DNA of 41,117 nucleotides. It comes from Acidobacteriaceae bacterium (lineage in GTDB: Bacteria > Acidobacteriota > Terriglobia > Terriglobales > Acidobacteriaceae). The stretch spans positions 1-41,117 of the forward strand of contig JASHNS010000083.1 of the NCBI GenBank assembly GCA_030041515.1, given 5' to 3'. The position numbers and the translations under genes are program-made. The notes below the pieces were generated by a model. That model had not been told where the DNA came from and made no database searches. It was given only the letters and a program-made list of their open reading frames with translations. Positions 1 through 41,117 of this stretch are shown one piece after another (positions within the stretch are counted from its first letter, which is position 1; every line of letters starts with the position of its first letter).

Positions 1-57
1 AGGTTCCGGCTGCCCACTGCCTGCGGAGCGACGGATTCCCCATCTCTGCCTTTCCTG

Positions 58-72
58 CTACCTTTCAGGTAG
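58..72 (+). promoter_or_regulatory. Small hairpin overlapping the hemE ribosome-binding region
   Basis: CTACCT (58-63) and AGGTAG (67-72) form a perfect 6-bp stem with a TTC loop, ending 4 bases before the hemE ATG. The AGG in the 3' arm is the only Shine-Dalgarno-like sequence in front of the gene, so folding would hide it. Seen in sequence; a regulatory role is inference. Confidence 0.4.
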
Positions 73-76
73 TCTC

Positions 77-1153
77 ATGTCGCTCTCCCCATCGGACCTT
101 TCGCTGCGCGCCTCCGGCACTCGCTTCGTGCGCGCCTGCCTGCGCCAGCCCGTCGACCGCACGCCCGTCTGGTTCCTGCGCCAGGCCGGCCGCTACATGC
201 GCGAGTACATGGAAGTCCGCCGCCATCACTCGCTGCTGGACATCTGCAAACGCCCGGAGCTGGCCGCCGAGGTCACCATCACCGCCGCGGAAAAGCTCGA
301 TGTCGATGCGGCCATCATTTTCGCCGATCTCCTGCTGCCCCTCGAGTGCATGGGCCTCGATTTCGAGTTTCAGGCCGGCGAAGGCCCCGTCATTCACAAG
401 CCGCTGCGCGATGCTGCATCCATCGATGCGCTGCAGACCACCCGTGCCTCCGAGCTCACCTATGTCGGCGACGCCATCCAGCGCGTCGTCGCCCATTTTC
501 ACGGCCGCCTCGGTATGATCGGTTTTTGCGGCGCGCCCTTCACGCTCGCCAGTTACATGATTGAAGGCGGCGGTTCGCGCAATTACATCGAGACCAAGAA
601 GCTGATGTACAACCAGCCCGGCGCCTGGCGCAAACTCCTCGACAAGCTGGTCGCCGTTCTCCGCGAGTTTGCGGCGCAACAGGTGGCAGCCGGCGCCGAC
701 GTCATCCAGATCTTCGATAGCTGGGGGGGCGCCCTTGCCATTCCCGACTACCGCGAATTCGTACTCGCCGCCACAACCACGCTGGTGCGCGAAGTCCAGG
801 CGCTCGGCGTACCCGTCATCTACTTCGGCGTGGACACCGCCAGCCTGCTGCCCGCGATGCGTGAAACCGGCGCCGACGTCCTCGGCCTCGACTGGCGCAC
901 CCCGCTGGACCAGGCCTGGCGCAGCCTCGACTACGCCTGCGCCGTGCAGGGCAATCTCGATCCCATCACGCTCTTCGCCGAGCCCGAACTGCTCCGCGAC
1001 CGCGTCCACCGCATTCTCGCGCAGGCCGCGGGCCGTCCCGGCCACATCTTCAATCTCGGCCACGGCATCGTTCCCGGCACGCCCGTCGAAAACGTCCAGG
1101 CCGTCGTGCGCTTCGTTCGCGAATACGCGCCGCCGGAGCAGCGCCATGCCTGA
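77..1153 (+). CDS. hemE: Uroporphyrinogen III decarboxylase
   Basis: HemE decarboxylates the four acetate side chains of uroporphyrinogen III to give coproporphyrinogen III, in the cytoplasm, with no cofactor. The 358-residue length is normal for the family. Visible signatures are the N-terminal VWFLRQAGRYM block (31-41), the catalytic-type Asp84 in IIFADLL, GFCGAPFTLASYM, the EGGGSRNY segment, QIFDSWGGAL and the C-terminal FNLGHGI..GTP block. The ATG at 77 gives the whole family N-terminus. The stop overlaps the start of hemH by 8 bases, so the two genes are almost certainly one transcript with coupled translation. Many bacteria keep a protoporphyrinogen or coproporphyrinogen oxidase gene (hemY/hemG) beside this pair; none is seen here. 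Confidence 0.97.
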   Translation: MSLSPSDLSLRASGTRFVRACLRQPVDRTPVWFLRQAGRYMREYMEVRRHHSLLDICKRPELAAEVTITAAEKLDVDAAIIFADLLLPLECMGLDFEFQAGEGPVIHKPLRDAASIDALQTTRASELTYVGDAIQRVVAHFHGRLGMIGFCGAPFTLASYMIEGGGSRNYIETKKLMYNQPGAWRKLLDKLVAVLREFAAQQVAAGADVIQIFDSWGGALAIPDYREFVLAATTTLVREVQALGVPVIYFGVDTASLLPAMRETGADVLGLDWRTPLDQAWRSLDYACAVQGNLDPITLFAEPELLRDRVHRILAQAAGRPGHIFNLGHGIVPGTPVENVQAVVRFVREYAPPEQRHA

Positions 1154-2075
1154 CGCGGTTCTGCTCCTCGCGCACGGCACGCCTGACTCCGCTGACGAAA
1201 TCCCCGAGTATCTCTCGCGCGTGACCGGCGGCCGCGAGGTACCCGAGTCCGTCGTCGAAGAGGTTCGCCATCGCTTCACGCTCATCGGCGGCAGCCCGCT
1301 CACCCCGCTCACGCTCCAGCAGGGGTGGCTGCTCGAGCGCGAGCTCGGCCTGCCCGTCTACGTAGGCATGCGCAACTGGAAGCCATACATTGCCGATGTG
1401 GTGCGCCGCATGCGGAGCGACGGCATCACGCGCGCCGTGGTCATTTGCCTCGCTCCGCAGAATTCCCGCACCAGCGTAGGGCTGTATCGCCGCGCGGCTT
1501 TCGCGGCTGCCGAGGGAGCAATCGAGCTGTTGTTCCTCGCGGACTGGGCCGACCATCCGCTGTTGGCCGAGGCTTTCGCCGAGCGCCTCCGCGCTGTGCG
1601 TGAGCCCTTCGCGCAGGACGCCGGTTTGCTGCCGCCCGTTCTCTTCACCGCGCACAGCGTTCCCTGCCGCACTGTGCTCAGTGCTCCGCGCCTCGACCAC
1701 CACACCGCCCCCGAGCCTCCTGATCCGTATCCCGTCGAGGCCAGACTGACAGCGCGCCTCGTCGCAGAGCGCGTGGGCCTGGCTCCCCACGAGTGGTTCT
1801 TCGCCTTTCAGAGCCAGGGTATGTCCGGCGGCCCCTGGCTCGGCCCAACCGTGGAAGACACTCTGACCGCGGTGCGTCAACAGGGAGTGCAGCACCTCAT
1901 AATCCAGCCCATCGGCTTTCTCTGCGATCACGTCGAGATTCTTTACGACATCGACATCGGTTTCCGCGAATGCGCCGTGAAGCTCGGCATGGAAATTCGG
2001 CGTCCCGCTTCGCTCAACGACTCGCGCCTTCTCACGCTGGCCCTTGCCGATCTGGCGCAACGCGCGCTCAGGTAA
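1146..2075 (+). CDS. hemH: Ferrochelatase
   Basis: Inserts Fe2+ into a porphyrin macrocycle at the end of heme synthesis. The 309-residue product starts MPDAVLLLAHGTPDS at the ATG inside the end of hemE; the open frame continues upstream, but that part is out-of-phase hemE sequence. Family landmarks are the N-terminal LLLAHGTP strand, YVGMRNWKPYI, the metal-site His in LFTAHSVP, AFQSQG with WLGP, and the C-terminal QPIGFLCDHVEILYDID block that carries the conserved acidic residues. The length matches the short monofunctional ferrochelatases. Whether the substrate is protoporphyrin IX or coproporphyrin III (CpfC type) cannot be told from sequence alone, and the missing neighbouring oxidase does not settle it. 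Confidence 0.93.
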   Translation: MPDAVLLLAHGTPDSADEIPEYLSRVTGGREVPESVVEEVRHRFTLIGGSPLTPLTLQQGWLLERELGLPVYVGMRNWKPYIADVVRRMRSDGITRAVVICLAPQNSRTSVGLYRRAAFAAAEGAIELLFLADWADHPLLAEAFAERLRAVREPFAQDAGLLPPVLFTAHSVPCRTVLSAPRLDHHTAPEPPDPYPVEARLTARLVAERVGLAPHEWFFAFQSQGMSGGPWLGPTVEDTLTAVRQQGVQHLIIQPIGFLCDHVEILYDIDIGFRECAVKLGMEIRRPASLNDSRLLTLALADLAQRALR

Positions 2076-2136
2076 GGGCGATCGTTCCGGAGTGGTCGAC
2101 ACTCAATGTATCGCCTCACCCCCTTCTGCCGGTCGC

Positions 2137-3069
2137 CTATGCCCGTTCTGCAAATCGCGTCGGCGAAGCCAGGAACCTGTTCCGGAGCAGTCCGAGCCAC
2201 CCGCCCAGCAGGGATTTGTTATGGTGGGCAGACGCCGCAAACATCGGCGCTGCTGCCGTCAGCCTGCTGGCACATTCCTGGCCATGTTCGGCCTTCGACG
2301 GCGACAATTCCGCCTCCAGCGCCGCTCGCCGCAGATAGTCCGAGACCGTGAGACCCGCCTGCCTCGCACGCTGTTGCAGCCTCCGTTCTTCCGCCTTCGA
2401 CACCCGTACCGAGACGCGCTGTCGCCGCTCCTGTTTTCTATCGGGTTCGCCCGGTTGCACAGTGCGGACCAGCAGTTCGCGAAACTCCGCCTTCCCCACC
2501 GCTTTCAGCGACGGGAACGAACTCGTCGTTGAACGTGTCTGCGCGGCTGCTTTGCTCGGTGCAAGCCGCCGTCCCCCTCCAGGCTTCCTCGCCTTTGCTC
2601 GTACGGGGGCCGCGGCCCGCGATGCCTGCGCCTTCTTGTCCGGCGCCCGCTTCCGTTTCATCACATGCTTCTCTGGGTGAGTCGCCGCAGGCAGGAGCTT
2701 TAGCGGCTCTTTGGCACGGACCGCGACCGGCAAATTCCTGCCCATCTTTTCGGCCTGAACCGAGGGCAGATTGAGTGAAATCGATGCTGAGCCAGTCTCT
2801 GCCTTCGTCTCCGGTGCCTGAGGAACTGTCGGCCCCTGGGTCATTCCGGCCTTGTCTGCGATTGCTGCAGCCGACGTCGCGCGCCGGCTGCGCAGCTGTC
2901 GGAGCGCCTCCTCCATTGGAATCTCACGCACGCCTGCGGGCTTTGGCTTATGGGCGGTGTGATCCTCCGGCTGTTTCCCTGCCCAGCTTTGAAAGCGGTT
3001 CAGGATCGAGTGCAGATCTTCCGCCGGGTGCGCGGAGTTCGTCGCTGACTGCATCGCATGTTTCTCCAT
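2137..3069 (-). CDS. Ribbon-helix-helix (MobC-like) protein with long disordered N-terminus
   Basis: A 310-residue basic protein. Residues about 1-60 carry a short conserved-looking segment (SILNRFQSWAG, then VREIPMEEALRQLR). Residues 60-210 are low-complexity Ala/Pro/Lys/Arg, probably disordered. Residues about 218-253 (QRVSVRVSKAEERRLQQRAR followed by QAGLTVSDYLRRAAL) match the ribbon-helix-helix pattern of MobC-type relaxosome accessory proteins and related regulators. A further 50 residues end in an amphipathic stretch. No relaxase, oriT or conjugation gene is in the window, so a mobilisation role is unsupported and a DNA-binding regulator is at least as likely. It lies 122 bp downstream of ppc on the same strand and converges with hemH. 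No convincing Shine-Dalgarno precedes the ATG at 3069; Met6 is an alternative start. Confidence 0.7.
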   Translation of the reverse strand: MEKHAMQSATNSAHPAEDLHSILNRFQSWAGKQPEDHTAHKPKPAGVREIPMEEALRQLRSRRATSAAAIADKAGMTQGPTVPQAPETKAETGSASISLNLPSVQAEKMGRNLPVAVRAKEPLKLLPAATHPEKHVMKRKRAPDKKAQASRAAAPVRAKARKPGGGRRLAPSKAAAQTRSTTSSFPSLKAVGKAEFRELLVRTVQPGEPDRKQERRQRVSVRVSKAEERRLQQRARQAGLTVSDYLRRAALEAELSPSKAEHGQECASRLTAAAPMFAASAHHNKSLLGGWLGLLRNRFLASPTRFAERA

Positions 3070-3191
3070 GCGTCGAGACTATGAGAAATGACCGTCACTC
3101 CAGCAATCACAATAAGAAGATTCTCAGACCCATTCCGCATTCCGGACGACACGGTTCCTCAGTTCCATTACGGGACGAAGCAGTGAAACTC

Positions 3192-6011
3192 TCACCCCGT
3201 ATTCCGCAGCCCCGCCGCGATCCCGCTGATCGTCGCCGCGATCGCCCGGTTCACCTCGTCGGTGTCCTCGCCAGAACGCTTTCTGCGCAACAGATCCACC
3301 TGGATGAGGCTCATCGGGTCAACATACGGATTGCGCAGCTGGATGGAACGCGCAAGCACCGGATTCGACTCCAGCAGGTCTTTCTGGCCGGTCACAGCCA
3401 GCACCGCTTCGCGCGCCCGCTCGAATTCCCCCTTCAGCATGCCAAATACCCGCCCGCGCAAGCCCTCATCCGGTACAAGCGACGCGTAGAGCGACGCGAT
3501 CCCGAGATCTGCCTTTGCCAGTGCCATTTCCACGTTGCGCACCAGGTCCGTAAACAGCGGAAAATCTGCCATCATGGTCCGCAGCAACGACAGGCTTCCT
3601 GGCTTCTTCACACATTCGTCCAGCGCCGATCCCACTCCGAACCATGCCGGGACCAGCAATCGACTCTGCGTCCATCCGAAAACCCACGGAATCGCCCGCA
3701 GATTTCCGAAGTCCATCTTGCCGCGCCGCCGTGCGGGGCGGGATCCGATTCTTGCATGTTCCAGCTCGGCCACCGGCGTCGCCACTTCAAAGTAGTGCAG
3801 CACCTCCGGATCGCCCAGGATTCGCTCTCGATAGTATCGGAATGAAACCTCCGACAACTCCTCCAGAGCGGTTTCCCACTCCGGCCGCATCACGCCCGAA
3901 AAATGCGCGCCTGGAATCAGCGCATTCGGCCGCGCCAGCGCGTCCAGAGACGCTGCGATCATCAGCTCCAGGTTGCGCTCCGCCAGCACCACGTCAGAGT
4001 ACTTCCAGTTCAGTACCTCACCCTGCTCCGTGATGCGGATCTGCCCCTCGAAGGCCCCCACCGGTTGCGCGTAGATGGCGCGGTGTGTCGGCCCTCCGCC
4101 GCGTCCAACTGTACCGCCGCGTCCGTGGAAGAGCCGCAGCCGCACCCCGCACTCCCGCGCCACCTCGTGGAGCGCCCGGTGCGCGCGAAAAATTTCCCAT
4201 GTGCTGGTCAGCATTCCCCCGTCTTTGTTCGAGTCGGAGTATCCCAGCATCACTTCCTGGGTGTTGTCCCAGGAGTCCAGCAGCTTTTTGTACCCAGGAT
4301 TCGTCCAAAGCTCGCGGCAAATCTCCGGCGCGCGCCGCAAATCCTCGATGGATTCGAAGAGCGGAACCGGCATTAACCCCGGATCTCCGCCGCGCCCCGC
4401 CACCTCCACGCCGCCGAGGCGCGCCAGCCACACGACCGCCAGGACCTCCTCCACGCAGGAGGCTCCACTCACGATGTAGTGCCGGATCGCTTCCGGACTG
4501 CAGCCCGCCTTAATCTCCGCAACGGCGCGCAACGTCTCCAGAACGTCGCGCGTCTCCGCGCTCAGCGGCGTAGGCGCCGTGCTGCTCTCCTTCGCGCACC
4601 ACGCAGACGCCTCCTCGAGCGCCTTGCGGTGCACGCGTGCGTGCTGGCGAATATCGAGCGTGTGCAGGTGCAGCCCGAACGTCCGAACCATCAGCAGCAG
4701 CGGATCCACGAGCGTCTCCGCCAGCCGTACGCCCCGGTTCTGCGCGAGGCTGCGCCGCACCACCCAGAGATCCTCCTGGAAATCCGCAGCCGAGCAGTAG
4801 GGCGCCAGTCCCGCCCGCGCCGTCTCCAGCAACTCCGGATCGGAACTCGGCTTGCCTGCGGTGTTCAGCAGGCGCGCCCGCACGCATATCAGATATCGGC
4901 GATACATTTCGAATTCGAAGCTCGAGCCGAACATTGCATCAGCACTCAGATGCAGCTCCGCCTGGAATTCCTTCATACGTGCGAGCAGTTCTTCGCTCAC
5001 GGGCAATTGCTGTGCGCTCGCAGTCAGGAGATCGATCATCTGCCCCAGCCGCTGGTCGTAGGTTTCCAGCAAACGCGCCCGCGCGGCCTCGATCGCTTGC
5101 CGCGTTACCTCCGGCGTCACAAACGGGTTGCCGTCCCGATCCCCGCCGATCCACGAACCGAAGCGCAGCAGCAGCGGCAACTCCGTCAACTCGACGTCCA
5201 GCCCGTACTCGCTCTTCAGCGCCGCGGCAACTTCCGCGTACAGTCCCGGGAGCGTATCGAAGATCGACACGTCGTAATAGTCCAGGCCCATGCGCACTTC
5301 ATCCGCAACAGCCGGCCGCCGGCTGCGCACCTCGTCAGTCTGCCACAGCGCGGTAATCTCGGCGGTCAGCGCTTCTTCGAGGGCTGCCAGCTCTTCCTCG
5401 GGAACCGGAATGTGGTCCAGCCGTTCCAGAAACTCGCCCATCCGCCGCCGCTTCATCAGCACCGTGCGCCGCGCGATCTCGGTTGGGTGCGCCGTAAAGA
5501 CCGGCACAACCAGGATGCGCGACAGCCACTGCATCGCCTTCTCCGCGGAGATCCCCGCCTCGCGCATGGCGCGAAGGGTGCCCCGCAACTCGCCGCGCTG
5601 TGTCCCGCGCCTTGCGTCGGTGCCGCTGGTCTGCAGTGAGAGCCGCCGCCGCTTGCGATGGTTCGTCTCGGCCAGGTTGATCAGCTCGAAGTAGAACGCG
5701 AAGGCGCGGCTCAGCCGGTACGCCTGATCCACGGTAAGCTGGCTCACCGCCAACACGGCGCTCTGCATTAACTGGTCGGCCTCATGAGCGCGGCCCTGCG
5801 TCTGCGCCTCGCGCCGGCGGATGGCCGACTGCCGCAGCTCCTCAACCTTGCCGTACAGTTCCTCTCCGGCCTGCTCGCGCAAAACGCGCCCCAGGAGCAC
5901 GCCCAGCGAACGTACGTCGCGCCGCAGCGGAGCTTCTTTCAGCTCTCCGCTGCGCGCTTCCAGCTCCGCCAGGCGCTCAGCCCAGCTCTCCGGCTTCCAA
6001 AGCGGCGGCAT
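3192..6011 (-). CDS. ppc: Phosphoenolpyruvate carboxylase
   Basis: Carboxylates PEP with bicarbonate to oxaloacetate, replenishing the TCA cycle. The 939-residue product is close to the usual bacterial PEPC length. The first signature, VPVFTAHPTEIARRT, carries the catalytic His near residue 175. The second region contains GYSDSNKDGG (about 588-597) and the glycine-rich catalytic loop FHGRGGTVGRGGGPTH (about 625-640). The protein ends with the family-typical RNTG tail. A long basic linker (RKRRRLSLQTSG..) around residue 120 is a little more charged than in enterobacterial enzymes. The ATG at 6011 gives a plausible N-terminus; a GGAG lies too far upstream to be decisive. It is divergent from the broken GNAT gene. 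Confidence 0.97.
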   Translation of the reverse strand: MPPLWKPESWAERLAELEARSGELKEAPLRRDVRSLGVLLGRVLREQAGEELYGKVEELRQSAIRRREAQTQGRAHEADQLMQSAVLAVSQLTVDQAYRLSRAFAFYFELINLAETNHRKRRRLSLQTSGTDARRGTQRGELRGTLRAMREAGISAEKAMQWLSRILVVPVFTAHPTEIARRTVLMKRRRMGEFLERLDHIPVPEEELAALEEALTAEITALWQTDEVRSRRPAVADEVRMGLDYYDVSIFDTLPGLYAEVAAALKSEYGLDVELTELPLLLRFGSWIGGDRDGNPFVTPEVTRQAIEAARARLLETYDQRLGQMIDLLTASAQQLPVSEELLARMKEFQAELHLSADAMFGSSFEFEMYRRYLICVRARLLNTAGKPSSDPELLETARAGLAPYCSAADFQEDLWVVRRSLAQNRGVRLAETLVDPLLLMVRTFGLHLHTLDIRQHARVHRKALEEASAWCAKESSTAPTPLSAETRDVLETLRAVAEIKAGCSPEAIRHYIVSGASCVEEVLAVVWLARLGGVEVAGRGGDPGLMPVPLFESIEDLRRAPEICRELWTNPGYKKLLDSWDNTQEVMLGYSDSNKDGGMLTSTWEIFRAHRALHEVARECGVRLRLFHGRGGTVGRGGGPTHRAIYAQPVGAFEGQIRITEQGEVLNWKYSDVVLAERNLELMIAASLDALARPNALIPGAHFSGVMRPEWETALEELSEVSFRYYRERILGDPEVLHYFEVATPVAELEHARIGSRPARRRGKMDFGNLRAIPWVFGWTQSRLLVPAWFGVGSALDECVKKPGSLSLLRTMMADFPLFTDLVRNVEMALAKADLGIASLYASLVPDEGLRGRVFGMLKGEFERAREAVLAVTGQKDLLESNPVLARSIQLRNPYVDPMSLIQVDLLRRKRSGEDTDEVNRAIAATISGIAAGLRNTG

Positions 6012-6066
6012 GTTTCGATTAGAGCATTTCTCCTGTCAATGCGCCGACCGAGAGTACGCTGATTCC

Positions 6067-6574
6067 GTGAATGTGCCCCCATTCGGCCCGTCGAAGCCGC
6101 CGATATCCCGCTCGTGGCTGCCATCCGAGCGGCGGAATGGGCCTCAACGATTATTGAGAATCCCGCATCTCCGGCTACCTCTTCAAGCAGCTCAATCCGC
6201 AGCAGGCTCTCTCCGGGCGCGCCGCCTTCGTCGCGCTGGCGGAGGGCACCCTCGTCGGGTTTGTGGCCGGTCACCGCACCCGCTGCTTCGGCTGCGATGC
6301 CGGGCTCGAATGGATCAATACCGCAGCAGCGCTCCGCCGCCAGGGAATCGCCCGGCATCTCCTGCTGCGCATGGCGGACTGGTTTGTTCAGCAGCAAGCC
6401 TTTCGCGTTTGCGTCGATGTCACTCCGGACAACGCTCCCGCCCGCGCTCTGTATCGAGCGTATGGAGCCGAACCCCTCAACGACTTGTTTCTGATGCGGC
6501 CCGATATCCGCCAAATCATCTCCCCCTCGCCTGACGGCTCTGCCGCATACAATCCCGCCTCCGCCGGTGCATAA
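6067..6574 (+). pseudogene. Broken GNAT-family N-acetyltransferase
   Basis: Three reading frames must be joined to recover one acetyltransferase. GTG 6067 starts MNV and runs into a C5 run (6076-6080). The next frame reads IRPVEAADIPLVAAIRAAEW to about 6140. The third frame reads GLNDY, then TGA at 6156-6158 where the family has Trp, then ESRISGYLFKQLNPQQALSG, AFVALAEGTLVGFVAGH, the acetyl-CoA loop RRQGIARHLL, and the C-terminal APARALYRAYGAEPLN. One extra C at the C5 run, one extra G at GGG (about 6139-6141) and TGG for TGA would restore a full protein of about 170 residues. The intact 3' part alone could encode only about 103 residues. Two lesions are in homopolymers, so sequencing error is possible for those; the nonsense change is harder to explain that way. 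Confidence 0.75.
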
Positions 6575-6578
6575 TGGC
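6566..6578 (+). promoter_or_regulatory. Candidate -10 element upstream of the sugar permease gene
   Basis: The 13-mer GGTGCATAATGGC contains CATAAT, a -10-like hexamer ending 41 bases before the permease ATG. The identical 13-mer occurs at 24099-24111 at nearly the same distance (39 bases) before the pgsA start. No good -35 hexamer is visible. Promoter function is inference. Confidence 0.4.
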
Positions 6579-6616
6579 GGGGACTCGCAACAACCCAGGG
6601 GATCGGAGCGGACCGC

Positions 6617-7597
6617 ATGTTTGCGCCCACCACATTTCACGCTGCGCTGCTGATGACCATCACAAGCACCATTTGCTGGGGCTCCTTCGCCAACACTTTC
6701 AAAGGAACAAAGAATTACCGCTTCGAGCTTTATTACTGGGATTACACGTTCGGTATTTTCCTCGCTGCGCTGCTGCTCGCCTTCACCCTGGGCAGCCAGG
6801 GTGGAGGCCCCACCGCGTTCCTCGCCAACCTGCACGCCGCTGACAATATCAACCTCTTCTACGCCGCGCTCGGCGGATTCATCTTCAACATCGCGAACAC
6901 GCTGCTCGTAGCGGGCATCGAAATCGTCGGCCTCGCCATTGCCTTTCCCGTCTCGATCGGGATCGCCCTGGTGGAAGGTGTGGTGCTCAGTTATGCGTTG
7001 CAGCCCCGTGGCAGCGCGGCCTTGCTGGGCGCAGGGATCGCGATGGCAATTGTCGCCCTGGTCCTGATCGGCAAAGCCTATGGAGCGCTCCGCACCGGGA
7101 CCAGTGCCGTTTCTCGACGCGGCGTGATCGTCTGCGTCATCTCCGGCCTCCTTATGGGCATCTTTGCGCCCTTCGTCACCCGCGCCATGACGCGCGGCGC
7201 CACGCTCACGCCTTACACAACGGCTGTGTTTCTCACTCTGGGCGCGCTCATTTGCTGCTTCTTCTTTAACCCGCTGCTGATGCGAAAGCCGATCGTTGGC
7301 ACACCTGTAGCCATGCGCGAGTATTTCCGCGCACCCGCCTCATATCACGTTCTCGGATTGCTGGGCGGAGGCATCTGGGGACTGGGCACGGTCTTCAATT
7401 TCGTGGCGGCGTCGCTGGTCGGTGTGGCCATCTCTTACGCGATCGGACAGGCTTCCCCCATGGTCGCATGCCTGTGGGGCGTTTTTGCCTGGAAGGAGTT
7501 TCGCGGCGCCAACACCCGCGCCAAAGGCTATCTGGCAGCCATGTTTGCGGCTTATGTGCTGGCGCTGGTGCTGATCGCGCGTGCCTATGTCTCATAA
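6617..7597 (+). CDS. GRP/DMT-type sugar permease
   Basis: A 326-residue inner-membrane protein with about ten hydrophobic segments, opening with the TITSTICWGSFANTFKGT helix and containing paired Gly-rich repeats such as IWGLGTVFNFVAASLVG and ISYAIGQASPMVACLWGVFAWKEF. The fold and motifs match the drug/metabolite transporter superfamily, nearest to the glucose/ribose porter and ureide-permease-like group. The ATG at 6617 has GGAG at 6605-6608, 8 bases upstream. A ribokinase-family gene begins 40 bases downstream on the same strand, which suggests uptake of a pentose or nucleoside sugar followed by phosphorylation. Substrate assignment is inference from context only. Confidence 0.85.
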   Translation: MFAPTTFHAALLMTITSTICWGSFANTFKGTKNYRFELYYWDYTFGIFLAALLLAFTLGSQGGGPTAFLANLHAADNINLFYAALGGFIFNIANTLLVAGIEIVGLAIAFPVSIGIALVEGVVLSYALQPRGSAALLGAGIAMAIVALVLIGKAYGALRTGTSAVSRRGVIVCVISGLLMGIFAPFVTRAMTRGATLTPYTTAVFLTLGALICCFFFNPLLMRKPIVGTPVAMREYFRAPASYHVLGLLGGGIWGLGTVFNFVAASLVGVAISYAIGQASPMVACLWGVFAWKEFRGANTRAKGYLAAMFAAYVLALVLIARAYVS

Positions 7598-7637
7598 GCA
7601 ACCGCAACAGATACAAATCCAGAGGAACCGTGAGCCG

Positions 7638-8567
7638 ATGAACAAACCCTTCGTCACCGTGATGGGCAGTTATGTGACCGATCTCGCCTTCCGCACGGAT
7701 AAGCTGCCGGCATGGGGCGAAACCTACATGGGCAGCGGCTTTCGCATGGGTCCCGGGGGCAAGGGATCGAATCAGGCAGTCGCCGCGGCGCGAGCCGGCG
7801 CCCAGGTCAGCTTCATCTCGAAGCTCGGCCGCGACCTCTTCGGCGATATGGCTCGCAAGACCTACCGCGACGAAGGCATCGATACCACGCATCTGCTGGC
7901 GACGGATTCCCCGACGGGCGCCGCTTCGATCGTCGTCCATGCCGACAAGGGCGAGAACTCTATCGTCGTCTTTCCCGGCGCCTGCTTCGAACTCACGCCC
8001 GAAGAAGTTGCCCAGGCGCGGGACCTGATCGCGCATTCGGGGGTATTCGTCACCCAACTCGAGCTGGCGCTGCCGACCGTCGCGTTCGGCCTCGAACTGG
8101 CGCACTCCCTCGGCGTCCCGACCATCCTGAATCCGGCGCCCGGTTCCGGGCTGCCGGGATCGCTGTTCCTGCACTGCGACTACATCACCCCGAACGAAAC
8201 CGAAGCAGAAATCATCACCGGCATGCGCGTCGCGTCACTGTCCCATGCCGAAAGCGTTGCAGGCGCGCTGCTCGCCCGCGGAGCGCGCAATGCCGTGATC
8301 ACGCTCGGAGCGCAGGGCGCATTCGTTAAGAACGCGAACCATTGCGAGCATGTACCGGCCTTGTCCGCTGGCAACGTCGTCGATACCACTGGCGCCGGCG
8401 ACGCCTTCAACGGCGGATTCGCCGTTGCGCTGGCTGAAGGCCGTGACATCGTCGAAGCCGTACGCTTTGGCTGCGCGGTGGCGGCTATTTCCGTCACACG
8501 CCCGGGCACCGCGCCGTCGATGCCGCGACGTTCTGAAGTCGATGCTCTGCTGGACCGAAACCGCTGA
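7638..8567 (+). CDS. rbsK: Ribokinase-family (PfkB) sugar kinase
   Basis: A 309-residue PfkB-family kinase. The N-terminal signature MGPGGKGSNQAVAAARAGAQ is the ribokinase sugar-binding block. TPNETEAEIITG and LNPAPG are typical. The C-terminal signature DTTGAGDAFNGGFAVAL holds the catalytic Asp and anion hole, and GCAVAAISVTRPGT follows as expected. The ATG at 7638 preceded by AGAGGA (7621-7626) is preferred; the in-frame ATG at 7581 would add 19 residues overlapping the permease. The reaction is ATP-dependent phosphorylation of a ribose-like sugar, cytoplasmic. The symbol assumes ribose; related kinases of this family use other pentoses or nucleosides. It converges with the next gene with only 3 bases between stop codons. 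Confidence 0.88.
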   Translation: MNKPFVTVMGSYVTDLAFRTDKLPAWGETYMGSGFRMGPGGKGSNQAVAAARAGAQVSFISKLGRDLFGDMARKTYRDEGIDTTHLLATDSPTGAASIVVHADKGENSIVVFPGACFELTPEEVAQARDLIAHSGVFVTQLELALPTVAFGLELAHSLGVPTILNPAPGSGLPGSLFLHCDYITPNETEAEIITGMRVASLSHAESVAGALLARGARNAVITLGAQGAFVKNANHCEHVPALSAGNVVDTTGAGDAFNGGFAVALAEGRDIVEAVRFGCAVAAISVTRPGTAPSMPRRSEVDALLDRNR

Positions 8568-8570
8568 TTG

Positions 8571-9041
8571 CTACGGTTCGACGGGCTCGACGTAGAACAT
8601 CTCGTTGGTGCTGCGGAAGCCGTTGGCCTCATAAAGCCGCCGGCCTTCCTCTGTCGAGTGGAGCGCGACCACGCGGATGTAGCGGCGCCGAGCCTCGGCC
8701 AGAGCCATCTCAATCAGGTTGCTGGCGAGCCGGCGGCGCCGATACTCGGGCTCGACATAAACGTTGAGTAAATACCCGCGCTGTGTGGAGCGGGGATCCA
8801 GCGGGTGCGGCGGCCAGTCCAGCAGCAGCAGGCCGGCGCCGGCTACAGGCTTGCCGTCGTCTTCAGTGATCCATCCCAGATACCGCTCCGCCTCAATCTG
8901 TTTCGCCACCCAGGGTTCATGCGCGTCGGCCATGGCAGCGAGCACCGGATTGTCGGCGCGTCCGGCATCGACAAACATGCGGCGGCGATGCCGCGTGATG
9001 AGCGCCGCGTCAGAGGCGGTAGCCAGTCGGGTCTTCAGCAT
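8571..9041 (-). CDS. GNAT-family N-acetyltransferase
   Basis: A 156-residue acetyltransferase that transfers acetyl from acetyl-CoA to an unknown acceptor. The order is a complete GNAT fold: N-terminal MLKTRLATASDAALITRHRR, GWITEDDGKPVAGAGLLLLDW, the acetyl-CoA loop LLNVYVEPEYRRRRLASNLI, VVALHSTEEGRRLYEANGF, and a short C-terminal strand. The pyrophosphate loop has RRRRLA in place of the usual RGxGxG/A, which still fits the family. The ATG at 9041 is chosen because it begins the conserved first strand; no strong Shine-Dalgarno separates it from upstream codons. It is divergent from tilS with about 50 bases between the starts. Confidence 0.85.
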   Translation of the reverse strand: MLKTRLATASDAALITRHRRRMFVDAGRADNPVLAAMADAHEPWVAKQIEAERYLGWITEDDGKPVAGAGLLLLDWPPHPLDPRSTQRGYLLNVYVEPEYRRRRLASNLIEMALAEARRRYIRVVALHSTEEGRRLYEANGFRSTNEMFYVEPVEP

Positions 9042-9090
9042 GATGAGCAGTATAGAGCGAAACCAGCGATGGTCGTCGTAGCATGAACTC

Positions 9091-10155
9091 GTGCCATCGC
9101 CGCCCCCTCTCGATCGGACCTTGCTGCATGCCGGCATGCGTGTGGCCGTCGCTGTATCGGGCGGCGCGGATTCCGTTGGGCTGCTGCGCGCGCTTGTTCT
9201 CACAGCTCCGCAAATCGGCCTGGTCGTGTCTGCGGCGCACCTGCACCATGGCATTCGCGGTGCGGAAGCCGACGAAGACGAGCGCTTTGTTGTCGATCTG
9301 GCCGCCAAACTCAGCTTGCCGCTGCAGCGACACAGCGTGGACGCCCCCACAGCCGCAAAGACCGGCAGGAAAACGCTCGAGGAAGCGGGGCGCAATCTGC
9401 GCTACGCCTGGTTTCGTGAATTGCTGGCCCAGGGAAAGGCCGACGCCGTGGTAACGGCCCATACGCTCGACGATCAGGCGGAAACGGTGCTGCATCGTCT
9501 TGTGCGTGGCGCCTGGACCGAGGGCCTGGGCGGAATTTATCCCGTCGTTGCATGCTCGCCAGGAACAATCCTGCGGCCCTTCCTGCAAACCCGGCGCGCC
9601 GAAATTGTCACGTGGCTGCGCGAAATCGGCCAGCCGTGGCGCGAAGACGCGTCGAACCAGGATCCAGCCTTCACCCGCAGCCGCATCCGGCATGAGCTGC
9701 TGCCGCGGCTGGCATCATTCAATGCGCGCATCGCTGAGCAAATGGCTCGCCTGGCAACGATCGCCCGTGACGAAGAAAGCTGGTGGGATGCGGAACTGGC
9801 ACGCCTGCTGCCGCAGTTGATCCTTCCCGGCAAGCCGGTCCGCGGCGGCGGACGCGCCGTATCCACACACCCCGGTCAGGGTGGCGTCGGCCTGGAGCTT
9901 GCGCGGCTGCGCGCGCTGGCCCCGGCTCTGCGGCGGCGCGTTCTGCGGGCGGCATCCTCGCAGCTGGAATGCCCGCTCAACTTCGAACAGACCGAGCATC
10001 TGATGGCGATGTGCGATCCCGACGGCCCTCGCCGCCAGCAGCTCACTGCCGAAGTCCGCGCAGAGCGGAGCGCGCGCGAGCTGCGGCTTGTGCGGACCGA
10101 GCTGCCCGGCTACGCTGCAACCGGCAAAGGAGGCGCTGTTCCGCAGTCACCCTGA
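9091..10155 (+). CDS. tilS: tRNA(Ile)-lysidine synthase
   Basis: Modifies C34 of the CAU-anticodon tRNA-Ile to lysidine using ATP, so that the tRNA reads AUA. The 354-residue protein has the PP-loop SGGADS (23-28), AAHLHHGIRGAEADEDERFV, TAHTLDDQAETVLHRLVRGAW, and the tRNA-binding NQDPAFTRSRIRHELLPRL segment. It has a modest C-terminal domain, shorter than in the 430-residue E. coli enzyme but in the range of small TilS proteins. The start is GTG 9091; the ATG at 9083 is out of frame and the next in-frame ATG (9136) would remove the first strand. ftsH, a common tilS neighbour, is absent. It converges with the membrane-protein gene at 10173. Confidence 0.95.
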   Translation: MPSPPPLDRTLLHAGMRVAVAVSGGADSVGLLRALVLTAPQIGLVVSAAHLHHGIRGAEADEDERFVVDLAAKLSLPLQRHSVDAPTAAKTGRKTLEEAGRNLRYAWFRELLAQGKADAVVTAHTLDDQAETVLHRLVRGAWTEGLGGIYPVVACSPGTILRPFLQTRRAEIVTWLREIGQPWREDASNQDPAFTRSRIRHELLPRLASFNARIAEQMARLATIARDEESWWDAELARLLPQLILPGKPVRGGGRAVSTHPGQGGVGLELARLRALAPALRRRVLRAASSQLECPLNFEQTEHLMAMCDPDGPRRQQLTAEVRAERSARELRLVRTELPGYAATGKGGAVPQSP

Positions 10156-10172
10156 AAGCAGTCCTGAAAGTT

Positions 10173-11681
10173 TTAATCGCCGAGACGGCAGACCATGATG
10201 GTCGCGTTGCGATAGGGGCAATCAAACCGGGTCACCGCGGTCGACCGCAGAATCACCCAGGTGACATGCAACGGCGCCAGTCGTTTAATGCGCTCCGCAT
10301 CGCTGACGCCGCTCAGGTTCGTGGCGGCAGTGCTTTCGGTCAGCCATCGGTCTGCCAGTTGCGGGAACACCGCCGCAGCTCCGCCATCCTTGGAGGAGTC
10401 CGCGATCGAGGCCCGTTGCGCGATAGCGCGGAATCCTTCCGTGTCTTCGCCGCGAATATCGATATAGTTTGAGTCCAAAGCGAAAACCGCATCGAGCGGC
10501 GCATTCCTGCGCACCCAGTAAAACCCCTGAATCCAGCCGTTTCGGGGCTGCCGCCACGGCAGCTCAATATGAGAGGTGGAAGGGAAAGCAGCGAACTGGG
10601 CCGCTGCAATCGCGGGAATCAGGATCCCAAAGACCAGCAGCCATCGCCAGGCTTGTCCGCGAAGAATGTACTGCTGGATGACGGCCCCGAGGCCCATGAA
10701 CAAAACGAGATACACGATCAAAAAAGGCCTGAGCGTCTGGAGCCGCGCGATCAGATGCGAGTGGCTGCCCGGATGTGCAAAGGCAGCCGCAACCGCGACC
10801 GAGCTGCACGCAATCGTCAGGCATGCAAGGCAAAGGGAAACATCGGCTCGCCTCCAGTCGTTCCGTTTCCACCAGCAATAGCCGGCAATCAGGAGAACGG
10901 GGCCAATGAGGCCAAAAATCTCGAACCACTGCCAGCAGGACAAATAAAAATAAGTGCGCGTGAGCACGGCAATTCTGTAGGCCTGTGATTCCACCACGCT
11001 CCGCTGCGAGTACCAGAGAGCTCCCGCCAGAACGACAGGCAGCGCAGTCAAGGCCGCCAGCAGACGCCAGCGGCCGGCCTGCGCGGCCCAGAGCAGAAGA
11101 ACAAAACCTGCTGCGTAAATCCCCATCAGGGGATGAACAACCGCGACCAGCGCCAGCCATAAGCAGGTCTTTGGGAGCCGCCGGTCCAGGGCCGCACCGA
11201 TGGCCAGGAGCGTCAAGGGCGTCGACAATGTGCGGCTCGTCACATACGGGTCCATCATCACCAGGCCGGTACCGGCAACCGGCACCGTCAGGCACACCGC
11301 CACCATCGCCACCGCGCCCCACGACGCCTCTTCTGAGAAGCACCGCCGGGCAATCTGCCGCGTCCCGTAAAGCAGCAGCCAGATTCCGCCCAGCTGGAAC
11401 CCCAGCAGCACGGCGGAAATGGGCAGCCGCGTCAGCCGCACCAGCGCCGCCACCAGCCACGAAAAGATCGACAGATGCGTATACGCTGCGATGAACGGCG
11501 TGCTCGGGCCGAATCGATGTGGGTGCAGCGCCAGCACCACTCCGGATACATAAATACCCGCATCGTCCGCATAGGGATGGAATCCGTGAATCAGAATGGC
11601 CACCATCGCCATCCCGGCAAGCGCCAGAGCTCGTGTCAGGCCGGCAGCTTTGGTCCTGGTTTCCTCGCGCCCCGCATCCAT
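10173..11681 (-). CDS. Polytopic membrane protein, GT-C glycosyltransferase-like, function unknown
   Basis: About 502 residues with roughly ten or more hydrophobic helices and a C-terminal soluble part of about 120 residues. The acidic loop after the first helix (HGFHPYADDAGIYVSG) resembles the catalytic first loop of GT-C glycosyltransferases and related uncharacterised membrane families. The tail from IELPWRQPRNGWIQGFYWVR onward looks like the extracytoplasmic domain of such proteins (WVRRNAPLDAVFALDSNY). The ATG at 11681 is chosen; a TTG at 11714 would add 11 residues. It is divergent from a dolichyl-phosphate-mannose-synthase-like gene, so a lipid-linked sugar pathway is possible, but this is context only. 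No specific family is claimed. Confidence 0.7.
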   Translation of the reverse strand: MDAGREETRTKAAGLTRALALAGMAMVAILIHGFHPYADDAGIYVSGVVLALHPHRFGPSTPFIAAYTHLSIFSWLVAALVRLTRLPISAVLLGFQLGGIWLLLYGTRQIARRCFSEEASWGAVAMVAVCLTVPVAGTGLVMMDPYVTSRTLSTPLTLLAIGAALDRRLPKTCLWLALVAVVHPLMGIYAAGFVLLLWAAQAGRWRLLAALTALPVVLAGALWYSQRSVVESQAYRIAVLTRTYFYLSCWQWFEIFGLIGPVLLIAGYCWWKRNDWRRADVSLCLACLTIACSSVAVAAAFAHPGSHSHLIARLQTLRPFLIVYLVLFMGLGAVIQQYILRGQAWRWLLVFGILIPAIAAAQFAAFPSTSHIELPWRQPRNGWIQGFYWVRRNAPLDAVFALDSNYIDIRGEDTEGFRAIAQRASIADSSKDGGAAAVFPQLADRWLTESTAATNLSGVSDAERIKRLAPLHVTWVILRSTAVTRFDCPYRNATIMVCRLGD

Positions 11682-11984
11682 CCCGACGCGAGTATCGACA
11701 ACTACTGTACTCAACCGAGTTCTCCACTCATCCGGAATGCGTCTCGATCGCAGATGACGGCCACTTCACAGGGCAGCAGGACTGCGCCCTGATGAGCCCG
11801 GAAATTCGTGTGAGTAGCATACAGGATGCGACCGCTTCAGGCGGCAGGAAGATAAACCGGGTCATCTTCGTGCCCGGGTGGTATCCTTCCGCCAGCCAGA
11901 GCTCCAACAGATCCGGCCGGCGACAGGCCGTCCGGTCCGGTCCGTGCCGGCCCTGCCAACTCGAAGCGTGCCGTCCAGTCCATC
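11682..11984. other. Divergent intergenic region with GC-rich inverted repeat
   Basis: This 303-base gap separates the membrane protein and the glycosyltransferase. It holds GGCCGGC (11915-11921) and GCCGGCC (11946-11952), an inverted repeat with 24 bases between the arms. Inside the loop are three tandem GTCCG units. Open frames crossing it are out-of-phase extensions without recognisable protein features. It probably carries the two divergent promoters; no clear -10/-35 pair was found. Confidence 0.4.
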
Positions 11985-12815
11985 ATGCAACCGCGCGAAA
12001 AGGGTAGTTCAGCCAGCGAAGAAAGACAGGCCTCCCGGCCGCGCCCCGCCAAACTGGCCCTCGTGATTCCCACGCTTCATGAAGCCAGCAATATTCTTCC
12101 TCTGCTTTGCCGCGTGCGGCTGGCTTTGGAGAGTTGCCGCATCCCATACGAGGTCATTGTCGTCGACGACGACAGTGCGGACGGCATCGACAGCCTGATC
12201 GCCTCCATTTCCGCGGAAGATCCCCGCATACGCCTGATCGTGCGCCATGGTGAGCGCGGCCTCGCGGGAGCGGTGCTGCGCGGCTGGGCGGAGACCGATG
12301 CAACCTGTCTTGGAGTCATGGATGCCGATCTGCAGCATCCGCCCGAGCTGTTACCGAAGCTGTGGTACGCCATGGCAGCGGGTGCCGACCTGGCGGTGGG
12401 CAGTCGTTATGCTCAGGGGGGGAGCCTCGGGGGATGGAATGTCTCCCGTCACCTCGTCTCCCGCATCGCGATTTGGATGACCTTGCCCGTCCAACGTTCC
12501 GGCTTGCGCGCGCGCGATCCCATGTCGGGATTCTTTATGGTGCGCCGCGATTGTATCGACGGCCTCACCTTTCAGACTTCGGGCTTCAAAATTCTGCTCG
12601 AAATCCTGGCACGCGCCGACCTTCGCAGCGTCGTCGAAGTTCCCTTCAACTTCGGGCGCCGTTACGCCGGCGCCAGTAAGGCCGGTCCACGCGTGGCCGT
12701 CGAGTACCTGCAACTGCTGTTGCGCCTCTGCCGCCAAAAGGGCCGCACCCCATCCCGCGCCGAATGCGCCGAGGCGCGCGCCGAGCTGGAGAAGCAGGAC
12801 GTCGTTCGCAACTGA
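11985..12815 (+). CDS. Polyprenyl-phosphate mannosyltransferase-like GT2 glycosyltransferase
   Basis: A 276-residue soluble GT2 glycosyltransferase of the DPM1 type, which moves a sugar (mannose in characterised members) from a nucleotide donor to polyprenyl phosphate on the cytoplasmic face of the membrane. The donor-binding order is LALVIPTLHEASNI (24-37), VIVVDDDSADG (57-67), and MDADLQHPPELL (112-123) with the metal-binding DAD. AVGSRY and the acceptor-side RDPMSGFFMVRR follow, as in DPM synthases. It has no C-terminal membrane helices, unlike GtrB/ArnC proteins, so it is the short soluble form. The first 20 residues are basic and poorly conserved, so the true start could be a little downstream of ATG 11985. 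Confidence 0.88.
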   Translation: MQPREKGSSASEERQASRPRPAKLALVIPTLHEASNILPLLCRVRLALESCRIPYEVIVVDDDSADGIDSLIASISAEDPRIRLIVRHGERGLAGAVLRGWAETDATCLGVMDADLQHPPELLPKLWYAMAAGADLAVGSRYAQGGSLGGWNVSRHLVSRIAIWMTLPVQRSGLRARDPMSGFFMVRRDCIDGLTFQTSGFKILLEILARADLRSVVEVPFNFGRRYAGASKAGPRVAVEYLQLLLRLCRQKGRTPSRAECAEARAELEKQDVVRN

Positions 12816-12894
12816 TCTCGCTCGACCCATCTCCGTCCTGGCCTCCGCTCACCAGCCTTCCGATCTGAGATACCCTGCGGAAAGAGGCATCCTG

Positions 12895-14931
12895 ATGAGT
12901 TCTTCCATATCCGAACAAAGCGCGGGCCAAACCGCTGGCCGAATCCTCGCAGCACCCACCTCTTCCTGGAGCCCGTCCGGAACGGGCCCCGTCGACCCGC
13001 AAAGCCTGGAAGCCTGGGTGGAGGATCGGCTCGCCCGTCACCGCGCGGCACTGGATGGGCTGACGTCAGCGGCTGCGCCGCGTACCCTCGACAATACCCT
13101 GCGCGCGTTCGATGACGCCGTCGCCGAACTGGCGGTCGCCGGTGCTGAAACCGGACTGCTGCACAGCGTTTGCGAGTCAAAGCCGGTGCGTGACGCGGCT
13201 CAGGAGCTGTTGCAGAAGATCGCGCAGGCAGGCGTCGAGCTTTCTCTCAACCGCGATGTCTACCGGGCGCTGGCCCAGGTCGATGCGACCACAGCCGACA
13301 GCGCCGCCAGGCATTATCTCGACCGCACACTGCTCCAGTACCGCCTGGCGGGCGTGGACAAGGACGACGCTGCGCGGGCACGCATCAGGGAGTTGCAGGA
13401 TCAGGCTACGCTGCTGAGTCTCACCTTCGCGCGCAACGTCCAGGAAGGAGGCAATCGCGTGGAGGTTCACGACGCGCGGGAACTGGATGGCCTTCCGCCC
13501 GATTTCCTGGCTGCGCATGCGCCGGACGCAGACGGAAAGATCATCCTGACCACCGATTTTCCGGATTACCTGCCGGTGATGACCTTTGCGCGTTCCTCCG
13601 ATCTCCGCCGGCGGATGTTCCTGGCCTATCAGACGCGAGCGTATCCCGCGAATCGCCAGGTGCTGCTCGACCTGCTGGCGGTTCGCCAGGAGATGGCGAC
13701 CATCCTGGGCTTCGCGCACTGGGCTGATCTGGCGACGGCGGACCAGATGATGGAATCAGCGGCGAACATGCAGGCCTTCCTCGACGACCTCGATCACGCC
13801 AGCCGGGCGGGTGCGGAGAAAGAATATGCCATGCTGCTCGCGTTCGCGCAAACGGTCGATCCGGAAATGAAGCAAATCGATAATGCCAGCCGCGGCTATT
13901 GGCTGGAGCAGTACCGCCGCTCCGCATTCGACTTTGATTCGCAATCGGTGCGGCCATTTTTTCCCTATGCCCGCGTCGAAGCCGGCGTGCTCGAGACGGC
14001 GGAGAAACTCTTCCAGGTAAAGTTCCGGCGCATCGAGAAGCCTGACGTGTGGAGCGCCTCGGTGAGTGCCTGGGAGGTCTGGGACGGAACGGAGCTGGCT
14101 GGGCGCTTCTACCTGGACATGCATCCCCGCGAAGGCAAGGACAAATGGTTCTCCGCACACCCGTTGGTGCCAGGGGTTCGCGGACGCCAGTTACCCGAAG
14201 CTGCGCTGATCTGCAATTTCCCCGAACCCAAAGATGGGAATCCCGGTTTGATGCAGTACTCCGACGTGGTGACGTTCTTCCACGAATTCGGGCACCTGAT
14301 GCACGCGCTGCTGGGCGGCCGACAGGAATGGGCCGGGATCAGCGGCATCTCAACCGAGGGCGACTTTGTCGAGGTTCCCTCGCAAATGCTCGAGGAGTTT
14401 TTCCGCGATCCGCGGTTGCTGGCGCGCTTCGCGCACCATTATGAAAGCAACGAGCCCATTCCCGCCGAGGTGGTCCTGAAGATGAATCGCGCAGGTGCTT
14501 TCGGTCGCGCCGATTGGGTGCGGACGCAGCTCTTCTACACCACGTACTCGCTGAAAACGCACGCGGTCGATCCTGCGACGCTCGACCTGGACGACCTTCT
14601 GCGCAGCCTCTACACCCGCTTCCTGCCCTACGCTTGGATCGAGGGCAATCGCATGTACGCGAGCTTTACGCATCTGACGGGCTACTCCTCGAACTACTAC
14701 ACGTACCTCTACGACAAGGTGATCGCCCTCGACTTCTTCAGCCAGTTCCCGCGCGAGGCGCTGCTCGATTCGCCCGTCGCCATGCGCTACCGTCGCGCCG
14801 TGCTGGAGCCCGGCGGCTCGATGCCCGGCCGCGAGATCGTGCGCGAATTTTTGGGCCGCAACCAGTCGAGCGACGCGTTTACGGCGTGGGTCGGCGAAGA
14901 ATTCCAGCCCATGAGCGCTGCCTATGCATGA
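12895..14931 (+). CDS. M3-family zinc oligopeptidase
   Basis: A 678-residue thimet-oligopeptidase/oligopeptidase-A-like protein that cleaves short peptides. The zinc site FHEFGHLMH is at about residues 462-470, and the third ligand lies in the downstream GDFVEVPSQMLEEF helix. The preceding ALICNFPEP block and FYLDMHPREGKDKWF are family-typical, as is the substrate-channel motif GYSSNYYTYLYDKVIALDFF near the end. The length matches the family. ATG 12895 has AAGAGG (12882-12887) 7 bases upstream. No Sec or lipoprotein signal is convincing, although the first 30 residues are Ser/Ala/Pro rich, so a cytoplasmic location is favoured. Confidence 0.95.
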   Translation: MSSSISEQSAGQTAGRILAAPTSSWSPSGTGPVDPQSLEAWVEDRLARHRAALDGLTSAAAPRTLDNTLRAFDDAVAELAVAGAETGLLHSVCESKPVRDAAQELLQKIAQAGVELSLNRDVYRALAQVDATTADSAARHYLDRTLLQYRLAGVDKDDAARARIRELQDQATLLSLTFARNVQEGGNRVEVHDARELDGLPPDFLAAHAPDADGKIILTTDFPDYLPVMTFARSSDLRRRMFLAYQTRAYPANRQVLLDLLAVRQEMATILGFAHWADLATADQMMESAANMQAFLDDLDHASRAGAEKEYAMLLAFAQTVDPEMKQIDNASRGYWLEQYRRSAFDFDSQSVRPFFPYARVEAGVLETAEKLFQVKFRRIEKPDVWSASVSAWEVWDGTELAGRFYLDMHPREGKDKWFSAHPLVPGVRGRQLPEAALICNFPEPKDGNPGLMQYSDVVTFFHEFGHLMHALLGGRQEWAGISGISTEGDFVEVPSQMLEEFFRDPRLLARFAHHYESNEPIPAEVVLKMNRAGAFGRADWVRTQLFYTTYSLKTHAVDPATLDLDDLLRSLYTRFLPYAWIEGNRMYASFTHLTGYSSNYYTYLYDKVIALDFFSQFPREALLDSPVAMRYRRAVLEPGGSMPGREIVREFLGRNQSSDAFTAWVGEEFQPMSAAYA

Positions 14932-15257
14932 GCTGGGCTCGGCCGCCCTTTGATAAGTCGAATACGGGAAGGGGCAGGATCTTCCAGTTCGCGGAAGGGC
15001 TTCGAAAATGGAAATTCTATGAGGGCACGATGCCCGCAGCTTGCGGATAGTCACTCCGAAGGGGGACTCTCAGGCACGACTCTCCAACCTACGGGAAACC
15101 ATTCCTGGAATGAAGCCCTGTATCAGGGCATGACTTCATTGCCGCAAAAAAGCCGCATGAAGAGTTGGGCCTTAGCTCCTGTGCTTTGAATGCGGCCGCC
15201 TTGAATCGTGCCGTAAGAGGCACAAAACCAATTCGGCCTTAGCCTGGGAAATAAAAA
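14932..15257. repeat. Intergenic region resembling an acidobacterial interspersed repeat
   Basis: This 326-base gap contains an open frame (14950-15189, 79 codons) whose second half reads QPTGNHSWNEALYQGM. From memory, very similar short translated segments recur as tiny hypothetical proteins in acidobacterial genomes, which suggests a non-coding repeat family rather than a gene; this could not be checked here. Two hairpins are visible: GCCCTG-TAT-CAGGGC at 15115-15129, and GTGCC/GGCAC around 15210-15225. GGCCTTAGC occurs twice (near 15168 and 15237). No Shine-Dalgarno precedes the frame. Confidence 0.35.
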
Positions 15258-16493
15258 ATGCTCCAAGCAGTTCGATACTTCTTTCTTTGCTTCGCTGTGC
15301 TCGCCGGCTCTGCGCTCGCGCAGCAGCCCAGCGCGCCGGGCCAGCTCGCCACGCCGTACGTCGTCCTGGTTTCCCTCAATGGTTTCCGTTCCGACTACGC
15401 GAAGAAGTATGGCGCCACGCACCTTCTGGCCATCGCCGCGCACGGAGTCAGCGCGCCTGACGGCATGATCCCCGCCTATCCCTCCGAAACCTTTCCCAAC
15501 CTCTACACGATCGTCACCGGCCTGTACCCCGAGCACCACGGCATCGTCGCCGATGCGTTCTACGATCCCGCGAGAAAGGAAATGTATCGCGGCAGCGATC
15601 CGAACACCTCCGCCGACGGTTCCTGGTACGGCGGTGTACCGCTCTGGTCGCTCGCGGAGCAGCAGGGGCTGCGCACCGCATGCCCTGCATGGCCCGGCTG
15701 TGAGGCAGAAATCGCAGGGGAGCGGCCTACGTACTCCCCGCGCGCTTCCCTTTCCGACACGCGTCGCATCCAGCAACTCCTCGCATGGTTGCGCCTGCCA
15801 GACGTGAGACGTCCCCACCTCATCGCTATTTCATTTTTTGAGGTCGAGAATGCTGCCCGCGGTTCCGGCCCTGACAGCCCGCAGACCGCCGCCGTCGTCC
15901 GCCACGTCGATGCCCTGATCGGCACGCTGGAACGCGGTCTCGCCGCGCTGCACCTTCCCATCGACCTGATCATCGTTTCCGATTACGGCATGGCGCAGGT
16001 CGAAGGCTCCTGGATCAACCTCGCCGCATACGCTCCGCTTGCCGGGCTCAACCCCGTTGGCTCGCTGCTCTACGCGCCCACTGAAGCCGCCGCCAACTCT
16101 ACGTACCAAAAGCTCAAAGCCGCCGACGCGCGTTTCATGGTCTATCGTCGCGACAAATTGCCAGCCGAGCTGCACGCCCGTGGCAATCCCCGCATCGGCG
16201 ATCCGGTCATCGTGGCGCGCGGGCCCTATGCTGTTCACGCGCTGACCGTCGACGCGAAACCCTCGCCCGGCATCGATGGTCTCGACCCATTTCTTGTGCC
16301 CCAGATGCGCGGCATCTTCTACGCGCAAGGACCCAACATTCGCCCAGGCGTCACGCTGCAGCCCTTCGAGAACGTAAATATCTATCCTCTGATCGCGGAA
16401 ATTCTGGGTCTCAAAGCCCCGCCGTCAGATGCCAACGCCAACATTCTGAGCGGAATTCTGATTTCAGTGCCGCCCCCGCACCTCAGCCGTTGA
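15258..16493 (+). CDS. Exported NPP/alkaline-phosphatase-superfamily protein with degenerate metal site
   Basis: A 411-residue homologue of bacterial nucleotide pyrophosphatase/phosphodiesterases, with a Sec signal peptide (1-22, cleavage near ALAQQ). Family blocks are kept: VVLVSLNGFRSDY (35-47), PSETFPNLYTIVTGLYPEHHGI (75-96) with nucleophile-position Thr78, WPGCEAEI, and the C-terminal FENVNIYPLIAEILGL. The metal ligands are not. Asn41 replaces the first Asp, Glu197 and Arg201 replace the Asp and His of the D-x3-H pair, Tyr243 follows Asp242 where the family has Asp-His, and Asp340 replaces the last His. Only Thr78 and Asp242 remain. It is therefore probably not an active phosphodiesterase of the usual two-zinc type. 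It overlaps nagA tail to tail by 11 bases. Start ATG 15258 gives the signal peptide directly. Confidence 0.88.
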   Translation: MLQAVRYFFLCFAVLAGSALAQQPSAPGQLATPYVVLVSLNGFRSDYAKKYGATHLLAIAAHGVSAPDGMIPAYPSETFPNLYTIVTGLYPEHHGIVADAFYDPARKEMYRGSDPNTSADGSWYGGVPLWSLAEQQGLRTACPAWPGCEAEIAGERPTYSPRASLSDTRRIQQLLAWLRLPDVRRPHLIAISFFEVENAARGSGPDSPQTAAVVRHVDALIGTLERGLAALHLPIDLIIVSDYGMAQVEGSWINLAAYAPLAGLNPVGSLLYAPTEAAANSTYQKLKAADARFMVYRRDKLPAELHARGNPRIGDPVIVARGPYAVHALTVDAKPSPGIDGLDPFLVPQMRGIFYAQGPNIRPGVTLQPFENVNIYPLIAEILGLKAPPSDANANILSGILISVPPPHLSR

Positions 16494-17661
16494 ATGTCAC
16501 CGCGTCGCTCACGCACGGCCGCCCCCGCAGAAAAGTCTCCAGCACTTCGTTCTTCGGTGAAAGTACAGCGATATCCGCGGAGCGGCCGGCAGCGAGCGAG
16601 CCAATCTCCGCGTCCAGTCCGGTCATACGTGCGGGATTCCGCGTGGCAAGGCCGACGGCTTCGATCAGCGTCGCGCCCGTGAATTCAGCATAGTTGCGAA
16701 CTGCGCGATCGAGAGTCAGAGTGCTGCCCGCCAGGGTATTCGCATCCCCGGCTACGCAGCGGCCGTTCTGGACGCGCACATCCATTTCGCCCAGCCGATA
16801 ATTCCCATCCGGCATCCCAGTGCCGGCCATCGCATCCGTCACCAGCATTGCCCGATCCGGGCCCTTGGCGCGGCGGAACAACCGCACCGCGGCAGGATCC
16901 ACATGCAGCCCGTCGCAGATAATCTCGGCGAAGAGCCGGTCGTTGGTCAGCACCTCAGCCAGCAAACCCGGATCCCGATGGTCGAATGCGCGCATCGCAT
17001 TGAATGTGTGCGTGGCGCTGATCGCGCCGGCCGCGATGCCCCGGCGAGCCGCATCGCCCTGCGCATTGCTGTGTCCCAGGCTGATCCGCACCCCGAGCCT
17101 GGTCGCATGTGCGATCGTCTCTTCCGCACCAGGCAGCTCCGGTGCGATAGTCATCAGGCGGATATGACCTTCTGCGGCCTGCCACAGGCGGTCAAAGAGC
17201 GAGACGGAGGGGACAAGCAATTGGCTCTCCACGTGGCAGCCGCGCTTATGCGGCGACAGAAACGGCCCTTCCAGGTGAATTCCCACTGGCCGCGCGCCCT
17301 CCAGCGGACCGCTCATCCGCTTCGCCAGGCCGGCGAGCGAGCGCAGCAGCGTGTCCAGAGGTGCGGTGACCGTGGTGGCGAAATACGCGCCCACGCCGCG
17401 CCGCGCGAGGAACCCGCCAATATGATTCAGCGCCGGCTCCGTCGCTTCCATCGCGTCATGTCCGCCGCTGCCGTGGATGTGCACGTCGAAGAACGCCGGA
17501 ACCAGCGTGCAGTCAGCGAAATCCACGTGCCGGTCGGCGGGCGCCTCCGCGCCGTCTCGGCTGGCGATGGAAACAATCGCGCCATCGTCGATCGCGATGA
17601 CAGGCTTGTCAATCACCTCAGCAGGCGTAAGCAGGCGGGCAGCGGTCAGGATCGTTTGCAC
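16483..17661 (-). CDS. nagA: N-acetylglucosamine-6-phosphate deacetylase
   Basis: Removes the acetyl group from GlcNAc-6-phosphate, feeding amino-sugar and cell-wall recycling into glucosamine-6-phosphate. The 392-residue amidohydrolase has FFDVHIHGSGGHD (about 55-67, metal HxH), GIHLEGPFLSPHKRG with the metal Glu, ISLGHSNAQ, ATHTFNAMRAF, ICDGLHVDP and the catalytic Asp in LVTDAMAGTGM. GTG 17661 is preferred because it begins the first strand (VQTILTAARLLTP) and leaves 46 bases after the preceding gene; the in-frame start at 17766 would overlap that gene. No nagB or GlcNAc transporter is nearby. A partial ROK kinase at the right edge is too far away to be linked. Confidence 0.95.
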   Translation of the reverse strand: MQTILTAARLLTPAEVIDKPVIAIDDGAIVSIASRDGAEAPADRHVDFADCTLVPAFFDVHIHGSGGHDAMEATEPALNHIGGFLARRGVGAYFATTVTAPLDTLLRSLAGLAKRMSGPLEGARPVGIHLEGPFLSPHKRGCHVESQLLVPSVSLFDRLWQAAEGHIRLMTIAPELPGAEETIAHATRLGVRISLGHSNAQGDAARRGIAAGAISATHTFNAMRAFDHRDPGLLAEVLTNDRLFAEIICDGLHVDPAAVRLFRRAKGPDRAMLVTDAMAGTGMPDGNYRLGEMDVRVQNGRCVAGDANTLAGSTLTLDRAVRNYAEFTGATLIEAVGLATRNPARMTGLDAEIGSLAAGRSADIAVLSPKNEVLETFLRGRPCVSDAVTFNG

Positions 17662-17707
17662 AGACCAGACTACTACCCCGGAGAGCGCCCCGGCTGCACG
17701 AAACTCC

Positions 17708-18193
17708 TTACTGCTGCGGGCTGACCGCCGGTGCGGGAACCGCCACGCCGTGCGCCTTGCGAGCATTCGGGGCGATGTGAGCGCGTGCGTGGCTCACGTG
17801 TTGCATTGCGCGCCCATGCGCGTTCGGCCCAGCAGCCAGAGGAGCTGAAGCCGGCGCGGCCACATGGACTGCCGACGCGGCGCCCATTCCCTGTCCAGGC
17901 AGCACCAGCACCGGCGGCACGGGCACGTGTCCGGGATGATTCTCTCTGGCATGATCGACTGAGCCAACGACAATGACCGCGCAAACCAGGCCGGCGGCAG
18001 CGACGCCGAGCGTCGGAAACGTGTATCGCGGCCAGCGAGCGAACCAGGAGATCCGGGAATCCGTGACCCGAGTGGCGGCCAGGTGGGCGAGAATGCGGCC
18101 TTCCAGCCCTTCAGGAGGTGTGGCTGAGCCGGCAGCGCGCAGCGCCGCATCGACGCGCTTCTGCCACTTGTCTGTTTGGGGTTCGTACTTCAT
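17708..18193 (-). CDS. Single-pass membrane protein coupled to ECF sigma factor, candidate anti-sigma
   Basis: A 161-residue protein whose ATG overlaps the sigma-factor stop by 4 bases (ATGA), so the two are translationally coupled. It has a soluble N-terminus of about 50 residues (TDKWQKRVDAALRAAG..PPEGLEGRILAHL), one hydrophobic helix at about 55-77 (FPTLGVAAAGLVCAVIVVGS), and a Pro/Ala/His-rich tail outside the membrane. This layout fits an anti-sigma factor. However, the HxxxCxxC zinc-binding anti-sigma motif is absent and the only Cys is in the membrane helix. Function is inferred from gene order only. Translation probably depends on the upstream sigma gene. Confidence 0.75.
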   Translation of the reverse strand: MKYEPQTDKWQKRVDAALRAAGSATPPEGLEGRILAHLAATRVTDSRISWFARWPRYTFPTLGVAAAGLVCAVIVVGSVDHARENHPGHVPVPPVLVLPGQGMGAASAVHVAAPASAPLAAGPNAHGRAMQHVSHARAHIAPNARKAHGVAVPAPAVSPQQ

Positions 18194-18783
18194 CGTGAAA
18201 TGCCTTCCTGTTCGAGCAGGCCGGAGAGCTCGCGTCGGGCGCGAAAAATGCGCGAGCGGATGGAAGATTCGGTGGTGCCGAGCACGGCGGCAATTTCTGC
18301 GGTGCTGAGTTCCTCGACAGCGGAGAGCAGCAGAGCTTCGCGCTCGCGGTGGGGTAAACGGTCGATCAGTGCCATGATTCGCCCGCGCTCCTCCATGGAA
18401 ATCACGGACTGGTCAGCGCCGGGGTCGCCCGACGGCAAAACACGCGCGTGGTCGGAGAGGTCCTCGTTTTCAGGGCGAGTTTTGGCGCGGCGCTTGCGGT
18501 CCAGAACGATGTTCCAGACAATCCGCACCAGCCACACGCGGTAATCGCGAATTTCCCCCAGCCGGGACTGATGTTTGAGCACGCGCAGAAACGCTTCCTG
18601 CACCGCGTCCTCGGCCTCGGCGGCGTTGCGCGTCACCGAGAAGGCCACGCGATAAAGCGCCGTTGAGTACTCGGCGACCAGGGCGGTGATGGTCTGGCTC
18701 GTATCCGTCTGGCTCTTTTCCAAGGCTCTGGCAATCGGAGCAGGTGCTGACCAGCCGGCGAGCTGACCTTGCAGGCAACTCAT
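18190..18783 (-). CDS. ECF-type RNA polymerase sigma factor
   Basis: A 197-residue sigma-70 family member with regions 2 and 4 only. Region 2 spans ALYRVAFSVTRNAAEAEDAVQEAFLRVL to DYRVWLVRIVWNIVLDRKRR. A short acidic linker follows. Region 4 is LIDRLPHREREALLLSAVEELSTAEIAAVLGTTESSIRSRIFRARREL. The start at ATG 18783 has GGAGG 9 bases upstream in the transcript. The first 30 residues are not part of the fold. It is followed immediately by a membrane protein in translational coupling, the usual arrangement for an ECF factor held by an anti-sigma. It is divergent from a methyltransferase gene; ECF factors often drive their own promoter, but no clear ECF-type promoter pair was found. Confidence 0.93.
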   Translation of the reverse strand: MSCLQGQLAGWSAPAPIARALEKSQTDTSQTITALVAEYSTALYRVAFSVTRNAAEAEDAVQEAFLRVLKHQSRLGEIRDYRVWLVRIVWNIVLDRKRRAKTRPENEDLSDHARVLPSGDPGADQSVISMEERGRIMALIDRLPHREREALLLSAVEELSTAEIAAVLGTTESSIRSRIFRARRELSGLLEQEGISR

Positions 18784-18907
18784 CCTGGCAAACCTCCAGC
18801 CGGCAGCGATGTCCGGCGCGGGGAATCTTGCACGTCTGCCCTAAAGACGGAGGATATCGCGTTTTCGCTCGTCACGCGGCGATTCCGGGGGAGGGTAAGA
18901 TTCGAGG

Positions 18908-19690
18908 GTGCGGCGGCAGCGGTGGTTTGAGATTCACGATCAGCCCTGGTTCCCTGGTTCTCTGCGCGACCTCACCACGGAGGCGCTGGAAGCGGTGTGG
19001 AACGAGAACCACACCTATCGGGCGATCGCAGGAAAGCTGCGGGAAGCTGTGGCGCGGGCGGGCGCTGCGCAGATCGTCGATTTGTGCTCCGGCGGCGGAG
19101 GGCCATGGCTCGGACTCTATGACGATGTGTCCGATGGGCGTCCGCTGCGGGTTTGGCTGACCGATCTCTATCCGAATGCTCGGCTTTTGCGGGAACAGCT
19201 GCCAGAGGGCCTGGGGGCGCGGGCGGAGCCTGTGGATGCCAGTGCGGTTCCCAGGGAACTGAGGGGATTCCGAACCCTCTTTTCGTCCTTCCATCATTTC
19301 GATCCGCCAGCGGCGCGGGCAATGCTCGAAGATGCGTTCCGCCGCCGGGAAGGCATTGGGGTTTTCGAGGGCGCGCGCCGGAGTCCGCTGACGATAGCGC
19401 TGGTCGCCGGAGTTCCCCTCCTGGCGATCCGATGTGCCCTCGCAGCGCGGCCCGTCCGCTGGCAGCGAATTGTGTGGACATGTCTCCTCCCAGTGGTCCC
19501 AGCCGTGCTTTGGCTGGACGGCATTCTCTCCTGCCTGCGCAGTTATTCCATCGACGACCTGCGCGAGCTGACGGGTGGGCTCACCTCGCCGGAGTACCGG
19601 TGGGAGATTGGCGAAGCGCAGAGTGGCCACATCCCGATCCGCTACCTCATCGGGGTGCCGGAAATCAGGGGTACCCCCCCGTCGCTGTGA
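18908..19690 (+). CDS. Class I SAM-dependent methyltransferase with hydrophobic insert
   Basis: A 260-residue protein. Residues about 1-50 include WNENHTYRAIAGKLREAV. The SAM-binding strand and loop are IVDLCSGGGGPWLGLY (about 55-70), LTDLYPNA is the acidic second strand, and FRTLFSSFHHFDPPAARAML is motif IV/V. After this come two strongly hydrophobic stretches (LTIALVAGVPLLAIRCALA and WTCLLPVVPAVLWLDGILSCL) before the usual LRSYSIDDLRELTGGL ending. This suggests membrane association or a lipid-like substrate, though the substrate is unknown. Start GTG 18908 is the only start before the fold. A purine-rich GGGGGAGGG lies about 12 bases upstream. Confidence 0.8.
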   Translation: MRRQRWFEIHDQPWFPGSLRDLTTEALEAVWNENHTYRAIAGKLREAVARAGAAQIVDLCSGGGGPWLGLYDDVSDGRPLRVWLTDLYPNARLLREQLPEGLGARAEPVDASAVPRELRGFRTLFSSFHHFDPPAARAMLEDAFRRREGIGVFEGARRSPLTIALVAGVPLLAIRCALAARPVRWQRIVWTCLLPVVPAVLWLDGILSCLRSYSIDDLRELTGGLTSPEYRWEIGEAQSGHIPIRYLIGVPEIRGTPPSL

Positions 19691-19912
19691 CCTGTGGCAA
19701 GCTGCTGCAAGCAGAGGGGGTTTCTGGAGGCCTCTTCAGGACGGTGGCATCGTGCTGATAACGAGCCACTTCGCTGGCTGCTTTTGGCGTTGAGTACCAG
19801 GATTTACCGAAGCAGCCATTCCTGAGCTGTGAGCTCTGTCCGCGGCCTGGCGTTTGGCAGAATCCATCTGTCGCCCAGTGCGGGACACCCGGCCCGGTTC
19901 CGGCGACAGAAG

Positions 19913-19938
19913 AAAGCCCGCGCGGGGCGGGCTTTTTT
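19913..19938 (+). terminator. Rho-independent terminator
   Basis: AAAGCCCGC (19913-19921) and GCGGGCTTT (19927-19935) form a perfect 9-bp stem around a 5-base loop, followed directly by a T run that continues after an interruption. It lies about 220 bases after the methyltransferase gene and isolates the receptor gene from upstream transcription. Confidence 0.85.
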
Positions 19939-20228
19939 CCTTTTTCTATCCTAAGTTCAGAATATCAGGCCAGAAGAATGGGACTGCCAGATTTCTTCGC
20001 CGGCTTTGGCGTGAAAGCTGTCTGGAATCAGCAGGAAAACTTTGGTGACGGGGGCAGGGAGCTTGACAGTTTTTGGATTAGCCTCCGAAGTGAGATCGCG
20101 GGGGCGACGCGAGCAAGACGGATGGGCCAGCTTTACGCCGCCCCTCGAACCGGGTTTCTCCTGGAAATTCTGGACGATTTCACATTCTTGCGAGAATTGG
20201 GACTAATTTTGTCGTATATTTCGGAAGG

Positions 20229-20250
20229 AAGATGACAGAGCTGTCATCTT
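20229..20250. promoter_or_regulatory. Perfect 10-bp inverted repeat, candidate repressor operator
   Basis: AAGATGACAG (20229-20238) and CTGTCATCTT (20241-20250) are exact reverse complements separated by AG. This is the longest near-perfect palindrome noticed in the window and is typical in size for a dimeric TetR/GntR-type operator. It follows an AT-rich tract with TATATT at 20215-20220. The regulator is unknown. Confidence 0.5.
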
Positions 20251-20385
20251 TGGGTTTCCCGTGTCCCCACCGCCGGGCGACAGGGAGGAACCTGAGGGTT
20301 TGAAAACGCGAAGAGGGTCCCCGCGTTGGCTCGTGGCAGAGGGCGCGGGAACCCACGGTCAGTGGCCGGACGGCCGCCGACGTGT

Positions 20386-20406
20386 CTTCACTGTAAACGA
20401 GTGAAG
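20386..20406. promoter_or_regulatory. Inverted repeat in receptor leader
   Basis: CTTCACT (20386-20392) and AGTGAAG (20400-20406) are exact reverse complements with a 7-base spacer. It could be an operator or a small leader hairpin; no T run follows, so it is not a terminator. Confidence 0.35.
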
Positions 20407-20445
20407 CGCGCCCGCGGCGATCCGGCTCAGAGGTGAGATTTGGAA

Positions 20446-20463
20446 CTGTGATTCAGGTCACAG
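20446..20463. promoter_or_regulatory. CRP/FNR-family consensus-like operator
   Basis: The site reads CTGTGA, six bases, then TCACAG: an exact TGTGA-N6-TCACA core at 20447-20462. This is the textbook CRP consensus half-site pair, centred about 55 bases before the receptor ATG at 20510. Whether this organism's CRP-like protein recognises it is unknown. Confidence 0.5.
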
Positions 20464-20509
20464 GGCGGAGAACTACGTCCGCGATTAAATCGGACTAATG
20501 AGGTCGGAT

Positions 20510-23500
20510 ATGAAGAGCAGCAACACCGGGCCCCGCAGAACAAAGAGGGATAGCTGGATGGGCTGGATGCTCGCGGCGGTCCTTGCGGTCATGCCGCGTG
20601 TGTGTCTGGGGCAGCCGCCGCAGGCGGTGACGGGGACAGTGACGGATGTGTCCGGTGCGGTGATCCCGGGGGCGACGGTGACGGCGAAGCCTGTCGGCGG
20701 CGGAGCTGAGTTGCGGACTACGACGAGCGAGGACGGCGAGTTCCGGTTTGCGGGTCTGGAGCCGGGGGATTATGTGGTGACGGCGATCGCCGCGGGGTTC
20801 GCTCCGGCAGAAGGAATGGTGACGGTGGCGGCCGAGCCGGTGTCGCTGGCACTGACGCTGACGGTGGCGCAGACGACGCAGACGGTGCAGGTGGACGCGG
20901 CGAACGCGGCGATCCAGACCAGCTCGACGTCGGCAGGCGGCACGCTGGAGGCGCAACAACTGCAGACCGTCCCGCTGAACGGGCGAAGCTTCACGGATGT
21001 GCTGGCCGTGCAGCCGGGAGTGGCTCCGGCGAGCTCGCAGCCGGCGAATGCGATTGTGATGAGCGGAGTGGCGAGTACGCCGCCGTCGGGGGAACTGGAC
21101 TCGGGAGCGCTGTCCGTGAGCGGGCAGCGGGAGACGGCGAACAGTTTTCGCGTGAATGGGGCCGACGCGCAGGAAGACGTAAACATGGGCGTCGCGATCG
21201 TGCCGGTGCTGGACGCGATCGCAGAGCTGAACGTACAGACGGGGAGCTACGAACCGGAGTACGGGAGCGCAAGCGGCGGACAGATCTCAGTGGTGACGAA
21301 GAGCGGGACGAACCAGTGGCGCGGGTCGCTGTTCGAGTATCTGCGGAATACGAACCTGGATGCGCGGAATTATTTTTCGCCCGAGCGGGCGCCGTTTCAC
21401 CAGAATCAGTTTGGAGCGACGGTGGGCGGGCCCCTGCGCAAGGACAGGCTGTTCTTCTTCGGAGATTACCAGGGAACACGAATGGCGGAGGGCGTGGATA
21501 CGGGGCTGATCTCGGTGCCGACCTCGGCGGAGCGGAGCGGCAATTTCGCCGGGGAGACGAGCGCGCTGACTGGGACCGTGAGCGGGCCGTATCTGGCGCA
21601 CGTGCTGACACAGAAGCTGGGATACGCGGTGACGCAGGGCGAGCCGTATTACACCACCGGGTGCGTGAGCAACAGCCAGTGCGCGTTGCCGAACGCGATG
21701 ATTCCTCAGACAGCGTGGTCGACCGCGGCGCAGCATCTGCTCCAGTACATCCCGCAGCCGAATGAGGGCGCGGGCGGATTTGAGACGTCGGCGGCCGAGG
21801 AGCAGACGCGGGACGACAAAGGATCGGCCCGGCTGGACTGGGACACGAAGGCAGGAACAATTTCGGGGTACTACTTCCTGGACAATTACCGGCTGGACAA
21901 TCCGTATCCGACGGGCGAGGGCGGAGCCAGCGTGCCGGGATTCGACGCGCTGAATTTTGGGCAGGCGCAACTGCTGACGCTGAGCGACACGAAAACGTTC
22001 GGAGCGAACTCGGTGAATCAGGCGCGGGTTTCGTATATGCGGAACGCGGCGAATGTGGGCGTGCCGCAGGGCGGCGTGGGGCCGTCGCTCGAGTCGCAGG
22101 GATTTTCCGGGATTACGGTGCTGGACCCGAAGATCGAGGGCGTGGAGAACACGATCTTCAACGACTTCACGATGGGGATCGACACGACGGCGCTGTTCCA
22201 GGCGGAAAATATTATGGAGGGGAGCGACGATTTTTCGCATGTGACGGGCACGCACAATCTGAAGTTCGGGGTGGATGTGCACGGCGACCAGATCAATAAC
22301 CATCCGGACGTGTACTTCAACGGGAGCTACGATTTCACGGGGTCCGAGACGGGGCTGGATTTCGCGGATTTTCTGCTGGGCGTGGACACGAGCTACACGC
22401 AGGGAGATGCGGAGCATTTCTACAACCGGAATCTGTTGGCCGGCGCCTACGCGCAGGATTCGTGGAAGGCGCGGCCGGATTTGACGGTGAATTACGGGGT
22501 GCGCTGGGACCGGCTGCCCTTCTGGAGCGAGAAGTACAACCAACTGCAGACGCTGGTTCCGGGCGAGCAGAGCGTGGTGTTTCCGAATGCGCCGGCGGGG
22601 ATTGTCTTCCCGGGCGATCCGGGCGTGCCGCGGAGCCTGGCGCCGACGGGGGATGCGAATTTTGGCCCGCGCGTGGGCGCGGCGTGGACGCCGAAGTTTC
22701 TGGGCGCGGGCAAAACGAGCGTGCGGGCGAGCTGGGGGCAGTTCTACACGCCGATTGAGGGATTGTCGGCGGCGATCATGAGCGCGAATCCGCCATACGG
22801 ATACACGTACACGAGCGCAGTGCCGACGATGTTCGACAATCCGTGGGTGGCGGCGGCGGATGGATCGAGTTTGCAGGGGAGCCATGGGGCGCGGTTCCCG
22901 CTGCAGGCAGTGCCGTACGGGGCGTCGAAAGCGCATCCGGTGGCATCTGTGGACTGGACGCAGTTCGAGCCATTTACGGGGATTCCAGCCGTAGCGCCGG
23001 ACGATGTGACACCGTATGCGGAAGATTATTTGCTGTGCGTGGAGCGGCAACTAGGCGGGAATACGGTGCTGGACGTGAGTTACGAGGGAACGCAGGCGCA
23101 CCATCTTCTGACACTGATTGAGGCGAATCCGGGCGACCCGGCGCTGTGCCTGAGTTTGAGCCAGGTGAGCGAGGTGGCCGCGGGGTCGGCCACGTGCGGG
23201 CCGTTCGGCGAGAGCGGCGTGTACACGCGGGCGAATGGCCAGGTGGTGAGCGGGACGCGGACGCGGTTTTCGCCGGCTTTCGGCAGCGTGACGTGGCAGA
23301 AGACGATTGGCAACTCGCACGATAACGGGCTGGAGGTGGATCTGAAGCACCAGGGCAGCACATTCGGCTACAACCTGGCGTACACGTGGAGCCAGTCGAT
23401 CGACCAGGGATCGAGCCTGTCGGATCCGGCGGATCCGGTCAATCCGGGCGTGAGCCGAGGGCTGTCGACGTTCGATCTGCGGCAGAATTTCGTGGCGGGG

Positions 23501-24040
23501 TATCACGCGGTGCTGCCGGTGCAGCGGGTGCTGCACGGCGTGGGAGGCGTTCCGCGGGATCTGGCGGAGGGGTGGGAGATTTCCGGGCTGACGCGGGTGA
23601 CGACGGGGTTTCCCGTGACGCTGATCAACAACAACGACACGTCGTTGCTGGGGACGCAGCCGAACGGAGTGAATAACAATGGCGCGGATCAGCTGAACTT
23701 TACGCCGGGAGCGCTGGATCTGCGCGGGAGTCCGCGAGACGGAACAGCGTTTAACACCGGACGATTCAGCCTGCCGGTGTTGGGGCAATTTGGGAACGCG
23801 CGCCAGCGGTTCTTCCACGGGCCGGGGTCGGACGATACCGATCTGGCGCTGGAAAAGGACACGCCGCTGCCGGAGGGACGGGAGCTGGAACTGCGGGCGG
23901 AGGCATTTAATGTGCTTAACCACGCGCAATTCTTCGGAGCGGGGTCGGTCCAGGGGAACATCGGGAGCGCGGACTTCGGGCAGATTGTGAGCGCGGCACC
24001 GCCGCGGCTGATGCAGCTGAGCGCGCGGGTGAGGTGGTAG
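20510..24040 (+). CDS. Oar-like TonB-dependent outer-membrane receptor with carboxypeptidase-regulatory domain
   Basis: About 1176 residues. A signal peptide (WMGWMLAAVLAVMPRVCLGQ) is followed by a carboxypeptidase-regulatory-like beta domain (VTGTVTDVSGAVIPGATVTA to LTLTVAQTTQTVQV). Next is a plug domain (LQTVPLNGRSFTDVLAVQPGV, then SVSGQRETANSFRVNGADAQ, YEPEYGSASGGQISVVTKSG), then a long beta barrel ending in LSARVRW with a terminal aromatic residue, as outer-membrane proteins do. This architecture is very common in Acidobacteriota and is related to Oar/SusC-type receptors for oligosaccharides or other large nutrients. Met at 20510 is preferred because GAGG (20500-20503) sits 6 bases upstream; the ATG at 20498 would add four residues. 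The gene stands alone with no SusD. The leader carries several operator-like repeats. Substrate unknown. Confidence 0.93.
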   Translation: MKSSNTGPRRTKRDSWMGWMLAAVLAVMPRVCLGQPPQAVTGTVTDVSGAVIPGATVTAKPVGGGAELRTTTSEDGEFRFAGLEPGDYVVTAIAAGFAPAEGMVTVAAEPVSLALTLTVAQTTQTVQVDAANAAIQTSSTSAGGTLEAQQLQTVPLNGRSFTDVLAVQPGVAPASSQPANAIVMSGVASTPPSGELDSGALSVSGQRETANSFRVNGADAQEDVNMGVAIVPVLDAIAELNVQTGSYEPEYGSASGGQISVVTKSGTNQWRGSLFEYLRNTNLDARNYFSPERAPFHQNQFGATVGGPLRKDRLFFFGDYQGTRMAEGVDTGLISVPTSAERSGNFAGETSALTGTVSGPYLAHVLTQKLGYAVTQGEPYYTTGCVSNSQCALPNAMIPQTAWSTAAQHLLQYIPQPNEGAGGFETSAAEEQTRDDKGSARLDWDTKAGTISGYYFLDNYRLDNPYPTGEGGASVPGFDALNFGQAQLLTLSDTKTFGANSVNQARVSYMRNAANVGVPQGGVGPSLESQGFSGITVLDPKIEGVENTIFNDFTMGIDTTALFQAENIMEGSDDFSHVTGTHNLKFGVDVHGDQINNHPDVYFNGSYDFTGSETGLDFADFLLGVDTSYTQGDAEHFYNRNLLAGAYAQDSWKARPDLTVNYGVRWDRLPFWSEKYNQLQTLVPGEQSVVFPNAPAGIVFPGDPGVPRSLAPTGDANFGPRVGAAWTPKFLGAGKTSVRASWGQFYTPIEGLSAAIMSANPPYGYTYTSAVPTMFDNPWVAAADGSSLQGSHGARFPLQAVPYGASKAHPVASVDWTQFEPFTGIPAVAPDDVTPYAEDYLLCVERQLGGNTVLDVSYEGTQAHHLLTLIEANPGDPALCLSLSQVSEVAAGSATCGPFGESGVYTRANGQVVSGTRTRFSPAFGSVTWQKTIGNSHDNGLEVDLKHQGSTFGYNLAYTWSQSIDQGSSLSDPADPVNPGVSRGLSTFDLRQNFVAGYHAVLPVQRVLHGVGGVPRDLAEGWEISGLTRVTTGFPVTLINNNDTSLLGTQPNGVNNNGADQLNFTPGALDLRGSPRDGTAFNTGRFSLPVLGQFGNARQRFFHGPGSDDTDLALEKDTPLPEGRELELRAEAFNVLNHAQFFGAGSVQGNIGSADFGQIVSAAPPRLMQLSARVRW

Positions 24041-24098
24041 CGCTTCTGAGAAGCGGCGAGCGATGAGGCGATGAGCGGGGAGCCGGCCCTGCGGGGCT

Positions 24099-24111
24099 GG
24101 TGCATAATGGC
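24099..24111 (+). promoter_or_regulatory. Candidate -10 element upstream of pgsA
   Basis: Second copy of the 13-mer GGTGCATAATGGC (CATAAT hexamer), 36 bases before the pgsA GTG. It matches the copy before the sugar permease in sequence and nearly in distance. It supports starting pgsA at 24148 rather than at the upstream in-frame GTG at 24100, which lies inside this element. Confidence 0.4.
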
Positions 24112-24147
24112 AGTAGGCGCTACCGCCCCGGCCGCTGGGCCAATTCC

Positions 24148-24825
24148 GTGAACCTGCCGAATTCCATCACGCTCAGCCGGATTTTCTGCATTCCCATCCT
24201 CATCTGGATGTTGTCGCCGCATTTTCCGCATGGCGGCTTTCATGGCGAGCAGGAACTGGTGGCGTCGGTGTTCTTCGTGCTGGTGTCGATCTCGGATGGC
24301 GTCGATGGCTACCTGGCGCGGCACCGCGGTCAGATCACCACGATGGGAATGCTGCTGGATCCGATTGCGGACAAGCTGCTGATCACGTCGGCGCTGGTGG
24401 CGCTGGTGGAATTCAATCCGCACATTGTGAAGCCCTGGATCGTGGTGGTGGTGGTAGGGCGTGAGTTTCTGGTGAGCGGTCTCAGGTCGATTGCATCGAC
24501 CGAGGGGTTCACCATCGAGGCCAGCGACGTGGGCAAGCTGAAGACGGTGATCCAGATTGTGACCGTGGTGGCGGCGACGCTGGATCGCGGCTGGGCGATG
24601 TGGGACTGGGGCTGGATCATCGTGCCGGTGCACCTGATTGCGGCGGTGGGCGTCTACTATATGGCCGGCATTTCAATTCTGTCCGGCGCGGATTACTTCG
24701 TGGCCTTCTGGCGGAAGATCGAGAAGGCATCGGCCACCCGGCGGCGAACCGACAACGAGCTGGTGCTGAGCCGACGGAAGAAGGCGGCGCCGGCAGCGCA
24801 TAACGCAACGCAATGTAAGAGCTGA
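24148..24825 (+). CDS. pgsA: CDP-diacylglycerol-glycerol-3-phosphate 3-phosphatidyltransferase
   Basis: Makes phosphatidylglycerol phosphate from CDP-diacylglycerol and glycerol-3-phosphate at the inner membrane, the committed step to acidic phospholipids. The 225-residue protein starts MNLPNSITLSRIFCIPIL as PgsA proteins do. It carries the complete CDP-alcohol phosphatidyltransferase signature D-x2-DG-x2-AR-x8-G-x3-D-x3-D (SDGVDGYLAR to GMLLDPIADK, about residues 49-76). Several hydrophobic helices follow, with a basic C-terminal tail (RRKKAAPAAHNA). GTG 24148 is chosen because it opens the conserved N-terminus. PgsA and phosphatidylserine synthase share the motif, but the N-terminus favours PgsA. 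Confidence 0.92.
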   Translation: MNLPNSITLSRIFCIPILIWMLSPHFPHGGFHGEQELVASVFFVLVSISDGVDGYLARHRGQITTMGMLLDPIADKLLITSALVALVEFNPHIVKPWIVVVVVGREFLVSGLRSIASTEGFTIEASDVGKLKTVIQIVTVVAATLDRGWAMWDWGWIIVPVHLIAAVGVYYMAGISILSGADYFVAFWRKIEKASATRRRTDNELVLSRRKKAAPAAHNATQCKS

Positions 24826-24939
24826 AGTCTAAAACAGCAGCGCGGGCAGAATTCGCACTTCTGTCTTCCCATACTCCGAGGGCAGCGGAAATTTCGCAGC
24901 CGACGGAAGGCCGGCAACATCCAACCCGCAGGAGCGTGC

Positions 24940-25677
24940 ATGGACCAGGCTGAGCGGCCCCCTCTCCCTGAAGATGTAGAACGCGAGACAGCTTCCAACC
25001 AACAACGAACAGAAGACGAAACGGAACGCGAAACCGGACATGGTCTGGGGCTGGGCCGGTTCTCGCGACGATCGTTTCTGGCGCAACTGGGCGCGGCGGG
25101 AGTGGCGGCCACTGCCGGCACGCTGCACGCGGCGACCGCTGCGCAGGGCGGGGTTCAGGGACAGACAGAGGATGCCGACGGCGAGCCGGGGGCGATTCCG
25201 GTGACACTGCTGGTGAACGGCGAGGAATATCACCTGAAGCTGGAGCCGCGGGTGACGCTGCTGGACGCGCTGCGCGAGCGTCTGCATCTGTTTGGGACGA
25301 AGAAGGGCTGCGATCACGGGCAGTGCGGGGCGTGCACAGTGCATGTGAACGGGCGGCGGGTGAACAGCTGCCTGAGCTTCGCGGTGATGCACCAGGGCGA
25401 CAGGATTACGACCATCGAGGGACTGGCGCAGCACGGCGAGTTGAGCGTGATGCAGCGGGCGTTCGTGGTGAACGACGGGTTCCAGTGCGGATACTGCACG
25501 CCGGGACAAGTCATGTCGGCGACGGCGCTGATGACCGAGCCGATTGGGCCGGGGGATGACGACGTGCGGGCGGCGATGAGCGGAAACATTTGCCGGTGCG
25601 GCGCCTACGACAATATCGTGACTGCGGTGCAGGAAGCGAGAAAAGCGAGCAAGAGGACGGGCAAGTCGGCGAGTTAG
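24940..25677 (+). CDS. Tat-exported 2Fe-2S subunit of xanthine-dehydrogenase-family oxidoreductase (PaoA-like)
   Basis: A 245-residue small subunit passing electrons from the molybdenum site to FAD. A hydrophilic acidic n-region of about 40 residues precedes the twin-arginine motif SRRSFLAQLGAAG (42-54), so export is by Tat. The plant-type cluster is bound by Cys124, 129, 132 and 144 (GCDHGQCGACTVHVNG); the second cluster by Cys183, 186, 218 and 220 (QCGYC..NICRCG). This layout matches E. coli PaoA/YagT. AGGAG at 24930-24934 lies 5 bases before the ATG. It heads a cluster with FAD, Mo, XdhC and MocA-like genes. The n-region is unusually long for a Tat signal. Confidence 0.93.
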   Translation: MDQAERPPLPEDVERETASNQQRTEDETERETGHGLGLGRFSRRSFLAQLGAAGVAATAGTLHAATAAQGGVQGQTEDADGEPGAIPVTLLVNGEEYHLKLEPRVTLLDALRERLHLFGTKKGCDHGQCGACTVHVNGRRVNSCLSFAVMHQGDRITTIEGLAQHGELSVMQRAFVVNDGFQCGYCTPGQVMSATALMTEPIGPGDDDVRAAMSGNICRCGAYDNIVTAVQEARKASKRTGKSAS

Positions 25678-25775
25678 CGGGACGGCAAGCGATCGGTCGT
25701 CAGCGATCAGAACTCATCCTGTCCGCTTTGCGAATCAGGGTGGGGCACCCGGAGATCCGAGCTGGAGCAAAACGA

Positions 25776-26756
25776 ATGCAGGAATTTCGCTACAGGCAGG
25801 TGAGGACGGTCGAGAGCGCGGTGCGCGCCAACGGCACGTATCTGGCGGGCGGAACGACGCTCGTCGATCTGATGAAGCTGAACGTACTGCAGCCGGCGAC
25901 GGTGGTGGATGTGAATCCGCTGCCCCTGGCACAGGTGGAAGCGCTGCCCGGGGGAGGACTACAGATTGGCGCGATGGTGCGGAACAGCGATCTGGCAAAC
26001 CATCCCACGGTGAAGCAGGAGTATCCGGTGCTTTCGGAGGCGCTGCTGTCGGGTGCGTCGCCGCAGTTGCGGAACATGGCGACGACGGGCGGAAATCTGC
26101 TGCAGAAGACGCGCTGTTCCTACTATCGCGACACCAATTATGCATGCAACAAGCGGGAGCAGGGCTCGGGGTGCTCGGCGATGGATGGTTACAACCGGAT
26201 GCATGCGGTGCTGGGGGGAAGCGCGGATTGCGTGGCGACGCATCCTTCGGATATGGCCGTCGCCATGATGGCGCTGGAGGCGACGGTGCATACGGAGGGG
26301 CCGAACGGGGTGCGGGCGATTGCGCTGCGGGATTTTTACGTGCTGCCCGGAACGAGTCCGTCGATTGAGACGGTGCTGCAGCCGGGCGAACTCATCACGC
26401 ATGTGACGCTTCCGGCGCCGCCGCATGGGACGCGCTCGCATTATCTGAAGCTGCGGGATCGCGCGCAGTATGAATTTGCGCTGGCTTCGGCGGCGGTGGT
26501 GGTCCAGATGCACGGCAAGCACCTTGCGCGGGTGCGGATTGCGCTGGGCGGCGTGGGCACGCGGCCGTGGCGATCACCCGAAGCGGAGCGCGCGCTGGAA
26601 GGACGCGAGGCGACGGCGGGGAACTTTCAAAAGGCGGCGGCCGCGGCTATGGCGGGTGCGAAGCCGCTGAAGTACAACGCCTTCAAGATCGAACTGGCGA
26701 AAATGGCTTTGGTTCGGGCGCTGGAGACGGTGACACAGATGGAGCATGCGGGATGA
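25776..26756 (+). CDS. FAD-binding subunit with extra 4Fe-4S cluster (PaoB-like)
   Basis: A 326-residue FAD subunit of the molybdenum hydroxylase. The FAD-binding loop is YLAGGTTLVDLMKL (22-35) and the second FAD contact is ATTGGNLLQKTRC (102-114). Cys114, 124, 133 and 152 (RCSYYRD, YACNKREQGSGCSAMDG, SADCVATHPSD) match the inserted 4Fe-4S site of PaoB and 4-hydroxybenzoyl-CoA reductase beta. ATG 25776 has GGAG (25764-25767) 8 bases upstream; the open frame upstream is not conserved protein. It overlaps the Mo subunit by 4 bases (ATGA). It has no signal peptide, consistent with being carried out by the Tat-bearing partner. Confidence 0.93.
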   Translation: MQEFRYRQVRTVESAVRANGTYLAGGTTLVDLMKLNVLQPATVVDVNPLPLAQVEALPGGGLQIGAMVRNSDLANHPTVKQEYPVLSEALLSGASPQLRNMATTGGNLLQKTRCSYYRDTNYACNKREQGSGCSAMDGYNRMHAVLGGSADCVATHPSDMAVAMMALEATVHTEGPNGVRAIALRDFYVLPGTSPSIETVLQPGELITHVTLPAPPHGTRSHYLKLRDRAQYEFALASAAVVVQMHGKHLARVRIALGGVGTRPWRSPEAERALEGREATAGNFQKAAAAAMAGAKPLKYNAFKIELAKMALVRALETVTQMEHAG

Positions 26757-28987
26757 GCACATCGATCATTGGCGCGGCGGTGAACCGCGTGGACGGGCCG
26801 CTGAAGGTCAGCGGTCAGGCGCAGTACGCGGTGGATCACAAGCTGGAGAACCTGGCGTACGGCGTGGGCGTCTTCAGCACGATGGGCAATGCGCGCGTGG
26901 TGCGGGTGGAGGCGAGCGATGCGCAGGGCATGCCAGGCGTGCTGGCCGTCCTGCATCGGGGGAACACGCCGCCGTTGTACCGTCCCGCCGAACGGCTGGA
27001 GCACAGCCGCGCGGGCGAGATTCGGCCGCCGTTCGAGGACGATCAGGTCTACTACTACGGGCAATATGTCGCGCTGGTGATTGCCAATACGCTGGAGCAG
27101 GCACAGGCGGCGGCGGACAAGGTCCGGGTGCAATACGACGTGCGCAAGCCGGCGGTGCTGTTGTCAGAGGCGCCCGCGCCGCAGGGCCCGCCGCGGGTGC
27201 ATTCGACGCGCGGGGATGCGGCCGGGGCGTTCGAGAGCGCGGCGGTCAAGCTGGACGAGACGTACACGGTCCCGGTGGAAGTGCACAATCCGATGGAAAT
27301 GCACGCGACGATGGCGCACTGGGAAGGCGAGAACCTGACGCTCTATGTGACGACGCAAGGGGTCCTGAATTACCAGAAGGTACTGGCGGAAGTGATGGGG
27401 ATTCCGGTGGAGAATGTGCGGGTGATTTCGCCGTTCTGCGGGTCGGGCTTCGGAGGAAAGCTGTTCCCGTGGCCGGAATCGATGCTGGCGGCGCTGGGTG
27501 CGCAGCACCTAAAGCGGCCCGTGCGCGTGCAGGTACCGCGGAGCATGATGTTCACGACGGTGGGGCATCGACCGCTGACGCAGCAGCGGGTGCGGCTGGG
27601 CGCGACGGCGGACGGGCAGCTGGTGTCGATGCAGCACGACGTGGTGCAGCCGACGTCGATGGTGGACGAGTACGTAGAGTACTGCACGGGCGTGACGAAG
27701 ACGCTGTACGCCTGCGAGAACGTGGAGGTGCGTCAGGACCTGGTGCGGCTGAACGTGGGAACACCGACCCCGATGCGCGGGCCAGGAGCGGTGCCGGGAC
27801 TGGTGGCGCTGGAGTCGGCGATGAACGAGCTGGCGGAGAAGCTCGGGATGGATCCGATCGCGCTGCGGCTGAAGAATTATGCGGAGACGGATCCGGGCTC
27901 GAAGCTGCCCTATTCGAGCAAGCACCTGCGGGAGTGCTACCAGAAGGGCGCGGAGCAATTCGGATGGGCGAAGCGGAATCCGAAAGTGGGCTCGATGCGG
28001 CGAGGGAACGAGATTCTGGGCTGGGGGATGGCGAGTGCGATTTGGGACGCGGGGCGCGGAGGCGCGACGGTGCGGGTGCGGCTGAACTCAGACGGGACCG
28101 CGCGGGCGAGCTGCGCGACGCAGGATATCGGGACGGGAACGTACACGATCTTCGCTCAGGTGGTGACGGAGAAGACGGGAATCGTGCTGGATAAGGTTCA
28201 GGTGGTGCTGGGAGACAGCACGCTGCCGCCAGGGCCGACCTCGGGCGGGTCGACGGTGACGGCTACCGTGCTGCCGGCGATTGCGAAGGCGACGGACCAG
28301 GCGGTGCAGCGGGTGCTGCAGGCGGCGGTGATGACGCCGGGGTCGCCGTTTTTTGCGCCGCATGGGACGCAGGCGCCGAAGGTAGCCATGACGAACGGCT
28401 GGGTGCATGAGGTGGATAAGCCGTACTCGAGCGGCGTGCCCTTTGAGGAGATCCTGATCGCGCGGCGGCTGGCGGCGCTGGATGGCGAGGCGACAACGGG
28501 GCCGGACCTGGCGAACCGCGAACGCTACGCGTTCAACTCTTTCGGGGCACAATTCATGGAAGTGGCGTGGGATCCAGGAATCGCGCGGCTACGCGTCTCG
28601 CGAGCGCTGACCGTGATCGACGCGGGAAAAATTATTAACAGGAAGGCGGGGACGAACCAGGTTCTGGGCGCGGTGGTGATGGGGATCGGGATGGCGATGT
28701 TCGAAGAGGCGATCTACGATCCGCGGACGGGCAAGCCGATCAATAATAACTTTGCGGATTATCTGGTGGCGACGAATGCGGACGTTCCTGAACTGGAGTG
28801 CATCTTTGTCGAATATCCGGACTATCATTTGAACGAATACGGAGCGCGCGGGATCGGCGAGATCGGACTGGCCGGCGTGGCTCCGGCGCTGGCCATGGCG
28901 ATATATCACGCGACAGGCGTGCGGGTGCGGACGCTGCCGTTTCGGGTGGAAGATGTTCTCGGGGGCGAGCGGGCGACGATTGTTTGA
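26753..28987 (+). CDS. Molybdopterin-binding catalytic subunit of aldehyde/xanthine-type oxidoreductase (PaoC-like)
   Basis: A 744-residue large subunit that holds the Mo-MCD cofactor and hydroxylates an aldehyde or N-heterocycle. Domain 1 is VDGPLKVSGQAQYAVD to YYYGQYVALVIANTLEQA. The cofactor-binding blocks are FCGSGFGGKLFPWPE, MRGPGAVPGLVALESAMNELA and QDIGTGTYTIFAQV. The catalytic Glu703 lies in GARGIGEIGLAGVAPALAMA. Members of this subgroup (PaoC/YagR) use the cytosine dinucleotide form of the cofactor and oxidise aromatic aldehydes; the substrate here is not determined. The ATG at 26753 overlaps the FAD-subunit stop. XdhC follows 27 bases later. Confidence 0.95.
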   Translation: MSTSIIGAAVNRVDGPLKVSGQAQYAVDHKLENLAYGVGVFSTMGNARVVRVEASDAQGMPGVLAVLHRGNTPPLYRPAERLEHSRAGEIRPPFEDDQVYYYGQYVALVIANTLEQAQAAADKVRVQYDVRKPAVLLSEAPAPQGPPRVHSTRGDAAGAFESAAVKLDETYTVPVEVHNPMEMHATMAHWEGENLTLYVTTQGVLNYQKVLAEVMGIPVENVRVISPFCGSGFGGKLFPWPESMLAALGAQHLKRPVRVQVPRSMMFTTVGHRPLTQQRVRLGATADGQLVSMQHDVVQPTSMVDEYVEYCTGVTKTLYACENVEVRQDLVRLNVGTPTPMRGPGAVPGLVALESAMNELAEKLGMDPIALRLKNYAETDPGSKLPYSSKHLRECYQKGAEQFGWAKRNPKVGSMRRGNEILGWGMASAIWDAGRGGATVRVRLNSDGTARASCATQDIGTGTYTIFAQVVTEKTGIVLDKVQVVLGDSTLPPGPTSGGSTVTATVLPAIAKATDQAVQRVLQAAVMTPGSPFFAPHGTQAPKVAMTNGWVHEVDKPYSSGVPFEEILIARRLAALDGEATTGPDLANRERYAFNSFGAQFMEVAWDPGIARLRVSRALTVIDAGKIINRKAGTNQVLGAVVMGIGMAMFEEAIYDPRTGKPINNNFADYLVATNADVPELECIFVEYPDYHLNEYGARGIGEIGLAGVAPALAMAIYHATGVRVRTLPFRVEDVLGGERATIV

Positions 28988-29014
28988 CTGTTGCGGATCT
29001 GCGGTACGTCTTCT

Positions 29015-30055
29015 ATGGCGGAACTAAGAAGGATCCTCGATCTGTGGAAGCGCGCGAGGGCGGCGGGCGAGGAAGTCTGCGTGGCGACGGTAGCGGCGGT
29101 GGAGGGATCGTCGTACCGGCGGCCGGGCGCGCGGATGGTGTTGACGACGAGCGGACAGCGCGCGGGAACGATCAGCGGCGGTTGCCTGGAAGCGGAGGTG
29201 GCGAAGAAGGCATGGTGGCTGACGGAGCGCGGGGCTTGCGTGCAGCGGTACAGCAGCTTTTTCGACGATGACGGCGACATGCCGTACGGTCTGGGGTGCG
29301 GCGGCGCGATCCTGGTTCTGCTGGAGCGCGGCGAGCCGGCGAAGCAGGCGCTGGAAGCGCTGCGGCGGAGCGTGGAAGAGCGCACGGCCCAGGCGGTGGT
29401 GGCGAATCTGGGCCAGACGCCGGGCACGGAAGTAATTGTCAGCGAAGCGGGACGGGAGACCTGGTCTCGCGGCGCGGGCGAGAGCGCACGGATGCTGGCG
29501 CAGAGATCGCTGGGCGCGGAGGCTTCGCAGTGGGAGGGGGAGCTGTTCGCCGAGTACATCGCTCCTCCGCCGGCGCTGTTTGTTTTCGGGGCGGGCGACG
29601 ATGCGCAGCCGCTGGCGCAGCTGGCTTCGGATCTGGACTGGCACGTGACCGTGGCAGATGGGCGTTCCCAGCTGGCACGAGCGGAACGGTTTCCGCAGGC
29701 GGTGGTGAAGGCGCCGGCCGATACATTGAGAGAAATGAGCGTGCGCGATGCGGCAGTGGTGATGACGCACAGCTACGAGCAGGATCGCGAGATTCTGCGA
29801 GAACTGCTTCAGCGCGAGCTGCGGTACCTGGGGGTTCTGGGACCACGGCGGCGCACGGAGCACCTGATCCGCGCGATTGCAGCGGAACTGGGGCTGGGCG
29901 CGGAGGAATGCATGGCGCGACTGCATGCGCCGGTAGGGCTGGACCTCGGTGCCCATGCACCGGGAGCCATTGCGCTGTCAATCGCGGCGGAATTGCAGGC
30001 AGTGTTCGGCGGAGCGGCGCTGCGGAAGACGTCTTCTCATCCTGTGTCTGCCTGA
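29015..30055 (+). CDS. XdhC/CoxI-family molybdenum cofactor insertion protein
   Basis: A 346-residue chaperone that binds and sulfurates the molybdenum cofactor and delivers it to the hydroxylase. The N-terminal XdhC/CoxI domain has EEVCVATVAAVEGSSYRRPGARMVLTTSG and GTISGGCLEAEVA with the conserved Cys, then PYGLGCGGAILVLLE. The C-terminal Rossmann domain begins LFVFGAGDDAQPLAQLASDLDWHVTVAD and ends with the VLGPRRRTEHL and GLDLGAHAPGAIALSIAAEL blocks. The ATG at 29015 starts the conserved domain; a TTG at 28991 would add eight residues. It ends 4 bases before the MocA-like gene. Confidence 0.93.
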   Translation: MAELRRILDLWKRARAAGEEVCVATVAAVEGSSYRRPGARMVLTTSGQRAGTISGGCLEAEVAKKAWWLTERGACVQRYSSFFDDDGDMPYGLGCGGAILVLLERGEPAKQALEALRRSVEERTAQAVVANLGQTPGTEVIVSEAGRETWSRGAGESARMLAQRSLGAEASQWEGELFAEYIAPPPALFVFGAGDDAQPLAQLASDLDWHVTVADGRSQLARAERFPQAVVKAPADTLREMSVRDAAVVMTHSYEQDREILRELLQRELRYLGVLGPRRRTEHLIRAIAAELGLGAEECMARLHAPVGLDLGAHAPGAIALSIAAELQAVFGGAALRKTSSHPVSA

Positions 30056-30059
30056 AGCG

Positions 30060-30659
30060 ATGAGCGAGCGAGACGCTGGGATCGCGGCGGTGGTGCTGGC
30101 TGCGGGCGCGTCCACGCGACTGGGAGAACCAAAACAGCTGATCAGGATTGAGGGCGAGTCGCTGCTGCGTCGCACAGCGCGGCTCGCGGGGGATGCCGGG
30201 TGCATGCCGGTGTTCGTGGTGCTGGGCTGTGAGGCAGAGCGCATGCGGAACGAGATGGAAGGTCTCGCCACGACACCAGTGATCCACGAGGGATGGTCCG
30301 AAGGGATGGGCTCGTCGCTGCGACGAGGGATGGAAGCGGTGTGCGCGACGCAGCCGCAGCCGGCGGCCGTGCTGCTGCTGGTGTGCGATCAGGCAAAACT
30401 CACAGTGGAGCACCTGCGCAGGCTGATGGCCTTGCAGGAATCCGAGGGCGCCGGGGTGATCGCGTCCGGATACGCGGGGCGGGCGGGTGTTCCGGCGATT
30501 TTTGGGGAAGAATTCTACGGGGAACTATTGGAATTACAAGGGGATGCGGGCGCGCGTGAGGTCATCCGGCGCCATCCGGAGGCGTTGAAGACCGTTTTCT
30601 GGGCCGAGGGAGAGATGGATGTGGATCTTCCGGAGGATTTGGCAAGGCTAAGGGTCTGA
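30060..30659 (+). CDS. MocA-like molybdenum cofactor nucleotidyltransferase
   Basis: A 199-residue NTP transferase that attaches a nucleotide (CMP in MocA) to molybdopterin. The nucleotide-binding N-terminus is AAVVLAAGASTRLGEPKQLIRIEGESLL, VIHEGWSEGMGSSLRRGM is the middle block and LLLVCDQAKLT carries the acidic metal-binding position. SGYAGRAGVPAIFGEEFYGEL, LQGDAGAREVI and VDLPEDLARL complete the family. Its position directly after XdhC fits production of the cytosine dinucleotide cofactor for the Pao-type enzyme upstream. ATG 30060 begins MSERDAGIAAVVLAAG; the open frame upstream overlaps xdhC and is not conserved. Confidence 0.9.
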   Translation: MSERDAGIAAVVLAAGASTRLGEPKQLIRIEGESLLRRTARLAGDAGCMPVFVVLGCEAERMRNEMEGLATTPVIHEGWSEGMGSSLRRGMEAVCATQPQPAAVLLLVCDQAKLTVEHLRRLMALQESEGAGVIASGYAGRAGVPAIFGEEFYGELLELQGDAGAREVIRRHPEALKTVFWAEGEMDVDLPEDLARLRV

Positions 30660-30765
30660 AAGAAGCCGAGTTCTGCGTGATTTGATCTTATCAATCAGAT
30701 ATTTATTTCGTGAAACTGAAATCGTTTTCCACGGCTAACCTTCGTGTGGCACACGGGTTGCGTTC

Positions 30766-30795
30766 TTGCCAGGTCTTGCACATAAAGACTAGGAT
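30766..30795 (+). promoter_or_regulatory. Candidate sigma-70 promoter for the GvpL/F-like gene
   Basis: TTGCCA (30766-30771), an 18-base spacer, then TAGGAT (30790-30795). It leaves an untranslated leader of about 115 bases before the ATG at 30920. A 29-codon out-of-phase frame (ATG 30855) overlaps that start; nothing else supports it as a gene. Confidence 0.4.
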
Positions 30796-30919
30796 ACGGG
30801 GCAGTTCAGTGAGGCTCCTCCGCAGTTCGGCGCCTACCCGAGCCCAGAAAAGCCATGTATACCCCCGAAAAGCTGCTGTTCCTAACCCTCTCACCTATCA
30901 GCATGCGGAGCGACTTTAT

Positions 30920-31714
30920 ATGGCGTGGTATGCCTACTGCATAACAGAAAGACAGGCCTTTCCGGAACTGCTGCGGCACCGGAAACCGATTCCAATGGAA
31001 ACCGTAACCGGAGTACAGGGCAATCAGGTTTTCCTTTATCCAGCCAGTGACTTAGCGGTAATCGTCAGCGAATGCTCCTCGACAGAAACCCTTACCCAGC
31101 AAGCCGGCATGGAGCATGCGCGGGTGGTATCGGATTGTTTCAAAACTTCCACGGTGCTGCCATTCCGGTTCGGGACGGTGTTTGCGGACGACGAGGCGCT
31201 GCGCCGGTCGATCCGGTCGAACCAACGGCAGTTTGTGACCAACATTGAACGCCTGCGCGGCAAAGCGGAGATGCACCTGAAGGTGGTGCTGGACGACTGC
31301 TGCCGCGAGCAGGTGAAGCGGTACAACGCGCCACCGACGCCGACGACGGGGCGGGCGTATCTGTCGAATTTGCGGGAGAACGCAGCTCTGCAGCGGGAGC
31401 GTCAGACGAAAGCACGCGCGGTGACGGTGCAGATGCATCGGATGTTTCTGCCGCTGGCGGAGGAAGTCAGCTGCCGGAGGCTGGACACGGGCAAGATGCT
31501 GCTGGATATCGCGCACCTGATCGATTCGGGTGCGGTGGAGCGGTACCAGAACAAGTACTCCAGCGCTTCGCTGCTGATGAAAGACTGCCAGATGCAGCTT
31601 TCAGGGCCGTGGCCCCCCTATCACTTCGTGCACCGGCTGACGCATCACGCGGCAGCGCCAGCAGCACCGGCAGTGGCGGTTCGGCCGGTGGCAGGCCTGG
31701 CGGCGTCGGCCTAG
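30920..31714 (+). CDS. Orphan GvpL/GvpF-family protein
   Basis: A 264-residue protein resembling gas-vesicle GvpF/GvpL. Its landmarks are AWYAYCITERQAFPEL (start), SDLAVIVSECSS, ARVVSDCFKTSTVLPFRFGTVFADDEALRRSI with the family hallmark PFRFGTVF, GKAEMHLKVVL, and the C-terminal DIAHLIDSGAVERYQNKY and LSGPWPPYHFV. An Ala/Pro-rich tail follows. No gvpA, gvpN, gvpK or other gas-vesicle gene is in the window. The ATG at 30920 is chosen because GGAG (30907-30910) is 9 bases upstream and the family begins here; the open frame continues upstream without conserved sequence. A terminator follows the gene, so it is probably monocistronic. Confidence 0.82.
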   Translation: MAWYAYCITERQAFPELLRHRKPIPMETVTGVQGNQVFLYPASDLAVIVSECSSTETLTQQAGMEHARVVSDCFKTSTVLPFRFGTVFADDEALRRSIRSNQRQFVTNIERLRGKAEMHLKVVLDDCCREQVKRYNAPPTPTTGRAYLSNLRENAALQRERQTKARAVTVQMHRMFLPLAEEVSCRRLDTGKMLLDIAHLIDSGAVERYQNKYSSASLLMKDCQMQLSGPWPPYHFVHRLTHHAAAPAAPAVAVRPVAGLAASA

Positions 31715-31738
31715 ATCGCAAACGATTCAACCAACAGG

Positions 31739-31767
31739 GACCCGCCATCAGGGCGGGTCTTCTTTTT
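31739..31767 (+). terminator. Rho-independent terminator after the GvpL/F-like gene
   Basis: GACCCGCC (31739-31746) and GGCGGGTC (31752-31759) form a perfect 8-bp stem with a 5-base loop, followed by TTCTTTTT. It lies 24 bases after the stop codon. Confidence 0.88.
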
Positions 31768-31856
31768 GAGGCGGAGATCTCGGCGGCCGAAGCGGCGCCA
31801 GGGTGCCCACGCGACCTGAGCGGGTCTGGCCCATCGAAAGATCAGGAGGACAGCGA

Positions 31857-32477
31857 ATGCGGAAGATCGATCCAGCGAATGCCGCGGCCGCGGATGTGTA
31901 CAAACTGATGATCGGCATCATCGTGCCGAGGCCGATTGCATTTGTTTCCACGGTGGACGGGGCGGGGTTGCGCAACCTGGCGCCGTTCAGCTATTTCACG
32001 GGATGCAGCACGAATCCGCCGGTGGTGTGTTTTTGCGCGGCAGTGCGGGAAGGGCCGCAGCCGCAGAAGGACACGCTCGAAAACATTCAGGCGACGGGGG
32101 AATTTGTGGTGAATGTCGTCTCAGAGGAAATTGCGGAACAGATGAACGCGTGCTCGGCGGAAGTGCCGCCGGAGGTGGACGAGTTCGCGCTGTCGGGGCT
32201 GACGCCGATCGAGAGCGATCTGGTGAAACCGCCGCGGGTGGCAGAGAGCAAAATCCAGATGGAGTGCCGGCTGCGGCAGGTGATCCGGGTGAGCGACAAG
32301 CCGGGCGGGGGAAACCTGGTGCTGGGCGATGTGCTGCGCTTTCACGTGCAGGAGAGCGTTCTGCTGGGAGATTACAAGATCGATCCCGACGCGCTGCGGG
32401 CAATCGGCAGGATGGGCGGTCCGACCTACGCGCGGACGCGGGACCGGTTTGTGATGGAGCGGCCGAAACAGCGTTGA
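31857..32477 (+). CDS. Flavin reductase-like FMN-binding split-barrel protein
   Basis: A 206-residue protein of the flavin-reductase-like (DIM6/NTAB) split-barrel family. The FMN-binding N-terminal block is IVPRPIAFVSTVDGAGLRNLAPFSYFTGCSTNPPVVCF, followed by KDTLENIQATGEFVVNVVSEEIAEQMNACSAE. PPRVAESKIQMECRLRQVI and LVLGDVLRFHVQESVL come next, and the typical GGPTYARTRDRFVMERP ends the protein. Members reduce flavin with NAD(P)H or act as flavoprotein hydrolases and oxidoreductases; the partner here is unknown. ATG 31857 has AGGAGG (31844-31849) 7 bases upstream, the best Shine-Dalgarno seen in the window. Confidence 0.88.
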   Translation: MRKIDPANAAAADVYKLMIGIIVPRPIAFVSTVDGAGLRNLAPFSYFTGCSTNPPVVCFCAAVREGPQPQKDTLENIQATGEFVVNVVSEEIAEQMNACSAEVPPEVDEFALSGLTPIESDLVKPPRVAESKIQMECRLRQVIRVSDKPGGGNLVLGDVLRFHVQESVLLGDYKIDPDALRAIGRMGGPTYARTRDRFVMERPKQR

Positions 32478-32519
32478 GGCGGCGAAGCTCGGGCGAGGCA
32501 GGAAGCCGGGGAGAAAGAG

Positions 32520-32555
32520 AAGCCCCGGCGGACCCACGAACCACCGGGGCTTTCA
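32520..32555 (+). terminator. Candidate terminator after the flavin-reductase-like gene
   Basis: AAGCCCCGG (32520-32528) pairs with CCGGGGCTT (32544-32552), a 9-bp perfect stem with a 15-base loop. Only three T residues close it, so it is a weaker call than the upstream terminator. Confidence 0.55.
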
Positions 32556-32733
32556 TCGAGGGTGCAAGGGACGCTGGCGGTTCAGCACGCGCCCCGCGCG
32601 CCTCATGCCCTATAGACGCGCAGCACTCCGGAATGTCATGCGGAGGGGGGAAGCGGGCTGTGGATTCCGAGGCAGCGGGCTCCGGATTGTGACGAAGCGG
32701 TGGTGCCGGAGGCGCGGTTATGATGGCAAGAAT

Positions 32734-33687
32734 ATGAAAAAGCTTGCTTTCCTTTTCCCTGGACAAAATTCGCAGTATGCCGGCATGGGCCGCGATCTCG
32801 CGGAGAAATTCGCGGTGGCACGGCGAACATTCGAGGAAGCCGACGACGCGCTGGGGTTCTCGATTGCGAAGCTGTGTTTCGAGGGTCCGGAAGAACAACT
32901 GAAGCTGACGGAATACCAGCAGCCGGCCATCTGCACGGTGAGCGTGGCGGCGCTGCGCGTGCTGGCGGAAAAGGGCGTGACGCCGGCGATGGTGGCGGGG
33001 CACTCGCTGGGCGAATATGCGGCCAACGTAGCGGCGGGATCGCTCGCGTTTGCGGACGCTGTGCGGACGGTGCGGCAACGGGGAAAGTTCATGCAGGAAG
33101 CGGTGCCGGCGGGACAGGGAGCGATGGCGGCGGTGCTGGGCCTCAGTTCCGAAGAGACGGCACGGGCGTGCAGGGATGCCGCGGCGGAAATGCAGGGAGT
33201 GGTCTCGGCAGCGAACTTCAATTCGCCGGAGCAGACGGTGATTTCAGGCGAAGCTGCCGCGGTGGAGCGGGCGGCGCAGGTGTGCAAAGACCGGGGGGCG
33301 AAGCGGGTGGTGATGCTGCAGGTCAGCGCACCCTTCCATTGCGCGCTGATGCAGCCGGCACAGGATCGCCTGGCGGAGCTGCTGCGGGCGACGGAGTTCA
33401 GGGCGCCGCGGGTGCCGGTTGCGGTGAATGTGGATGCGGCACTGGTGACGGAGCCAGGCGCGCTGCGCGAGGCGCTGATCCGTCAGGTGACAGGCGCGGT
33501 GCGGTGGGTGGAGTCGGTACGGTTGCTGCTCGCTGAGGGGCCGGCGGCCTTTGTGGAGGTGGGACCGGGCAAAGTGTTGAGCGGCTTGATGCGGCAGATT
33601 GATCGCGGGCAGACGTGCGTAAATGTGGAGGATGAGGCGTCGCTCGAGAGCGCAGTGCTCAGAGCTCAGAGCTCAGAGCGGCCCTGA
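32734..33687 (+). CDS. fabD: Malonyl-CoA:ACP transacylase
   Basis: Transfers malonyl from CoA to acyl carrier protein for fatty-acid elongation. The 317-residue protein has FLFPGQNSQYAGMG with Gln11, the nucleophile Ser91 in AGHSLGEYAA, Arg116 in RQRGKFMQ, the SAANFNSPEQTVISG block, and His202 in VSAPFHCALM. It ends GPGKVLSGLMRQI followed by a short variable tail. ATG 32734 begins the first strand. No Shine-Dalgarno is visible and a -10-like TATGAT lies at 32719-32724, so the message may have a very short leader. The rest of the fab cluster (fabH, fabG, acpP, fabF) is not next to it. The last codons include three tandem GCTCAGA units. Confidence 0.95.
   Translation: MKKLAFLFPGQNSQYAGMGRDLAEKFAVARRTFEEADDALGFSIAKLCFEGPEEQLKLTEYQQPAICTVSVAALRVLAEKGVTPAMVAGHSLGEYAANVAAGSLAFADAVRTVRQRGKFMQEAVPAGQGAMAAVLGLSSEETARACRDAAAEMQGVVSAANFNSPEQTVISGEAAAVERAAQVCKDRGAKRVVMLQVSAPFHCALMQPAQDRLAELLRATEFRAPRVPVAVNVDAALVTEPGALREALIRQVTGAVRWVESVRLLLAEGPAAFVEVGPGKVLSGLMRQIDRGQTCVNVEDEASLESAVLRAQSSERP
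33657..33677 (+). repeat. Three tandem 7-base repeats at the fabD 3' end
   Basis: GCTCAGA occurs three times in a row at 33657-33677, within the last ten codons of fabD (tail ...RAQSSERP). The unit length is not a multiple of three, so gain or loss of one copy would change the C-terminal residues and the stop position. Confidence 0.7.
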
Positions 33688-33773
33688 GAGCCTGCAAACA
33701 GCCGGCGAGGTCAGCGCCCCGCCAGCAAACTCGCACTTTCGCCCTTCCAGAGCCCCGCTAATTGTGCCCGAGG

Positions 33774-34250
33774 CTACGGGCCGCTGTAGAGCTCGACGGG
33801 TGAGAAGGCGATGGTGCCGTTTTTGTCGTCGACAAAGAGGAAAATCGGGGTTTTGCCGCCGTTGATGTCGACGCCGACGATGACGCCGTTGCCGGAGTGA
33901 TGAGCGACGACGATCTTGTGGCTTTTAATGACGCCATAATCGCTGGACGGCCCCCAGTCTTTCGTGAATGCCTGGAGGGTGTAGGGCGCATACTGGTTGG
34001 GATTCTGCTGCCAGTTGGGATTGTTATTCCAGATGCCGTAGGCCTTCTGGAGATCGCCCTTCTCGACGGTATCGAGGAAGGTGTTGATCTTATGGTCGGC
34101 GGGCCAGTGCCAGAACTGCCAGGGAATCTGGAGGAACCAGAGCCAGGCGCCAATGGCACCGACAATAACGACAATGATGGCAGCGATGGAAAGCCGATGG
34201 ATGAGGCGCGCCCGGCGCTCATCGTATTTAGGAGCATCCAGCAGGGTCAT
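33774..34250 (-). CDS. Conserved-looking single-pass membrane protein of unknown function
   Basis: A 158-residue protein. A short cytoplasmic N-terminus (KYDERRARLIHRLS) leads into one membrane helix (IAAIIVVIVGAIGAWLWFLQ, about 22-41). An extracytoplasmic domain follows, beginning WHWPADHKINTFLDTVEKGDLQKAYGIWN and ending GKTPIFLFVDDKNGTIAFSPVELYSGP. The domain has the look of an NTF2-like or DUF4864-like fold, and similar sequences seem to be widespread in Acidobacteriota from memory, but no function is known. It lies 101 bases downstream of ddl on the same strand and converges with fabD. The ATG at 34250 is the only sensible start. Confidence 0.78.
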   Translation of the reverse strand: MTLLDAPKYDERRARLIHRLSIAAIIVVIVGAIGAWLWFLQIPWQFWHWPADHKINTFLDTVEKGDLQKAYGIWNNNPNWQQNPNQYAPYTLQAFTKDWGPSSDYGVIKSHKIVVAHHSGNGVIVGVDINGGKTPIFLFVDDKNGTIAFSPVELYSGP

Positions 34251-34351
34251 TCCGCGCGACTCCTTTTCGACGGGTAGGATGCAGAGAAAATGAGAGCCCT
34301 GCTTCTATTCTGACACCACGGAGGGCCGATTGGTTTCTGGGAGGCACGGAA

Positions 34352-35536
34352 TCACAGGGAATAACGATTGCGGTCCTGGTCGGTGCGACGCTCCAGGGCT
34401 AGCTGAATGAGTCGGTCGATGAGCTGCGGATACGGGACGCCGGAGGCGGCCCAGAGGCGTGGGTACATGCTGATGGAGGTGAACCCGGGGAGGGTGTTGA
34501 TCTCGTTGACGAAGATGCGGCCGCGGGGCCCGGGCTCCATGAGGAAGTCGACTCGGGCGAGGCCGGCGCAGTCGCAGGCTCGGAAAGCGGCGACGGCCAT
34601 GCTGCGAACCTGCTTCGTCTGCGCGCGCGTGAGCTTTGCGGGAACGATGAGATCGGAACCCTCGCTGAGGTATTTGGCCTCGTAATCGTAGAACTCCTTG
34701 ACGGGAACGACTTCGCCGGCGACGGAGGCTTCGGGGGCGTCGTTGCCGAGGACGGCGACTTCGAGCTCGCGGGCTTTGCCGCGCTTGCCGCCGACCGCCT
34801 GCTCGACGACGATTTTGCGATCGAACTGGGCGGCGGTCTCGATGGCGGGACCCAGTTCCTTGCTGTTGTGAGCTTTGGTGATGCCGACGGAGGAGCCCAG
34901 GTTCGCAGGCTTGACGAAGACGGGATAGTGCAGAGCGGATTCAATGCGGGAACGGACTTTCTTCGGCGCCTGAGTCCACTCGCCGCGGAGAAACGTGACG
35001 TGGTGAACGATAGGGAGCTTCGCTGAGGCGAAGAGGCGCTTCATCACGTCCTTGTCCATGCCGGTGGCGGAGCCGAGGACGCCGGAACCGACGTAGGCGA
35101 TTCCGGCGAGCTCGAACAAGCCCTGGATGGTGCCATCTTCTCCGAAGGTGCCGTGGAGGACAGGAAAGATGACGTCGACGCTGAGGACGTGATCGGGGCT
35201 GGACGGCGCGACCGCGGAAGCTTCCCGCTCGAAGGGGACCAGCGCCTGCGAAGGGATGGGAGGCACGAGAACGGATTCGCCACGACGGAGGACTGCAGCG
35301 GCGGGCGTGGTGGCCGGATCGCCGGCGCGGAGATGCCGGGGCTCGGATTTCTCGCCGGTGAGGAGGCGCTCGGCATGGGCAGCGGTGACCCAGCGGCCCT
35401 CCTTCGTGATGCCGATGGGAACGACCTCGAATTTCTTGCGATCAATGGCCTGAAGCACAGAGGCAGCCGAGAGGAGCGAGACTTCGTGCTCGCCGCTGCG
35501 CCCGCCGAAGAGGATGCCGACGCGGATCTTTTTCAT
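34352..35536 (-). CDS. ddl: D-alanine-D-alanine ligase
   Basis: Joins two D-Ala with ATP for peptidoglycan precursors. The 394-residue ATP-grasp protein has the N-terminal VGILFGGRSGEHEVSLLSA, the VIFPVLHGTFGEDGTIQGLFEL block, GSGVLGSATGMDKDVMKRLF, PVFVKPANLGSSVGITKAHN, the long central ATP-grasp sheet with AGEVVPVKEFYDYEAKY, ARVDFLME and the metal-binding VNEINTLPGFTSISMYPRLW. It is longer than DdlB of E. coli because of a roughly 40-residue insert around residues 65-105 (TGEKSEPRHL to REASAVAPSS), as in the larger Ddl/VanA-like group. ATG 35536 begins MKKIRVGILFGG; the open frame continues upstream into the opposite gene without homology. It is divergent from gltX. Confidence 0.95.
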   Translation of the reverse strand: MKKIRVGILFGGRSGEHEVSLLSAASVLQAIDRKKFEVVPIGITKEGRWVTAAHAERLLTGEKSEPRHLRAGDPATTPAAAVLRRGESVLVPPIPSQALVPFEREASAVAPSSPDHVLSVDVIFPVLHGTFGEDGTIQGLFELAGIAYVGSGVLGSATGMDKDVMKRLFASAKLPIVHHVTFLRGEWTQAPKKVRSRIESALHYPVFVKPANLGSSVGITKAHNSKELGPAIETAAQFDRKIVVEQAVGGKRGKARELEVAVLGNDAPEASVAGEVVPVKEFYDYEAKYLSEGSDLIVPAKLTRAQTKQVRSMAVAAFRACDCAGLARVDFLMEPGPRGRIFVNEINTLPGFTSISMYPRLWAASGVPYPQLIDRLIQLALERRTDQDRNRYSL

Positions 35537-35572
35537 GGGCGACTGCCATTTTAATGGGAGGAGGCGCGGAAG

Positions 35573-35601
35573 TTGTGGCCCTGGCGCACGACGCATAAGA
35601 T
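35573..35601 (+). promoter_or_regulatory. Candidate gltX promoter giving a very short leader
   Basis: TTGTGG (35573-35578), a 17-base spacer, then TAAGAT (35596-35601), only 12 bases before the gltX ATG at 35614. Transcription would begin about six bases before the start codon, too close for a Shine-Dalgarno, and none is visible. Confidence 0.45.
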
Positions 35602-35613
35602 CAATTTTTGGCC

Positions 35614-37116
35614 ATGACCTCGAAACCTCGCGTCCGTTTTGCACCCTCGCCCACTGGCTACCTGCATGTCGGAGGGGCGCGCACCGCACTCTATAACTGG
35701 CTGTTTGCGCGGCATTTGGGAGGGGTGTTCGTGCTGCGGATCGAGGACACGGACCTGGACCGCAGCGAGGCGCGGCACGAGGCGGCGCTGATCGAGGACC
35801 TGCAGTGGCTGGGCCTGGAATGGGACGAGGGACCGGGCGTGGAGGGGCCGCACGCACCGTACCGGCAGTCGGAGCGGCTGGGGATCTATCGCGAACATAC
35901 GGAGCGGCTGCTGCGGGAGGGCCAGGCCTACCGGTGCTTCTGCACGGGGGAGCAACTGGAGGCGGAGCGAGCTTCGGCGGCTGCGGACCATCGGCCGCAG
36001 GTGTATTCGGGACGGTGCCGGGGAATTGCGGAGCCGGAGTCGGCGCGACGGGCGGAGGCGGGCGAGGCGTTTGCGGTGCGGCTGAAAATTCCGGATCATC
36101 CGCTGCGGTTTCACGATCTGGTGCGCGGCGAGGTGGAATTTCCGAACGAGACGGTGAGCGATCCAATCCTGGTGCGGTCGTCGGGCATGCCGGTCTACAA
36201 CTACGTAGTGACGGTGGACGACGCGCTGATGGAGATCACGCACGTGATCCGGGGCGACGATCACATTTCGAATACGCCCAAGCAGGTGGCCATCTACGAG
36301 GCGTTCGGGTGGAAGCTGCCGGAGTTCGCGCATTTGTCGACGATTCTGGGGAGCGATCGCGAGAAGCTCTCGAAGCGGCACGGGGCGACGGCGGTGGCGA
36401 GTTTTCGGGAGATGGGGATTTTGCCGGAAGCACTGGTGAATTACCTGGCGCTGTTGGGATGGGGCGCGGAGGGCGGAACGCGGGAGATCTTCTCGCTGGA
36501 GGAGCTGACGCGGGAATTCCGCCTGGAGCGGGTGACGGCGTCGCCGGCGGTCTTCGACTGGGAGAAGCTGCACTGGCTGAGTCGACATTATCTGAAGCAG
36601 GCCGAGCCTGCGCGGGTGGAAGAGCTGGCGTGGCCGCACTTTGCTGGTGCGGGATTGCTGCCGGTGTTGGAGACGGCGGGGCCAGACGTCAAGGCATGGT
36701 TTGCGAAGCTCCTGGCGCTGTTTCTGCCGGCGGTGAGCCAGCTGGATGAGCTGCCGAAGAAGGCCGGATTTATCTTCGGCTTCGACGTGGGGGCAGCGCG
36801 GGCGAACGAGGAAAACGCTGCGGTGCTGGCGACGGAGAGCGCACAGAAGGTGCTGTCGGCGTTTGCGGCGAAGGTGGGGGCGCAGGATGGAACAGTGACG
36901 CCGGAGCAGTTTAAGGCGTGGATGAACGAGGTGAAGGCGGAGACGGGCGCGAAAGGAAAGGGCCTGTTCCATCCCGTGCGGATTGCGCTGACGGGGTCAC
37001 ATTCGGGGCCGGAGTTTGACAAGCTGATCCCGATTGTCGAGGAAGGCAGCCGGCTGACGCTGCCAGTACATGTGGCGAGCGTACGGGAGCGGGTGGAGAG
37101 ATTTTTCGCGGAATGA
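35614..37116 (+). CDS. gltX: Glutamyl-tRNA synthetase
   Basis: Charges tRNA-Glu (and possibly tRNA-Gln as the non-discriminating form) with glutamate. The 500-residue class I enzyme has the HIGH-equivalent [20 protein letters not shown] (10-29), [41 protein letters not shown] and the KMSKS-equivalent [11 protein letters not shown] at about residue 250. The alpha-helical anticodon-binding domain ends [19 protein letters not shown] 35614 is favoured; a TTG at 35608 adds two residues. The stop overlaps the next gene by 4 bases (ATGA). No gatCAB genes are in the window, so discrimination cannot be judged. Confidence 0.97.
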
Positions 37117-37661
37117 CGCCCGATTTTACTTTTGAACATTTTTGGGAGGCAGAGATTCTTCTCGGACGGCCGCAGATTCTGCCGCCGCGGAGGTTTGTGT
37201 ATCCGCGCGAGGCGGAAGAAGTGGAGCGGGGCGCGCTGGAGGTGATGGTGCAGCCGGCGGAGGGAGGGCCGTTTCTGGCGACGTTTGCGCTGGGGTTCGC
37301 CGATCCGGCGGCGCCGACGGGATTGTGGAGCTGCCCGAACAGCGATGAGATGTGCGCGGTTTCCGGCGGGTATGCGTACGTGGTGAACACGAGGGAGCCG
37401 GAGCGGTTCACGCATCTGCCGTTTCGCCCGGTGCTCAACGTGCAGGCGCTCGCGGAGCAGCGGCTGCTGCTGTTCGCGGGGCACTACGCGCTGCTGGCGT
37501 GGGGCGCGACGGGGCAGGCGTGGCAGACGGCGCGGCTTTCGGCGGAGGGCGTGCGGATCGCGGAGATTCGCGGGAGTGAGTTGCGCGGTTTCGGGTGGGA
37601 TCTGCTGACGGACACGGAAGTGCCGTTCACCGTGGATCTGAGAACGGGTGCGCGCAGGTAA
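37113..37661 (+). CDS. Hypothetical protein coupled to gltX
   Basis: A 182-residue soluble protein starting at the ATGA overlap with gltX, so translation is likely coupled. It begins [42 protein letters not shown] and has [40 protein letters not shown] in the middle. Its end, [26 protein letters not shown], resembles a beta-rich repeat-type protein. No signal peptide, membrane helix or catalytic motif is visible. I do not recognise the family. The tight coupling to gltX is its only functional hint. Confidence 0.75.
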
Positions 37662-37695
37662 ACACCTCACCAGAGAGGACACGGAGAGCACAGAG

Positions 37696-38262
37696 CTAGT
37701 CGGCGGAGGTGCGGTAGAAGCTGAGGGCGGCGTAGCCCTGAGTGAGGAGGCGATAACGCGAGAGCGCTCCATGGTTTTCCTCGAGGGCGCGGCGTTTCTC
37801 GTGCTCGGCGATGACGAGGGCGTCCGGTGCGAGCAGGGATTGGCAATCGCCGCCGAGCAAGCCGAGAGCGAGGGTGTACTGCTCGTCGGCGGCATAGGGA
37901 GGGTCGAGGAAGACGAGGTCGGCCTGGCGGCGGGCTTCGACGAGGCGGGGGAGCGCGGCAGCAACGCTGCGAGGCTCGAGGGCGTATCCGCCGCGGATGG
38001 CGAGCGCGGCGAGATTAGATCGGATGGCGCGCAGGGATGACTCCGCGTGCTCGACGAAGATGGCTTCGCGGGCGCCGCGGCTGAGGGCCTCGATGCCGAC
38101 GGCGCCGGAGCCCGCGTAGAGATCAAGAAAAACAGCGCCGGCGATGCGCGGCGCGAGGACGTTGAAGAGGGTCTCGCGGAGGCGGTCGCTGGTGGGGCGC
38201 ACGTCCAGGCCTCGAGGCGCGTGGAGCGGGCGAGAGCGGAATTGTCCGGCAATGATGCGCAT
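37696..38262 (-). CDS. rsmD: 16S rRNA (guanine(966)-N2)-methyltransferase
   Basis: Methylates G966 of 16S rRNA in the assembled small subunit. The 188-residue protein starts MRIIAGQFRSRPLHAP followed by the family's VRPTSDRLRETLFNVL. It carries FLDLYAGSGAVGIEALSRGA for SAM binding, the EHAESSLRAIRSNL segment and the catalytic DLVFLDPPYAA. ATG 38262 begins the conserved RIIAGxxR start; the upstream 15 codons are not part of the family. It is divergent from the S2P-like gene. Confidence 0.93.
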   Translation of the reverse strand: MRIIAGQFRSRPLHAPRGLDVRPTSDRLRETLFNVLAPRIAGAVFLDLYAGSGAVGIEALSRGAREAIFVEHAESSLRAIRSNLAALAIRGGYALEPRSVAAALPRLVEARRQADLVFLDPPYAADEQYTLALGLLGGDCQSLLAPDALVIAEHEKRRALEENHGALSRYRLLTQGYAALSFYRTSAD

Positions 38263-38343
38263 GATGAAGACCGAGGAGCGACAGGGCAAGTACCCAAATC
38301 CGGTCAACCTTCTACAATAGCGGGAAGGTAGCGGAGATTCGAG

Positions 38344-39492
38344 ATGCGCGCGTGGTCATTACCGCTGGGACGCTGGTTCGGAGTGCACCTGCGCATTCAC
38401 TACTTTTTCCTCCTGCTGCTGTTTTTCTGCGCTGTTTCGACGAACCTCGCCGGAGTTTCAGGGTGGCGGGGCGTGATGCTCTGGGTGCTCCTGCTGGGCA
38501 CGGTGCTGGGCCGGGAAGCGGCGCGCGCGGTGACCGCTGCGTATCACGGGTTGGCGGTACGGAGCATTCTGCTGCTGCCGATTGGAGGGCTCTTCTCTTA
38601 CGCCAGCCCGGAAATGGCGGAGCAGGCGAATAGCGGCACAACACAACTGGCGATGACGGTGGCCGGGCCCCTGTCGAACCTTCTTTTCGCGGCGGTGGTG
38701 GCTGCCCTGATCGCGGGCGCGTCGGCCCAGGTGCCGATTGCGACGATGCCGCTGATCACGCCTTCGCATCTGATGCGTTCCCTGGTGTGGTTGAATGTGG
38801 TGCTGGCGGCGCTGAACCTGATCCCGGCGTATCCGCTGGATGCGGGACGGCTGATGCGGAGTGCATTCGCAAAGACGAAAGGGATGGCACAGGCGACGCG
38901 GGCGGTTTCAGGGATCGGACAGATGGCGGGGATCGCAGCGGTCGTCGTTGGGCTTGCGCTGCTTGCGCTGCCAAATACGCATGTGGCGGCGAGCCTGAGC
39001 TCCTGGTTGATCATGGGCGGATTTTTTATCTTCATCGGTGCGCAGCTGGAAGACCAGGGCGTGCTGTTCCAGAGCGTGGTGGAGACGGTGCGGATGAAGG
39101 ACGTGATGCTGACGGACTTCGATACGCTCTCTCCTTCGGACACGTTTTCGGACGCACTGTACAAGGCGATTCACAGCCTGCAGGACGATTTTCCGGTGGT
39201 ACGCGGGCCGAATCTGGTGGGGGTAGTCTCGCGGCAGGGCATTGTGCAGGCGCTGCGGAACGAAGGGAACGGCTACATTCAGTCGATCATGTCGCGGGCG
39301 TTCCAGGTGGCGCAGCCGGACGATTCTCTGGGCGCGCTGATTCGCCGCATTGGGAGCGGGCGGCTTTCGCTGATCCCGGTGGCGGAAAGCGGGCGCGTGG
39401 TGGGCATCGTGACGTGGCAGAACCTGAGCAGCAGCATGGGTCTGCTGGCCGAGTACCGGCGCCTGGAGCGCGGCGGCGATGAACGAGAGTAG
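38344..39492 (+). CDS. Site-2-protease-like membrane protein with CBS pair and degenerate HExxH
   Basis: A 382-residue M50-like membrane protein with a C-terminal CBS pair (about 255-370: MKDVMLTDFDTLSPSDTFSDAL, then SIMSRAFQVAQPDDSLGALI). The membrane part follows the S2P plan: GVHLRIHYFFLLLLFF, then the helix normally carrying HExxH, LLPIGGLFSYA, VAGPLSNLLFA and NLIPAYPLDAGR (158-169). The zinc motif is replaced by Arg57-Glu58-Ala-Ala-Arg61: both His are Arg, while the catalytic-position Glu and the Asp166 of LDAG remain. A normal zinc protease is therefore unlikely. GGAG lies 7 bases before ATG 38344. It overlaps rsmI by 14 bases. Confidence 0.85.
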   Translation: MRAWSLPLGRWFGVHLRIHYFFLLLLFFCAVSTNLAGVSGWRGVMLWVLLLGTVLGREAARAVTAAYHGLAVRSILLLPIGGLFSYASPEMAEQANSGTTQLAMTVAGPLSNLLFAAVVAALIAGASAQVPIATMPLITPSHLMRSLVWLNVVLAALNLIPAYPLDAGRLMRSAFAKTKGMAQATRAVSGIGQMAGIAAVVVGLALLALPNTHVAASLSSWLIMGGFFIFIGAQLEDQGVLFQSVVETVRMKDVMLTDFDTLSPSDTFSDALYKAIHSLQDDFPVVRGPNLVGVVSRQGIVQALRNEGNGYIQSIMSRAFQVAQPDDSLGALIRRIGSGRLSLIPVAESGRVVGIVTWQNLSSSMGLLAEYRRLERGGDERE

Positions 39493-40357
39493 AAGCCCGC
39501 TCGCGCCTGGGCTCTATCTTGTCGCTACACCCATTGGAAATCTGGAAGACATCACAATGCGTGCGCTGCGGGTGCTGCGCGAGGTGGATCGCATCGCGTG
39601 CGAGGACACGCGGCAGACGCGCAAGCTGCTGGACCGCTACGGCATCTCGACGCCGATGATCAGCAGCCACGAGCACAACGAGGCGGAGCGCAGCCGGCAA
39701 TTGCTGGAGGAATTGCGTCAGGGTGCGCGCATCGCGGTGGTCACGGATGCAGGGACACCGGGGATTTCCGATCCGGGGATGATTCTGGCCAGGGCCGCTA
39801 TCGAGGCAGGATTGGCTGTCCACGCGATTCCGGGAGCCAGCGCGCTGCTGGCGGCTCTGGTGGCTTCCGGCCTGGATACGGAGCGGTTTTTCTTCGCCGG
39901 GTTCCTGCCTCCACGGAAAGGCGAACGCAAGACGGCGCTCGAGGAACTGGCGAGATCGCTGGCGGGGCCGACAACGCTGGTCCTGTATGAAGCGCCGCAT
40001 CGGATTCTGGAGACGCTCGAGGATGCGAGCGCGGTGTGGGGGCCGGAATGCCGGATCGCGGTGGCGCGCGAACTGACAAAGATGCACGAGGAATTTCTGC
40101 GGGGACCGGTGCGGACGGTGCGCGAGGAGCTGCAAGGCCGCGACACGGTGCGTGGAGAGATGGTGCTGATGATCGAGGGGCGGCCGCCGGCGGCTGAGGC
40201 GGCGTGCGCGGGTGGCGTGCGCGAGCGGCTGGCGGAGCTCGAGAAAGCCGAAGGGCTCACGGAGAAGGACGCGCTGAAGCGGCTGGCGCGGGAGCGGGGC
40301 GTGGCGAAGAGCGAGTTGTGGCGCGAGCTGCAACGCGAGAAGTCGCGTGGGCGCTGA
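39479..40357 (+). CDS. rsmI: 16S rRNA (cytidine(1402)-2'-O)-methyltransferase
   Basis: Methylates the 2'-OH of C1402 in the decoding centre. The 292-residue tetrapyrrole-methylase-fold protein has LYLVATPIGNLEDITMRALRVL, IACEDTRQTRKLLDRYGI, SSHEHNEAERS, IAVVTDAGTPGISDPG, AIPGASALLAALVASGL, FFFAGFLPPRKGER, TLVLYEAPHRILETLED and ARELTKMHEEFLRG, in order. The C-terminal LTEKDALKRLARERGVAKSELWREL helix is the usual extension. ATG 39479 lies inside the end of the S2P-like gene. Family members sit in one operon with many partners; here it is coupled to the S2P-like gene. Confidence 0.96.
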   Translation: MNESRSPLAPGLYLVATPIGNLEDITMRALRVLREVDRIACEDTRQTRKLLDRYGISTPMISSHEHNEAERSRQLLEELRQGARIAVVTDAGTPGISDPGMILARAAIEAGLAVHAIPGASALLAALVASGLDTERFFFAGFLPPRKGERKTALEELARSLAGPTTLVLYEAPHRILETLEDASAVWGPECRIAVARELTKMHEEFLRGPVRTVREELQGRDTVRGEMVLMIEGRPPAAEAACAGGVRERLAELEKAEGLTEKDALKRLARERGVAKSELWRELQREKSRGR

Positions 40358-40395
40358 CAGGACTTCCGCAGCCAGACTAACCAGCGGAACACGGC

Positions 40396-40610
40396 ATGCA
40401 ATTTCAGCGTGCGCAGCGATGCTATGCTCAAGGCGTGCTTCGGGGCCTGGCCGCATTTCTGACGCTCGCACTGGCACTTTGCTCGATCGCTTACACCCAG
40501 GCCAGCAAGCGACGGTGCACGGGTATTTTGCCTACGGCAACGACCAGATCCCGCAACCAGGCACTGAGGTGGCAGGCGACAGAATATGTCCAGGACTGAA
40601 GCTGCCGTGA
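40396..40610 (+). other. Uncertain small exported-peptide remnant in two frames
   Basis: One frame (to 40599) reads VLRGLAAFLTLALALCSIAYTQA, a good signal-peptide shape, then loses character. A second frame (to 40610) reads QQATVHGYFAYGNDQIPQPG just after that point and looks more protein-like. One frameshift near 40505 would join them into a small secreted protein. It may be a decayed gene, a sequencing error or chance. No Shine-Dalgarno is clear. Confidence 0.2.
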
Positions 40611-40622
40611 TGCCGGGCATCC

Positions 40623-41117
40623 TCAGCAGCGATGGTGGATCAGGGCGGCCACGCCGGCGCCGACGGCGGCGAGGGCCGGATCCTCGGGGAGAATCTCGGC
40701 GGTATAACTCTGCAGCGGGGACATCTTGATCATTTCGTAAAGGTGGTTTTTAAGGCGGGGAAGCTCGAGGCGCTGAATATCGCGGCCGGTGTAATAGAAG
40801 CGGCCGGCGCCTTCGAGATGGATTTGCGAAGCCGTGGCGGCGGCAAGGGCACGGTGCCAGAGGTCGACAAATTCGGCACAGCGGCGATCGCCTTTGTGGG
40901 CGGCGGCGAAGACCTCGTCAGGCTCCATGTCGAGGAAGCGGAGGCGCATGGCGCGGTGGCCCATGATGCCTTCAAGATGGCCGAGGCCGCCGCAGCCGCA
41001 GTATTTCTCTTTGGGATCGAGCGAGACGACCATGTGTCCGCCTTCCCAGGGGCCTTCGGTCCAGGGATAGCGGCCGTAGCCGATGCCGTTGCCGATGGTC
41101 CAGACTCGGATCTGGCG
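40623..41117 (-). CDS. ROK-family sugar kinase, C-terminal part (truncated by window edge)
   Basis: The last 164 codons of a ROK kinase; the N-terminus lies beyond the right edge. Visible are WTIGNGIGYGRYPW (glycine-rich sugar/ATP-domain turn), EGPWEGGHMVVSLDP with the zinc-binding His, and KYCGCGGLGHLEGIMGHRAM. The usual ROK zinc motif is CxCGxxGCxE; here the third Cys is His (CGCGGLGHLE), which could still bind metal. The tail PALAAVGAGVAALI is the typical closing helix. ROK kinases phosphorylate glucose, ManNAc or GlcNAc, or are repressors; which one cannot be told without the N-terminus. Confidence 0.85.
   Translation of the reverse strand, partial: RQIRVWTIGNGIGYGRYPWTEGPWEGGHMVVSLDPKEKYCGCGGLGHLEGIMGHRAMRLRFLDMEPDEVFAAAHKGDRRCAEFVDLWHRALAAATASQIHLEGAGRFYYTGRDIQRLELPRLKNHLYEMIKMSPLQSYTAEILPEDPALAAVGAGVAALIHHRC

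Follow-up and report, generated by a model that had tools for sequence, protein, structure and literature searches.

The window analysed here, a stretch of 41,117 nucleotides from an Acidobacteriaceae bacterium (contig JASHNS010000083.1), contains a gene for an apparently exported protein of the NPP phosphodiesterase family. An earlier note, made from the letters of the DNA alone, had reported that most residues of its metal site were replaced in an otherwise clean frame. The question raised by this locus is whether such a gene is decaying, encodes an enzyme with a different metal chemistry, or is retained as a protein without the original catalysis.

The gene and its catalytic positions

The gene is a single clean reading frame of 411 aa, and re-reading of the ORF and the sequence ruled out an artefact of frame or coordinates. 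The protein belongs to the NPP family by profile, matching PF01663 over residues 35-326 with 218 bits (cut-off 23), and its N-terminus, judged by eye, is a hydrophobic signal-like stretch that ends in ALA-Q. A role as a defence-system protein was ruled out, as PADLOC gave no hit. The only other PF01663 match in the genome scored 31.1 bits (cut-off 23) and lies in a 699-aa frame on a different contig, which rules out an intact close NPP serving as a backup in the same genome.

The closest solved structure by alignment was the Xanthomonas NPP 2gsn. In the phmmer alignment, residues N41, T78, E197, R201, D242, Y243 and D340 of the window protein were paired with D, T, D, H, D, H and H, so that T78 and D242 alone are kept out of the seven di-zinc residues and the other five are changed; the site is not intact. 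Asp99 occupies the place of the phosphate-binding Asn, which is likewise lost. The claims of the earlier note that five zinc ligands had been replaced (by Asn41, Glu197, Arg201, Tyr243 and Asp340) and that Thr at the nucleophile position was kept are both borne out by this alignment; the change at position 99 had been missed. In a study of rat NPP3 (PMC6052110), the zinc ligands D168, T206, D326, H330, D373, H374 and H483 are termed strictly conserved, and N227 forms a hydrogen bond to the phosphate. N227 was mapped to position 99 through the alignment and its equal spacing from the nucleophile. Overall, 6/8 catalytic columns are changed in the window protein versus 3/54 other conserved columns.

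The fold blocks, which the earlier note had described as kept, are present: in addition to the profile match, the motif blocks align to 2gsn, and a structure model built from a 15-row alignment (mean pLDDT 83.6, pTM 0.84) superimposed on 2gsn with a TM score of 0.82 by query and 0.88 by target, which places it in the NPP fold. Residues 77-80 of the model, the nucleophile loop, had pLDDT values below 50. A model of the intact sister L037 made from these 15 sequences reached a mean pLDDT of 89.9 with no segment below 50. The model gives mild support to a nucleophile loop that may lack its metal anchor.

Table 1. Features of the NPP locus and its surroundings, in positions of the window. Residues are numbered along the 411-aa protein.
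Feature	Position	Strand	Remarks
Peptidase M3 gene	12895..14931	+	Syntenic neighbour, selection control
Degenerate NPP-family gene	15258..16493	+	411 aa; sole strong homologue of its own genome
Signal-peptide-like N-terminus	15258..15320	+	Judged by eye from sequence
Asn41	15378..15380	+	Relatives have zinc ligand Asp
Thr78, nucleophile position, kept	15489..15491	+	From alignment
Asp99	15552..15554	+	Relatives have phosphate-anchoring Asn (PMC6052110)
Cys142 and Cys148 (first and last codon)	15681..15701	+	Possible disulfide, inferred
Ser192	15831..15833	+	Tyr in intact members
Glu197	15846..15848	+	Relatives have zinc ligand Asp
Arg201	15858..15860	+	Relatives have zinc ligand His
Asp242 (kept) and Tyr243	15981..15986	+	Relatives have zinc ligand His at 243; from alignment
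Asp340	16275..16277	+	Relatives have zinc ligand His
Amidohydrolase gene (nagA-like)	16483..17766	-	Convergent; syntenic neighbour, selection control
Sigma-70 family gene	18190..18783	-	Syntenic neighbour, selection control

Recurrence of the substitutions and number of origins

A set of 196 distinct homologues from the window's family and class was aligned after removal of 41 duplicates; the fragments G462, G327:C47, G457:C71 and G663 were left out. Homologues are labelled L, genomes G and genera g, with g1 the genus and f1 the family of the window. Each homologue was scored at eight catalytic positions (41, 78, 99, 197, 201, 242, 243 and 340), with Asn or Met at 99 counted as unchanged (Met was present in 25 homologues). 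No change was found in 177 of the 196, one change in 5, and three or more in 14, hereafter called degenerate, a distribution which argues that the catalytic losses of the window protein are not due to chance. All 14 degenerate members belong to f1: the window protein, L002 and L016 in g1, L076 in g58, L023 in g43, and L104, L252, L121, L112, L118, L135, L137, L256 and L254 in g9. The single changes were D41N in L005, D41E in L249, H340Q in L247, H340D in L250 and H340M in L263. L005 (genome G003) is itself a g1 member that lies outside the window's clade with its remaining catalytic residues intact, and may represent an early step of its own.

Asp99 was found in 13/13 degenerate members with a residue at this position, representing all five degenerate groups, versus 0/182 of the others. 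Arg201 was present in 11/14 degenerate members and 0/182 others, and the change from His to Arg occurred in 4/5 groups; the exceptions were Val in L023, Trp in L252 and Pro in L256, and His201 itself was gone in all 14. His340 was lost in 13/14, and Tyr192, conserved among intact members, in 14/14. The second zinc site was lost to varying degrees. Among up to 54 other conserved columns, each degenerate member had 2 to 9 changed. Fisher contrasts of catalytic against other conserved changes gave p < 0.05 in 13/14 members (L002, p = 0.059); as the catalytic columns had served to define the degenerate set, these contrasts are partly circular. A binomial estimate for the parallel N99D and H201R changes gave joint values of 2e-7 to 3e-4 across the settings used; it is post hoc, made after the columns had been seen, and takes Asn as the starting state throughout, the nearest intact codon in g43 being ATG.

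The same positions bear on the reading that metal chemistry was changed and not abandoned, with Asp99, Glu197, Asp242 and Asp340 holding Mg, Mn or Ca, or with one metal kept, to support a different or weaker reaction. The window protein does have these four acidic pocket residues, Asp242 is kept in 14/14 degenerate members, and L002 retains all four residues of the second site (D41, T78, D242 and H243). Against this, most degenerate members place Arg at the former ligand position 201, and 6/14 also at 243. The acids are inconstant: some members have Gly or Val at 197, and some Ala, Gly or Cys at 340. Thr78 is replaced by Gly, Ser or Asp in all degenerate g9 members that have a residue at this position (8/8). 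We consider a changed metal chemistry unlikely. The absence of Thr78 from these g9 members also means that the kept nucleophile of the window protein is probably not the reason for its retention.

Trees were built without the pocket columns. A careful tree comprised 68 rows of 140 and a larger tree 86 rows of 196, the latter without L159, L255 and L257; L047 was left out elsewhere, as were L150 and L159 from an earlier tree. The degenerate members occupied four or five separate places, each beside intact relatives from the same genus. In the 68-row tree, the window protein grouped with L002 and L016 (100/100), adjoining the intact g1 member L004 (98/90); L076 grouped with intact L074 (100/90), the first six g9 degenerate members with intact L078 (100/97), and L023, on a long branch, with intact L079 (99/97). 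In the 86-row tree, L252 and L256 joined the g9 group (100/94), and L254 took a different place in g9. It formed a four-member group (100/96) with the intact L130 and L150 and with L250, in which His340 alone is lost; L254 and L130 paired at 97/69.

A single origin, with the altered segment passed on by horizontal transfer or gene conversion, would account for the same substitutions across four genera, and around several of the degenerate genes outside g1 no synteny was seen. It would also fit the unusual similarity at codons 89-109 between the window gene and L076 of g58 (0.82, versus 0.70 for intact L004), identities that are noisy over so short a segment, and the merely weak rejection of the g1 and g58 members as one clade (p-AU 0.033). 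Other tree tests oppose it: the first 11 degenerate members as one clade were rejected (delta lnL 224, p-AU 2e-18), as were the two g9 degenerate groups as one clade (p-AU 0.003). At codons 186-211 the degenerate copies were at most 0.03 more alike across groups than over the whole gene, again a noisy measure, and in g1 the gene has kept its synteny (see below). A single origin is in our judgement very unlikely.

The Asp99 codons share their third base with nearby intact genes, being GAT versus AAT in g1 and GAC versus AAC in g58; in g9-b, one of the two g9 groups, GAC stands beside three AAC and one AAT. The nearest intact relative in g43 has Met (ATG) at 99, a codon from which Asp cannot be reached in one step. 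A local exchange between g1 and g58 at codons 89-109 would merge two origins and leave four. Because the rejection of a joint g1 and g58 clade is weak and codons 89-109 are alike, the sequences point to at least four conversions within one family, and probably to five.

Cys142 and Cys148 are the sole cysteines of the window protein past the signal-like stretch, which makes a stabilising disulfide between them plausible. Cys148 was present in 10/14 degenerate members, from 4/5 groups (not g58), versus 5/182 others. Cys142 accompanied it in 15/15 proteins and is also common among intact members. The intact relatives of g9-b already carry Cys148, so that in this group Cys148 may precede the loss of the metal site. 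The g9 relatives that already have it are L250 (G467), in which His340 alone is lost, L249 (G471), with D41E, and L130, L150 and L253.

Synteny, selection and retention

The NPP gene was found in 12/12 g1 genomes examined. On one side it is flanked in 11/11 relatives by the amidohydrolase gene, here called nagA-like, and on the other side in 10/11 by the M3 peptidase gene; the contig of the eleventh, G006, ends there. In the window, the NPP frame runs into the convergent nagA-like gene, the two sharing 11 bases at their 3' ends (16483-16493). As the flanking genes are shared by the g1 relatives, the degenerate gene in g1 is the positional orthologue, converted in place, and not a spare paralogue. 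A duplicated paralogue was ruled out in this genus, the gene being in the same place in 11/11 relatives as far as the contigs reach.

Outside g1, the nagA-like gene was present in 2/8 stretches around degenerate genes (G367 and G401) versus 6/8 around intact genes. The stretches of G268, G409 and G053 were long enough to include it and did not, and some others were short. Because synteny outside g1 is patchy, in-place conversion is claimed for g1 alone. In the other genera, conversion of the orthologue is suggested by the tree and by the finding of one match at 1e-40 in each degenerate genome, these genomes being partly incomplete.

Two further frames near the locus, 18908-19687 (+) and 17708-18193 (-), have relatives at the same place in most g1 members where the contig reaches, and neither has a Pfam match at 0.001. 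The latter comes immediately after the sigma-factor gene and may encode a regulator of the sigma factor. Elsewhere in the window, 30710-31711 (+) is a gas-vesicle family gene, GvpL/GvpF (PF06386, 197 bits).

Selection was estimated with a custom codon model on a g1 tree of 12 rows and on 12 g9 rows; 6 of the latter were degenerate, a set that excluded L252, L254 and L256. In g1, dN/dS was 0.057 for intact branches and rose to 0.120 for degenerate ones (lnL gain 12.95), and fixing omega at 1 on the degenerate branches was worse by 175 lnL. The corresponding values in g9 were 0.072 and 0.120 (lnL gain 8.0), with omega = 1 worse by 348 lnL. Removal of 12 pocket columns left the degenerate omega nearly unchanged (g1 0.115, g9 0.121). 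The close degenerate pairs L112/L118 (omega 0.26) and L135/L137 (0.105) both rejected 1. The three g1 neighbour genes, fitted on an assumed, simplified tree, showed no shift between intact and degenerate branches: nagA-like 0.087 vs 0.083, sigma 0.076 vs 0.078, and M3 peptidase 0.049 vs 0.053 (G006 missing). A rate increase of the whole lineage in g1 was thereby ruled out.

No internal stops were recorded in the search tables for any of the 14 degenerate copies, two of which (L016 and L256) run off the end of their contigs. Under neutral drift, the probability of a stop-free frame was about 4e-4 on the fitted branch of the window gene and 7e-3 on a shorter branch of 0.3. Because omega is well below 1 and a stop-free frame is improbable under drift, the degenerate protein is kept by selection despite its lost di-zinc site. 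Constraint is partly relaxed, as dN/dS is about doubled and reaches 0.26 in the closest degenerate pair; the roughly twofold relaxation in g1 is confined to the NPP gene among the four genes tested.

This relaxation is what would be expected if the gene had become useless and were heading slowly for loss. The window protein shares 65 percent identity with L002 and 70 percent with L016, versus 70 to 93 percent for the other genes compared with these two genomes. A match at 1e-40 was found in 143/398 family genomes and in none of the other 255; a genome can therefore lack or lose the gene altogether. Slow decay is opposed by the strong rejection of omega = 1 in two lineages and in the recent pairs, by 14 copies with no internal stop in the tables, and by the recurrence of the same swaps, and we regard it as quite unlikely. 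The proposal of the earlier note, a retained pseudoenzyme and not random decay, is thus supported by dN/dS far below 1 with its neighbour controls, by the lack of internal stops in the tables for all 14 copies, and by swaps that recur across lineages; the search for recurrence among acidobacterial homologues, which that note had recommended, gave 14/196 degenerate members with Asp99 and Arg201 confined to them.

A proposed route and comparison with known systems

The reading we favour, with a probability of roughly 0.64, is that an exported NPP phosphodiesterase has turned repeatedly into a retained pseudoenzyme, in which an Asp/Arg network replaces the metal core, often together with a Cys pair. 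In NPPs, positions 197, 201 and 340 are ligands of the phosphate-binding zinc, and 41, 78, 242 and 243 are ligands of the zinc that activates the Thr. Loss of the phosphate-binding zinc would leave carboxylates unpaired, and the guanidinium of Arg201, joined in 6/14 members by that of Arg243, could fill the vacated site. Arg would pair in putative salt bridges with Asp99 and the acids at 197 or 340. A Cys142-Cys148 disulfide would often assist, and the fold could thereby be stable without metal. A second, non-catalytic role in binding or as a scaffold, shared with the intact orthologue, is also proposed; it would explain both the retention of the gene without a close second copy and its recurrent conversion. 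A more specific version, which we offer tentatively, is that these changes form a repeatable adaptive path from di-zinc enzyme to metal-free protein through His201 to Arg, Asn99 to Asp and often a disulfide, with a binding function kept or gained.

Under the favoured reading of a repeatedly formed pseudoenzyme, one gene has seemingly been disarmed four or five times, with an intact sister species at hand each time. Because each conversion has its intact sisters, direct tests are possible of whether catalysis was dispensable, which second function retains the protein, and whether exchange of a buried zinc for an Arg-Asp pair is a general route. If the more specific version, the adaptive path, is true, the acidobacterial NPPs of this family are a natural replicated experiment in the birth of pseudoenzymes, in genomes that have no close second copy. 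It is also unsafe to label such genes automatically as phosphodiesterases.

Pseudoenzymes are usually regarded as old paralogues of single origin. No publication on NPP-family pseudoenzymes or their repeated origin was found in the literature searched, most subscription papers lying outside its scope. Pseudoenzymes as such are already known; what appears new is an NPP-family pseudoenzyme that arises repeatedly with the same swaps, in g1 demonstrably in place.

The Xanthomonas NPP structures (2gsn, 7mw8 and 7n1s) resemble the window protein in fold, length and motif blocks, 2gsn with 34 percent identity and the TM score of 0.82 by query given above. In the alignment, 2gsn retains all seven residues of the zinc site as well as the phosphate-binding Asn, whereas the window protein lacks 6/8 of these. 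The vertebrate ENPP1-7 (e.g. NPP3, PMC6052110) share the phosphodiesterase domain family with the window protein, which differs from them at 5/7 residues and at the Asn called absolutely conserved in that paper. With pseudoenzymes generally (review PMC10211241), the window protein has in common a retained fold from which the catalytic motif is gone; its family differs from them in having apparently made several pseudoenzymes from one gene by the same swaps, and in g1 in place.
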